DNA of 64,000 nt from Neckera pumila (taxonomy: Eukaryota > Streptophyta > Bryopsida > Hypnales > Neckeraceae), in contig OZ018412.1 in NCBI GenBank assembly GCA_963969595.1, positions 17,486,501 through 17,550,500 on the forward strand, written 5' to 3'. The notes under the pieces were generated by a model. That model worked only from the letters and a program-made list of their open reading frames with translations. It was not told where the DNA came from and did no database searches. Position 1 is the first letter of the stretch. Each line of letters opens with the position of its first letter. A program made the position numbers and the translations under genes. Shown here piece after piece: positions 1-64,000 of the stretch.

Positions 1-915
1 GTCAAAAAACATTCAAAATTACCAATTCTGCTGCATTCACCTAAGAGAATAGAAAAGAAATTTTTTAGAATCTAATTGAAGGATCTTATACTTCACTTGT
101 CCGAGATCATGTGGTAAGAATTTCATGAAATTTGACCAGACAGATTAGAAGATATTAGCATTCAAAATTGGAAAAAATAAATTTAAACGCTAGTAAGCCT
201 ACACTTTCAGATGACTTTGACTACCATTTGTAGAAAAAATTTGCACTATAGATTTTGAATCAAAATAATTTTTTGTTGAAGAATTGAGCTAAAAGTTTAG
301 GAGAACAAATTTCAAAAACAAAATACTTGATTCTCATTCTTTATAAAATTATTAATTAGAAGTAGGTCCAAGATTGAAAGAAAAAATAAATTGTTAATAG
401 CTCTAAGATGGAATCAGTGAAACACAATAATTCCAATCGTGAGATTATTTTAGTAAGAAAACATAACCTTGTCAAATTAATTTTTTTCAAAAGTTGAAAA
501 AGTTGCATTCAAAAATGAATCCTATAAGTTATTTTTTCAAGAAGATGTTCACATTGCTCCAAAACCAAGATTGTTCTTAACTTTCTCATGTCTATTCCAA
601 ATAGAATGAATCAAAGCTTCACATGTAGACCAAAAAATATGACATTTTAAAAAAAAAATTATTGAATTTTATTTTTTACTTTTTGCAAGTTTTTTTCACA
701 TTGCCCACCAAGTTTAGTTCTCCGCTTTTAGAGGTATACCTAAACCGCTTTTAATCACCAATTGAAATAAAAATTATATTCCCACAAAGCTAATCAATTT
801 TCTATCTCATAATCATTAAATTTTTGAAATATTTCACTTCAAACTAAGGTCATAAGAACATGCCCAAAATCCATTTGTTTCTAGAGGGGATATGCAATGG
901 GACTTTAGGAGTTAA
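1..915 (+). repeat. TTAA-family element, left end outside window
   Basis: This is a partial copy of the repeat seen whole at 56877-57804, in the same orientation. Shared internal blocks include the stretch around 241-300 (matching about 57145-57200) and the block around 535-630 (matching about 57440-57535). The right end reads GGGACTTTAGGAGTTAA, a decayed form of the family terminus TGGTCCTTTAGGGGTTAA. No open reading frame of note is present. The left terminus lies before base 1, so the true length is unknown. Confidence 0.7.
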
Positions 916-965
916 TCTTCAAAATAGAAAGATGGCTCATGGTTTGGTGAATGGAATCATTGAAT

Positions 966-1483
966 CATTAGAAAATTTTTGGGGCCTCTAGAGGGCTGCT
1001 CATCCACTCTATTAAACCAAAGGTAGGCTTCCTACAGATGTTTATAGTCAGACGGGGTGAATTTCATGAAACTAGTCAGAGCAGGTAAATAAAAGCATGC
1101 TGCAATTGATTGATTATGAGCATGAAAATTTGTTAGAAGATGGCATGTTTAGATGGCATGTGTTTAATAACCGGTACATGTCAGATCACTGTCTCCAAAT
1201 ACAATCAGAAGGTGACATGTGTTGTAAAATTAGATGGCATGTGTTATTTAACCAATACATGTCAGATGACTGTCTCCAAATACAATCAGAAGGTGACATG
1301 TGTTGTACAATTTGATGGCATGTGTTATTTAACCGATATATGTCAGATGACTGTCTCCAAGAAAGTCTATGCAAACTGAACGGGTAGGAGGGGGGGGATT
1401 TCCTAAGCAAAATAAAACTAAAGTTTGGGGGTCTTTGGGGGCCTGCAAAGCGGCCCTCTAGAGGCCTCATATTTTTTGTAATG
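966..1483. repeat. Inverted-repeat MITE, CATTA family, with internal minisatellite
   Basis: The left end begins CATTAGAAAATTTTTGGGGC and the right end, reverse-complemented, begins CATTACAAAAAATATGAGGC. Both continue into a shared GCCTCTAGAGGGC block. Inside, 1151-1361 is a tandem minisatellite of 81-bp units: two full copies (1151-1231 and 1232-1312) and a partial third. Small open frames over the minisatellite are repeats translated in several frames, not genes. The element shares termini with copies at 11777, 12670, 29165 and 56325. I could not see a target-site duplication. Confidence 0.65.
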
Positions 1484-2630
1484 TCTTACAAAGGCAGGTG
1501 GGAAAAGGGACCTTGTAAGGAGGGAGATGAAGCAATATTCTTTCTATTTCAAATCACCTTCCTAGTGAGCCATAGAATAGATGGACATGGCTTTTTCACC
1601 AAGGTAGTCAGCCAAAAAAATGATCAAATTCCTAAATAAATAGGTACATTCTTTGATTTTCAGAGATGTAATCACATGTCTTCTATAAGTTGTAAAAATT
1701 TCAAATTTTTTGTAAACGTTTGAAAAATTGAAATTATTATGAATTCTTAAAGAAAAAAGTGGAAAAAATGATACAAAATAAATTTAAAAAATCTAAAAAT
1801 TTCTCTATGGATATATTGTACATTATGGTGTAAAATATATGGCATAAATCAAATTTTTTATGTCGTCTATAATTAGAAAATTAGTAGCCTATGGTAATAG
1901 GCCAAAAATTCAAACATTCATAAGATATTTAATTTAGGGAATTTTTCAAATTTTTGAATTGGAGTAGAAACTAGATTTAACAATCTACAATTCATTAATT
2001 GGGCTTGAATTCTTTTTTAATTTTTTTAATGGCTAAAATGCAAATGAAGAGTAAAGTAGAAATACACTAGGAAGGCATCTTTTATAATCAGTGGGTTTGG
2101 CATCTTTTTCTCTAAAATATTCTTTTTTAGTTCTTCATTTAACTTCTAAAAAGACTAAGTGTCCATTCAACAACCACAAGTAATCTTACGTAGATTTCTA
2201 GAAAGCAAAATATTTATAGTCAGATGTTCATGAAATTCTTATACAAGGTGTGAATATGTATCCCTTTAGTAGAAATATGATTTTTTTCCAGATCAAAAGT
2301 TATGCTGCCTTGAACTTTTGGATGTGCTTTTGGAGCAACCTAGACAACTTTGAGCACCATTTGCAAAACTCCTCCTATGATTTTGAATTTGGCAAATATG
2401 TAATTTATATAATATAAGGTAAATGTAAAAAAAAACATATTTCGTATAAAATCATCATTCTAAATGGACTTAAATCTTGTTGTTTCTATCAAGCAAGGTC
2501 GAGAAAAAGCTAATTTTTCAATGTTTGGGACTGCGTGACATGTTGCAACCAGTGACTAAGGTGCAACAAGGAAACAAATCTTTAAATGAGGTGAGACATG
2601 GAGACAAGTGGAAGATAATTTCAGATAATT
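1484..2630. other. AT-rich intergenic DNA
   Basis: I see no gene, RNA gene or clear repeat boundary here, only AT-rich sequence with short homopolymer runs. Confidence 0.5.
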
Positions 2631-3072
2631 AAGGTAAACCAGCCCATTGTGGTCAAACTTTGGAGTCTACCCTCATGCCATTGTTGGAAGTTTTTAAAAA
2701 AAATTCCCACATAAAAGCAAGTGTGAGAAATAGTGTGAGTAATTGAAATTATATTTTTCAAATAAAGTATGATTTGTTACGGATTTTTGAAGTGATATGT
2801 CCAAAAGAGTCAGTAGACTACCCCATAACCAACAAAAAGTGTATCCAATATGCTCTTCTTAATCACCTAAAGTAGTCACAATGATTTCTAATGTAGAAGG
2901 CTATGAAAAGACACTTCCCACAATGATTTACACTAAAGAAGCAGGTGTTCCTAATGAGGTCACTAATCACTCCATCGGTGCCATATTAGACATTGATTGT
3001 GGCCAGCAAACTGTCATAGGATCATTAGGTGTCCACTAGGGGTCATCTCACTCCAATGGGCTGGTTTACCTT
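2631..3072. repeat. Small inverted-repeat element (MITE-like)
   Basis: The two ends form a perfect 19-bp inverted repeat: AAGGTAAACCAGCCCATTG at 2631 and its reverse complement ending at 3072. The 442-bp body has no coding frame. The flanks could include a TA duplication but this is not decisive. No second copy is visible in the window, so family membership is unknown. Confidence 0.6.
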
Positions 3073-4785
3073 ATAGACAGTGAGTTGAGGGTTGATAGGA
3101 AGGAAAGTGGACTTGCTAATCTAAATCTTGGTGACGGACTTAGGTATCAGGTAAGATCCCAGGATGCAAACAACCTCTTATTCCTCCTCCAATCCCTCCT
3201 CCACACCCATTTGGCCAACTGGTAAGTTAGTGATGGTGTACTTCGTCTTCCGAGCCCATTCCAGCGTCCAATCTCCTGTTGGAAACAGGTGCAGAATTAC
3301 TGTTGGTTGCACCAGATTGTCCAATCCTAAGAATCCACTCCGCAGCTGATCAGGTGCCTTGCGGACTGCGGAACCTGAAGTCCGTCCTGAATCTGAGCCT
3401 AATCCAAATTGAGCTTAATCCAACGGAGGATTCCACTACAAGTTCAGTTCTTATCCCACCGTCCACCCGACCTCTCCCAGTTGACATCTTCCAAGGCTAA
3501 TAATAATAAGCTGATCAGTCTCTCAGTGAGCTCTCGAGAATTCAGCTTGCAATTGCGACCGACCGACCGACCGACCGACCGCGCTTCAAATGCTACACTA
3601 ACTTCCCAAGTGGTGGAGCTCCCCAAGTCCCAAAGAGACGGACTGATTTGTCAACCCCCCTGCAAGTCTGTGTCTCCGTCCTCAGTCTGCTCCGCATGCT
3701 TTTGGCCTGGGTCTGAGAAGCCCATGCTTGCGGGGAAGCAAGGCGCTTGCTGCTTGCCAATTGTAGACATCATCCCTCGTCTGGAAGGGACTCCCAAGCA
3801 CCTTGGAACGGAGGCAATCACTTCCACTTGCTAATATCCGGGGGGTCTCCGTGGCAGTGGGCCCTGCTCAGGATTTTCTACCCGCCCTGCCCAGGTGACT
3901 CCCAGGCAACTCCCGGCCCACCAGGCCGAGCCTCTCGCTGTCTTGTTCTTCCCGCCTTCCTAACGAGCTGGTTCGTTTTGGCTTGTTGTCCAAAGCCATG
4001 TGTACGAACGTCAAGTATGAACGCCAAGGTACAATGCTTCCTCTAGTCGTAAACCACTCGCAGGAATTTTCCCGTACATTTGCAGGGAGGCTTCTGCAGG
4101 GTAATGCCCGATTGCGCGGGATTTCCTGCGTAATCGGGCATTACGGATTCCTCATCCGGTTTTGATTTTTCATCCCCGATATTCATGTTCTTTTGCTCGT
4201 GATGCTCGTGGTTTACGTCGGACAATGGCCTCTTGTCGTCGGGCATTTTGGGAAATAAAGGACCTCCTTGTCAGGCTCCGCCCTCCTTGTCAACCCTTTA
4301 TTTCCCAAAATGCCCTCCTCCTCGGACATTGCCCTATACATATCGGACCCACCGGCAACCAAGTATATCAAAGACGAGATCGAAGAGCTCATCCACAGGC
4401 AAGTGATTGAACTTCACTCTTGTGTATGATGGGAACACTTTGCAGGAAATGAATTTTTTTTCAACAGTTTTTGGTCTTCAGCTGAATAGGAGCACTATCG
4501 TGTTTGGGGATGGATGGTTTTGACATTCACTTTTGCCCTCTACTAGTGATTACTTCTCCATTTTTTCCAAACACAGTTTTACTGAAATCGATCTTCAAGT
4601 TCAGTCATAGCAACTTGTCTTGCTTCAGATCTTACGTTTACTTCCATGATTACTGACCAAAATGTTGTCGAAGTACTCAAGGATCAAAGAACTCTATTTC
4701 TTCTCTCGCTGTAGATAAAGGCACTCAAAGGTTAAGTCACTAATTTTGTTCCTCCTCGAGACTCACAAAAATCCAAAAACAATGA
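3073..4785. other. GC-richer non-genic stretch with simple repeats
   Basis: Base composition rises clearly between about 3150 and 4430. Open frames here are short, overlapping in different frames, and match nothing I recognise. A (CCGA)n microsatellite lies at 3556-3583. The segment 3842-3926 is repeated in inverted orientation at 6073-6148. At 4362-4418 one frame reads KYIKDEIEELIHRQVI, faintly like the start of a Ty3/gypsy reverse transcriptase, but it is too short to call. The hairpins at 4101-4315 are listed separately. Confidence 0.4.
4101..4315. repeat. Two strong adjacent hairpins
   Basis: The first hairpin has perfect 13-bp arms (GTAATGCCCGATT at 4101-4113 and its complement at 4132-4144). 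The second has perfect 21-bp arms at 4241-4261 and 4295-4315 around a 33-bp loop that itself holds the direct repeat CCTCCTTGTC twice. A shorter outer pair, GTAAACCAC near 4050 and GTGGTTTAC near 4208, encloses the first hairpin. The function is unknown. It could be the remains of a foldback element. Confidence 0.6.
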
Positions 4786-5446
4786 TGTTATGACCCTCTA
4801 ATAGATAAATGCATTGATAGATGAATGATAACTGACAAGATGACCAAAGTCCAGAGATGATGAATGATGACTGGTCAAGATGACCAGAGATGGACAATGC
4901 ATTGATGGATACCTAATTCACAATGTAATGTGAATTAGTGGATAAGCAAAATTTGATTGGAGATAGAGATCTCCCAATGATGGATTTATGCATTGGAGTT
5001 AGGCAACTCCAGTTGGATGACAAGTGCATTGGATAAACATCTCCGAATGATGGATTTGTGAAGTGGAGCTTGACAACTCCACGTGGATGACAAGTGTAAT
5101 GGAACTTGGAGTTAGACAACTTCAAGTAGAAGATCAAGATTGGATGAGATAGGATTAGATACTCTAAGTATGACTAAAACTTTTATTTTAGTGGATGATT
5201 CTAGATAGAACCAAGAATAAAAAGCTAAAGATAGAAAAAAAGACCTAGACTATAAAAAAGACTATTGGTCATTCTTAGATATATAAGTTAGAGCTTGAGG
5301 GTGAGGAGGCTCTCTTTCGGAGATGGATCTCTCTCTATGGTCGGGTGGTTTGAGCTCTTGTGAAACTTTTGTTAATAATTATATTATGGGTCTTTGTTTT
5401 GCTTTCATTGTTATTTGGAATTACGGATTATAGGAGGTACGTAACA
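4786..5446. mobile_element. Solo LTR with 5-bp target duplication
   Basis: The 661-bp segment begins TGTTATGACC and ends GTACGTAACA, so it has the TG..CA ends and short inverted termini expected of an LTR. It is flanked on both sides by the same five bases, AATGA (4781-4785 and 5447-5451), the duplication size typical of LTR-retrotransposon integration. Internally it has imperfect tandem blocks around TTGGAGTTAGGCAACTCC (about 4995-5130) and a TATA-like stretch near 5250, consistent with a promoter. No internal retroelement sequence is adjacent, so it is probably a solo LTR left by recombination. The superfamily cannot be told from the LTR alone. Confidence 0.8.
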
Positions 5447-8400
5447 AATGAAAGAAAAAAAGGTAACAAGAATGAATGGTAATCCTCACCTGTGCCGTGA
5501 CTCCGAACCTCGTCATTGCGTCATCTCGACATCAACTAGGGGCATCAGCTGGATCTCAGGAGTCAGAAGTGAATCCACAACAATAAGCAACCCACAAAAA
5601 ACAAAACCAACCCGTTCGGAGGCGAGAGGCTCGAGACAGCCAGACGGAGGCGGAAGCAAGGAGACAGTCCATTCGAGGAAATTTCAGCCCCTTGGAGGGC
5701 CGTTCAAAGTTGACATGCCGTGCTATTTCATGCATGGCATGTAAACTTCGAAAAGTGCTCTTGGGAAGCAGTAAAAGCCTATGACTGCTCGTTGGAGCAG
5801 TCAAATTTTGCAGAATTTTTAAATTTTTAAATTTTTTTTTAAAGATGAAAAAAAAAAATAATAATATTAATATTAATAATAATAATAATAATTTTTTATT
5901 TGGAATTCTGGGTTCCTACGCCACTACTGCTGCAATTTCAGCTAGGCGTAAATAGGGGGAAAACAAATTTTTGAGCAAAAACAAAGTAAATTTCAGGGTA
6001 CCTTGGAGGATTGTGGAGCAGCCCTCCAAGGGGTTGAAATTTTCTCTAAAGCACAGGGAAGATGTGTGATGGTCTGGTGGGCCGGGAGTTGCCTAGGTAG
6101 GGCGGGCAGAAAATCTTGAACAGGGCCCATTGCCACGGAGATCCCCTATTTTTTGAGGGGGGGTACTTAACGTCTCGCTATCCGTTGTGTTAGGCGTGAA
6201 ATTACAGTACACCACGAGAATCAATCCATACATAAACAGCAAGGAATGAGGAAGCCCGGGTAAGCTTGGTCTTAATTTACTAGAGCAGCATCTTTTGTTT
6301 TTGGTGAACTTATTGCAAAAAAATGACCTCGAAAAGATCGGTCTTGCCAGTGGACAATGAAGAGTAAAAGAAAGTTGGAGGGGTTTTTTCACCACCCTTT
6401 GTCAAATCCATCTAAGGGCATGCTTATATCACCAAAAAATTTTGGGTTGGAGCCCAAAGAAATGAAGTGTTTTGATGGAAAGATAGTTATGGTACCTAGC
6501 TTTTGGGTTTACACCAAATTAAACTTGGGTTATAGCCCATCATTTTTTCAGTGGATGAAAATTCTTGTTGGAATCCTATATGGCCAAAGTTGATAATGAC
6601 TTCTTGGACCTAAGGGTATATCTTGGGAAGCTCTAGCTTCCCAAGAAATACTCCCCTTAGGTATCCAATTCCAAAGTCCAAGAGAAAATTTAGAGAGACT
6701 TTTTTTTCAACCATTATTTATGTTTATTTATTATTTGTTTCTAACTTGTTGTAGGCCGTTTCTGGGTTGTTTTGAGCCATTTTTGAATTGTTTTGGCCTT
6801 TTCTGGCCTAATTTGTAACCTGCTTGTTTTTGGGCTGTTTTTGGCCTATTTTTAACCTGCTTCTATAGATAACTCTATTTTAAAAATTAACCCCAAGTGC
6901 ACACTAGGCCATGCCTCAATTCTTTTGATTTACACCAAATGTTTGGGCCACAACATACTTATAACTCATGTGTTCAAGCATGGTTTCCCACTTACAATAG
7001 TCTCATCCCTTAAACAAGGTACTTGTTGTATTCACAAGTTGGAACCCAAGATTTTTGGTGTAAATAAGCCCTATATAAGAGTAGCTTCACCGCAAACTCC
7101 AAGTCTAACATGATTGCAACTATAGTAGAAAGATGTTGATTTAGTGCTCAGCTACATTATTATTATGTGCTTTCTGATTTTCCTAGGCAATACTACAATG
7201 CTCCACTCATGGCATTGTTGAAGTCTTTTGAGACTACGCTAAAGCTCACACAACGACTCAAATCCTTTCACTGTAGAGGAATCATTTCCTTTTATGACAT
7301 CTTTGATGACAAAAAATAAATTTTGCAAGGTGTTGCCAAGGGCTGAAGTGTGGATGCACTACAACTGCTCAATAACAAGTAGAAACTGGCATGGGACTTG
7401 ACTATGCAACAACCTTTTTAAGTTCTTTTTAAAGTTGAAGTGGAAGAGCTACTCTAAAGGTTGAGGATTCACTAAATTTTGCTTATTGAAATAAATTATG
7501 AAAATAAAATTGTACTTAAAAATAGTATAAATTAGAGATGAGGTGAGAAATGTATATTCTCTTCCAAAGTTTAGTGCAAAGTGAGTACCATCTATTTCAA
7601 GCAAGTACCTTAAATGGACACTAGGAGAATATTTGATGATGAATATATATTGAATTTGAGAATGTACACAAAATTTACAACATAACTTGTGCTCGTCTAG
7701 GTCATCTACTAAGTAAACTCAAAATCCTTATAACCATTGCATACAATATTTAAATAAGCTATGTTTAGTTTCTTCAAAATCTCCTTATACTATAATTTAT
7801 GGCAAAAACAAAATATTAATTTGTTAATAGTAGGAACTATATTCAATGCTCAAAGTGTCCGATGACTCCGATTAAGTGTAGTTATCTTATTTGAGGCCAT
7901 CCCTAGAAGCTCTCAAAGACTTACAAAATCAAATAGAATTTTACAATGAATTCCCTTGAATAGAAAAGTCACAAATACTATTTTTCCCAAAAACTTATCA
8001 ATACCATTGCAAAAGCAATTATACTCCCAACATCTGTGTATCATAATTAATAAATTCATAACAGTCTTGACCTTCAGACACCAAAATTTTGATGCATCAG
8101 TACGTAATCTGTCAATTGGCTAAGAGTTCTTGGGGAGACATTAGTGTCTATAGTCAATATGTTTATCTCACCGAAACCAAGTCACCATCTAGTCCAATCA
8201 CAATGTAACCAGTTGATGGTTTCCTACTTTCCCTGGTCTAAAGTTTCATAACCTGAAAACAAACATGTCTCTCTAACTTGCAAAACTTTCTTGTTGGATT
8301 TCGAGACAATCACAGTGCAAAATAACCAAGCTACCTGTTATGCTTGGGCATTTAGGAATTAACCCATCAACGCATGCAGATGGGGTATCCGTAGCTCGCT

Positions 8401-8848
8401 GGTCTCTATTCGCTGCAGGCAATTGGGACAGGCAGCGTTATGTACCAGACCAAAATATGAGCCAAACTTTGGGTATCACTGGTTAGTAGAACGTGACGAG
8501 GGTCGACTTTAAGCTGTGATTGTGCATATTCACAATACAAACCAGTCACAATATTTTCACAGGGAGCTAATTATTCTCAATACAAGCGACACAAAAAAAA
8601 CATTTATTCTACTTTAAATCACCGACAGTCTAAGTACTAAACTGCACAGAAGTTCTACACTCTAAGACCACTTTAATATAACTTTCCCTAAAACAACCTT
8701 CTGGAATAATTGTCCTGCACACTATCGACTGTACTTGTCACACATTCACACTGAGTCATTTTTTGGGGGACCACGGAGTCAGATAAAAACTAAATAGAAA
8801 CGAAAGAAAATATCGATCAGAGGGTGAAGCTTTGATTATCCAGCAGCC
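5447..8848. other. Intergenic DNA, no gene seen
   Basis: No coding exon with credible splice sites or protein similarity is visible. It holds a TAA-rich microsatellite (about 5857-5891), the inverted partner (6073-6148) of the segment at 3842-3926, and the palindrome at 6608-6662. The part nearest 8848 is likely the 3' UTR and flank of the minus-strand oxidoreductase gene. Confidence 0.45.
6608..6662. repeat. Near-perfect 55-bp palindrome
   Basis: Inner arms TCTTGGGAAGCT (6621-6632) and AGCTTCCCAAGA (6635-6646) are perfect around a 2-bp centre. Outer arms ACCTAAGGG (6608) and CCCTTAGGT (ending 6662) continue the stem with one asymmetric bulge on each side. CTTGGAC-like flanks extend it weakly. 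It may be the centre of a degraded foldback element or a hairpin RNA source. Confidence 0.6.
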
Positions 8849-10348
8849 CTAGTTCGGGTTGCTAAGTTTTCCAATGCTGCGGTTATCATAGAAATCCACC
8901 TGTTCCCCAGCAATCCCCTTCTCAGCGACGATCCTCATGGCCTTGGCCACCGCGGGAATAGCAATGGCTGCTCTTCCACCAGTGAAGAAATTCAACGGCT
9001 TATGAAGGGAGACCGCAATGGAATCGCCCAGTCTCTGCTTCTCCCTCTTCTCCCCCTCGTAGACTAGAAGTCCAGGTCGGAAGACTGACACTTTCGTAAA
9101 CCCCAACTCAGTAATATGTTGCTCCAGAAGACCCTTGGTCTTGGGGTACAGCATGGAGGAGGTCGCAGAAGCACCCCCACTGGACAGATCGCAGAAGTGC
9201 AGTGGTTTAGACGGGTTGGCCTCCTTGAACAAACGGGCCACATGAAGAGGGATGTCATGGTCGATCTTAGTGAACTGCTCGGGGCTTCCGGCGTCGGCTA
9301 TGGTTGTGCCCATGGTGTTGAAGCCCACGTCCAGATTCTCAAGCAAGGCCTTGTGCTCGTCGATCTTGTCGAAGTCCACCACGTGTTGGTCCAGCTTCTC
9401 CTTGCCGGGACCGTCGTATGCCACCACTCGCCGGCCCAGGGTCACTACGCGGGTGAAATACTGAGACTGTGCGAGCTCCGCAACCAAATTGCGGCCCACC
9501 ATCCCTGGAGTCCAACCATTTCAACAGAAGCATGATGAGAATTAGGATGGAGAATCGGAAATCCCCACCTGCAGTCCGTATACACAGACACCCTACATGT
9601 ATCCTGTTCAAGATGCTTCTACTAGGGACATCTTGCAGCGGAGGTTTTCGGTTCTATAAGCGTCCCCATGATGAGATATATCTACATCAAGGTCATGCGA
9701 CTTGTTAATATTCTGAAAGCTCGCCTTTTGATTTCTACGAAGGAACACCTTCTCAAACGCTGAAAAGCTGGAGAATGTTAGTGAAAGCAAACATGGAAGA
9801 TTAGAAGTGCTTGAACAGAATCCAGTCACGATTCATCTGAAGGTCATCTCGGGGCAGCTTTAGATTAAATTAGCCGATGCAGTAAAAGTGGATCAGGAAA
9901 ATTAATTTGGAGATATAGAAAGTTAAGCGTATACAAGTCTTCGAATTCTCGAAGCGATATTGAAAAATTTGACCTAGAAAGCTCTTGGTGCCTGGTTAGA
10001 GTGCATTGAACCTCTGCTACAGTGACGTGAAATCATTTCCTTAAAAGCAAAAACATCAACCAGAAGGAAACATTTCAGAGTTTTGTTGCACATGGTCGGC
10101 CTTAGTATGGGCTAAGCAGACAATGGCACAAGACTGTAAAGATATTTTCACAGCTTTCTACAGCAGTCTTTTTACTCAACGAATGGCTCCTGTATGTAGC
10201 TAATTAACAGATGTTCAATTGTAAGAGAATCAGTCAGATAATATTCTTTGGAAGAAGAAATAATTTCACATGGAGGGAAGAGCATACCAGTGCCGCCGAT
10301 GACAAAAGCGGCCATGCGAGGCAAGTTTGCTTGCTCCGTTGATGTCAT
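8849..10348 (-). CDS. TIP30/HTATIP2-like NAD(P)-binding oxidoreductase
   Basis: Two coding exons on the minus strand, 10348-10288 and 9504-8849, encode 238 residues, close to the roughly 240 typical of the family. The intron 10287-9505 has GT..AG ends and splits a Gly codon inside the dinucleotide-binding motif, so splicing yields FVIGGTGMVGRNLVAEL (residues 15-31). This is the glycine-rich Rossmann turn of an atypical short-chain dehydrogenase. Further on, YPKTKG gives the family YxxxK pair. The start at 10348 (MTSTEQ) was chosen because it precedes the Rossmann strand with a short tail; MAAF at 10315 is an alternative. The substrate is not known from sequence. TIP30 relatives are cytosolic or nuclear oxidoreductases. 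A spliced 5' UTR is likely (see upstream entry). Confidence 0.9.
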
Positions 10349-11560
10349 AGAACCCGGTCTCTCCTTCACGGCACACCACCCTACACCCCTCACTTGCCCG
10401 TCGTCGTAGTCTGCATCAATTCAACAGTATTAAACTCGAATCACTAAAACATCTGAAGAAGCAGGGTATGTTAATTCACATACTCGCCAACTCACGATCT
10501 GCAGAAAAGCGATTGAAGTCAATGCATCCAGCACTAAGAGGAGGCCTGACCGCATGAGTCAAGGGTGTGCGCGTAGGAGATCACCACCATCACACCAACC
10601 CAAAGGATCATCCATTGCCAAACTCTTGCACCCATGCCAATCTACAAACCTAAAGGCCATACGAGCAGAAAAAAAGGGGATCCTCGCAGGAATCAGATCA
10701 CAGTAATTTATTTTTAATATTAAAACTGACTTAAATAAAAATCTCCACACATGCAAATGTCAACAAGTCCGATGCTTGGGTTGAAAGTGACACCATACAA
10801 ACTGGGATTCAAATTCACGCTCAAACTTGAAACTCCTGTACCCTAAACCAAATGTCCCAATTCTCGATCTTAAACCCTAAAACTCTGCCATCTTTCCCAT
10901 GAGAAAACGTCACCAGCTTCACAACAAAGAGAATACTTGAAAAAATGCACGTTTTCTCACTTGGGTTCTCAATGGATTTGCAAAACAAAGGGGAATCACT
11001 CGGGAGAGGAGTGAGACTCTCTCGGGTACTCTCAAGGCTATCGCTATGAAATTACACAGGCATTACAATCATCACACCAAGAAAGAGAGATTTCGATCCC
11101 CGCAGGAAATAAGAATGAATATCCCTGTTCTCACACGGGGATTCTTAACCACCTGCTTAAATTATGCGAGGTGACTTCGTGATGGCTGTCTCTGAAATGG
11201 ACTTGGGGACGTGAGCCAGCGAGAGTCTACAAGGCGATCAACCTGATGTACGAGCTCAGTTGAAAGCATCCAAGTTGGTTGCGCATTAATATCTTTCAAG
11301 CAGCGAGTGAATGCGAAGTTGACGATTTGAGGAGAGAAAATGGTTACCTGGTAGGGAGTATCGTCCGGTGAGGTCGAATGCGACGCAGGGTTTGAAGCCA
11401 AGTGCAGGCTGCACAAAAGATAAAGCTGACGGAGCTCCGACGGAGGGACGGACGGAAGGGGAGACGGAGTCCCGACGAGAAAATGCGTTTCTTATTTTTT
11501 GTCGTCAGATATTCATGAGGAGTCGGTGGCATAACTTAGGGGCCAAGCAGAGAAAGTGAA
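10349..11560 (-). other. Probable 5' UTR exons and intron of the TIP30-like gene
   Basis: Directly upstream of the start codon an acceptor (GATGCAG, exon from 10410) and, further up, a good donor (CTACCAG/GTAACC, exon ending 11348) suggest a non-coding first exon at about 11349-11560 and a 5' UTR intron of about 0.94 kb (11347-10411). No protein-coding exon is evident. Part of this intron (about 10770-10920) has a diverged second copy at about 16335-16460. This is inferred from splice-site quality only. Confidence 0.4.
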
Positions 11561-11776
11561 TAATTCTGAGCACTTCGATTCATGGGTTGAGAACAAACTT
11601 TGAAAAAAATTTTGAATTCTTTGAGTCAGAATTGCTTTTGTCAAGTTTCATGATGCTTTCACATTTATGTGAATACAGAGAAGCTGCATTTTAGGAATAG
11701 TTTTGTCTTGTTGTCAAACTAAAAAAAAAAAGAAGCTCAAATTCAATATTAAATATAGTCTTTTGGAAGTCAAAAA

Positions 11777-12064
11777 CATTAGAAGAGATTTGAGGCCTCC
11801 AAGAGCCCGTGAGTTATCTTGCGTTCCCACGCTGTGGAACGCAAGAAAGCTGCTGGGCTGATGTGGTTGAGAGAGTGCCACGTCATTTTCAAAAAAAAAA
11901 AAAAAAAAAAATTGGCCTGAGATGATATTTGGGAGAGAAAAAAAAGTTTGTTTGTTGTTTTGAAAAAAAAAATTCTAAAATCCCGTACCGGCTGTTTTCA
12001 GATATGGCCAGATTGGAGAACGGACCTGAAACGGCCCTCCAATGTCCTCAAATCTCTTCTAATG
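11777..12064. repeat. CATTA-family MITE
   Basis: A 288-bp element bounded by perfect inverted termini CATTAGAAGAGATTTGAGG and its complement. The interior contains GTGCCACGTCAT, a poly-A run (about 11891-11910) and no coding capacity. The copy at 56325-56607 has matching ends and a similar interior. No target-site duplication was recognised. Confidence 0.75.
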
Positions 12065-12669
12065 CTTGCCTTCCCCACTTTTCATGAGCCTCCCTTCAAT
12101 ATTGGGCCAAACAACAATTTTGGTTTTCCCTTTTGCAACCTTTATTCACTTCCATGTCAAATTTCAAAAATTCTTTTGTCTTTTTGCAAGCTTTGGTCAA
12201 TTATGGTGCATGGAAGATTACCTTAAGAGATTCAACTTGGTAGAGCTTGACCAATGTGTTGTGTAATTATAGATTGCCACATACAGCTTATTATGTAGAT
12301 ACAATTGTCAATCAAAGCATCAATCAAAATTAAAACAAGAGAGTGTCAAAAACACCTTCTCAAAGAAATAAGTATCCTATTCACATAAAATATTGAAGCA
12401 TCTTTTAGTCCACCATGGGAATATTCAAGAGTAGGCATGCATCTAAGAAAGAACTCAAAGCTTTATAAATGGCCAAAACACCATAGCCACAAATCCTCAT
12501 AACAAAAGAGCTCTATCCAAAACAAAGCCACAAAGCTTGACTTGACAAGAATGTCAAGTGAAGAAAGTCTCTTTGCCTAAGTACTCCAAAACCAAATTGA
12601 CCTAAACAAAAGATTTGGAGTTTGTTGATTACTAAAGCTTCTTTTAAAATATAACACGGATTAGGTAAA
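12065..12669. other. AT-rich intergenic DNA
   Basis: Nothing recognisable: short open frames only and no splice-flanked exon of a known family. Confidence 0.4.
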
Positions 12670-12839
12670 CATTAGGAAAAATATGAACCCTGTAAAGGGA
12701 TGTTTGATTTTTGGCCGTGGATGCAAATATAGAGGAAATAAAAAATAAAATAAAAATTTTAAAATCACCAATCTCATGTGGCAGAAGTTGTGCCACGTGC
12801 AAACTCGCGGCCTTTTGCTAGCCTAAATTTTTTGTAATG
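12670..12839. repeat. Short CATTA-family MITE
   Basis: The left end starts CATTAGGAAAAATATGAACC. The right end, reverse-complemented, starts CATTACAAAAAATTTAGGC. The 170-bp body contains TGCCACGTGC, the CCACGT core also found in the other members. The ends match only imperfectly, so this is an old or deleted copy. It lies about 80 bp from the gag-only LTR element. Confidence 0.5.
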
Positions 12840-12921
12840 AAACACCCTATGACATGGTTTAGCCTCTAATGCCATTTTATTTGGCAAAGACTTCTAAATG
12901 CTTGGTGCTTTGGGTTCCCGT

Positions 12922-13380
12922 TGTCGTGAGGTTTGCGGTTGGTCCAAAAAAGCACGGGGCTCCTGGCTGTGATAGTATTTGTAAAAAAGTTAACAAATAT
13001 TCACACAACAATCTTTATATGATTAAAATAGAGTATCGCTATTGCTTTAGCGTACTCATATCACCCTCATCCCTCATAAACCCTATTTTCGACACAATCA
13101 TCATTTTATTCATATAAAACCTTAATAAAGATCCCCCTTCTTATCAATAATATAATAAATCCTATATTACAATTTCATATCACAATCTCCCTATCATAAT
13201 CCTCATTATATTTGTCCTACTTTCTATATATATAGTTTTTTATCAACTAAATAAAATAAGAGTAAAGTAAAAGCTAACTTGGAAATAGCTCCCAATCAAC
13301 CTCTTAGTAAATTAGCCTATAATTAACTTAAAATTCTATAGATGTCTACTTTTAAGTAATAGACGGCCCACATCACGACA
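12922..13380 (-). repeat. 3' LTR (element orientation)
   Basis: 459 bp, starting TGTCGTGAGG and ending CATCACGACA on the plus strand, so it has 8-bp perfect inverted termini. It is the near-identical partner of 15037-15495. Confidence 0.9.
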
Positions 13381-13451
13381 TCCATCCCTTATAAACTTGC
13401 ACATCCTCCAGCATGGGCTTGTTTATCAAGAAAAAATGATGCGGGCCTAAA

Positions 13452-14976
13452 TTAACCTTCATCCTTGTCTTTATTCACCTGATAGTCTTCGTGATCTTTA
13501 TAATCAACTTCTTGCTTGTTACCATTAACTACATTACCCTGCTTACCACCTTTACCATCAATATCAAACTCATAGTCTTCCAAATTATTGTCTTCTAATT
13601 TGTCACCCTCTAATTCATCATCTTCCAATTTGTGCTCTTTCAATTCATTATTCTTCAACTTGTCATCCTCCTCCATGTCTTCATCATTTAACTTGTCATC
13701 TCCCATCTCTTCTTCATCCAACTTATCAACTTCCAACTCATATTCATCCAATTCTTCTTCCTCAAACTCTTCATCTTCCATCTTGTCGTCGTTCAACTCT
13801 TCATCTTCTAATTCAATATCCTCCACCTTGTTGTCATCCAAGTTGCAATCTTCTAACTCAACATTATTCAGTTCTTCAACTTGCAATTCAATATCCTCCA
13901 ACTTCTCATCTTTTAATTTATCATCCTCCAATATATTGGCATCTAGCCATAATGCATTTTTATTATTCAATTGCTCAATATTTGAACCCGCACAATCATA
14001 AACAAGTTCAGCTCCACAAGTTATTCCTTCATTGCTTGAGATTGCATGTACCTTGGATGCCCCCTCTACTACTATAGATTTTGTCTCTTTTGATTGGTTT
14101 GATGTATCAACAGGCACATGATTTTTCTCTTCAAACTTGGCCATCTTTGATTTTAATTCTTGCATACCTTTGATCAATTCACTAATATCCATATTCCTTG
14201 AATCACCAAGCTTTGAAGTCATACGCGGTTCACTATAAGATGGTTTACCACAAGAAAGTGTAATTGGAGTTGTTTCCAGTTTAGTATCACTTACAATACT
14301 TTTATTCCTACGTCGTTATCTTTTCATAAGCAATAACACAACCCCTTCAACCTCCTTCCAATTGGTCTTTAAACCACGCTCCTCTTCCCAATCCTCCAAA
14401 AGTGGCTCAAGCATCTCTTGCAACCACGGATCTACCGCTTGTAAAAACAATTCTGTCTTCTCTACCTCCAAGGTCGCTTTTTTTTGTCCCCATCAGTTGC
14501 ACGTACTGGCGCTCAAACTCCCTCAATAGCTCGTTTGCTGACAAGCCCTTGCTTGGACGTCCAACCCACTCCAAAAACGTCCTTTTAGTCACCCTCTCCG
14601 AATCTTCCATCAAATACTCCTCCTTCAATGCTTGTGCAAAGGCCTGCCAACTGTCTTTGTCACTCGCTTGCAACTCCTTGACTCGCCCTCGGATCTCTGG
14701 AACTACAACGAGTTCAAAGCTTGCAACCATCTCATTTTTAAACACCCTTCTCAGTTCCATTTCCCTCACATAGAACCTAAGATATTTTGAAACACTTTCT
14801 CCGTCAAATTGATCCATTTTATTGACAACAGATTGCAACGCTTTTGTTACTAACGCCTCCTTTTGTTCTGCAACTTGTTGTTGCCGCATAATCATGTTCA
14901 TAGCTTCAAGCATTTTCAACATGTCATCATTCAAAATCCCACAAACATTACCTTGTTGACCATGTTGATCTTCCAT
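13452..14976 (-). pseudogene. gag: Retrotransposon gag protein, two breaks, acidic repeat tail
   Basis: From the start at 14976 about 165 residues resemble the retrotransposon gag domain (a segment starting FDGESVSKYLRFYVREMEL, then WQAFAQALKEEY and ANELLREFERQYVQL). An eight-adenine run (plus-strand T run 14478-14485) carries a one-base shift. Beyond it the other frame continues plausibly until an in-frame TAA at 14316-14318, after which the same frame runs to 13452. The final half is a low-complexity tail of alternating ELED, KLED and DDELN blocks, very rich in Glu, Asp, Leu and Asn. Gag packages the element RNA in virus-like particles. The role of the acidic tail is unknown. The long plus-strand Ser/Asn frame over this tail is its antisense shadow. 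Confidence 0.75.
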
Positions 14977-15036
14977 GACTCATTCAAAATACCACACACC
15001 ATCACTCCGAACCTTTCACGTCAGGTTCACCAAAGA

Positions 15037-15495
15037 TGTCGTGAGGTTTGCGGTCGATCCAGAAAAACACGGGGTTCCTGGCTGTGATAGTGTTTGTAAA
15101 AGAATTAACAAATATTCACACAACAATCTTTATATGATTAAAATAGAGTATCGCTATTGCTTTAGCGTACTCATATCACCCTCATCCCTCATAAACCCTA
15201 TTTCCGACACAATCATCATTTTATTCATATAAAACCTTAATAAAGATCCCCCTTCTTATCAATAATATAATAAATCCTATATCATAATTTCATATCACAA
15301 TCTCCCTATCATAATCCTCATTATATTTGTCCTACTTTCTATATATATAGTTTTTTATCAACTAAATAAAATAAGAGTAAAGTAAAAGCTAACTTGGAAA
15401 TAGCTCCCAATCGACCTCTTAGTAAATTAGCCTATAATTAACTTAAAATTCTATAGATGTCTACTTTTAAGTAATAGACGGCCCACATCACAACA
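15037..15495 (-). repeat. 5' LTR (element orientation)
   Basis: 459 bp, starting TGTCGTGAGG and ending CATCACAACA on the plus strand. The putative primer-binding site follows on the minus strand immediately inside it. Confidence 0.9.
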
Positions 15496-15731
15496 CTGCC
15501 ATATAATTATCACATTGAAGGCTGTTTTGCCTCTTAGAGGCTCCAACACAACTTTGAAGATAATAGGGTTGGGACTTAATGGCATCCTAGATTACAACAA
15601 TATGAGGAAGATAAAAATTCAACATTATGCTTTCACTCCTTTTTTATACTCTTTTCTAGAGGTATTTAATTCAAACTTTTATAATGTTGTAGGTGTGCAT
15701 CATTTTTCATATTTAATTCCTCCAATATATA

Positions 15732-15992
15732 GTACGCAAAATAGTGAAATTAGGTTGCCAAAACAATTAGGTAGCCTCACCCAAAAAAGTTACCTCATGA
15801 CTCACCGCTTGTCTACATGGACACACATACAACTCTTTGAACTGGGCCTTGAACCGATGCACCAACACATGCCATACATGATTTTGGAGTGATGAAAATT
15901 ACTGCATCCTTGTACAATAATAGTAAATATTTATATAGTGTAAAATGGTGAGAAATTAGTGAGGGTCAACCTAATTTCACTAGTCAGTGTAG
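15732..15992. repeat. CTACAC-family MITE copy
   Basis: The ends carry AATAGTGAAATTAGGTTGCC and, inverted, CAACCTAATTTCACTA. The fuller terminus of the family is CTACACAAAATAGTG. The interior includes GTTACCTCATGACTCACC and a block with CCGATGCACCAAC. The copies at 19890-20134 and the interrupted one around 30563 and 44588 share these parts. A small open frame inside is not a gene. Confidence 0.65.
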
Positions 15993-17587
15993 TTATTGAA
16001 GCAAGGATTGAGGAAATTTTAAGGTGATTGAAGAGTTTTGGATATTTGTAATGAGTGTTGTATAAATTTTCAACCGTTGGAGGGTCTCAACTCTCCTTTA
16101 CTCTCCTTTACCAAAAAATCTTTACCCATTTAATCTGCGAAGTGCAACCACACCCAAAAGAAGTAGAAAACAAGAATAGTGTCTCTGTTCACTCCAACCA
16201 AACCCTAATTGTGTTGTGCAATGTGAATGCAGTTGTAGAAAGGATTTAGAAACTTGGATAGAGCCAATAGAAATCGCTCAAAAAATCTAAGAAAACAATG
16301 ATTTGATTAAAAAATTGCCTAATGCTTGAAGTAAAAGAGAACCATCCAAACTGGAATTCAAATTCAATGGCAAATTTGCAAATGTCCTAACCAGAACCCT
16401 ATAGTTTAAATTATTGATCCTCAATCCATATTATCATTTCTCCCTGAGAAATCCTCACCAGAAGAGGAATCTCTTGATCTCCTCACACTTTTGTTCTTCA
16501 TTCAGCCCACAGCAAAATGCAATTTCTTATGCAATTTCAGAGTAAATTACAAAGTTACAAGTACACTGTTTCTCAGTTTCAGACTGCAAAAGGCTCTAAT
16601 ATGCAGCTGCAAAACCAGTAAAGACTTATTAAGGTTTGAATGTTTTGAGGTCTTGAAGAGCGGTGATGATCAGAGGGCAACAAAGTAAGCCAATCCTAAA
16701 CCTAAAAACCTTAACCCTAAACCAAAGTCAAAATGGGTGAAGATCAGGTCAATTGTGATCTAAACCATTACACTTCGCCGATCACGTTACAAGATAGCAT
16801 TATCAAAACATACATATTGACTCCAAGGAGGCAACTATGAAGATAATCTAATCATGGTGAACTTTTCAGAGAATCTTAGGCTTGAAAATTTAGCATTATT
16901 TTCATAAGATGGACCTTGCCTCTAGACGTAGTCCTCAACATTCAAATAGGATTTGGACCAAATCTTCTAGTATTTGGTTACAATCCCCAATCCTTGCTAC
17001 TAGGGTTGGTTATTCTATTAGGTGGAATAAAGAAGGTTCCCCTCTTTGTTTGTTTGCTTAGCCTCTTGTTTTCTTTTGCTGCTCATCTTCTCTTCATTTG
17101 CTCTTATTTTCTTCATTTGTCTAGCCTCTAGCTTGGCAATTACTTTTTTTTCTTTAATACAATGATTTCCATTTGTTATAAAAAATAAAATATAAAAAAT
17201 TAGCGTTATCCATTTCCATGCCTATTGTTTGCTTCATAAGGTCAAGTCCTGTGTTTAAAGCAACTGCAATACTGTTTTTTGGGGCCAATCAGAACAGGTT
17301 TATAACTTACAATAATTCTATCATTCAAGTTCATTCAAAATCCTACATTACATTCAGTAGCCTTCAAAGAGGTTGCCTTTCCCACCCTGTGAGTCTTCAT
17401 CTACAAAATTCATCCTCAAAAAATTAATGTAAACTAAGGTACCAGGATAGTGGTAGTACACTATGTTTTGTTTCATTTTCTTTGTTAATTTTAGGACCAC
17501 ACAAACAAATCAAAAAATACTTGTAGAAGAAGATGTTGGCAAAGAATCCAATGAATAATGCATTACAACCATTTGTCATCAATAACA
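15993..17587. other. Intergenic DNA with diverged duplicate of the 10.8-kb segment
   Basis: About 16335-16460 aligns by eye with 10770-10920 (shared blocks such as CAAACTGG.ATTCAAATTCA and GAGAAA.C.TCACCAG), so a piece of the TIP30-like gene's 5' intron has an old duplicate here. No TIP30 coding exon accompanies it. The rest is AT-rich without recognisable genes. Confidence 0.4.
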
Positions 17588-18236
17588 TATTTTGGGTTTT
17601 CAAGTGAAAAGACAACTCTATATATATACAGGGGGTGGTAGGAGGTAGAACAACCCATGTGGGATAAATAAATTTGAATTTGTAGTTTCTCAAGCACTCA
17701 TAGTTAAGTCAAAAACAAAGAATTGTATTAAAAGTAGAATTTTAGACCTCATTTAGGCAATCATAATAAAATAACTTTTTTCAAAAAAATTTGAATTAAA
17801 ATAAGTTGGTAAATGAAGATAAGTTTCACCTCCAAAAATCCGTTTGGCATTTTGAATCTCCAATCAAAAGTTATGGACAAATTTGAGAGAAGACATGGGA
17901 ATGGACATTTTCTTTAACATTTTTAAAAATCCTCTCTCTAGATTTGTTCATAACTTTTGATTAGAGATTCAAAATTCAAACGGATTTTTGGAGGTGAAAC
18001 TTATCTTCATTTACCAACTTATTTTAGTTCAAATTTTTTTGAAAAAAGTTATTTTATTATGATTGCCTAAATGAGGTCTAAAATTCTACTTTTAATACAA
18101 TTCTTTGTTTTTGACTTAACTATGAGTGCTTGAGAAACTACAAATTCAAATTTATTTATCCCACATGGGTTGTTCTACCTCCTACCACCCCATGTATATA
18201 TATAGAGTTGTCTTTTCAATTGAAAACACAAAACAT
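17588..18236. repeat. Large near-perfect inverted repeat (foldback)
   Basis: The left arm, about 17588-17888, and right arm, about 17942-18236, are reverse complements with only a handful of mismatches over roughly 295 bp (about 98% by eye). They surround a spacer of about 50 bp. A transcript through it would form a very long perfect hairpin. There is no coding frame of substance. It could be a young foldback/MITE element, an inverted duplication, or a proto-MIRNA or long-hairpin siRNA locus. Confidence 0.85.
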
Positions 18237-18642
18237 GAATGACAATCACATCCAAGTGATGTAATTTAAGCATTGAGATAATTGATTTCTATAAATTGAT
18301 TGCCATTTTGAATAAGTTTGCTATTTTATTTACAAGCTTTAATTCAAAGTACTTAATTTGTTGTTATTACCAATGTGCAGTTGCGACCTTGTAATTGACT
18401 CAGTCCCCTTCTTGGATTCTGACAAGTCCTTCTTGGATTTTGACAAGTTTTGCCATGTGTCCTTGTAGTTACTGATTTGGAGTGGAACATACCACACCAT
18501 TCCATCCCTCGGATGAAATAATGTGGTATATTCCACATCATTCCATCCAGGGAAGGTAGTTGTAGTGACTGCCACTGAATGTTATGTAAATCAAATAGAA
18601 AAGTACAGATTTGAACTTTTTTCATTGAGTTGAACAACTTAC

Positions 18643-18736
18643 CAATGTATCCCATACCGGTAATGCTCTCTTGGCCTCCTCGCATTTGAACATTGACTTG
18701 TCCAAGAACTACAATTGCAGCACAGTCCGGGGAGTT
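18643..18736 (-). other. Isolated exon-like segment, family unknown
   Basis: On the minus strand, a good acceptor (TTTTCTGTACAG) is followed by 94 bases with one frame reading NSPDCAAIVVLGQ, then NVQMRGGQESITGMGYI, ending at a strong donor (G/GTAAGTTG). It looks like a real internal exon by splice sites and amino-acid composition, but I do not recognise the family. No further exons are clear on either side. It may be a captured or relict gene fragment. Confidence 0.3.
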
Positions 18737-19889
18737 CTGTACAGAAAACGGACAATTTCTTAGCTTCTAGGAGGTGGCTTGGATTTTTCAATTTTTACTT
18801 GGAAGTGGCCCTAATGAGTGCAAATTTTATCGGTTCATATCCCTCATTTCTTTATATACTTAGGCAATTAGCTAACTTTTTATATTTCAATTATCTACTT
18901 TCCTAAATGTCTAAAATGGGTTCAGCTTTTTTGTTTTGGTGGGGGATTTTTATTCCCTCCCCGTTTTTTTTGCTTTAGTTTCCTTGTCATTCATTCCCCA
19001 TTTTTGTTCCAAGTGTTTAGGGTTAAAGAATGTTAGCATTCACTCTCTCTCTTTTTGTCTAAAAAGTATCCTTGACAAGAGTTTAATTTGGCAAAGCCCC
19101 TACCACTTTAGGGCCAAGGATGTAGCCTTTGTAAAATAAAAGGATCCACAAAGGGTCCAAGTATTTTTTGGAGGCTGGTTAATATGGTTAGTATTGGAAG
19201 TCAAGAAATCTGCGTACCACTGCCGTTAGTATCAGCTGCCCCAAATGAACACTAGATGGATCACTTGCACTCGGTCGATTAGGAGAATTCAAGTAAGAAG
19301 ACGGGTTACCATCGTTCTTCCAAAGTGGGGATATGGAAAATTTGGAATCCTTCACTCTATTCCAAATACTAAAAGTTAATGATTTTGGATGCCTTTCAGC
19401 CTTTGAATGAAGGATACTTGATTGTTAGGAATTTGGTAGCTGGTAACTTGGTATTTTAGTTTGGTTACCTTGGTTACTTGGAACACTAGAATACTATACA
19501 TAGTATTAAAAATTGTCCTAAAAAGTATATATTCGGTCAATTGCTCGCTGTGAAAAATGCCTTTTAATCGATAATTTGCCGTGGATACTCCTAGGACCGC
19601 TTGCCAAAATGGCAACATTTTTTTTTTCTAGTCGGCTCGTTCCCAAAAACCTTCATTTCTCTTCCGGAACCCCTTCCTAAACATTTCTATCTCATTCGGA
19701 AATTCTCAAGATCAATTGGCTAGCTTGTAACTAACTGATGGCACTCCTCGTTCATTGAATTGCAGAGTCCTAGCTGAAAACACTGACAAATGCAATTCAC
19801 ATGAGAGCCTCATTGTCATTCTTACACACATCCTCAAACTCAATATGTCCAACTTGAGTCCAATGCTCACATTAGACAATCTTGTTGAA
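18737..19889. other. Intergenic DNA, nothing recognised
   Basis: AT-rich sequence with only short open frames. No repeat boundary or gene is supported. Confidence 0.4.
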
Positions 19890-20134
19890 CTACACAAAAT
19901 AGTGAAATTAGGTTGTCTGCACTAGTTTCTTAATAGTCCACACTATAGAAATATTCACAGCTTTTGTCCAATGAAGCATTCAATTCAGAGCCATGTGTTT
20001 AGTGTAGATTTGTGCATCAGTTCAAGGCGTGGTTCAGAGAGTGGCATGTGGAACAAGTATTAATGTATGAGGTAATGTATCTCAAGTAAGGCAACCTAAT
20101 TGACAAGGCAACCTAATTTCACTATTTTGTGTAG
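19890..20134. repeat. CTACAC-family MITE copy with intact ends
   Basis: A 245-bp element whose ends, CTACACAAAATAGTGAAATT at the left and its complement at the right, form an inverted repeat of about 25 bp. It is the best-preserved member of the family, which is also seen at 15732-15992 and as the target interrupted by the MULE. Confidence 0.75.
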
Positions 20135-20584
20135 ACTCCATCAAAATTCAAATGCACCAAGAAGCGGTACTAGATGGGACAATTTTTCAAACAGGTCACA
20201 ATTAGGTGGAGTCAATTACCTTGTGTGTGAAATAATTGATTTGATAAAACATTGTTAGGAACTCCCTTAGGTATTCATTTGCACATTCACTTTTCAAAAA
20301 GAAAAATTAGAAAATAATCTTCTATATTTTTTTTAGAGAGAACAAATGATAGAATTAGGATTCTGAGTACAATTTTAGAGAGTTTGGTCATGATTGGGAA
20401 TTAAGGTAGCTACATATTAAACTAATGTGTATGGAATGTCGAATTTTTTAATGGAAAATGAACAATTATAATATCCAACATGGTAAGCAATAGAACTACA
20501 TCAAGGTGGAATTGGACACTACTTTAGGTAATAAACGGGTTTACTATGCTGTAGAGCCACTCTATAATGATAAAGTTCTCTAAT

Positions 20585-21529
20585 TTAACCTCTAAAGGAC
20601 TGAACATGCTTTTTTGAGAACATAGTTTTTTTGGGCAGCTCACTATGAGCGGAGATTTTATTTTTTTTCTTTCAAATTTTCACACAACATTTTCCTGAGG
20701 AGTAGCTTTAAGGCCCAACAATTTTCATAACTTTTGTTTACAGGATTAAAAAGTTGTTGCATGATATGTCATTTTCATTGCTTAGCGGGCAGCCTGGGCA
20801 GCAAAAAAAACTTCTTTAAAAATCACTTTTTAAGAAAATAAAAATTTGAAATTGGTTCTTTAGATTTATATGTAGGTGGGAAGCTTTGAATCATTCCATT
20901 TGGATCTATGAGTCAAAAGTTATGAGGATTCTTAGTTTGAGGGTAGTTATGGGAATCTCAACTCTAAAATAAACTTTGAAGCCCTTTATTTCACTCAATT
21001 TTCAATATTTTTGAAAAAAAATAAAAACATTGGATGTAGATTGTTTATTACAACATTACAACCGTTGGGATTGGCATTTTTCAATTCTATAAATAAATTC
21101 TTAACAATTTAGTGTTTTGAATCATTCTCTACCTCTTCCTACTTACTATTTTTTTCCTGTATGCTGTACATTTCTAAATGATCTGAATTTTTTCAAGCAT
21201 GTATCCGACTTGTCTAGGAAAATAAATCCAAAGATTAACCACCATTTTGGACATTTTTTCATACAAATGTGACCTTGTGAAGGGCAGCTGCCCGGATTTT
21301 CGCAGGGACAAAAAAAGGGTTTTTGTCAATTCAACTGCTATTATCTTGCAATCTACACGGTGGAAAATTCTGAAATTTTTTCCACATCTTCTCAAACAAG
21401 TTCACTACAAGATCCTACGGTTACATGTGTCCAAAAATGTTTTTTTTTCTGAAATTTGATACTTGTATTAGAAATGGCAGTTTTGGAGCGTTTTTGGTGA
21501 AAACATAGTCTCCCACCTTTAGGGGTTAA
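20585..21529 (-). repeat. TTAA-family element, 945 bp
   Basis: Bounded by TTAACCTCTAAAGGACTG at the left and CCTTTAGGGGTTAA at the right. It is inverted relative to the copy at 56877: the block ATTAGAAATGGCAGTTTTGG lies near the right end here. Internal order and content match the family. There is no coding capacity. The TTAA at both edges is compatible with a TTAA target duplication. Confidence 0.75.
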
Positions 21530-22800
21530 TCCCTTATTTAGACAATATTTTGCCACTATGAAATATGAATGCCTTTTCTTCACTTCATTTCAATTTTGGA
21601 TTCACCTATGTTACACTTGTAACAATCACGTTCACTTTTGATCATCGTAGCTCATTGCATTAGAAATATCAATTTTAGAGTATTTTTTTGGTGAAACAAG
21701 TTCATGAAACTCAAGGGATTAAATTTAAGAAGCAGAATTCATTCTCAATACACCATTATTATTTCTCACACATGTCTCATTCCCATTTGCCTTACTTATA
21801 ACCACATCTAACAATTCTACTATAATCAAAAACAATGTGAGGCTTTATCCTTAATAAACAACAATATTAGTTTATTGATAGTAGATATTGAAAAACTAAA
21901 CAAAAAAATATTCAATCAATGAAAATTAAAAATTAAATTAAATTAAAAATTTCTCAAATTAAAAAAAAAAATCATAATCCCAACCTCTAACTAAATTGTT
22001 ATTGCATTGCGTAATGTGAATGCAGTCGTCAATAGATTTGGAAATTTAGATCCAAAATCCGTAGTCAATGCAAGAATGAATGATATATTATATATGCTAC
22101 ATTTAACTATTTCTGGACTATTCAATGTATTTTAAACTATATGTCCAAAGATCTCCGGATAATAACATCGGGAGATCTCCCGATTTTTGTATAGATCTCT
22201 CAATTTTTGTATAGGGTTTTTCATAGATCTCCCAATGTTTCGGATTATCTCTTGATGACCATTTTTTTCTCTCTTGATGACCATTATTAATTATGGACTT
22301 TCAATAGTCCAAAAGTAGTTAAATATGGCATATGTGTCCAAAATACAAAGGCAATAAAAAAAAGTAAACCCCCCTTCCAAATTGGATAGGGAATGAGGGG
22401 GTGACTAATCGAACGCCATCCAATCAAATCCTAACCATATTGTGCAGTGGAAATGCAATCGATAGGTAGGATTTGGAAACCAATATTCCAATACATGAGT
22501 TAATGCCATAGTCTTTGTTCAAAAGACAAAGCCAACAAAGCGGCAAAGATATATAAGGTAACTATACCTTAAATTGTACAGATAAGCAATTCAGCATGTT
22601 TCCTGTTATTATCTTAGAATTTTTTTTGTGGGTCCTATTGGTAGTGAAGAGAGGATTCTAGATTCTCTTAGAATGCATATTTTGGACATTGTATGAATAA
22701 ACTACAAATTTTCAAAGTGTTGAAAATAGGTGTTTGTAATAGATTTTCATAAATAGCGGGAGGACATTTTAGGCAAGAATTTGTAGTGTACAAGGTGTAG
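21530..22800. other. AT-rich upstream region of the uricase gene
   Basis: No gene is visible. From about 22800 base composition rises and the sequence becomes the proximal promoter and 5' UTR of the uricase gene. I cannot place a TATA box or transcription start with confidence. Confidence 0.4.
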
Positions 22801-23367
22801 GTACCTTAGTTTGTTGGAACAATGGCCCCCAATGGGCCCCCATTTGGCCCCTCCAAATTTCGACACATGTCTCATTCTCATTTGGCCTCCAGAACTCGGG
22901 GGCCTCCTAGCCAATGCGCATCTGATTGCTAGTTCGACAACCAGCAAACAAAACGAGCAAAGCGAACAACCAGTGGGACCCTATTCCCACCGCAGGAGAA
23001 TCTGCACGGCAGGGTTGCGCGGCTTTGCGCAGGAACCTCCGCAAAAGCTCGCATCGCAGCGATTCCCCGCTCCTCGCATCACAAGCCCAAATGCGCTGCT
23101 GCTGGCGCTGCCTGGCTCTCTCTTCCCCGTAAGCTCAACTTGCCTTCGTGACCCATCCCTCCTCTACAGTGTCTCATCGCCCATGCAGATCCCCATAATA
23201 ACATTCGATTTCGACCCCCAAAACCCACCTCATTGCCGCAATTGTCCCATTCCTATCTCGGTCTGTCTGTCTGTCCTTGCCAGTCTGGGAGTTTGAGCCG
23301 AGATTCTTCAGCAGTACAAGAGCGAACCCACTTGGAGTTTCCACTTGGTAGTTTCGGAGTTGCAGCG

Positions 23368-25956
23368 ATGGAGGGGCTGACTCTGCAGCACCAGCATGGG
23401 AAAGCCAAAGTGCGAGTAGCGCGGCTGTGGCGAGGCGGCGCGGGGCAGCAGCACCGGTTTGTGGAGTGGAGCGTCTCCATTTCGATCACCTCCCATGTGC
23501 TGACCGCCTTCACTGACGGGGACAACTCCAAAATTGTCGCCACGGACTCCATCAAGAATACGGTGCGTTGGAAGTCTGTGAAAAATTGTCTCCCGGAATT
23601 TAGTTTGTGGAATGGAGGCTGCTGCTTATGCTTGCTGATGCAAAATTTGCAGCAAGTCCGCGGTAGTGTTGGGGAGATTTTAACTCCGCCGGTGATTATC
23701 CTTCAGTTTTTGTAATTGAATGGTTCTGGACATAGCTGCTTCGGTTTTGCCTTCGATTTTTTTTAATTCTGTAGTTTCAAGATTCAAATGGTTCTGGTGT
23801 TTTTTTTTAGTCTGTTTGCACAACAGTCGATTATTTGATTCTGTCGGATCCCTGCGCCGTGGTTTGTACATGGTATGGGTTCGATTTTACACGCAGTGCT
23901 CTGTTGGGTGGAGGGTGTTTACAAGTCTCTGTTGTGTGCAGGTGTATGCCCTGGCCAAGGAATGCAAGGACGAACTTTCAGCAGAAGATTTTGCAATTTT
24001 TGTGGGCCAGCACTTCGTCCGCACCTATCCCAAGGTAATGACGAGTCACTGTCTTATGATGTTTTCCTTGGTTTTCTTCTGCAGTGTCACAATTGTTTCT
24101 ATTTCTCAGAACATGCCCGAGGATCTGCTTTGGAACTGTTCACGGAATAGAATCTGGATTCCTTTGGGGGGGCTTCTTTTAAGCTCGTGCGAAACCATGA
24201 ATTCAATTTTTTTGAATTTTCCTAGTTGGATGTGATAGTTTTTCTACAGTAATTTTCATGTTTTTTTTCCAGTTTGACTCTGCAGTGGAGAAGGGTGCGT
24301 GGTTTTAACCACTTTGGAATATACAGTTTGATGTGCCTTTGATTTGAAATTTACCGGCTCACTTTGTAGTGGGATTTAAAGTTGTTCACAGTTGTACCTG
24401 GCACGTTCAAATCGGGTCTGAGCCATATTGAAACTTTTAATTTCTCTGAACAGATTGTCACAGACTCTAAAGTTTCAATAATTGAGAAGCAATGGGAGCG
24501 AGTATCCGTGGCTGGCGTTGAGCACGATCATGGTAATGCTAAGATGTCAACAATAGAAGTGAAAACACTGTCGGACATTCTTTAGGAAGTTGTATTGAGG
24601 GTACCCTTCTAGTTTTCCAGTCTACATTACTCTGTTTGGTTATTTTCTTTTGCTGTCCTCTGCATTTGTCGCCATCTTCAAAATTCACGCTCAGTGGATG
24701 TAGAATAGCTCAGAGTAGCAGTGAGAGAGAATCCTCGAGCATAACGCGCTGTCGTGCTTACAGGTTTCAAGCTCGGCACTGGAAAGCACGTTGTGGAAGT
24801 GATTGTCGATAGTGCCGGGCGTGCGAAAGTAACGTCTGGACTCTCCGATTTTACCGTGCTTAAGACAACTCAGGTACTTCCATGGAAAATCTATTGAAAG
24901 AGATAAATGTACATTTGTTTTTGTCTTAATGAATCATCATCATAATACAGAGTTCTTCACATAGTTGTTCTTCACAGGTCCTCTTTCCCTAGCATATACT
25001 CATATACGTAACTTGGAACCTCTTGCAGTCGGGATTCGATAATTTTGTTCGCGACAAGTACACCGTGTTGCCGGATACTAAAGAGCGGATGTTAGCCACA
25101 GTCATCAACGCTAATTGGAGCTATTCAAGCAAGCCAGCGAACTTTCAGAAGCATTGGGAGGGAGTGAAAACAGTACTCCTGGATACTTTTTATGGTCCTG
25201 CCCACACTGGTGTGTTCAGTCCCTCCGTGCAGTTCACACTTTTCCAAATGGAGAAGAATGTACTTACGAGGTACTTGAATTCTTACTATCTTAATTCTAA
25301 GAGTTTAGAAAGTCTGCTGCTGAATTCAAGTTTATGCAGAACACGTATAGCCTCTGCATAGGTGAGCAGTATTCTCGTGTTTGCTTATATCAGTAAACAT
25401 GTATGTCCATTATTGACAAGAATCTGATTGCAGATTTCCAGAGATTGAATCTGTGCATTTGAGCCTGCCAAACGTTCACTTCCTGCCTGTCAACTTACCT
25501 ACTGTGGGCGTCAAGGTAATCTTGCAATTCTTCTTCCTTGCAGTAGCTTTTCTTACAGTGGTTGTGAAATTTTTCACCTGGTTTATAAATTGGTGTTACG
25601 TATCGATTATTGACTACGCTCAATTAGTGGCTATGTTTCTATGTTGGCATAGTTTTTTTGAGGAATACACCTGCATTGATAGCTTGTGTTGCCACCTCAT
25701 CAAGATTCTAAGTAGGTTTGGAACCTTGGAAGTGCCTAACACAGAATCCTATGGAGGGGGGTTGATTAGGAGTCTTGAAGATCCCATTGTGATATAACTT
25801 ATGCTGATAACTTATGTGCTATTAGTGGTGGCATGACTAATGGTTATCTTCCTTGTGCAGTTTGAGAATGATGTCTTTTTACCCACTGACGAACCCCACG
25901 GTTCGATTGAGGCCCGGCTCAGCAGGAAAGACTTCAATCCTCCGTCCAAGTTATAA
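23368..25956 (+). CDS. Urate oxidase (uricase), peroxisomal
   Basis: Seven exons, 23368-23562, 23942-24034, 24454-24532, 24764-24873, 25029-25270, 25434-25515 and 25861-25956, join in frame with GT..AG introns to give 298 residues, the normal family length. Uricase oxidises urate to 5-hydroxyisourate in purine breakdown in peroxisomes. The signature TDSIKNT lies at residues 59-65 (active-site Thr), Lys12/Lys14 in HGKAKVRV supply the conserved N-terminal lysine, and NVHFLPVNL gives the catalytic-region His255. The block VLKTTQSGFDNFVRDKYT matches the family pattern, and the C-terminus is SKL, a type 1 peroxisomal signal. The ATG at 23368 gives the conserved N-terminus; in-frame sequence upstream is UTR. 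The gene looks intact. Confidence 0.96.
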
Positions 25957-26844
25957 ATTCGCCTCCAATAGTCAGGTATTCAGTTGGTTGTGTGATCCTA
26001 AATGTTGCACAAGTGTTGAAACTTGCTACCTTGGAAATACGTTTTCTGTGTCCCTACGTTCTTCCTTTTTTCTATCATTTAGTGTTAAGGTCGGTTTTAG
26101 TTTGACACAGATTTCTCCTTGATCTCTGCGTAATCTTGGGCCTTTTGGGGTTAATACCTTGGAGATACTGTTGAGCTTCTATAGCCACTGACAAGGTTAA
26201 CACATGTTTACCTTTCGTTTTTCTACTGACCCAGATTCACTCAAGGGAATTATTCTGGAAGTCTTACTGATATACGATGTTTGCAATGAGTTTGCAGGCA
26301 AGAAAAACGGCAACAACTGTATCTTAGGCCATCTGTGTTGGCTTCTGATCCGAACGGGTTTCCCTAGTCAGCAGTCTATTGTCTAGTAGTCTTGATAGGG
26401 CATGTCCCTGTTTCTGTTTTTGTGCTTGTTTCCTAGGTATGGCTAGAAAAGAATCTACCCGGCGAAGGTAAGGTTTGAGGTGAAGGCTCTCAGGGCACTA
26501 TTCTGTAATTTTTCCGGTTCTCTGTATATTGTATACCATGAACTGTTTTATGAAAGCATTTGATGCCAGTTTACTAAGTTATATTTTATCCATGCCCAAT
26601 TCTTCTCGCAAATGCTTAGGCTCCCTGGCTCCATGCCGTCTTCTTTTTTCCACAATCTGCTGTGCATTTGGTGTCGGTGGCCTCGTGTAGTTCACTCTGG
26701 CTCTCACCTGAGCAGCACCGGAAACTCCTCAGAATGAATGACGTCCACTAATCCATACCTTAAGTTCGGCTGTTTTTTTTTTTTTTTTTTTTTTTTTTGT
26801 TTGTTTGTTATGTTGAGATCCCCCAGACTGTGCGTAGCCGAGGC
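25957..26844 (+). other. Uricase 3' region and long T run
   Basis: This should hold the uricase 3' UTR; a spliced 3' UTR is possible around 26440-26470. At about 26772-26799 there is an uninterrupted T run followed by TTTG repeats, which on the minus strand would be a poly-A tail. That could mark the 3' end of a minus-strand retroposed element ending here. No protein-coding frame supports it. Confidence 0.4.
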
Positions 26845-27144
26845 GCATGCTTGGTACCGTCGGAAAGCCCTCGGTAAGGAGGGGTGCACAGGCTTGGTAT
26901 CGTGGCGTGTGGAGCAATGGTGCAGAAGTTATTGAATTTCGAAGTATTTATGGGTCAAAAAATTTAAAAATCATGTTTTACTTTGATTTTGGTTGCGTTC
27001 TTGGTACCATTGGAAAGCTCTTGGCGAGGAGGAGTGGACGGGCTTGGTTTTGTGGCGTTGGAGATATGGTATGAAAGTTGTTGAATTTTGAAGTTTTTTA
27101 TGCATTAAAATTTTTTTAAATTACTTTTTCTTTTGTTTTGGCTA
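26845..27144. repeat. Diverged 150-bp tandem duplication
   Basis: Two units of about 150 bp, anchored by TTGGTACC at 26851 and 27001, share GGAAAGC.CT.GG blocks and a following TTGAATTT.GAAGT block. They sit right next to the long T run. This might be two monomers of a satellite or of a retroposon body. Confidence 0.5.
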
Positions 27145-27667
27145 TGGCAACGGCAGACGGCACACTAGTATACTTGGTATTCCTATTTAACCCTGAAAGG
27201 ACAGGCCTATGACTAGTATGGTCAAATAGAATCTGTAGACAAAAATTTATAGGAATTATGTTATGAGAAATAAGAATCTGACAAATTATGGAAACCTTCT
27301 GAAGTCTATCTTTAGAAATGGGTTGTCTCCCTTATGCTCCTATTCTGCAAGTAAGAATGTACTCTCATGCATGAATTGAAATTTTTTTGTATTTATTTTT
27401 TGGAGATGTAAATACATTGATGTCTTCTATCAATCAATGAAATTTCAAATTTGTCTGCAAGTTTTGAAATTACTATAGCTTTTAATAGAGAGTGAAAAAA
27501 AATTACTATCAAATATGAAATATGCTTCAAAAATCTGAAAATATCTCCATAGGGATATATTATATTGTAAACACCATGTACAAAACCATTTACCATGTCA
27601 TTCTAGAATAAGAATATTAGAACTCTAGAGAAATAAGCTTGAAGTTCATTTGAAGTTCAAATTGCAA

Positions 27668-28224
27668 TTAACCCCTAAAGGACCAAATAGTGTTTTTTGG
27701 TAACATAGCAATTTTGGGTAGCTCACTACGAATGGAAATTTTATTTTTGTTCTTTGAAAATTTCACACAATGTGTGCCCGAGGAGTAGCTTTAAGGCCCA
27801 ACAATTTTCAAAACTTTTGACTACATGGTTAAAAAGTTATTGGATGATATGTCATTTTCAACGGTCAGCGGGCACCTCAAAAAAATTCTGGAAAATCATT
27901 TTTAAAAAAAATAAATATTTTGTCTAGACTCTATATACAATTCTTCAACATAAAAAATTTTAAGTTAAAAATATTCAAAGTCAAAAAACTACTCATGGAT
28001 GATGCCAAAAAACTTAATTCTTCACTTTAAATGCATAATTATATCTTGCAATTTACATGTTCAAATTTTCTTAAATTTCTTCCATACATTCTTATGCTAA
28101 TTTAGTGCAAGATTTTATGGTTAAGTATGTGAAAAAATCAAATTTTAATAGTTTTGCACTTTGCAATAGAAATGGCAATTTTGAGTGTTTTTGAAAAAAA
28201 AGCCTTTGGTCCTTCAGGAGTTGA
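27668..28224 (-). repeat. TTAA-family element, internally deleted
   Basis: The left terminus, TTAACCCCTAAAGGACCA, is the full family consensus. The right terminus, TTTGGTCCTTCAGGAGTTGA, is slightly decayed. Length is 557 bp against about 930 bp for full copies, so the middle is deleted. The orientation matches the copy at 20585-21529, including the shared block GAGGAGTAGCTTTAAGGCCC. Confidence 0.75.
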
Positions 28225-30265
28225 ACTTACAAAACTTCCTTGAGTTGTTATTTCAGTTCATGTAATAGAAAAGATTCATGTAACAAATGTCATTTTCTTA
28301 AAATTCATTTAAAACAATTATTCACCTGTATGGAAAAAAGAGTTTAGCAACATTTTTTTATTTTAAATTCCTACTTAATGTTATTTTTCATGGAGATTTG
28401 CTGATTTCCCCTTCAATTATAGTTCTTAGCTTCAAATACCAAATGTTGAAACTCCACACCATCATCAAAAATTGATGTCCATTGTGTATGAGTGATATTC
28501 ATTTGAACTCCAATCCATATTTTAAATGATGAATAGAGTGTCTTTGAATGCTGATTTGTCAAAATAACTTCTCTTTTATCTTAAGTGATGTTTGAATCTT
28601 CAAAACCACAACCCTCCTTTATGACAAATTTGATAAAATTAAAATAAACAAGGAATATATATATACAAAGATTTGATGAAAATAGTATAAACTTTAAAAC
28701 TTGCAATCATTATTATTGAAGGCGTTAACCCTTCTTTTCTTTTTTGCATCTTTTTATTATATTTTTGTGTGAATATATTGTTTATATCAATCCCAACAAA
28801 TTTTGTGATAAAAAAGACAATCTTTGAAAGAATCTAAATTTTTTTAGATGAATAAAAATGTAACTAATTGTATAAAATATTTGCTTAAAGCACTTTGTTC
28901 ATCATTCTAAATATAGAAATGTGAGTGCATAGGGGTTATTAAAAAGATAAAGAACGTATACCTATAATTGCTACCAATTGCAATTGAATATATTTATTAT
29001 TGTTAAATCTATATTATTTTCATTAGAGCAACTGAAAGAAGATCCAATGCACTTTAGCTTGCCTTATTTGAACACCATATGAATAAATAATGAATTTTCA
29101 AAGTACAATAGAACATCTCTTAGTGCATGGTGTTGACACTATGCACCAAGAGAGGTTTATGGATCATTACAAAAAAATTCAGCCCTCTACAAGGTTGCCA
29201 ATGCGTGATTTTTGGCACCCCTAGGGTGCAATTACAGATTTTTTTTTAAAATTTCCAATCTAATGTGGCGCTGATGTGGCACTAATGCAGCCACGTCAAA
29301 TTTCAAATTTTCAAAATTTTTAATTTTAATTTTTTCCATAATTGCACCACGGGTGTGCAAGACTAGTGGCCTTGTTGAGGGTTGATTTTTTGTAATAGTA
29401 GAGATGTGTATTAATTGCCATCTAACTAACATCGGCTCTAACGACACTACTTTTCAGCTACCTACAAACTGTCTTCCTTATTGCATATTATGCACTAAAA
29501 GAAGATACATTAATCCTTAAATGCCCAAGGCCTGTTTTGAGCTTCTACAAAATTGCTCTAATTTGAACAAAAAGCCAACATTCTAATAAGTTGTGTTGAT
29601 TTCCTTTGAATTGTAATTGTACAAATTCAAACTAGACATGTTAGAGATCACACAAGAAAAGAAAACACAACAAAATCACTTAGGAATAAAAAGATTATAA
29701 TGTTTGATTATGAGTGTGTTAAAACCATGGAAATCTTTCAACTCTCTTATGGCATATCACATCTAAAAAATTGGTCACCAAAAAAAAAAGAGGTTAAAGG
29801 GCCTAGCATGCATAACCCCAATCAATTTATGGCTTCTCAAAATCTATTCTACAAATTTTTTAAATGAATTTCTAATGTGGTTTTCCTCCCAGATCTAGTG
29901 TATTTGAGGCTCATTTTCAAGAGCCCGTAACACTACAAAAAGTCAAGATTGCAATGGGTACCCTTGCACAAAATCTTGAATAGAAAAATCGTAATCAATC
30001 ATTTTCAAAATCGGATTTTTGATGCTAAAACTAGACTTCAAAAAGAATTTTACAAAAATATGAACTATAAAAAATTGCAATTTGGTTAGGTTTTATTTAA
30101 CTTCAAAGTATTGTCAACACCAAAATTTGGTGCCTCAAGCATTTAGAAGTAAAGAGAGGTTTTGTTGTACTATCTCTAGATGTATCGGAAGTCAATACTA
30201 AGATCTCATAGCCCCTCATGTTTTGATGGTGTACATCTTGTGTAGGTAATGAATATCTGCACTAC
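28225..30265. other. AT-rich intergenic DNA
   Basis: Apart from the MITE at 29165-29397 I see no gene or named element. Confidence 0.4.
29165..29397. repeat. CATTA-family MITE
   Basis: A 233-bp element. The left end begins CATTACAAAAAAATTCAGCC and the right end inverted begins ATTACAAAAAATCAACCC, both followed by a CTC(T/A)ACAAGG block. The interior contains GCAGCCACGTCAAA. Related by termini to the copies at 966, 11777, 12670 and 56325. Confidence 0.65.
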
Positions 30266-30573
30266 CGTACACGTAGGTCAGTTTTGGCACTTTGCTGACA
30301 AAATAGATTTGTAGTTCAATAGTTTGGCAAACTAATTTGGATTTCTTTACTTTTGACATTTTGCTTTTTTAAATTCTTAGACACTCCTAATTTTGGAATT
30401 GATTTTTAATTTTTGTATAAAATGTGTTCTTTATTCTAAATTTTTTGAAGAATAATAATTAGATATTCAAAATTAGAAACAATGAAAATTTTTAGACTTT
30501 CAAAAATAGTTATACAATTTTTGAAATTTTTGGAATATTCCCAAGTTATTTACAAAACTGACCTACACGTACG
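30266..30573. repeat. Small inverted-repeat element
   Basis: The left end CGTACACGTAGGTCAGTTTTG and right end CAAAACTGACCTACACGTACG are near-perfect complements about 308 bp apart. The right end overlaps the start of the interrupted CTACAC-family copy at 30563, so several small elements have piled up here. Confidence 0.55.
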
Positions 30574-30639
30574 ATAAGTAGTGAAATTGGGTTGCCTTAA
30601 CAACTAGGTTGCCTTATTGGGAGAAGTTACCTCATGACC

Positions 30640-30745
30640 GGGGATGCTATTTTGTGAGCCTGAAAGCCTGTGAGCCCAAAACATTTTGTAGAATTTTCAA
30701 GGAAATTTGGGGTGTGGACCTATGACCATGGAATAGGAAATTAGG
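30640..30745 (+). repeat. Left terminal inverted repeat of the MULE
   Basis: Contains TTTGTGAGCCTGAAAGCC, then TGTGAGCCC, and about 50 bp further GACCTATGACCATGGA. These correspond, inverted, to blocks in 44012-44262. Confidence 0.65.
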
Positions 30746-31733
30746 AAATTCAGAACTAGAAAATTAAATAAAAAACATCAATTTCCTAAAGAAGATATGG
30801 GGCACTGAAAATGATCATCAAATACATTTAAATAATGCTTTAGCCAATAATTATTATTATTTTTGGTCATAAGGTCACATATCAATCAAATCCAAGAAAT
30901 CGAAGAACCTTATCAATATCAAAACTGTACTACCCAAATTAGGAATTTGGGTTAGGAAATTAAACCAAATGCTTCTTCAAATTATATGGAGACTCTAATA
31001 GATACTAGAAGATCAAACGTGGGATCTAGGGCTCTTAAAGCATTTTTTTTATAGATAAAACAAAATCACCATCCATTTCTTTTTTTGTAAATATTTTTAT
31101 ATGGCACAACATAGAACTTGGAAAACCATCACATCACTAAGGATTTCCTTGCTAGATTTGAAATTTTAAACTCTCTAAGCCTCCTGCTTTAGCCCAAATT
31201 CAGACTGGAAAATTAATTACTGTTATTGGATTCATACATATTTTTGCTTCCGACTCCAATGGACATGAAATGGTGTCTCGGTACCGAGACACCTTTTATG
31301 AGTCTGGCAGTTTGGGACTCCTGAGAAAACAAGTTACAATTCCAGTTGTTTGAGAGTTAAGAAACTCCAATGTCATAGAGAAATCTGATTACCGACCAGT
31401 CATTATTCTAACAACAACGTAGTCATCCCATGAAATTGATTGATAGTGATATTATGCAAGATATATAGCATGAGTGAAAATACCGTTTTAGCTAGAGGAC
31501 CATAGAATATAAAATAACTTCTACACATTGAAGGATTTATTAATCTAAAATATATTACTTCAAGATGATAATGACTTGCATTTCACAAAAGCATGATATT
31601 GTAGTAGTAAATGTCTATGAACTAAACAAATGCCAAGAGATACACAATACCATAATAGAAGGCAAGAACAGTAAGCCGTAACAAAACATGAAATAGATAT
31701 AAAAATAGAACAGATTGAGATGAAGTTGAGTTC

Positions 31734-34700
31734 TCATGAACAATAACTACCGGTAGAGGATTTCGACATAGAACTCTCAACACTACCAGTCAACTCACTA
31801 TCAAAATCCAATGCGGAGTCATCTACAAACATCAAAACACGTGGATCTACCCGACAAGACACGCTAGATGGTTTAGGGTCATAAGTCTAAAAATCTCTAG
31901 CCATGGCCTCCGCATATGGAGGCAATTGGAATGATTTAGGAGGGCTAGACAAGAAAGTTGGGTGAGCAAATAAAGGGCAATGTAAGGGCATCTTCATTCT
32001 TTCATTTTGCCTACATAACAAATAAACGAAACATTGGAATCCAAAAAAATATGTAGTGCAAGAAATGCCATTCATAAAATAAAACAAAAACTTACTTACT
32101 AAATCAGGACTTCTTTTTGATGCGACGAACTAGAACCTCCTCATTGTCAAAATCCATCATAATAGGGTCGACAGTCACATTCTCTTGTGGCTTAGAAACT
32201 GTAGCCTCGGAGAGCAACAGTTTAAGTAAAACCTCAAATATAGAACTGTCTTCTTCCAACGCCATGATATGACGCCGAGTAGCCTGACAAACAATAATAT
32301 TTGAACCTGCATCCACAGAGGAAGAAGATATTATACTACAATACAATGCAAGTTCAACCTAAGAAGTGAAGCTAAGAAATGATCAAGAAGAATAAATTCT
32401 TGAAGGAAATCCGACCTGTTGATGCACTGCAATCCATGACCACGTCTCTAGGCAAGGTAGTTGCCTCGATTAACATTTGCAGGAATGCAAGAGCCTTCTC
32501 TCGCGGCCCCCACCAAGGTATATTTCCATTCATGGCAACGTCATCATTTCCACAAAATTTTTGAAGGATGTCATCACGATCGACGTTGATGCCTACAGCC
32601 TCATGAATTGGGACTGCCTGAAACGAGAAGCGTGATCTAGATCAACCACTTCCAGTCTTCACGTACAGTGACAGTGCAAATCGCATGGTCTGCAAAGGAT
32701 AAAAGATTAGTAATCAACTCAAGAGAACCACAAACATTACGTACTAAAGGGCAACTAGTAAATGGTGATGATTACCATGGAAGATGTATGTCCGTTGGCA
32801 ACGTCAAGTGAAGCCTATTCATAACCCACTAATCCTTGTGTGACTTGAAGCCGTAGTTATTGCAAAACGTTAGGATGTGAGACTTGATGTCCCGGCTGAA
32901 AGGATACAGGACAAGGAGTGCGCCACTGTCATGCAAATAAGCATCTGCAAATTCAAAAACAGCTTCTAATCCATCTAAAGAAAATTCGTTCCATTTCGGA
33001 ACAACATTAGATGGAGTAGAAATAGTGGGAATTGGTAAGCCCTCCGGCACGTCAAAAATGAGGAGGTCAATTGCAGCTGTTTTGGTCACAACGCCATTGA
33101 CATAACGGTCCTTGTCGGACACATGTTGCAAGCAAACAAAGCACTTGACATCATCTACTGGAATGTCGACATTTAGCTCTAAAAAGCGTATAATAAAAGA
33201 AAATCCCCTATAAAAGGATGCCAAATCAATCCAAAGCAAAAGCATTGAAGTTTAAGCGAGCTCCAAAGCATGTACCTTTTGCAAAAGTGAAAGGACATCC
33301 TTCATTGCTTGCGGAGTAGGGCCTTCCCCGTCTGGAAGAAGGGATGTCACGGACTCGTTTAGGATGCATTCATCAACATTTGCCACAGATTGCATGAAGT
33401 GGGCGATTGCTGGGGTCCTGTGCTGCAAGACATCCTGATTTAAAGAAAAGCCTGAAGAATTGTCCTTTGTAGCTACATCACTTGCCACAGGTTCCGTAGT
33501 CTCCACCTTCCGCTTCCTCCCTCCTTTCGCATCGCTTTTGGCTTTTCCTTTCTCCGCTTGTTTAGCCTTCTTCTTAGCATCATTTTCTTCATTCTTTAGC
33601 CTTGTTGATTCCAACTTCTCTTCCTTCTTCTTATTGGAAACCTCTTGGCATTTGATGGCTTTTGCTCGTGCGTCACCTTCTAGTCCCGCAAACTTGTCAA
33701 TCTCAGGTTCCACAACAACACTCTCTTTGATAGACTAGAAGAGGGCCAACTCTTGCGGCGGTATATATCCCTGGCTACAATCTAGATACCAGGCCGCCGA
33801 TTGAAGGAGCCCGCTTGGACAGTTTTTCACCTGAGAAGGTGAAAACATACAGTCCGGAGAAGACCTATCTAGCCACAAATTCAAAAACGGAGGTAGATCA
33901 ACCTTTGCAATGGCTTTCTTGGGATAAAGCTCAAGCTTGAAATACCTGAACAATAAAAACATTTGTTTCAATTTCTTAACAAAATCAGTTAAAGTAGAAT
34001 TAAGTCAAAGAACCATGACACAGGTAATAAAAAAAAAATACAAATACCTGTAAATAATCCTCTTCACCACTAGTGGAGCGCCCTTCGAATCCTTAAAGGA
34101 ATCAGACTTCTTAAAAGCATCTGCTCCTTTAAAAACACCAGGGAACGTGTGATCCCACAACTTCATGCACCAACCTTCAATGTAATTAGGTAGTAATTTA
34201 GGCTCCCCGACAACCTCCATATTGACTGGAATGTTGTCACCTCGAATGATAGCCTCATACATCTCCAAGACTGCATCCTCCATCTGTCAAAGAGAGTCGA
34301 AAAGGTAAATAGATAAAGCAGAAAAAACATTGAAGTCAGTGTAATTGAGGCAAATCAAGGTCATAACTGTCATAACTCACCCCCGCATACCAACACGCCT
34401 TTGACAAGAATGAATTAAGCTTATCCTCATTAACAGGTCGAGGAGGAAAGCAACGAGCTTCACGAGATGGTGCTGACAAGTTAATCCACTTCAGCCACTT
34501 CACTTTGTGTAGAACATCTGTGTTTGTGGTTGCTATCATCTGGAGATTTTCTAACGTCAACTCCGGCATCGCATACATACTCTAGTGCCTCTCAATCTGC
34601 CAAAATGCAAACGCAGCATTAAAACCTAAAAAGGGATCAATAAAGCATTATCATACAACGATGATCCAAATAACAATCGTACCTCTTGGAGCCATTCATC

Positions 34701-36131
34701 TCCCAATGCCGGATTAGTCACAGAGACAATCTTTGAAAGCTTCTTGTAAAGCTTGTCAATGGCATCTTTCGTAGCACTCCGCATGGCTGCTGTGATCCCT
34801 GCGTCGCACACATCTGCGGCTACAGTATCTTCATGATACTTTCGAACTGCAACATCAGAAGCTGCTGCTATCTCTTGCTGCATTATAAACAAATATATAA
34901 ATATAGAGAATTAGAAACGTAGATCCCAATACAAATGATTTATCAAAATAAAAATTATGATAACTAGCCAAATAATAAAGCAACCCAAACAATTAATCAT
35001 ACCTGAAAAATGAAAGCAGTAAACACCGCAAGAGGCATACAATACCAAGTCTTGCGAGTATTCTGCTGACAAGCCTTAATGTCATTTGCCGTCAGCAACT
35101 CATTGAACTTTTCGATTGGTAAAGAACCATACTTTCTCACACGATACAACGTATGGACAAGGTTTGTTTTGAAGTGAGAATTCTCCGTGTGCCTAATTAG
35201 AGTCAAATATAGACAACATTAGTTACATGATACAGGTAATTGACGGAATTTCAAAATTCACGGGATGAGGGAAAACTCACTTGTTGATGTCATGCATTAC
35301 TTGCATGGCTGCACCAACTCGCCCTCTTGTGTCAAGGACAATAGAATCGACAAAAATGTGCCAACTCAACTCGACACTATGAAGTCGACGTATGTGCCGC
35401 ATCCAAGCAATCGTCCGATGGTTACCATCGCATACGAAAAACTTAGCATCCACAAGATGCTTCAATTCAGCAGGCAATTTGGAATTGAAGTTGTCATTGA
35501 CAGAATTCTAGAGTTCACCCCGCTCTTCCTTCTCCGCAGGAATAAACACCCCTATCAATCCCTGTTCATCTGCAATGGAGACATAAAACACTCTTGCACC
35601 ATCTTCATAGCCGTGAACAAACTCTTGTTCCAATTTGTCAAGTCACATGCTAAGGTTGGCCGCACCATTGGCATAGGAACAAGACAACATAATGGGATGC
35701 GCAATCGTGAACGCTCTCGCGGAGTAAGCCGCAAAATTGATATCGTTGCAATGAAGTCTAGCTTCTGGGCCTTCCTAATGTCATCTTCCCCTTCAATAGC
35801 ATCTCCCTCTGAAGTCCCCCTTCCACTATCAAGATCTTCGTCATCCTCACCTTCTACAAGTATGGGAGGTTGGTCCTCCGCAATATTCTTATCAAGGTCC
35901 TCCAAAGAAGGTAGAGAAGTGTCGCCGACCTACAATTCCAGATTCAAATTTTCAACCAGAATTAGAATGTCATTAACAAGTGAATTGGGAAAAATGAAGC
36001 GTAAGAATGGAATAATGCATTTGTACACACCGACGCGTTTCCGCGAGAGGTGACTTACAGACAATGATTGGAACTTACATCTGTTTGAAGGTTCTGAATC
36101 CGTAATGCTTCTGCAGCAACTTCAACCGCAG
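31734..36131 (-). pseudogene. Accessory gene: ParB-like plus DNA methyltransferase-like protein
   Basis: A chain of minus-strand exons with mostly good GT..AG sites: 36131-36079, 35929-35281, 35192-35003, 34877-34683, 34596-34381, 34283-34048, 33945-33276, about 33202-32776, 32689-32416, 32306-32096 and 32010-31734. The product runs: acidic stretch, conserved block, FFVCDGNHRTIAW (35415-35429 encodes DGNHR, as in ParB/Srx folds), a helical region, a basic KGGRKRK segment, LIFDVPEG (placed like methylase motif IV), then VVMDCSASTGSNIIV (motif I) and HIMALEEDSSIFE. Motif IV before motif I is the permuted beta-class order of N6-A/N4-C DNA methylases. Eight in-frame stops (five TAG, three TGA) plus a probable frameshift near 35775 make it a pseudogene. 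Two exon joins (33276/33202 and 32776/32689) are unresolved. A role in modifying element DNA is inference. Confidence 0.6.
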
Positions 36132-38350
36132 CTGAAGGTAATACCTATTAAGAATCATACACATACAAGTAACGGTCAAAAATCCTACCATCATACTTGT
36201 TGTATACAATGCTAATAATGACCATAGCGAGTGGCTCAGCGCAACACTTTGAACCATCTGAAGAGCTCTCGAGACCGAGATGATGTCTTGGACTACTTCA
36301 ATCTGCAACCCCAGTGAACTGGTGCAAGCAATCACCAAATACTCATAGCTACAAACTGCAATGTATATTGGGTGTCTCATATGTTATTCCTATTATGATA
36401 TTTGACCTATAAAATTCAAGCTCAACAACCCCAAGCTTAAGAAAAGCTCTCTGCACCGAGATGAGCAATAGGAAGACATTCTCTTGCAACTAATTTGAAC
36501 TGACTTGAGCAATCACACAACTGTTACAGATAAAAATTGCTACCTACTGCAAGTGTTCGATGGGGTAATCCTTATCCTGAAACCTGACCTAAGCACGATC
36601 GGCGCAACATCGACCGGCTTAAGGAAAGCTCTCGGCACCGAGATGATCTATACAAAGTCAGTCTCTTGCGACTAATGTGAACTGACTTGAGTATTCACAC
36701 AACTGTTTCAAATAAAAAGTGCTACAAACTGCAAGTGTCTGATAGGGTTATCCATGTCTTGAAGCCTGACCTAAGCACGATCGGCGCAACATCAACCGAC
36801 TTAAGAAAAGCTCTCGACATCAAGATGAGTTGTAGGAAGATAGTCTCTTGCGACGAACGTGAACAAACTTGAGCAATCACACAACTATTACAAATGAAAA
36901 TTGCTACCTACTGCAAGTGTCTAATGCGGTTATCCTTATCCTGAAGCCTGACCTAAGCACGATCGGTGCAACATGGACATGCTTAATAAAAGCTCTCAGC
37001 ATCGAGAGAATGTGCGGGAAAGCAAAGTCTTGCAACCAATGGGAACTGCTGGGGGCGCTGAAGTATTCAACATAATTAATACTATATCGAGAATCAGAGA
37101 AGATCATGCGCCCGGATCCCAGACTTGAACAATATCGGTGCAACATCAACGATCATAAAAGAAGCTCTCGGCACCGAGAGAAGGTAACAAACAATAAGGT
37201 GTCGCAAACTGAGTGGGATAACTAAAGCAATCGCAAAACTCAGCCAAGTACATGAGTCCAACTACTTCGGGATTCAGGCCACGGTATGCCTCCTGATACC
37301 TAACATAAGTATTGTCTATGCAACAACACGGAGATATGGAAGTGCTCTCGGCACCGAGAGGAGCTATGTGGTAGCAATAGCTCGCGACCAAATGGGTTTG
37401 ATTTCAGAAATAATCAACATACTGCGCTACTTCGTATACTTTTTATTTTAACTACTTTGGGTGCGAGCCTGAGTTATCCATTTTGACCTACGACTGAACA
37501 AATTCGGCGCAACATTTACATGCTTGACATATCCTCTCGGCACCGAGAGTAGGTATTGCACGGCAACCTCTTGCAAACAAAGATAATAGTTTTGAGCAAT
37601 CAGTGAATACATGCAGCTACTTAACACGTGATAATTCGAATGTCGGACTGCATTACACCGTCTTATAATGGTTCAGTACATTATCGGCGCAATATAACCA
37701 TTTGCCAAAAACGATCGCGGCCCTGAGATAACTTTTTCTAGTACTACGACTTGCGATTTGAATATACTAAAGCGAGCAACAATGCATCGACCTTGCTCCA
37801 TACCGAAAACAGGTCCAGCCTTGGGCCCAATCATCTTAATATTGGTTTCTGAATTGACCAATTCCGGCGCGACAATATAATTCTTTCGGACTAATCCTGG
37901 ACCGAGATGAGTATTTGTTCTTACACATCATGCCACTAGAAAGACATGACGCCATTAACCCCACAAAGTATAGAAGTCTTTACTGCAACCGTTTTCAAGT
38001 GACATATTCAAACATATTACCCTAGTGTGAGGGACGAGCAATAGAGCCGCAACAACAGCAACACTCGGAAGACCTCTCGGTACCGAGATGATAAAATGGC
38101 CTTCTACACCCTGCAACCTGCCAAGCCTCCTCCAGAGCAATCACAAAAATTCCACAGCTAGATTTTGCAACGTGATCTGTGACTTTCATTCTAGAACCCT
38201 GCCTCTGGTGATTGACCAGACAACAAACGGTGCAACAGTTTGGTCATGCGGAAGCACTCTCAGCCCCGAGAGGATGTTCCGTACTTGTAGATCCTACGAC
38301 CTGAGTGAACGATTGAGAGCTCGAGACGAACATCTGATGCGAATTTCTAC
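36100..38350. repeat. Tandem array of about twelve 181-bp units with palindromic core
   Basis: Core copies start at about 36264, 36446, 36628, 36810, 36992, 37164, 37344, 37533, 37713, 37893, 38073 and 38254, a spacing of 172-189 bp, mostly 180-182. Most cores resemble CTCTCGGCACCGAGAG, an imperfect palindrome. The best are at 37164, 37344 and 37533; those at 37713 and 37893 are eroded. A second conserved block, CGGCGCAACAT, precedes the core. Units at 36446-36992 are most alike; outer ones diverge. The array lies inside the MULE, within or beside the accessory gene. It is not CRISPR (no short repeats with unique spacers). Confidence 0.85.
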
Positions 38351-38389
38351 AAGATAGGCATAGGCAGATTCCTTATGTTTTACGCTTCA

Positions 38390-39347
38390 TGAATAAGTGT
38401 ACCCTTCTTCCAGATTAGCCTCCTCACCAGACTCGTCACCAACCAACAGCACCCGATCTAGCCCCGTAATAGTGTAGCAGAAAAGACGAGAGAACTTGTA
38501 TTCATGCGGACCTGGTCGGAAGAACTTGCCGGTTGCGAAGCTGGGTCGCATTCCTCCTCCCTCCGTGCCAGACATTTTGTTCTTCTCGTCTCCATCTCCT
38601 CCACACGCGCTTGCACACTCCGAACACTAGATCGTAAGCTAAAGCGACCCTCAAGTATAGAAATGACTGTCGGGTGCAGGCTGGACCACCTGACCAAGCA
38701 CAGTTCAAGTGTTGTCTGGTCTTCAAATGCGGCTAACCAGTGCATGATGGTTTCGCAGTTACCACAAGCTTCGGATCACACACACAGCGGAAGGTGAAAC
38801 GCGAAGGGCGGCGATATTAGGGTTAACCTACAGAAGCTACGCTTATTATTTGTGGCCTTCGACTCTCGAGTAGGAGGACATCCTTCATGACTCAATGTGG
38901 TCTACATGTAAATAATTATAGATTCATTTCAGTAATCTCATGTAATGGCACAATTATGCTGTCTGATCATTTATACATTGATCCTTTGCAAACTTGAACT
39001 GAAACACTAGATCCTCGAGAACTAAAGCACGCCACATGTTAAACGTCAAAAACATTCTCTTACATTAAAATAAAGACTATGGATAAAAATGCTTTGTACT
39101 GAAGACTATAATTTCACCTTACCTGTTTATCACCTATAGAACTGTGAATGACTCTTCTACCCTGGGACAGTTTCTTAACACCCTTCTCCATACCAATGGG
39201 TGATAATGCTTGAGTAGTTTGTCTCTTCCGATTCATTCTGGCCCTTTTCAAATCCTTAGAACTAGAGAATAACAATGTGCTCTTCCTTCTCTTCTTTCTC
39301 TTACTACAATCCTCATCAGTCAGTGAATAGAGTGAGTACCTTGGCAT
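38390..39347 (-). pseudogene. Upstream minus-strand coding segments of the accessory unit
   Basis: A first exon at 39347-39123 starts MPRYSLYSLTDEDCSKRKKRRK, a basic stretch that looks like a nuclear localisation signal, and ends at a good donor (CAG/GTAAGG). A second segment, about 38840-38390, reads CETIMHWLAAFEDQTTLEL and on through RFSLRSSVRSVQARVEEM. After a shift at an AAAA run it continues as KFFRPGPHEYKFSRLFCY and DRVLLVGDESGEEANLEEG. It also has an in-frame TGA. I recognise no family. It may be the 5' part of the accessory gene, with the tandem array as a large intron, or a separate small gene. Reading phases between the segments do not fit simply. Confidence 0.4.
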
Positions 39348-40066
39348 TTAGATATCGCTTCCTACCTAAATCCTATATTTACATTACCAACAACATGCCA
39401 ATGTTTCAATACATAGCATACTACCAAATGAGAGGTTTTCTTACTCATCAGAGCATGTTAATGGTAAATAATTCAATGTAATTCGCAAATTGTGGTGGCC
39501 TAAAAATTTGAATTGTGCCTGACCTCAATGATGTCAGAATCTTGTGAATATTTGAGGTCACCATGGTTGTGAGGTCATCCATATGTTCTCCTTCTATACA
39601 TATGTTGTATTTTTATTTTGCAAGATCTCTACGATATTGTCAGTAGTTGTTTGTAACCAGATTGATGAAATATCCGCATATGGATCTCTAGATCTAACGA
39701 GTTTGTGCCTTTATTCCATTTACTAATGTTTGGAACTAAAAATCTATTGGGATTTGTCTCATTAAATGCATTGTCATTAGTAAGAAGCGATTTATGATTC
39801 AAGACATGCTACATTTGAGTTTTTTAAATTTGTAACGGCATCCTAAGCCGTTGTAGAAGAATTTCCAATTTAATTTTGATACTTTCAAAATTGAATGTGA
39901 AAGACTGATCCATTATAGTGGTTACACTTCTATTCTTGTCTAGGATATGTCTTCTACCCTAAACAGCCCTATACCTTGTTCCTTGGATTAGCGATGCTAC
40001 TCATTTTCTGCACTATTTTACTTAGTTTTTGGTCCTCAACACTTTCGTTTTTGTCAAACGTTGGCT
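39348..40066. promoter_or_regulatory. Divergent intergenic promoter region within the MULE
   Basis: About 0.7 kb separates the divergent first exons of the minus-strand accessory unit (start 39347) and the plus-strand transposase (start 40067). By position it should hold both promoters. I cannot assign TATA boxes or start sites with confidence, and I see no subrepeats of the 181-bp type in it. Confidence 0.35.
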
Positions 40067-43000
40067 ATGGCTACCATTAGAGTGGACGGCCATGAGGTGC
40101 CGTTACTTCTTCCTTTAAATGATTTAGGAATTGCTGTGGTTGAGAGTCACCTTCTTCACATACAACATGGGTTTCGTGAGTCATCTGTCTATGTAGAGGA
40201 AGAGGTTTATTCTGATTCAGGAAGTCTTCTTCACTCTGTTCTCATGTGTAAAACAAAAAGTGACGACGGATTTATGTGGAGCTTGCCGGCAGGTCAATAT
40301 AGAGCGTTTGGTTTATCTTTAGAGGCAACAGCTACCTCAATTGGGGGTTTGACACCATTGTTTGGTGCATCAAATGCACTTGATCATTTAATCAATCTAG
40401 TGAAAATAGAGCATACTAGTCCTTCTTTGTCTAATAAGCATGAGGAATCAAATCGGCTTCATAGTGGTCATTGACAGGATTATCTGAGTCTCATCTTTGA
40501 GTTATCCAGTGATTCTGAGGACGATCTTCGAGAAGTAAATTGTCTAGGTACAGCAGCTCCTAGAGGACCTGCATCTTCGGAGAAAAAGGATATGCCATTC
40601 ATTGTCTTGCGCAAAAATAGTAGTGGGAGTTCGATCCATTCACGTCTTCCTATCTATCCTATCCAGCATCAAGTCACCAGTGTCATGCCTTGTCTTACAA
40701 AGCTTGCTAGTGTTCGAGGGTCTAGGAACAAACTAGCTCATCTTGATTTTGACTCCATTGAATGTAGGAAAGTTGAATGCCTTCCAACAACATTTAATGG
40801 AGATGTTGTTTTTGAGCTCCCACCATGTCGAGCATCTGCTTCTGCGAGTTCCTCAAAGAATATGAGCGGCATGGATAAGCGCTTTGATGGTCATACTTGG
40901 TGTAGGACCATGACCTCCAACATTCACAATGACTGGGGTCTCCGATTTAGAAAGCCGTCTTGTGTTGGACATTTAGCATGCACAAATCTTGCATGTGATT
41001 ACTTGAAACGGAATTCCAAAATAAACGAGACTGAGTGGTCTGGAAATACTAGCACGCCTTTCCGCCTAGAAGCAATCCCACCAAAGGATTCAACAATCAT
41101 TTGTAAAGTTTGTAAAATGCCTCCGACTTGTATTAGTCTTTGTGATGGCAGAATTTATTATGTCATTGCTGCTCCTCACATATCGAGGGCCTGCATTCAT
41201 TTAGGCAACCATCACCATCCGGTTGCAAGTGGGTTGTGTAGGGAATCAGCGGTTGAGATCACCGAACTCATTTCACAAGAGGTAGCAAAGACCCCTACTA
41301 CAAAAATGTCTGCTATTGCTTTAGCTGCTAGCAAGGAGTTCCTAGATACGTTCCTGGTTCATACTGGTGATGGACCAAAGGAAATGCTAAAGGGGAAGGC
41401 ACTTGACGTTGTGATGGACAAGTTTCAAGTCCTCAGCTCTCCCAATGTGAGGAACATAGTTGCTTCATTTTGTAGCAGTGGACCGGGAGTGGGGGAAATT
41501 GACAGACTACTCACAATGAAGAAACAAGCTAAAATAGAATTCATTCACGATAGCATATTCACGGGCCAAGGGCAGGAGAAAGTTTACCTTTTCAAAATGC
41601 TCGTTGATGGCCCTGATAGTGGCATTGACCTTGTGAGGTGCATGCAATCTGGTGGCGATCGTGCAAACTGTTGGCTAATGTTCGACCATGTCAAACAGGT
41701 GAAGGGCTGGACTACAATCGCACGTCACGTTTATGATTTTGGATATTGCAAAGTGATGACAATTGCAGTACGCGATATGCAGCCAGAGGATACTGACGGG
41801 CAGGTCATTATGTGGAATTGTTTGAATAAAGTCATGGAGAAGAATGGACTACCTAATCCGAACTTTAAAGGATTTATAGCGAACAGCGCTCAAGCAAATT
41901 GGAATGCAGTTCGGATTGTTTATGACTCAGAAGACCCGTCCGTGAAAATGATTGATAGGGAGCGCACTTGCCTCTTTCATTGGGCTACCTCAATGAAACA
42001 ACACATTGAGAGACTTATTAAGCGGAAGTTACAAGCTCAACACATTCGTCTCTGTAGAGACTACAAGGATGCCAAGAATTTGGAGGAGGCTGAGAATAAG
42101 TATTTGCAGATAAAGGTGTGGTGGTACTCATCCGGTGTTGCATCAGAAGAATCTTTGAGGGAGCTAGAGTTGTGGTTGGCGTTTTGGCACTTCCGATATC
42201 ATCAGTGGGGCGGATTTATAGAAATTGTAAGTTTCTACACCATGTTTTCTGTATTTGATCCTCAATTGTTCTATTTTTTTTTTGATTTCATCTGAAGGTT
42301 TGTTTTTGCACACTCAGGACTTGTCTCTAGATGAATTGGCGGATATACCCTCATGCAACTTGTCAAAAACTATCCACAACAAGTGGCTATAGGCATCAGG
42401 CAAACGTGGCACCGACTTATATGTTGCAACTTGTGACTATTGGATTAGAGCCTTCATGCAGATGAGAAACTACAGAGTATATTTGAATGGGGGCCCATCC
42501 GGATTGGGACCGTCTCGCTCTGATTTAAAATTAAAGAGAGCTGTGGCATCCATGGATGGTAGGAAAATTACCGATGCTTTGTGTGCAATGCCTGGTGCTG
42601 AGGATGTCTGCACACGCGTTCCTCACTTGGAAGGGGAGGGAGTGTTTGGTTCAATGAAGAGGAAGTTTGACATACCTATAGGGTCTGAAGGTGATTCTCA
42701 TCGTCCAGACACGGTAAACTTCTCCCATCCTCGAGTGCAATCTAAGCCTGCAAATGTTCCACCTATGCATGGTGTGCATTCCAATCCACCTATGCCACAT
42801 GTGAAGCATGTGCTTGAAACGGATTGTGACCCCAATGAGTGGCACATAGCTCGGATTTCTGTGAAGTCAAAGAGAAAATGCCACGCCATTCAAGTAGAGA
42901 CAGAAATGAAGTGCAAGATGTTCATTGCCCGAGGAGCTAAAGCAACCGTTGCTCCATTGTACAAAGGGCAAAAACGCGAGTTCAAAGGCACAAAAGTAGA

Positions 43001-43691
43001 GACTGATGAGTTTTGGTTTTGTCCTGATGACATTCATCGTTGTGTGATGGGTCCAAGAAGGTCTCATGTTCTTAGTTGACCCCAAGTTCCGGAAGTTTGG
43101 CCAGTGTTGATTGGTACAAATCTCACCTTGGACGAAATCATCTTGTTTGAAGAGGCCGGATTTCGCCTTCAAGAGTGCCCTTCCATGTCTCCACGACATT
43201 TGTTTACGTCCTCCAAGCTTTTCGAGGCTGTAGAATGGACATATGCAAGACCTACTCATGCTGATAAGCCTCCATGCATTCGCAATGGGAAAAGTATTCA
43301 TAGGAATGACAAAGCACCGACTGATGATCATTGCAATCAATGGGAAAGTGCTCGAAATGTGATAGGAACAATTCTTGGAGTCAATATCATTCCTTATCCA
43401 GGACTTGGAGCTGTCATCACCCTTCAATCTGGAGTAGAGCCGCACCACAAGATTTATTGTGTCACTCTTGGCAATTTTCCATCTTGCACGTGCCTATATT
43501 TCTCCGGTATGGCATCTGCATCTCTGGGTAAGCAAGGAAAGTATGTCAATTGCAAACATCTCTATTACATTTTCCGCTATTTGTGCAAGGTGGATCTCAA
43601 AAAGGACAAGTTCATTCACGCACCAAGCTTGAGCATGCACGAGGTGATGAATCTTCTTGAGAAGGCAGGGATGATAATAAATAAGGCTTAG
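40067..43691 (+). pseudogene. MULE transposase with SWIM zinc finger, disabled
   Basis: Two exons, 40067-42226 and 42318-43691, with a 91-bp intron (GTAAGT..CAG), stay in one frame if three premature stops are read through: TGA 40472-40474, TAG 42390-42392 and TGA 43077-43079. The order is: N-terminal domain; a Cys/His region (ICKVCKMPPTC, CDGRIYY, CIHLGNHHHPV) like FLYWCH/WRKY-GCM1 fingers; a MULE core including GFIANSAQANW and CLFHWATSMKQHIERL (CxxH motif); and a C-terminal SWIM finger (PSCTCLYF ... VNCKHLYY). Such enzymes bind the inverted ends and catalyse cut-and-paste transposition. Where a catalytic Asp is expected the sequence has Asn (41882-41884), itself a possible G-to-A decay. The start is the first ATG in frame. 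Confidence 0.8.
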
Positions 43692-44011
43692 TATTTGAAT
43701 GTAAGCGTTGAATAGCTTTAAAATAGAGTACTTCAAACATTTTTTCCCTATATGTATTCTGATTTTCTTGAATACATTCATTGTAAGAAGTTTTTGAGGT
43801 TATCTGGACTATACCAAAGAATCTTATATTATTCGATTTTATGGTAATCTTTTTTGTTATTACAGTATGGTCATTCTATGGATTATGGCAGATACTACTA
43901 GTTTGTGTATACACATCCTTTTTTAATTTTCTAAAGGTTTTTTATCTGTCCAAAATATATGCATAAGAATCTTTGATTCATTTTACTTTCTATTTTTATC
44001 ACCAATAGGTC

Positions 44012-44262
44012 CTTGGTTGACAATCCATGGTCATAGGCTCTCCCTAATAGGTCTGTGGTAACATCCACGGTTATAGGTCTGGTATTCTACATTTCAACAT
44101 GTCTAAAAATATTTCAAAATATTTTCAATATTTTTCCACAAAAAAATTGAAAATTTGCTATATTTCCAAGTTTGATCTATAGGCTCGCAAAAGATAGGCT
44201 CGCAAAAGATAGGCTCGCAGCTCTCAAGTTCACAATTTTAGGCTCACAAACTAGCGTCATTG
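44012..44262 (-). repeat. Right terminal inverted repeat of the MULE
   Basis: Inverted, it carries TTTGTGAGCCTAAAA at the tip and CCTATGACCATGGA further in, as in the left end. It also holds three tandem copies of a motif close to AGGCTCGCAAAAGAT (about 44180-44222), which could be subterminal transposase-binding repeats. Confidence 0.6.
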
Positions 44263-44272
44263 CCTCATGACC

Positions 44273-44588
44273 AACGATCTGAAAATGGATTTAGGGTTCT
44301 AGCCAAATGTTCATTTTTGGAAGATTTCATTTGAATTTACACTGAGGCATGAACAAATTAAGTAGTAATCAAGCGAAATTTAGCCAATTTTGGAATCGCT
44401 ACTCATGACTCATTGCTTGGTTAGATGGAGGCACATGCCATTCTTTAAACCCGAGGGATGAATCAATGCACCAACCCATGCAATACACATGGTTCCTACA
44501 TTAGTCCATCTTTCTACAGTAACTATATAGTGTTGAATATCAAGAAACTAGTGTGGGGCAACCTAATTTCACTATTTATTTAGTGTAG
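44273..44588. repeat. Right part of the interrupted CTACAC-family copy
   Basis: From about 44404 (CTCATGACTCATTGCTTGG) to the terminus GTGTAG at 44588 this matches the right portion of the copy at 15732-15992. The left portion lies at 30563-30639. Between 44273 and about 44403 sits 130 bp not found in other copies, possibly a further insertion, since CTCATGAC recurs at its end. Confidence 0.6.
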
Positions 44589-44989
44589 GTTTTTGTGACG
44601 CTTTTTGGTCTCGGCAGAGGTTCGATTATGGGTGTACATTCGAAATACAATACAAAGTTGAGTGTGTTTGTTTCTTATACCCGAACTTTATACCTGGATT
44701 GTAAACCTTCGAAATCCACCACATACCCGCTGCTTGGGTTTCACGTCTCCTTGCTGAAGCTGCAGACAGTGATCGCGCGTCATATTGACTTGGCTATGGA
44801 CTTCGATTTGCAACCATTGAACGTGAAATCTAAGAAATTCTATGTGCCATTACGTGCAGTCACTACTGACTTCTGAATCCTTTCGTGAAGCTCTTCGATT
44901 TGGTGCAAGATTTGTTGCTGGGTTTCGGATTGCAGGACAGTGCCAGAGGTTCTCTATCATTGTGCAAGTCGGTGGAGCATCCCTTCGTC

Positions 44990-47982
44990 ATGGAAGGGGG
45001 AGATGACCATGCCCTGGGAAGGCGTCTTGGGAGGGTGTGTGTCCTCGGAGACGACGAAGACGACGATGGGGAAGGGAAAAAGGAAGGGCCGAGAAAAATT
45101 TATGATCTCGGGGACGATGCGCTGGTCTGCGTTTTGTCCTTCCTCTCGCCTCCGGACATTGATGAATGTAGTCGCGTCAGCCAGCGCTTGCGTGGTCTTT
45201 GCCGGGACGAGGACAAGGTGGGCTGTAGAGTTGTGGCTTCTTTTTTTCGTTTGTGAATTTTTCTTTGTTTTGGCGGTAATGGTCAAGAAACCCTAATTAG
45301 GGGTGTTGGGAGACAAACAGTCGCGTGCAAGGAGGTTGGGGTGAAAGTCCTACTTTTTTGGTTTTAGACTGTTGGGAGAAGCGTCGTCGGATGCAATGTG
45401 ATTCGAGGCGCCTGATAAGGATACGAATATTGCATGTTACGTGAGCTGTTTGAATTTACGTCAATACGAATGTAAGGATCTAGGTCACGCTTGCGGATGG
45501 TGAATGTATTAAATCCTCATAGAAAATGCATGCACATTGCTATGGATTATTTCTTTAGTGTTTTGAGACATGTGGTACTGGTAGCTGTACATGTTTTTAA
45601 GTTTTAGGGTTAGATAAGGTTGGAGGACTGAAGCATTTCTTGAGAGAAGTTCATTGGCTTTCATGCCTTGTAAATCCATAGGTACATCGTCGTTACTCAG
45701 TTAGTAAGGCTGAGGATTCTATTTGCTTCACTTTAAGCATTTTTATGTTTGTAAGGTGGAATTTGGGGCGAAAAGTGTAGAGCTTTGAAGAGATCTTTGG
45801 GTATAAGAGCCAAGTATTGAGTATGAGAGCCATTGGAGACCGAATTTCTAAAACTTTGTATGAATTCCTTGTACAATTTCCAAATCGGGAGGTTTTAGAC
45901 GACTGTAAGATACAGTAGACCGCCCCCATTTCTATTCAAAGATCAGTGGCATAGACATTTAGCCAAGGCATGCTTACACCCCTTGCTAATGTATGAGTAG
46001 ATGGGTTGCTGATGGTAACAGGTGTCAGTCAATAGGAGACGGGATCAGACCCTTAACGGTTTTAGTGTATACCTTATTTGTAGGTGTGGTATCCAATGTG
46101 TGAACGCCAATTCGGGAGATTCACGAATGTCCGTGACTGGTGGGGTTGCGGACGTGTATCATACAAGACTGTTTACAAGGTTCTGTCCCATTTCGAAAAC
46201 TTGGTGGGATTCTGGAGGGGAGTTGGGAACGGGTGCCATGGCTCCCTTGTAGCATTTGAATGGCATTCGTTCAAACTTGTGGGTTATCGAGTTATACCTG
46301 CACGACTAGGCTCCTACAAAGTGCGCAAAGTACCCTTCATAGAAATTGGTTGGATTGGCTTGTCGGACAAGGAAATGCCGGTTTGCCTTCTAGATCCCGA
46401 TTGGGCACAGCTTGTTCCAGGGCTTCACGATGATGAGAGTATTAAGAATGGAGTGACTGGGTCCCCTTTATCTCGGCCTTTGCAGATTCCTGTCTCTCCA
46501 TCAAGGAAGGCTGCTAGTACTTCGCAAGGTAGGCTTCGTCAGTTCCTCTCTCTATTCTCAACTTATTTCGTTTTGATTTGGCCAGTTTTAACTCTAAAAG
46601 AGCTGATTTAAGGAACTTGTAAGATTACAGATGTGGAGTTCCGCCAAGTAGACATTCTGCAGCGCAGACTGCGTGCCACGTGATGACAAATAAGGCTGGC
46701 CCTCTTTGTGACAGGAAGAGTCAGTCCCTTTGAAGCATTAGGGCCAGATTGGACTCTGGAGGACCCTACTCCTGCTGGCCTGGTTGTCGTGGACCTCCAC
46801 TTCGTAGGAAGTGAACACGTTGTCTTTGAAGAGTATCAGCAGGCTATCTTCAGCGGGTATCCGTTTTCAGGCAGGAAAACTCTGGTCGAGGCAGCAGCTT
46901 TGGCGTCCTTTGGATCGAGTGAGAATTTGTGTCCAGCTGGAGGAAGCCCCGGACGCCATAGCCCAGCCAGCTCTGGAGGTGGTTCAGATGCGGGGAAAAG
47001 CCCTCCCGGCAGTTTCCCGTATGAGATGTACCACTATCTGGCTAAGAAAGTCACGAGTCCTGGTGGTGAGCGCGCTGCTCGTAAGCAGAGGAGAAGAGAC
47101 AGGGATCGGGCTTTAACTCAAGGCAGGCATCGTTATGAATCTGAGCATTTTGTAAAGATTCCTCACTTCTGTCCGACGAGGGAGCAGCCACTTCAGGGCC
47201 TTTGGAAGGTACGCTATTTCATGATACTTCAGGCACTTCATTTTGTGGATGCTTCAGAGGAGGGTACCAAGGATTACGTTTCTATCTAAATTTGTATGTG
47301 TGATTCCACACTCTTTCAGGAACTGTCATTGTCACAGTAGTCAGTGAGTGATACAATGTCGATCTTGAGACTCTTGAGATTGACGCATTTCATTGCACTA
47401 AGTTAGGGAACCTGAAAGCCAAGGAAAAATGTGGCTAATAGTGGGGATTTGGGACACTTCGGATTTGGAAGTTATCATCTTTGAAAGAAACTGATAATAC
47501 TGTTGCTGGTGTTGCAGGGCATCAGCCACAAGAGTGGACTGGATTTCGTCGTCCTCTCTTACGATGACCGGGGTGGCATCATCTGTCGAAAGGTGGGCGA
47601 CTCGTTGGGGATGACGCGTAGTGGCTCCGTGTGTTGGACTGCCAAAGTCGGTCATGGCATGTCCGCCCCCTTGCCCGACACTGAACAGCAACTCTTTGAG
47701 CTCAGGCAACACATACTTCCATCATCATTCCAAGGCGACCCGGGCTTCCCCGTCGAGGCTTGGAACGAGGAGGTCGTAGGAATGCTTTGGGTCACTGTCG
47801 AAGTTCAACAACTGGGGTTGAACTATAATGTGGGTGGGGTCGAGGACGTGACCCTCAGCCGGGTGTGGCAGTATGCTAGTGGGAGGTTTGGCTTCGGCAA
47901 TGGTCCTGATGGGCGGGTTGTGGACTTTAGACCAATTTGTATCAAAGACAATTTAGCTGATGTAGTGGATCTAAGCTCGTGA
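44990..47982 (+). CDS. F-box protein, At3g12350/At5g39450-like
   Basis: Four exons, 44990-45217, 46084-46528, 46715-47208 and 47518-47982, join in frame with GT..AG introns to 543 residues. An acidic N-terminus (DDEDDD) leads to an F-box at about residues 38-82 (YDLGDDALVCVLSFLSPPDI ... LCRDEDKVWYPMCERQF). The long C-terminal part is typical of this plant group: YKTVYKVL, GFWRG, LVAFEW, then a final region with GLDFVVLSYDDRGG and WTAKVGH. F-box proteins recruit targets to SCF ubiquitin ligases by binding SKP1; the target is unknown. The subfamily is named from overall resemblance. I chose ATG 44990. An in-frame ATG at 44885 is possible, but the stretch between them resembles the UTR of the gene at 59.8 kb. 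The gene looks intact, and the MULE ends about 0.7 kb upstream. Confidence 0.85.
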
Positions 47983-50649
47983 TAGCTTTCATTCTTTGGA
48001 GCAACCCCAAATAATTGCATTGTGTGTAGAGGTGAGTTGCAAATTATCGTTTGCAATGTAGCAAACAAAAGGCAGCATTAGCCACTTCTGCACTCTTTGC
48101 GGTTAACCCCTGAAGGACCATAAGGCCACCAAGTGGCTTCTACAACTACATTTGTAGAAAATTCAAAATATGAACTTCACTAACAGTCCGTGAACAACAA
48201 AGAGATCCTAGATGATCTTTTCCGATGAATCCATTGGTGCAATTTGATCAAGAAATAATTGTGCAATTTTTGGTGAATTTTGAGAATGGTGAATTTTTTC
48301 ACATCCTCATATATTTTTTTCTACATCTCAAAATGAGTTGAAAAGAATTACACATCAACATCATGATGATATATACCTGTGGAAAAATAATTAGAGTTTT
48401 TGGAGCACTTTTGAACATTCCAATTTGAACATTTTGATTTCAGTATATGTACAAAGCATTGCCTAACTGAACATCTTTCATCACTGTTGTCAACAAAGGC
48501 ATTTTTTTTTTAACAATTGTGCAATTTTGTTGATCTTTTTTCATATGAAATCTACATAATTTCTTTTTCATTTCAATGGTGGCAATTATCAAAATTATTC
48601 TACACAAATGAAGAATTATGCTTACTACAAGAGCTAAAGTAGTATGTTCTAAAAGTGGCCGTCTTCTTCAAATCACTCCTATAATTAGTTTTAGTATGGA
48701 TATGAGGTGGTCCTTAAGTCGACGTCTTTAGCCATTGAAAGGATCCAGGAAAAAGTGTTATTCATTGCAAGAGCTAATCATTCTCCTTGGTTGCCTCACA
48801 TCTCTTTACAAGTTGCAAGTGGGTGGATTTTGTGAGGCCTATGATTACAAATAGGTGCCTATGATACAAATTTTTGAAAATTCATAAATAATTCAATAAT
48901 GCTTGGAAAAATAAGAAACCAATTGTATTACATTCTTCCTTTGTTTTTCTTTCTCTGAGAAATTATCTAAAAATCTTTATGTCCATAGAAACCAATGAAG
49001 CAAAAAGTGGACTAGCCCTTAAATGGTTGTTTTTAAAGCAGACTACCTTATACCTGCTTTGGATTGCATTCTCTTAGAAATTGCATATAGTAAGGTATGA
49101 AGCCTTTTGTTGACCCTTTATTCACTATGCATTGTTACACTTATGGGATTTTCAATATTTTGTTAGCAAAAAGATAGCAAATTAAAGAATTTTTCACAGT
49201 GTGTGTTTCGGTCAACTCATTTTTGAAAAAACAAACAAACTTTATAAGTGGTCAAAGCAAAATCACACAACATACTTAGGAGAAATTGTTCTTGCCCTCT
49301 TGAATGCTAATGTAGCTTAATTTCTTAATTCCCTAAACAAGTCCCAATGACAATCCAAATGTGACTTCAAATTGTAGAATAATGAAAGAACCTTTTGCCA
49401 TGTATAGAAGCCTTTTCACATATGAAAAGATAATTGCAATTTTTACAACATTAGGATGCAATAGTGCGACTAGGACTAGGACTGGATCCCAATTGGTTTC
49501 AAGTTATAATAAGTACGTTTACTTTAGACATATTATTGACTACACACTTCAAGTTTTAAGTAAAATAGTATCAAATGATATAAACTTTTTACAAGTAATT
49601 CTAATTTTAAATTTGAGATTCTATAAGAAGACCTTTTGATTGAGATGGGCCACCGTTGAATTTTGGAGTATGCAAACTTGAATAAACTCCGATTTCAAAA
49701 AAAAAAAAAAAAGTATGCAAACCTTTAATCTAAGATTTTTGGAAGATAGAAAAAGAAGTAATGATGTGTATACACTCTTCATTGATGAATGAGTCTTCAC
49801 ACTCTTGATATCTTAATCCTTTATAAGTTGAATGGATTAAAAAATAATATTAATATTGTGATTCTCATGCATTTATTGACAAATTCCAAATTTTCATCTA
49901 ATGAACTTCCAATGACATGTGTATCCTCTTTTGTATTTATTGTTTGCTTTTGGGCAACATTTTCAGATGCCAATTTGGATTTCTCATACTTTTATTTATT
50001 TTATGAATTTGCTATTCATAAAACAGTTTTGAATAGCAAAATATTTTATTGAATAGCAATATATGTATTTTCCTTGAATAAGTGTTTTTGAAATTGAAAT
50101 TGCTATTGCTTTGATTCTTTCAATAAAAAATAGATATATAATATTATTTAAATGTTAATTATGTACTATTAGGATGATGCTTTTATAATCAAATCCTTGA
50201 CCATTTTTATTAGTCATGTACAATACAATGAAATTTGAGCTAGTCATAACCAAAAAATGCTATGCATAGAATAACAATTATGTACAAAATAAAAATTGTA
50301 CTTTTCAAGATTGATGGGCTTTAGGGTTAAATTTATAAAGACTCAATCATAAAGTCAAAATCTTTTTTTTCTTGACCATTAACAGGATCCAATAATTTTA
50401 TATTTAATACTTAAGCATAAGCCTTGTATTACTATGACTCTCAATTATGGATTACCTTGAGTAAATAATGTAATTGACAAATGTTGCTTACTGTTCTCTA
50501 ATTAATTGCTCAATGTATCCTTTTACAGTCAAACATTTCAAAATGTTTTGTCTCTACCTATTTGTTGTAGATAATGTCTAGACTTGCTTAACCCTTCATG
50601 GATCTTGACTTAGTCCAAATTTCCACAAAAAAAAGAAATAATTATCAAT

Positions 50650-51578
50650 TTAACCATTGAAGGACCATTTGTCTCCTCGGGGAACAATTTGGGTCCGGGC
50701 AGGTTCCTACTATCTCAATTTTAAGTGAGATTTTTTGAGATTTTTTGAGGTTGTGTATTTTTGCGAGAGCTTTGTAAATATATAATTTTATTTTAATTGA
50801 TGCCCGGAGCAAAAGCTATGGCTCAATAAGCAAAAATGGAGTTTGGCGAGCAACACAAAAAAATCACAAAGAATCAAAATAATTATTTTTCAATTTTTTT
50901 CTCAAATATTATATTTTTGTTTGTATGTGAAGCTTTGTTTCATTCAATTTGGACTAACAACGAGAAAGTTATGGACAATCTTAGTTTTTCGAGCAATCTA
51001 AGCATCTTCTTGAAAAAATAACTTGTAGAATTCATTTTTGAATGCAATTTTCAGAATTTTCCAAAAAAATTTATTAGGCAAGGTTAGATTTGTTTGCTAG
51101 AATAATTTCACCGTTGAGATTATTGTGATTCAATTCCATCTAAAAGCTAATAACAATTTAGTTTTTTCTTCCATCTTGAATCCACCACTACTTAACAATT
51201 TTTTAACGAGTAAAAATTAAGTGCTTTTTTTCCTAAATTCATTTTGTAGATTTTCAACTCAACCACCTAACATAAATAAGTAGAAAAACAGAATCTGTAG
51301 TGCAAAAAATTTGAACTAAAAAGATTCAAAGCCAAAAAATCTAGTCAAGCAAGGTGCAAAAAAACTTGTTTTCTTCAGTTTAAATGCATTTATCTTACAA
51401 TCTACATAATCAAAGTTTTTGAAATTTCTTCCACGTATCCATATACTAATGAAATATAAGATCTTATGGTTGGATATGCAAAAAAAAACAATTTTTTAAG
51501 TTCTTTTCTCTTTGCAATAGAAATGACAATTTTGAGTGGTTTTTGATAGGAAAATCGCCTTGATCCTGGAGGGGTTAA
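50650..51578 (-). repeat. TTAA-family element, 929 bp
   Basis: The left end TTAACCATTGAAGGACCATT and right end ATCCTGGAGGGGTTAA are decayed family termini. The interior follows the family in reverse order, for instance GATGCCCGGAGCAAAAGCTA and AATAGAAATGACAATTTTGA. There is no coding capacity. Confidence 0.7.
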
Positions 51579-51659
51579 AAGAATAAATTTAGTAGAAGAT
51601 CTACAATTGCAATTTGCAAATATTTATAGATATTAACCAACAAAGTCCCAAGAGTCCCC

Positions 51660-52525
51660 TCTACAAACTCTTAATAGTTGGAGTACATTCCTATGATCTC
51701 ATTTTTTGGCATGATTTTTTGAAAAACAATTTATGATGGAGAAATAGATAAGATTTCTAGAAATATAATTTTTGTTTCAACTGGTACATAGGAGCAAAAT
51801 TTATGACACACAAAGCTTAAATAGATGAAAATGGGTACCAAGAAAATTAAAAACTTGGAATCAAATTTTAATTTTCGAAAATAGGTTATATTTTAGTTTG
51901 TCTAGAAAGCTTGACTATTAGATGATTTAGTTTGTTCCATTTGGATAATTGATGAGAAAGTTAAATGATCACCTTGTTTTGAGGACTATCAGAGCATCTT
52001 CAAAAAAAATAGTGTAATGAATTTGATCTTTTGGTAAATTCTTCATTTAAAATAAATTCTAAAGGTTTAACTTTGATGTACGAACAATCTCACCATTGAG
52101 ATTAGTGTGTTTCAATTCCATCTTAGAGCTACTAACAATTTATTTTTCCTTCTATCTCATACCTACTTCTGTTATCCATTTTTTTAAAGAATGAAAATTA
52201 CAATATTATTTTTGAATTTATTGGCTTAGACTCTCAATTTAATTATTTATGATAAAAGAATTAAATGCAAATTTTTAAGGAAATGGAGGATTCACAGGCC
52301 TATAAATTAGTTTGCTAGTGTAATAAAAAAATGATGTTTTGTTGACTTTGAGTGCAAATATCTTGCAATCTATATGGTCAAAGTTTTTGAAACTTCTTCC
52401 ATATATTCTTGTACCTGTCTTTTGCAAGATCCTATGGTAGATATGAAAAAAAAAAATTTTAAGAAAAAAAATCTCTTTGCATTAGAAATGGCAATTTTGA
52501 GCAATTTTTGACAAAAGAAATCTAG
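51660..52525 (-). repeat. Degraded TTAA-family copy without clear ends
   Basis: Blocks such as AGAGCATCTTCAAAAAAAATAG and TTAGAAATGGCAATTTTGAGC occur in the same order as in the adjacent copy 50650-51578. The terminal motifs are eroded, so the limits are approximate. Confidence 0.55.
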
Positions 52526-53505
52526 GCTCACAAGAAATATATAACATTCTAATATAGAATGTTATGTGATTCTTGGTGATAGAATGTTCTAGAAATGGTG
52601 GTTTCAAAAAATAAATTTGAGTTATTTAGTATAGAAGTCATGTTTAAAGGGCTATATTTAAACAAAAAAAACAATTTTTGAGTTGAAACATACTTCAATC
52701 TACTCTTTGAGCTACTTTATATTTGTGAATAATAAGAAATTAATATAAGATTCTTAGAAAATTTCAATGCATGACAATGGGAATGTCTTGAGGCATGTCT
52801 AATAAATATGAAGCCTATCTAAAACAATTCACTTGGATGGTATACACTTAACACTTTAATATCAAAATACTTCTTTGATCTTTTGCACAAAGACAAATTA
52901 TTGCCAAAAGTCCTTTGTTCTCATTATCTTGAATAAAGAATTTGGAGTATTAAAAGATTAATAATGATATGTTGGTGACTATTTGTGATAATGACAAAAC
53001 TAAAATATTTGTTCCTATATTGTGGTATTTATCTAGACCACAAACTTTTGTGGTTTTAATATGCATGCAAGTGATGAGTTAGAAACTTCTTTATACATGT
53101 GCTACAAGCCTTTTTCATGAAAAAATTTGGAATGCCGCTCCAAATTTTTACTTCAAAAAACTTGCAATGACAAATTATGTATCACAAATGATTCAATTTC
53201 AAAATTTTGGATTTATATTTAGGATTGAAGAACTCAAATAAAAAGCGGATCTTTATATGCAAAGATTGGCCAAACTTTACCAAATACCATGCCCAAACTG
53301 AACACAAAAAAACAAGCTATAAACTACACTACACACAAGGCGGAGTTCAACTTGAAATTTAATGAAACCATCGCCTATGGATTTGTATTGTAGTCTATAT
53401 TGTAGATGTAAGTTTTATTTTTCAATAAACTCAAAATTTGAGGACAAGAAGCTCAAAAAACAAGATCAGTGACCACCAAATGGTCGCTTGGGTCCTTAGG
53501 GTTAA

Positions 53506-55007
53506 TGTGATGTATTTCAACAATGTGCACGTCCTGGGATTGTTGTGTTCTACTCTTGCTAGCCTTTCCCCATTCATAACCATGTTTGCATTTCAACCAT
53601 TTTTTCTTGCTTAACTTTGTGATTTTGGAACTTCTATGTCATCCATGCTTGACAGGAAGGAGTTGTTTTGGTTTTGTGACTTCAAATGTTCTTATTCACA
53701 AAGTGCAAGTGTATCTGAAACATATCTTATCATTCTTGAATTATAGTATGTGATGTACTATACAAAATTTGTGAAGTCTGACCATAAACCCAATTTTTTT
53801 TCCAACTGAAAGCAATTTCAAACTGTTCCTTTACTTCACATTTTTTGCAGATGTAAGCAGATTTGGGTTTTTTTCCTTACCAATTTTATTTTGACTCAAA
53901 GTAGGGTAAGGTTTATTCTCCTTCCTTGAATTTTTCAACTTGATATAGTTTATGATTTTATTACCTTTCCATTTTGGAGGGCTCCAGGTAGTTTAAGGTA
54001 TTTTTCCCTTTCCCATTTTTTTTGGCTCAAGCTAGTTTAAGTTTTTTTTTCCTTCCCAGTTCTTTAGGCTCAAGGTAGTTTACAAATCTTTTCCTTCACA
54101 TTTTTTTGGCTCAAGTAGTTTAAGGTTATTTTCCCTTCCCATTTTTTAGATTTTGGGTAGTTTACAATTTTTTCTCTATCCATTTCTTTTGGCTCAAGGT
54201 AGTTTAAGATTTTTTGTCCTTCCTATTTTGGGGACCCAATGGTAGTTTGTGACTTTTTTCCTTCCCATTTTTTTGGTGGCTTCAGATAGTTTTTGATTTC
54301 TACGCTTCCGAATTTATTCCGTGCCATTTGTTTCTGTCATTAATCTTGGTATTTGCCTTTTTCACTTTATTTTTTTTCTTTATAATGAAGTTTGGGTATT
54401 AAAGAATGCCCTTCCTTGCAAATTCAAAGTAATGATACGGAGACCTAAAATACCATAAATTCCAAAATTAGGTAATAATAGGGACCATTTAATTGGCCCG
54501 GGATACCTAAAAAACCCCCTAAAAAAACAACTTGGCTGCATGTGATATCCAAAGGTCCACATAGAGTGACCCACTTGTGTTTTTTGTATTAAACTTGAAT
54601 TTTTTTGGTTGCTTTTAGTTTAACCAGGAGATAAATATTACTCCAAAAATGAAGTTTTACTCTTTTTATGTACAAGTGAAAGCACTAACAAATTCTGTGA
54701 AGGTAGTTCAACCTGGAAAATTTGAAAGTTCTTTTCAATTCCAACACAATATGGAAATTTGCCCTTAAAAAATGATTGGTCATGAAAGACAACATTAACA
54801 ACCCAAAATAGGGAGGGATTAGATTTTTACATTTAAAGTAGAAACACCTTGAAAAAACGTTTTTTCTCTGTCCCACTATATCAAAGGTCAAATGACCAAA
54901 AGAAATCGATGAGATTATTAGCAAGTTCAAGAGAAATGCCATCCAAATGATTTCATAATTTTCCAACACTTGAATATGGAGTAATATTTTAGAAATTTTC
55001 AAAGTTG
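53506..55007. other. Intergenic DNA with an imperfect minisatellite
   Basis: Between about 53880 and 54310 roughly eight imperfect units of about 50 bp carry GGCTCAAGGTAGTTTAAG followed by a T/C-rich block (TTTTTCCTTCCCATTTT). The rest shows no gene or named element. Confidence 0.5.
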
Positions 55008-55277
55008 CACTATAAGAACCCCCCGTTTTAGGTGATGAGTCCTAATTTTTTATGATGGATTTTGAGGCGATGTCAATGTTGAGAACCCCAAATTTTTATA
55101 TCAGTAAAAATATACAACATAACATCAATATTGACAATCCAATGTTTTTATGTCAACATTGATGTTACATTGGACATTTTTGTTGACATAAAAATTTGGG
55201 GTTGTCAACATTGACATTACCTAAAATCCGTCATAAAAATTAGGGCTTGTCACTTAAAACGGGAGTTTCTTATGGTG
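55008..55277. repeat. Long-armed inverted repeat with CACTA-like ends
   Basis: The element starts CACTATAAGAA and ends TTCTTATGGTG. The two arms, each about 90 bp, are imperfect complements that include a GTTTTA block, AATTTTTTATGATGGAT, GATGTCAATGTTGA and CCCCAAATTTTTAT. The CACTA start fits an En/Spm-type MITE. A clean 3-bp target duplication is not visible, so the class is tentative. Confidence 0.6.
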
Positions 55278-56324
55278 ATTGAAAACATAAGGTAGTAGTC
55301 TATATTTAATTGGGAAGGCAATTACTGCCTCTTTTGAGGTGATAGTAAAATCATGTACAAATGCAATAGGGAGATAGTTAGAAAATAAACTTTGTACATG
55401 TGGCACACTGTAATTGGCCAGAAATGATTTTCATTTCCTTATATTGCATGAAACGTTTTACACAAAACACAAGAAGTGTTTCAACGATCAGAATTACACT
55501 ATTACACTAAAAGACTATTGTGTGCATTGCGGTCACCGTAAATTGTCCACTAATTCCACTTGAATATAAATAGGAGCAGATGCATGTTTTGCACTACCCT
55601 CACCATCACTCTCCACCAACTAGATAGGACTCGAGGTAGGACATGCAATTCCATCTTCAATATCATCCAGCACAATGACATTATCCACTAACTCCACTTG
55701 CTATTGTGCCTCATCCAAAACAATTCCTACAAGATTCCCAAGTTCATAGCAATAATCAATATTCTTTTCTTTGTAGAATAATATATTCAAGCATTGAAAA
55801 AATATAGTTATATTTATAAAATCCTGTATTCCTTCCTTATCCCAAAATGATCTTCTGGTTCTCTTTAATTTTATTGCAAATTAGTTTATTACTGCAGTTT
55901 CAAAAGGCCTAGAAAATTAAAAGTTTTAGGACAATAAGAATGCGTTGAAGTCTACTTATAGCTCAAAATGGGTTGAAATAAATAATGCTATTTTCATCAA
56001 AAAAATCCCAAACATATAGTCCAACCTAAAGATTGTTTTGAGATAGAGGAAGTATTTATTTTACTCAATTTCTATACCTTTTCAAGAGCTTCTTGAACTT
56101 CCATTACAACAAGTTTGAAGTTGTAATTGCTCACATATTGATCATTGGTAAGATATCAAAGAAGAAGATAATCTTCATGAGAATTCTGCAAATAAATTCA
56201 AAATCCATTTAAAATAGGATAGTCATTCTTTCATATTGATTAACAACTTTTTTGGGTCTATTTTTTTTCAATATTCATCTTTTTACAAGTATTGTTGGAG
56301 ATGTACAATGACACCACCCCATAA
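55278..56324. other. AT-rich intergenic DNA
   Basis: No gene, RNA gene or bounded repeat recognised. Confidence 0.4.
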
Positions 56325-56607
56325 CATTAGAGGAGATTCGGGCCTCTAAGAGACTACGAATTCCCGGATTATGGGAACTCTACAAGAATGCTGGGACGCT
56401 ACCAAATGGCCAGGCTGACATGGCCAAACGACTGCCACGTCAGATTTATTATTATTATTTTTTATTTTTTTACTATTCTTTTAACATTTTAACAACTTTC
56501 ACTTTTTTATTTTTTTTAATAATTTTTTTTTCTGACAACAGTGCACTATTTCTAGCTTTGGGAACAACCCTGAAATGGTCTTTCGGAGGCTCAGGTCTCC
56601 TCTAATG
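56325..56607. repeat. CATTA-family MITE
   Basis: 283 bp. The left end begins CATTAGAGGAGATTCGGGCC, mirrored at the right by GGTCTCCTCTAATG. The interior includes CTGCCACGTCAG and a T-rich tract. It is the sister of 11777-12064. Confidence 0.7.
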
Positions 56608-56876
56608 ACATGTTCTTTAGGTACTGTAATAAATTTAATAAAAAATTAAGTACTTTGATTCAATAACTCTTATAAATTTTAGTACATTCAATACATCAAA
56701 TATCAAGATGGTAACAATATGATTTAAACTAATCATCACTATTGTATAAAAAATAATTATCATTCATGTTTCATTAAAAAAAATTCTTGTCATTTCTACT
56801 TTTAAAATGCATTTCAAAATGTGAAGTTTAAATAACATTTTAAGTAACTTATATTTAAATTTGATTTTCAATTTTT

Positions 56877-57804
56877 TTAACCCCTAAAGGACCAAGGCCA
56901 TTTTTCTGCCCGAAACCTCTCAAAATTGCCATTTCTAGTGCAAAGAATAAAAAAATCTGAAAATTGTTTTTTTGCACATTCAACGGTAAGATCTTCTACC
57001 TAACTAGTATGACAACGTGTGGAAAAAATTTCAGAATTTTTGACCGCACAGATTGCAAGATATCTGCGTCTAAAGTGAAAAAACAAGATTTTCAGCACAT
57101 TGTGGGACTAGATTTTTTGACTTTGAACATTTTTAACTTAAAATTTTTGCACTATAGAGTTTTGAGCTTTAAATCTTTATAGTGGAGAATTGAGTTGAGA
57201 GTCTAGGAAAAAAAAAGAAATTCAAAAAAACTTAATTTTCATTCTTAAAAAAATTAATAAGTAGAAGATAGTACAAGATAGAAGGATATCTAAAATATTA
57301 ATATCTTTTAGATGGAATTAAAATGCACTAATTCCAATGGTGAGATTGTTCTAGCAAAAAAACAAAACCATGTGGAACCTTTATTTTTTGAAAAATTGGA
57401 AAAATTGCATTCCGAAATGAATCCTGTAAGTTATTTTTTTCAAGAAGATGCTCTAGTTGCCCAAAAACAAGATTGTCCATAACTTTCTCATAAAAAATCC
57501 AAATGAAATGAATCAAAGCTTCCCATATAGACAAAAATATAATCTATAAGGGAAAAAAATTAAATAAAAAAATTTAATTTTTTGCAAAAGTTTTTTGCTG
57601 CCCCCTCTCCCCTATTTTGAGCTTATTTGGGCATAACTTTTGTTCCCAGGCACCAATTGAAAAAAAAATTGTATTCCCACGAAGCTTATCATTTTTTCTA
57701 TCTTCCAAAAATGTTTCAAAAAATCACGACAAAAATTCAGCCCATAGGTACCTGCCCGAAACCCCATTTGTCCCCCAAACGGAGAATGGTCCTTTAGGGG
57801 TTAA
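56877..57804 (+). repeat. TTAA-family element, 928 bp, best-preserved copy
   Basis: Both ends are perfect 18-bp inverted repeats, TTAACCCCTAAAGGACCA at the left and TGGTCCTTTAGGGGTTAA at the right. If the outer TTAA is the target duplication, the element itself starts CCCCTAAAGGACCA, in keeping with the TTAA preference and CCC-type ends of piggyBac transposons. It is non-coding, like a MITE. I use it as the reference for the family orientation. Confidence 0.8.
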
Positions 57805-59617
57805 ACCTTGTTGTGGAGGTGTAGGAAGTATTTCTTTAACTTTCTTCCTTCCTATTAGAATTGCCAACTTCTCTGCTATTAACTTTTCCGCCGTGGTTGC
57901 AATGTAGCATTAATAAGTAAATTCAACTATGGCCTTTTAAACCTTCACAATTGATGATGTAGTTATTTAGGTATAATGTAAACCTTTTTTGAAACCTACA
58001 ATTATAATCAAAATTAATGAATTACTCTTAAGAAAATGAAATTGCATCAAACTAAAATGGAATTTTGCGAGGTGTGATCATTTTGTTGATAAACTTCATT
58101 GCCACCAAATAAGTCATAGGGCAGGCGCACGCAAATTCTAATAGCTTCTTTTTCAAGTCAAATTAAACCACATGGCTTTTCATTTCTTTTCGAATTGCAT
58201 ATTTATTGATTTTCCAAGGGTGGGTATTGTTTTCTTTTTGAATTACATGGTTGTTGATTTTTGAGAAGGGGTGTATTGTTTTCTTTTCAAATCACATGGC
58301 TGTTGTATATTTCAATTTTCATTTTTTTTTTCCCTCAAGTCAAATTTTATAGTTATTATTTTTTTTTTGAATTGCAAGGCTATTGATTTTTCAAAGGGAT
58401 TCTTGTTTTCTTTTCAAATGCATGCATTGTTCTTTTTTTAATTCACATTGCATGGCAGTTGAAGGTAGTCTTAGGTTTTTTATTCATATAATCAACGGCT
58501 ATTTGTTTTCCTCATCACAGAAGGGGGGCTTCACAAGGGTGTGCAAACACTTTTTGGTACATTAGTACATTTTCTATATTTAATACCAAACTCACCTTAA
58601 TTAAACCCCCTTGAAGAACAAAAATGTCTCAACTGTCGTTGGTTGCTTCAAAAACTCCTCACCTCTCATTGGTTGCATCTGAAAAATTGTGTTGGTTTTG
58701 ACTATAGAAAGTGTTTAGCCAAAATCTTTTTTAGGTCTTAGCAATATAGAATGTTGCTTTTAGGTGTTTCTACCTTATCTTCAATTAAGCGTGGGAAAAA
58801 ATCATAATCTACCCAATGTTTATTTTTAGGCATTTAAATGCCCCAAAGCCCCCAAAATAATTGGGAAGCACCAAGCCTTGAGGAAAAATTTGAAGAAAAA
58901 TTGGATGATGATGCCAAGTTGTTTCAATTAAAAAAAAATAACTAGGATGAAATTGCCAATTTCAAATAAAAATCACCCAAATATGTGGATGAAAAGTTAA
59001 TTCTATCCAAAATATAGATGAATACTAAAATATTTGGCCACATCATTTTCTTGTATGTTGCCACTTCAACACTTCTCAAAAAACAAAAACAAAAAGAAAC
59101 CCTGAATCTACCCCAACCCAAGGAAGGCTCGTAACTCTACTCTAGACCAGACCTTTTTTGGGGGCAAAATGGAGCCAAAAAGCACCATTTCTTAGTGAAA
59201 ATCTTTTATTTGCCAAAAAAAGTAATCTTTTTTCACCAAAAAATTTTCAATCCAATTTAAAATATGGATGAAATTGTCAAATTTGGATGAAAAAATGTAT
59301 GAATTTGATTGAAAAGTGTTTTATGATACAAAACATGGATGTACGAAGAAATAAAATGCTTTACCAAATTTTAAGTGATCGCCATCTTGGCACTTTTTCA
59401 AAAACCAAAAAAAATGCCCTGCGCTACACAAACTCCATGAATTAGGTCTTGGAGTTCACGTCTTCCATCCGAGTGATCTGGCAATCCGAAGCAGAAGCTG
59501 CCGTGATTTCTGATTGCTTCTCGCTGAATTGGCTTTGTGGGATTTCTCAGATTTTGCTTTCAATGTTTGCATATTGATCTGTTAGTCGCACTACTGCACT
59601 CTCTCCTTGGTTGGGGT
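57805..59617. other. AT-rich intergenic DNA with low-complexity repeat
   Basis: About 58170-58470 has three to four imperfect units of about 65 bp with GAATTGCATGG.TATTGATTTTTCAA-like blocks and TTGTTTTCTTTT. Otherwise nothing is recognised. The last part is the promoter of the NSRP1-like gene. Confidence 0.4.
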
Positions 59618-59619
59618 TT

Positions 59620-59763
59620 TCGATATGGTGCAAGAGTTGCTGTGAACACTTGTTGCGGCAGACTGGATTTCGGATTGTAAGAGCGTGTTGAAGGTTCTCG
59701 ATATGGTGCAAGAGTTGTTGTGAGCATTTGTTGCGGCAGACTGGATTTCGGATTGTAAGAGAA
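59620..59763 (+). repeat. 78-bp tandem duplication in the NSRP1-like 5' UTR region
   Basis: Two copies start TCGATATGGTGCAAGAGTTG at 59620 and 59698 and run through TGCGGCAGACTGGATTTCGG. A related single copy lies upstream of the F-box start (about 44898-44935: TCGATTTGGTGCAAGATTTG ... GGTTTCGGATTG). Both positions are just before start codons. Confidence 0.6.
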
Positions 59764-59817
59764 GGTTCTCGATTGTTGTACAATCGCTACGGTTGAACGT
59801 TTCCGGCGTTCTTCGTC

Positions 59818-61306
59818 ATGCAAGGGGGGAGAAAGCAGTATGGCTTGCAACTTCAGATTAAAGGGCCGCCCAAGAAACCAACAGCTCGACCAGCGCCTGT
59901 GTCTGCTTTTCGGTTCAACGACGGGGACGAGGATGACGTCGAAGCCGATATTGCTCGCCAGGCGAATAAGAAACGCACGGTTCGCCCCGAGGTAGATTTC
60001 ACTTGCCTCCTTTTTTCTGTTTGTTTTCGGGAAGCTTTGTTTAGGGTTTAGGGGGGTGATTGACTCATTGAATTGGGAACAGGTGGAGCAGCAGTTGAAG
60101 AAGGCGTTGGCAGAGGACCCTAACGCGTTTGATTACGATGGAGTTTACGAGGAGATGAAGGGGAACCAGGCCCGGCCAATTCATGAGGATCGTGCTAAAC
60201 GTGAGGTAGATGCTTCAATTTCTGTTGCTGGAAGGACTAGGGTTTCGCTTACATGGGGTTGTGTCGGTTGGCTGTGGAAAAATTAGGGTTTCCCTTCCAT
60301 GGTTTTGGAGTGAAATTTGGAACTCATTTTGATTGATTTTGTAATGTGGTGTGTGTAGCCCAAGTATATTGGAAAGTTGCTTGAGAAAGCGAAAGTGAGA
60401 GCTAGAGAGCAAGACGTCGTCTACGAACGACAGCTCGCGAAGGAGAGAGAAAAAGAGGATCATTTGTTTGGGGACAAGGAGAAGTTTGTGACCGGGGCAT
60501 ACAAAAAGAAACTACAGGAGCAGGCTAAGTGGTTGGAAGAAGAGCGTCGTCGAGAGCGGGAGGAACAGAAGCACGAGGTAAATGATTCCTCTCTTCTGCA
60601 ATTGATTTTTGTGGATAATTCTGTTTTCGTGCCGCTTCTGCTCTGAGTATTTTTTATGCAGTAGAACCAAGATTAACGTGCAGAAACTGTGCTTTAGATT
60701 GATGCTGGTAGCTTGGGATTTTGAGCGTTGGGTGACTTTTGGCATCATCATTCCTGCATTTTAGATGAATCGTCTTATTCACTGACTCTAAACCTTGATT
60801 TTCAGGTGTCCAACAAGAGTGACATGAGTGATTTTTACCGAAATCTGCTCAAAAGTAACGTAGCATTTGGAGCACGAAATGTCCCGAAATCTAGTGAAAA
60901 TCATGCGGTAGCTGAGAAGGGCTCAGAACCAGAGTCTCAAGTAGAGGATGAGGAGTTGAAGCCATCGACGAGCACCGGCTTGGATGTTGACGATGGTGCT
61001 AGTGAAAGGAGACCAAACAAAGAAGAGAGGAACCACAACCGCGGCAGTTCTGCCACCAGGGATAGGAGTGACTCTAGGTCTCCATCACGAAGTAGAGATG
61101 GTGCAGATAGGGTCGTGGACATGGATGATAAAAAAGCAAACGTCATGGAGAAATCTGCAGCTGATATAGCAGAAATAGTACCAGCTCGTGAAGAAGAAGG
61201 GTCTCCGAAAGGTAGTGGAGATGAGCCTCGAAAACGGCCTTCTGTAGACCCAGTAGCTGCAGCTAAAGAACGATATCTTGCTCGGAAGCGGCAACGTGGT
61301 CTGTAA
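59818..61306 (+). CDS. NSRP1: Nuclear speckle splicing regulatory protein 1-like (CCDC55 family)
   Basis: Four exons, 59818-59991, 60083-60205, 60359-60577 and 60806-61306, join in frame to 338 residues. The N-terminus (KQYGLQLQIKGPPKKP, then AFRFNDGDEDDVEADIARQA) and the middle block (VEQQLKKALAEDPNAFDYDG, PKYIGKLLEKAKVRAREQ, DVVYERQLAKEREKE, VTGAYKKKLQEQAKWLEEE) are the conserved coiled-coil region of NSRP1. The C-terminus has an SR-like run (SDSRSPSRSRD) and the family tail DPVAAAKERYLARKRQRG. NSRP1 proteins act in nuclear speckles in alternative splice-site choice. The ATG is well placed and the gene looks intact. It was named by family resemblance alone. Confidence 0.93.
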
Positions 61307-62480
61307 ATTTAGCAATTCCATGATTTCTTTGCTTAGTATCATCGCAACCCACTGCAGCCATGGACGTAAGTCGAGATACAATTGCACATTCTAGCACTCT
61401 CCTTGAGAGTAGACCTATGCGTCTCCACTTACGAGTTAAGAGCCTGGAGGAGTTTGCCACGAACTAGGAGACTCACCGTCATCTTTTGGCACGATGGTTG
61501 CACAGTAGCTGAATCGGGGTTACTTTTCATAAATTGCTCCACTGTTGCCTCCTATTTGACTGTCACTGACTCACTGTAAGCGTGTACATTAACACCAAAT
61601 TTCAAGTACTTGAAACCACTCTCTGTTGCGTTACCCTTGAGTCTTCGCATCCCTTTTTGTTATCCTATTTCCATTCCAATTGCCCTCTCTTTTCGTAACA
61701 TATCTTAATTGACGGATCACACGTCTTCGACAACGTTAACGGAATTCAGAGTTCAAGAATCTTGCTTCGAGAGTGGAGTCGATTTGGGAACCCTCGTTTG
61801 AAATCTCCACTAGAAGACTCTTGTATCCTGAGCACAGTGTGAAATTTGGAAGACTCAAAATTGACCGGTGTTGAATTTGGAAAAAGCAGCAGATAAACCC
61901 CTAATCTACTCTAGGTCCCACAGCATTTGCTATTTGTGTGCATGTGCCGATATCCGGGAAACTTTCCGTGTTTCCCAAAACGAAGTGGATGGGGTAGGGT
62001 GTTGTGGTGGATGCATGCGTTTTGCTATCAGTCCGACGGTTGGATGAGCCAGATTGATCTTTGATATACTGGATGGGTTTCGCTGGGGAGGAGATGAGGA
62101 GTTGCTAACGGTTGGATCACATCAGTCTATCGGTTCGGGTCGACCATGGCTCTGCATTCATCGGCAGGCAGGCAGGCTTGTAGTTAGAAACCAGACCAGA
62201 CTCAGTGGACCAGCCAAGAAATCCTACGGTGGTGTGGATCCCAGGGCACCCAACTCTGGCGATGAGGCCAAGTCGATGGAGCGCGATCACAGTGTCAAGT
62301 AGGGCGGTGCCAGGCGATCAGGCGGACCAACCGGGAGGCGCCATGCGGCACTTGCTAGCGTCGAGCTGGCCAGCCCGGTCGCCACGTGGACGGGTCCAGG
62401 GGCAGGACCTGCGCCTGGCTTGCCTGTCGCCGGTCCTCGTCCGCCTTGTAAATTCCCCCCTTCCCAAGGGCTATCAACAA
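61307..62480. other. Intergenic region between the NSRP1-like and LEA-like genes
   Basis: Contains the NSRP1-like 3' UTR and the promoter of the next gene. GC content rises after about 62100. No coding exon is supported. The G-box at 62392 is listed separately. Confidence 0.5.
62392..62399. promoter_or_regulatory. G-box / ABRE-like element CCACGTGG
   Basis: The palindrome CCACGTGG lies roughly 230 bp upstream of the presumed 5' UTR splice donor of the LEA-like gene. ACGTG-core elements bind bZIP factors such as ABI5/AREB and are common in promoters of abscisic-acid- and drought-induced LEA genes. Regulation of this gene by ABA is inference from position. Confidence 0.45.
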
Positions 62481-63175
62481 GAGCTTCCCCGCCCTTGCAT
62501 GTGCTCTCACAATTTCTCCCGAGCTTGCTAACCCTCTTCAGTCTTGCATTCTGTTGCTACTACTGTACTGCTCTCGGAGCTTGGTTCCCTTGTAGCCCCG
62601 AGCCTTTTGTTTGGAAACACCAGGTGAGTTTTCTTTCTTGTTTTCTCTCCGTTTGTTTTGTTTCGCCGTGTCCCCTGTTCTTGGGGCTGGGTTGGGTATG
62701 TTCGTTCTTGTGGACGGCGCTGCTGAAGATCATTGGGGATGGAGACGATTGGGGCGTGTTGGGGTTTGAACCCAGTTTGAGAGTCTTAGGCGTAGTATTG
62801 GAAATCTTGCTGTGGCGCCCACATTCTAGTTTTGTGTGGAGTGGTCTTGGTTAGAATCTTGGAAATGGGAAGGTGAATCGTTTGGGAGATTGTTTAGGGG
62901 GTGGAGACGATTTGTGCATCGTGAAGGTGAGGATGTGGACAGTCTGAGGGGTGGGTGGGTGGGTGTTGAGAGTGAGTGTTGTGTTGTACCCGGTGTTGTT
63001 GGTATATGGGATGTGTGATTGAATGCTGGTTTTATTGGAACCCTATTGTTGGTGTTTTGGGCGGCGTGTTTTTAGTCTGGATTGGGTTTATGTTTGCTTG
63101 TAATATCTTGAATGTTCTTCTTGGAGGTGGTGTTCTGAAATGAATATTCTCGTTATGTGGTGTGCAGTCGTCACC
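62480..63175 (+). other. 5' UTR exon and intron of the LEA-like gene
   Basis: A strong donor (AACACCAG/GTGAGT, exon end 62623) and an acceptor (GTGTGCAG, exon start 63168) eight bases before the start codon suggest a 5' UTR intron of 544 bp. The transcription start is not determined. Open frames inside the intron are short and unconvincing. Confidence 0.5.
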
Positions 63176-64000
63176 ATGTCGAATACTGCGCCGAACGGGA
63201 GTACCAAGGGTGGGGCGAAGCCCGACAAAGGCCCGAGCGGCGAGGATCAAAAGAAAATTGTGGTGACAGTGGCGGGCGTGGTGGTGGCGACCGGCATTGC
63301 GTGGAGCTTGTACAAGACATTCGCCAGAAAGGATCATCCCCTTGCACATACCGAGAGGGGAATTAAGAAGGATGCTTCGCATGCTATTGACCACACAAAG
63401 GTAAGCAGTTGCTGACATCCAAACCTCCAAATGATGGTGTTCTTTCATTGCTTCAGTATGCTATCACCTCTTTATTACGATCTTCTCAGTGACGTTATTC
63501 TAGAATATTCTACTACATTGCCATTGGCTTTAGTACACGTCTCGCACATTCAATCTGAATGTGTGAGAAGCCCGGACCTCGAGAGGTAACACTAAAGAGG
63601 TTTCAGTGTTACCAAGTAGCCAGTTGGCAGACTGCATATGTGTGTAGCATTATCCAGTTGTTTTAGATATGGTCTGAAACAAATAATTTGATCACATTTC
63701 ACATCGTTAGTCACTAGTCGAGATTTTAATCGATTTATATGGGGTGGTGGCCTTTGCAGAGCAAGACCAGAGAGGCCAAGTGGTCTGCCGACCATCAAGC
63801 GAACCAGGCCAGGGGCGGCCTTAGGGATGCCGCGGGCAACTTTGTTCACAAGATTGAGGACGGAGTGCACAGGGTGGAGGGCGCCTTCCAGAGAGGCATC
63901 CACCAGACAGAGAGAAGTGCCGCGGAAAGCAAGGATTACGTCAAGGATAAGGCCTACGAAGGGAAGGGCTACATCCAGGACAGGGCGGACGATATTGACG
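63176..64000 (+). CDS. LEA-like protein with N-terminal membrane segment (partial)
   Basis: The first coding exon 63176-63400 and the second, from 63760 to the window edge, join at AAG/AGC and give the first 155 residues. A hydrophilic start (MSNTAPNGSTKGG) is followed by a hydrophobic helix at about residues 28-46 (KIVVTVAGVVVATGIAWSLY). Then comes a long charged, Ala/Lys/Glu-rich region with 11-residue-like spacing (TREAKWSADHQ, FVHKIEDGVHRVEG, SAAESKDYVKDKAYEGKGYI), as in LEA group 3/4 or apolipoprotein-like amphipathic helices. Such proteins protect membranes and proteins in drying cells. The membrane helix suggests anchoring in an organelle or the ER. The C-terminus lies beyond the window, so the family call is moderate. 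Confidence 0.75.

Follow-up and report, generated by a model that had tools for sequence, protein, structure and literature searches.

Few Mutator-like elements (MULEs) that carry a second gene are known to us, and among these an anti-silencing role has been worked out only for VANC, encoded by the VANDAL elements of Arabidopsis. According to the relevant parts of two reports, VANC binds short motifs that recur in non-coding tandem repeats, and these repeats turn over rapidly, different VANCs being paired with different motifs (PMC5735166, PMC10398659). The element analyzed here, from the moss Neckera pumila, resembles the VANDAL elements, as portrayed there, in having an extra gene and repeated non-coding motifs that differ by family. 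In contrast to the VANDAL case, its motifs are palindromes, its accessory protein combines a predicted ParB/sulfiredoxin (Srx) fold with a methylase-like domain instead of being a VANC, and binding and anti-silencing are predicted roles. No VANC-type family (DUF1985 or relatives) was found among the Pfam matches of the accessory protein. Similarly, MuDR of maize unites two genes, mudrA and mudrB, in one autonomous MULE; however, mudrB has neither a ParB nor a methylase-like domain, and the MuDR genes are convergent, whereas those of the moss element are divergent. Bacterial ParB-parS and Noc systems appear to share with the element the ParB/Srx fold, as judged from a model, and repeated palindromes on the protein's own DNA, but here the setting is a eukaryotic transposon, in which no HTH domain or ParA was identified. 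In addition, ParB-methylase fusions and phage N6_N4 methylases show the same beta-class-like motif order, whereas the moss protein has a degenerate motif IV, a length of about 1000 aa and a multi-exon nuclear gene.

Boundaries, copies and gene linkage

At 30640-44262 of the window (the whole 64,000-nt stretch of DNA that was analyzed) lies a 13.6-kb element, a divergent Mutator-like DNA transposon with two genes. This copy is decayed; it is delimited by a target-site duplication (TSD) and inverted ends and accompanied in the genome by four further full-length copies with TSDs of their own. Identical copies of CCTCATGACC are positioned at 30630-30639 and 44263-44272, with no third copy on either strand of the window; the left one reads CCTCATGAC(C), its final C possibly being the first base of the element, and comparison by eye with the four other copies places the left edge at 30639 or 30640, a shift of at most one base. 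The inverted ends (30643-30665 on the plus strand and 44236-44258 on the minus strand) match at 20 of 23 positions; when segments of the window were paired at random 2000 times, no pair reached this level and the best matched at 16. Both the duplication and the related ends had been noticed in a sequence-only reading of this DNA, and both are borne out. Related ends are also present in the other copies, and TGYGAGCC and CCTAT(G/A)ACC(A/G)TGGA each occur near each element end in inverted orientation. By comparison with the terminal inverted repeats of maize Mu elements, which extend over ~200 bp, these ends are short. The duplications of 9-10 bp in all five full-length copies (scored by eye) agree with the 9-11 bp or so expected for the superfamily. 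The transposase and accessory genes diverge around a ~4-kb intergenic region, comprising a palindrome array (36192-38370) and a remainder defined by position only (38371-40066). At 43920-43924, ~420 bp including the right subterminal palindrome are absent from the window copy and present in all four other full copies.

A search with the left end returned five other matches, of which four are full-length copies with both genes and one (C1a) matches the first 617 bp of the element only, so that both genes are present in 5/5 full-length copies. Against a diverged copy, C1b, dN/dS was 0.27-0.30 for the accessory gene and 0.22-0.27 for the transposase, and in the same comparison the introns of the accessory gene differ by 0.22-0.24, its exons by 0.10-0.11. 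The accessory gene is under selection like the transposase.

Gene linkage extends beyond this family. When the best 40 of 1256 accessory candidates were compared with 118 listed transposase loci (from the best 61 of 881 and 58 of 873 candidates), 14 of them proved to lie no more than 12 kb from a transposase in divergent orientation, against a mean of 0.10 and a maximum of 2 in 2000 random placements, for which the length of contig C9 was a guess; two fragments of listed loci and one match on C12 were left out on the transposase side. Fetching the DNA of one further accessory locus revealed a divergent transposase there too, giving at least 15 of 40, a lower bound in which the other 25 loci do not count as negatives. 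Two accessory loci have a transposase match within 12 kb on the same strand. In the reverse direction, starting from the transposase, an accessory gene was found at 3/3 loci, all of one family and 92-97% alike. Several families in the Neckera pumila genome share the two-gene layout, with different palindromes. The proposal of the sequence-only reading that this is an undescribed MULE lineage with a travelling ParB/methylase-like gene gains support from these counts. Accessory genes outside such elements, or termini without the gene, had been named there as signs of chance adjacency, and the left-end matches, which covered part of that check, did not refute the proposal.

The transposase and the accessory protein

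The transposase gene (plus strand, 40067-43691) has a main exon at 40067-42226 and a second exon at 42318-43691, separated by a single intron (42227-42317), and its frame is interrupted by a TGA at 40472-40474 in the former and by a TAG at 42390-42392 and a TGA at 43077-43079 in the latter. GCM-like and RNase H-like parts were assigned to the main exon through a relative, P0001, whose AlphaFold2 model had ISCth4 (IS256) structures as its top three PDB matches (E 1.5e-4 to 4.6e-4, with low TM-scores of 0.17-0.36) and a GCM domain at rank 5 (E 2.3e-3). The model thus predicts an RNase H-like transposase related to IS256. Sequence searches of Pfam, NCBIfam and PDB gave no usable match for the transposase; no Pfam MULE transposase profile matched it at E 0.1, and Transposase_mut matched one of 53 relatives (E 0.034), which we take as a gap in profile coverage rather than a defining property. 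The SWIM zinc finger is common, though not universal, in MULE transposases, and the SWIM-like finger of the second exon scored below the Pfam cut-off (E 0.054, 13.5 bits versus 19.6).

On the minus strand, the accessory gene extends from about 36144 to 31734 with 11 recognized exons, in agreement with the multi-exon gene described earlier. The first recognized exon (36079-36144), in which a start codon was not identified, is followed by the exon with the ParB/Srx-like domain and its DGNHR motif (35281-35929, frameshifted in the window copy), by an exon encoding ENSHFK...NLVHTL (35003-35192), by three further exons (34683-34877, 34381-34596 and 34048-34283) and by one with a Lys-rich linker (33276-33945). 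Of the methylase-like domain, the motif IV position (DVPEG) lies in exon 8 (32776-33176, where a start at 33176 puts the junction in frame), motifs X/I (PWWGPREK..., VVMDCSASTG) in the next exon (32416-32689) and the end of the domain (ALEED) in the one after it (32096-32306); the last exon (31734-32010) encodes a Ser/acid-rich tail similar to those of L056 and L057. In-frame stops and the one frameshift interrupt the window copy. A nuclear code reading TAG as Gln, considered for the several in-frame TAGs of the accessory gene, was rejected, as TGA breaks both genes too and other copies are either open at such sites or broken elsewhere; decay after silencing is enough to explain the stops.

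The ParB part was recognized through its fold. In a Foldseek search of PDB with the model of this exon (mean pLDDT 71), ranks 1-30 were occupied by Noc, PadC, ParB, sulfiredoxin (or its peroxiredoxin complex) and SbnI, the last of which we count as a ParB/Srx fold. The best match had E 0.014 and probability 0.99, with none at E 0.001, and a Pfam search of the accessory protein returned no ParB match; the exon is predicted to adopt the ParB/sulfiredoxin fold. Among 21 aligned sequences, G-N-H of DGNHR is invariant and D and R are kept in at least 90%, a motif that resembles the ParB GxxR box. In a joint alignment of ParB and methylase exons the methylase pieces were misplaced, and this alignment was excluded from the folding.

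The methylase-like domain was identified through a full-length Ceratodon homologue, P0121 (database entry M758_1G295400), which matches N6_N4_Mtase (PF01555) over the whole domain (residues 903-1119 of 1147; E 4.9e-7, 30.4 bits, cut-off 26.7) and also has PHROG methylase matches. The window's own exons alone match weakly (E 0.27 and 0.0014), and its family, at 19 and 21.6 bits, scores below the cut-off. The catalytic motif IV of amino-methyltransferases is (D/N/S)PP(Y/F/W). In the window's family it reads DVPE (three copies), DVSE and DVPK (the last two in decayed copies), and in four other families DYPD, NIPD, DVPE and DVPE, so that the aromatic residue is missing in 5/5 families examined in this genome; P0121, with DTPF, keeps it. 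The first Gly of FxGxG in motif I is gone in the window family, the L052-type and L056, and L057 keeps GxG (DWQCGLG).

Two protein searches with the accessory protein each scored the best 7993 word-sharing candidates, which makes its taxonomic range, with loci in Ceratodon and Riccia, a lower bound. No relative was found in viral contigs, the best 20 of 264 matches in phage records were partial and confined to the methylase region, and a GTDB scan returned one 4.1-kb contig of a cyanobacterial MAG, which is probably eukaryotic contamination.

Family-specific palindromes

In the array a unit of ~181 bp is repeated 12 times, and every unit contains TCTCGGNNCCGAGA, intact or decayed (within three mismatches in 11/12); a 22-bp perfect palindrome, GGTGTCTCGGTACCGAGACACC, is located at 31272-31293 near the left end. 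In our view this array, absent from the sequence-only reading, is the strongest clue to function. Within three mismatches, the five full copies each have 11-14 sites, 9-12 of which are in the central intergenic region; all four other full copies also have single subterminal palindromes, at a distance of 655-662 bp on the left side and 568-570 bp on the right. The palindrome is kept in C1b, whose array blastn does not align with that of the window, and genome-wide it occurs 414 times versus 3 for a control. Palindromes recurring at least three times were found upstream of 15 of 30 accessory loci, compared with 0/30 downstream and 0/900 shuffles, the 30 loci not being independent since several families contribute several copies. 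For the other 15 loci, the 1.5 kb screened contained no palindrome with three or more occurrences, and a longer stretch of L050 was likewise without a clear array, one of the readings of these longer stretches having taken minus-strand loci in the wrong orientation. At least five palindrome types were observed, in different families, with a spacing of about 97-311 bp where regular. In the four of five full copies computed, CpG observed/expected was 0.83-0.93 in the array versus 0.58-0.62, as expected if the array is kept unmethylated; the excess could simply reflect CG-containing motifs.

Proposed role of the accessory protein

We propose that the accessory protein is a putative sequence-specific DNA-binding regulator whose targets are the palindromes. 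Its ParB-like fold, possibly nucleotide-gated, and its largely non-catalytic methylase-like domain would load on the array and the single subterminal sites, and loading may shield the shared promoter and the ends from host DNA methylation and so keep them open, may tune expression of the accessory gene and the transposase, or may do both. This role would resemble the one that VANC plays through its tandem motifs in VANDAL elements, with unrelated domains. Such VANC-like self-recognition by a ParB-pseudomethylase protein acting at palindromes is the best reading, with a probability of roughly 0.55, because gene linkage, selection, conserved palindromes, CpG content, the predicted ParB/Srx fold and the VANC precedent favor it. 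The loci without a recurring palindrome, the modest scores of the ParB fold matches and a CpG excess that the motifs themselves could produce weigh against it. We infer that the palindrome binder is the accessory protein, the transposase or a host factor being alternatives. More tentatively, the system may be ParB-parS-like: a ParB-fold clamp that is gated by nucleotides and carries a fused pseudo-methylase reader of DNA would load at family-specific palindromes, both in the central array and at the single site near either end, spread across the element, exclude the silencing machinery and mark self, and protein and palindrome would co-evolve, so that many families could coexist.

The likelihoods given to the various readings need not sum to 1, as the readings are not exclusive. 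A transposition factor, acting in end synapsis, target choice or reinsertion with the palindromes as loading sites for itself or the transposase, is a possible if rather improbable alternative; a comparable role has been proposed for mudrB, and the nearly fixed positions of the subterminal palindromes and the transposase-like selection fit it, but most sites are central rather than at the ends, which have a repeated motif of their own in TGYGAGCC. An enzymatic reading, in which the protein would methylate cytosine at N4 or adenine at N6 and so mark the palindromes for self-recognition or protection, we consider unlikely. Methylases often act on palindromes, P0121 retains both an above-threshold domain and its aromatic residue, D or N plus one P of motif IV persist in all families read and L057 keeps its GxG, but the losses in motif I count against activity, and DNA methylation is doubtful because motif IV lacks the aromatic residue in every family examined. 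The earlier suggestion that the element carries its own DNA-modification gene is weakened by this degeneration, and a methyl mark is unsupported. Even less likely, the array would be a conserved promoter or enhancer for a host transcription factor, with an unrelated role for the ParB-methylase protein; its position between divergent genes suits a promoter, but the motif varies among families of one genome, which would not be expected if one host factor bound it, and also occurs at single subterminal sites. Gene capture by MULEs is known, but the linkage and selection results contradict both a chance neighborhood and the capture of a host gene, a reading that is highly improbable.

The palindrome/accessory system looks like independently evolved transposon self-recognition and self-control, apparently an independent solution in a moss genome built of bacterial-type ParB and methylase domains. 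Its five or more palindrome types provide a ready set of putative protein-site pairs in which to study how self-recognition and silencing escape evolve, and the accessory protein may represent a ParB-like clamp in a eukaryotic nucleus.

Boundaries, copies and linkage of the two genes

The 10-bp duplication that had been noticed at the edges of the element (30640-44262) was confirmed, as exact copies of CCTCATGACC occupy 30630-30639 and 44263-44272 and are absent from the rest of the window, and the related inverted ends were recovered as a 20/23 inverted match, which was reached by 0 of 2000 random segment pairs. Two motifs recur near the two ends, where they are inverted relative to each other: TGYGAGCC with six of its eight window occurrences and CCTAT(G/A)ACC(A/G)TGGA with all three. 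The window copy is decayed, with three in-frame stops in the transposase gene (40067-43691, + strand, one intron), and one frameshift and several stops in the accessory gene (about 36144-31734, − strand). An F-box ORF (44870-45253, + strand; Pfam PF00646, E 2.7e-6), which adjoins the insertion about 600 bp past the right end, is a probable host gene. Long ORFs at 13452-14979 (− strand) include one with a repetitive acidic repeat and one that looks gag-like by eye.

The window corresponds to C5:17486501-17550500 of the genome (339.5 Mb, 18 contigs). Searching this genome for copies sharing the left terminus, one of the two that the sequence-only reading had suggested, revealed five further matches to the left end, four of which are full-length elements with both genes, each flanked by a distinct duplication (AAACAAAGAG, CTAGGATAC(C), AAATAAAAAA and TTCAATGAC, by eye). 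The fifth, C1a (L014+L015, C1:49389300-49409299), retains the left end alone (617 bp, 95% identical), and is a truncated or non-autonomous derivative. Identity among the five full copies is 86-96% for the accessory gene and 91-98% for the transposase. Against the full copy C1b, dN/dS (Nei-Gojobori, custom script) was 0.27-0.30 for the accessory gene and 0.22-0.27 for the transposase, and the accessory gene differed by 0.22-0.24 in introns and 0.10-0.11 in exons; these low ratios, together with introns that diverged more than exons, indicate that the accessory protein was under selection during the period of element mobility. The younger four copies gave ratios of 0.45-0.93 among themselves, as expected where post-insertion decay dominates.

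The two genes indeed appear to travel together: both are present in 5/5 full copies, and a divergent transposase was found for at least 15 of 40 listed accessory loci of the same genome. These loci come from a search with the Ceratodon purpureus homologue P0121, which returned at least 40 further ParB-exon loci (the best 40 of 1256 candidates). Among 118 transposase loci listed, a divergent one lies within 12 kb of 14 of the 40, with a mean of 0.10 and a maximum of 2 divergent pairs in 2000 random placements; the fifteenth is a fetched locus outside the coordinate lists. All four accessory loci that were fetched with 8 kb upstream, picked for openness and diversity with their flanks unseen, have a divergent transposase there. 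In the reverse direction, the accessory gene is divergent at 3/3 transposase loci (L052-L054) of one family without a listed accessory match.

A ParB-like protein with a changed methylase-like domain

A protein-database search with the transposase returned 121 relatives, the best at 66% identity over 92%. For the AlphaFold2 model of this best relative (mean pLDDT 79, pTM 0.49), ISCth4 of the IS256 family takes the first three places among the PDB matches and a GCM domain the fifth, a combination expected for a MULE transposase. A 44% identical transposase on a 4.1-kb contig of a cyanobacterial MAG (L001, CADCWO010000080.1) is likely eukaryotic contamination. In the profile searches proposed earlier, Pfam MULE profiles failed to match the transposase family, and N6_N4_Mtase was significant on the accessory homologue.

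With the accessory protein translated with X at stops, one full-length relative was found among the candidates scored, M758_1G295400 of Ceratodon purpureus (P0121). This protein of 1147 aa is 28% identical across 97% of the query, and its residues 903-1119 match PF01555 N6_N4_Mtase (E 4.9e-7). A two-sequence profile search added two Riccia sorocarpa proteins (P0122 and P0123), so that the named relatives come from a moss and a liverwort, which points to a bryophyte host, probably a moss; both Riccia proteins match the ParB and helical parts and have no methylase match, being either truncated models or members of a lineage without that domain. The ParB exon is conserved around DGNHR in 21 aligned sequences, and its model (pLDDT 71) has ParB/Srx-fold proteins at all of ranks 1-30, with Noc the best match (E 0.014, probability 0.99) and none at E 0.001. 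The exon structure is supported by C1b, where nine exons joined together yield 1013 codons interrupted by one stop. The 11 recognised exons, the PF01555 match on P0121 and the predicted ParB/Srx fold agree with the multi-exon ParB-like/methylase-like gene initially described.

The further suggestion that the element carries its own DNA-modification gene is weakened: the protein has an N6_N4_Mtase-like domain, but its motif IV departs from the canonical (D/N/S)PP(Y/F/W). It reads DVPE (window, C11a and C1b), DVSE (C10) or DVPK (C11b) in the window family, DYPD (L052-L054), NIPD (L055) or DVPE (L056 and L057) in other families, and DTPF in the Ceratodon homologue. The adjacent P(D/E)(G/N)-(L/F)-x-VP stretch is conserved, suggesting a site maintained but changed, and the domain is therefore probably a pseudo-methylase for DNA or cofactor binding and less probably an active enzyme.

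Palindrome arrays and a possible role

Between the two genes of the window copy lies an array of 12 units at ~181 bp spacing, most pairs of which are 40-60% identical (range 0.40-0.82), with TCTCGGNNCCGAGA and a few other boxes kept across units (boxes by eye). With up to 3 mismatches allowed, the element has 12 occurrences of TCTCGGNNCCGAGA, 11 of them within the array, and the remaining 50 kb of the window has one. In the other full copies, the array has 9-12 palindromes and each end has a further one, which in all four lies 655-662 bp in from the left end and 568-570 bp in from the right; the window copy lacks ~420 bp at 43920-43924, with the right subterminal palindrome among them, and a short stretch close to the left end, both present in the other copies. 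No palindrome occurs within 3 mismatches over the 13 kb after the left end of C1a. By blastn, the C1b array does not match that of the window, with flanking parts ~88% identical, and the retention of the palindrome despite this is a footprint of selection. In each of the four copies for which it was computed, CpG o/e is higher in the array than elsewhere in the element. Genome-wide, TCTCGGNNCCGAGA has 414 matches versus 3 for the reversed control; many of those listed first, all on C1, are clustered, often in ~285-bp steps (e.g., C1:1603769-1607034), and these clusters probably mark further elements.

Other families bear palindromes of their own: TGACCTCGTTAACGAGGTCA about every 114 bp in the fetched upstream stretch L048, TCTCGGGCCCGAGA at 284/338 bp spacing in L049, GAACCCCGCGG-type at irregular spacing in L051, and GCCGTTAACGGC at multiples of ~97 bp in L052-L054; no clear array was found in L050. 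When the 1.5 kb before the ParB exon was screened, 15/30 loci had a palindrome with three or more occurrences and the other 15 had none, with 0/30 downstream and 0/900 in shuffles. Among the loci negative at 1.5 kb, L045 bears an array of 12 copies when the upstream stretch is extended (L049), and L047 bears the same motif twice.

The titles and abstract openings covered, mostly outside subscription journals, report no ParB or methylase-like gene in a MULE; the words methyltransferase, methylase and moss are absent from a MULE survey (PMC6446971), as are Mutator, transposase, land plant and moss from a 6mA survey (PMC12695648). The nearest precedent for the proposed mechanism is VANC of Arabidopsis VANDAL elements, which binds short motifs in non-coding tandem repeats of its own element, with fast turnover and family specificity (PMC5735166, PMC10398659). 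As no VANC domain was found in the accessory protein, membership of VANDAL is not claimed. We infer that the accessory protein may read the palindromes, acting at the divergent promoter that the two genes share as well as at sites close to either end, and would counter silencing or tune expression of the element.
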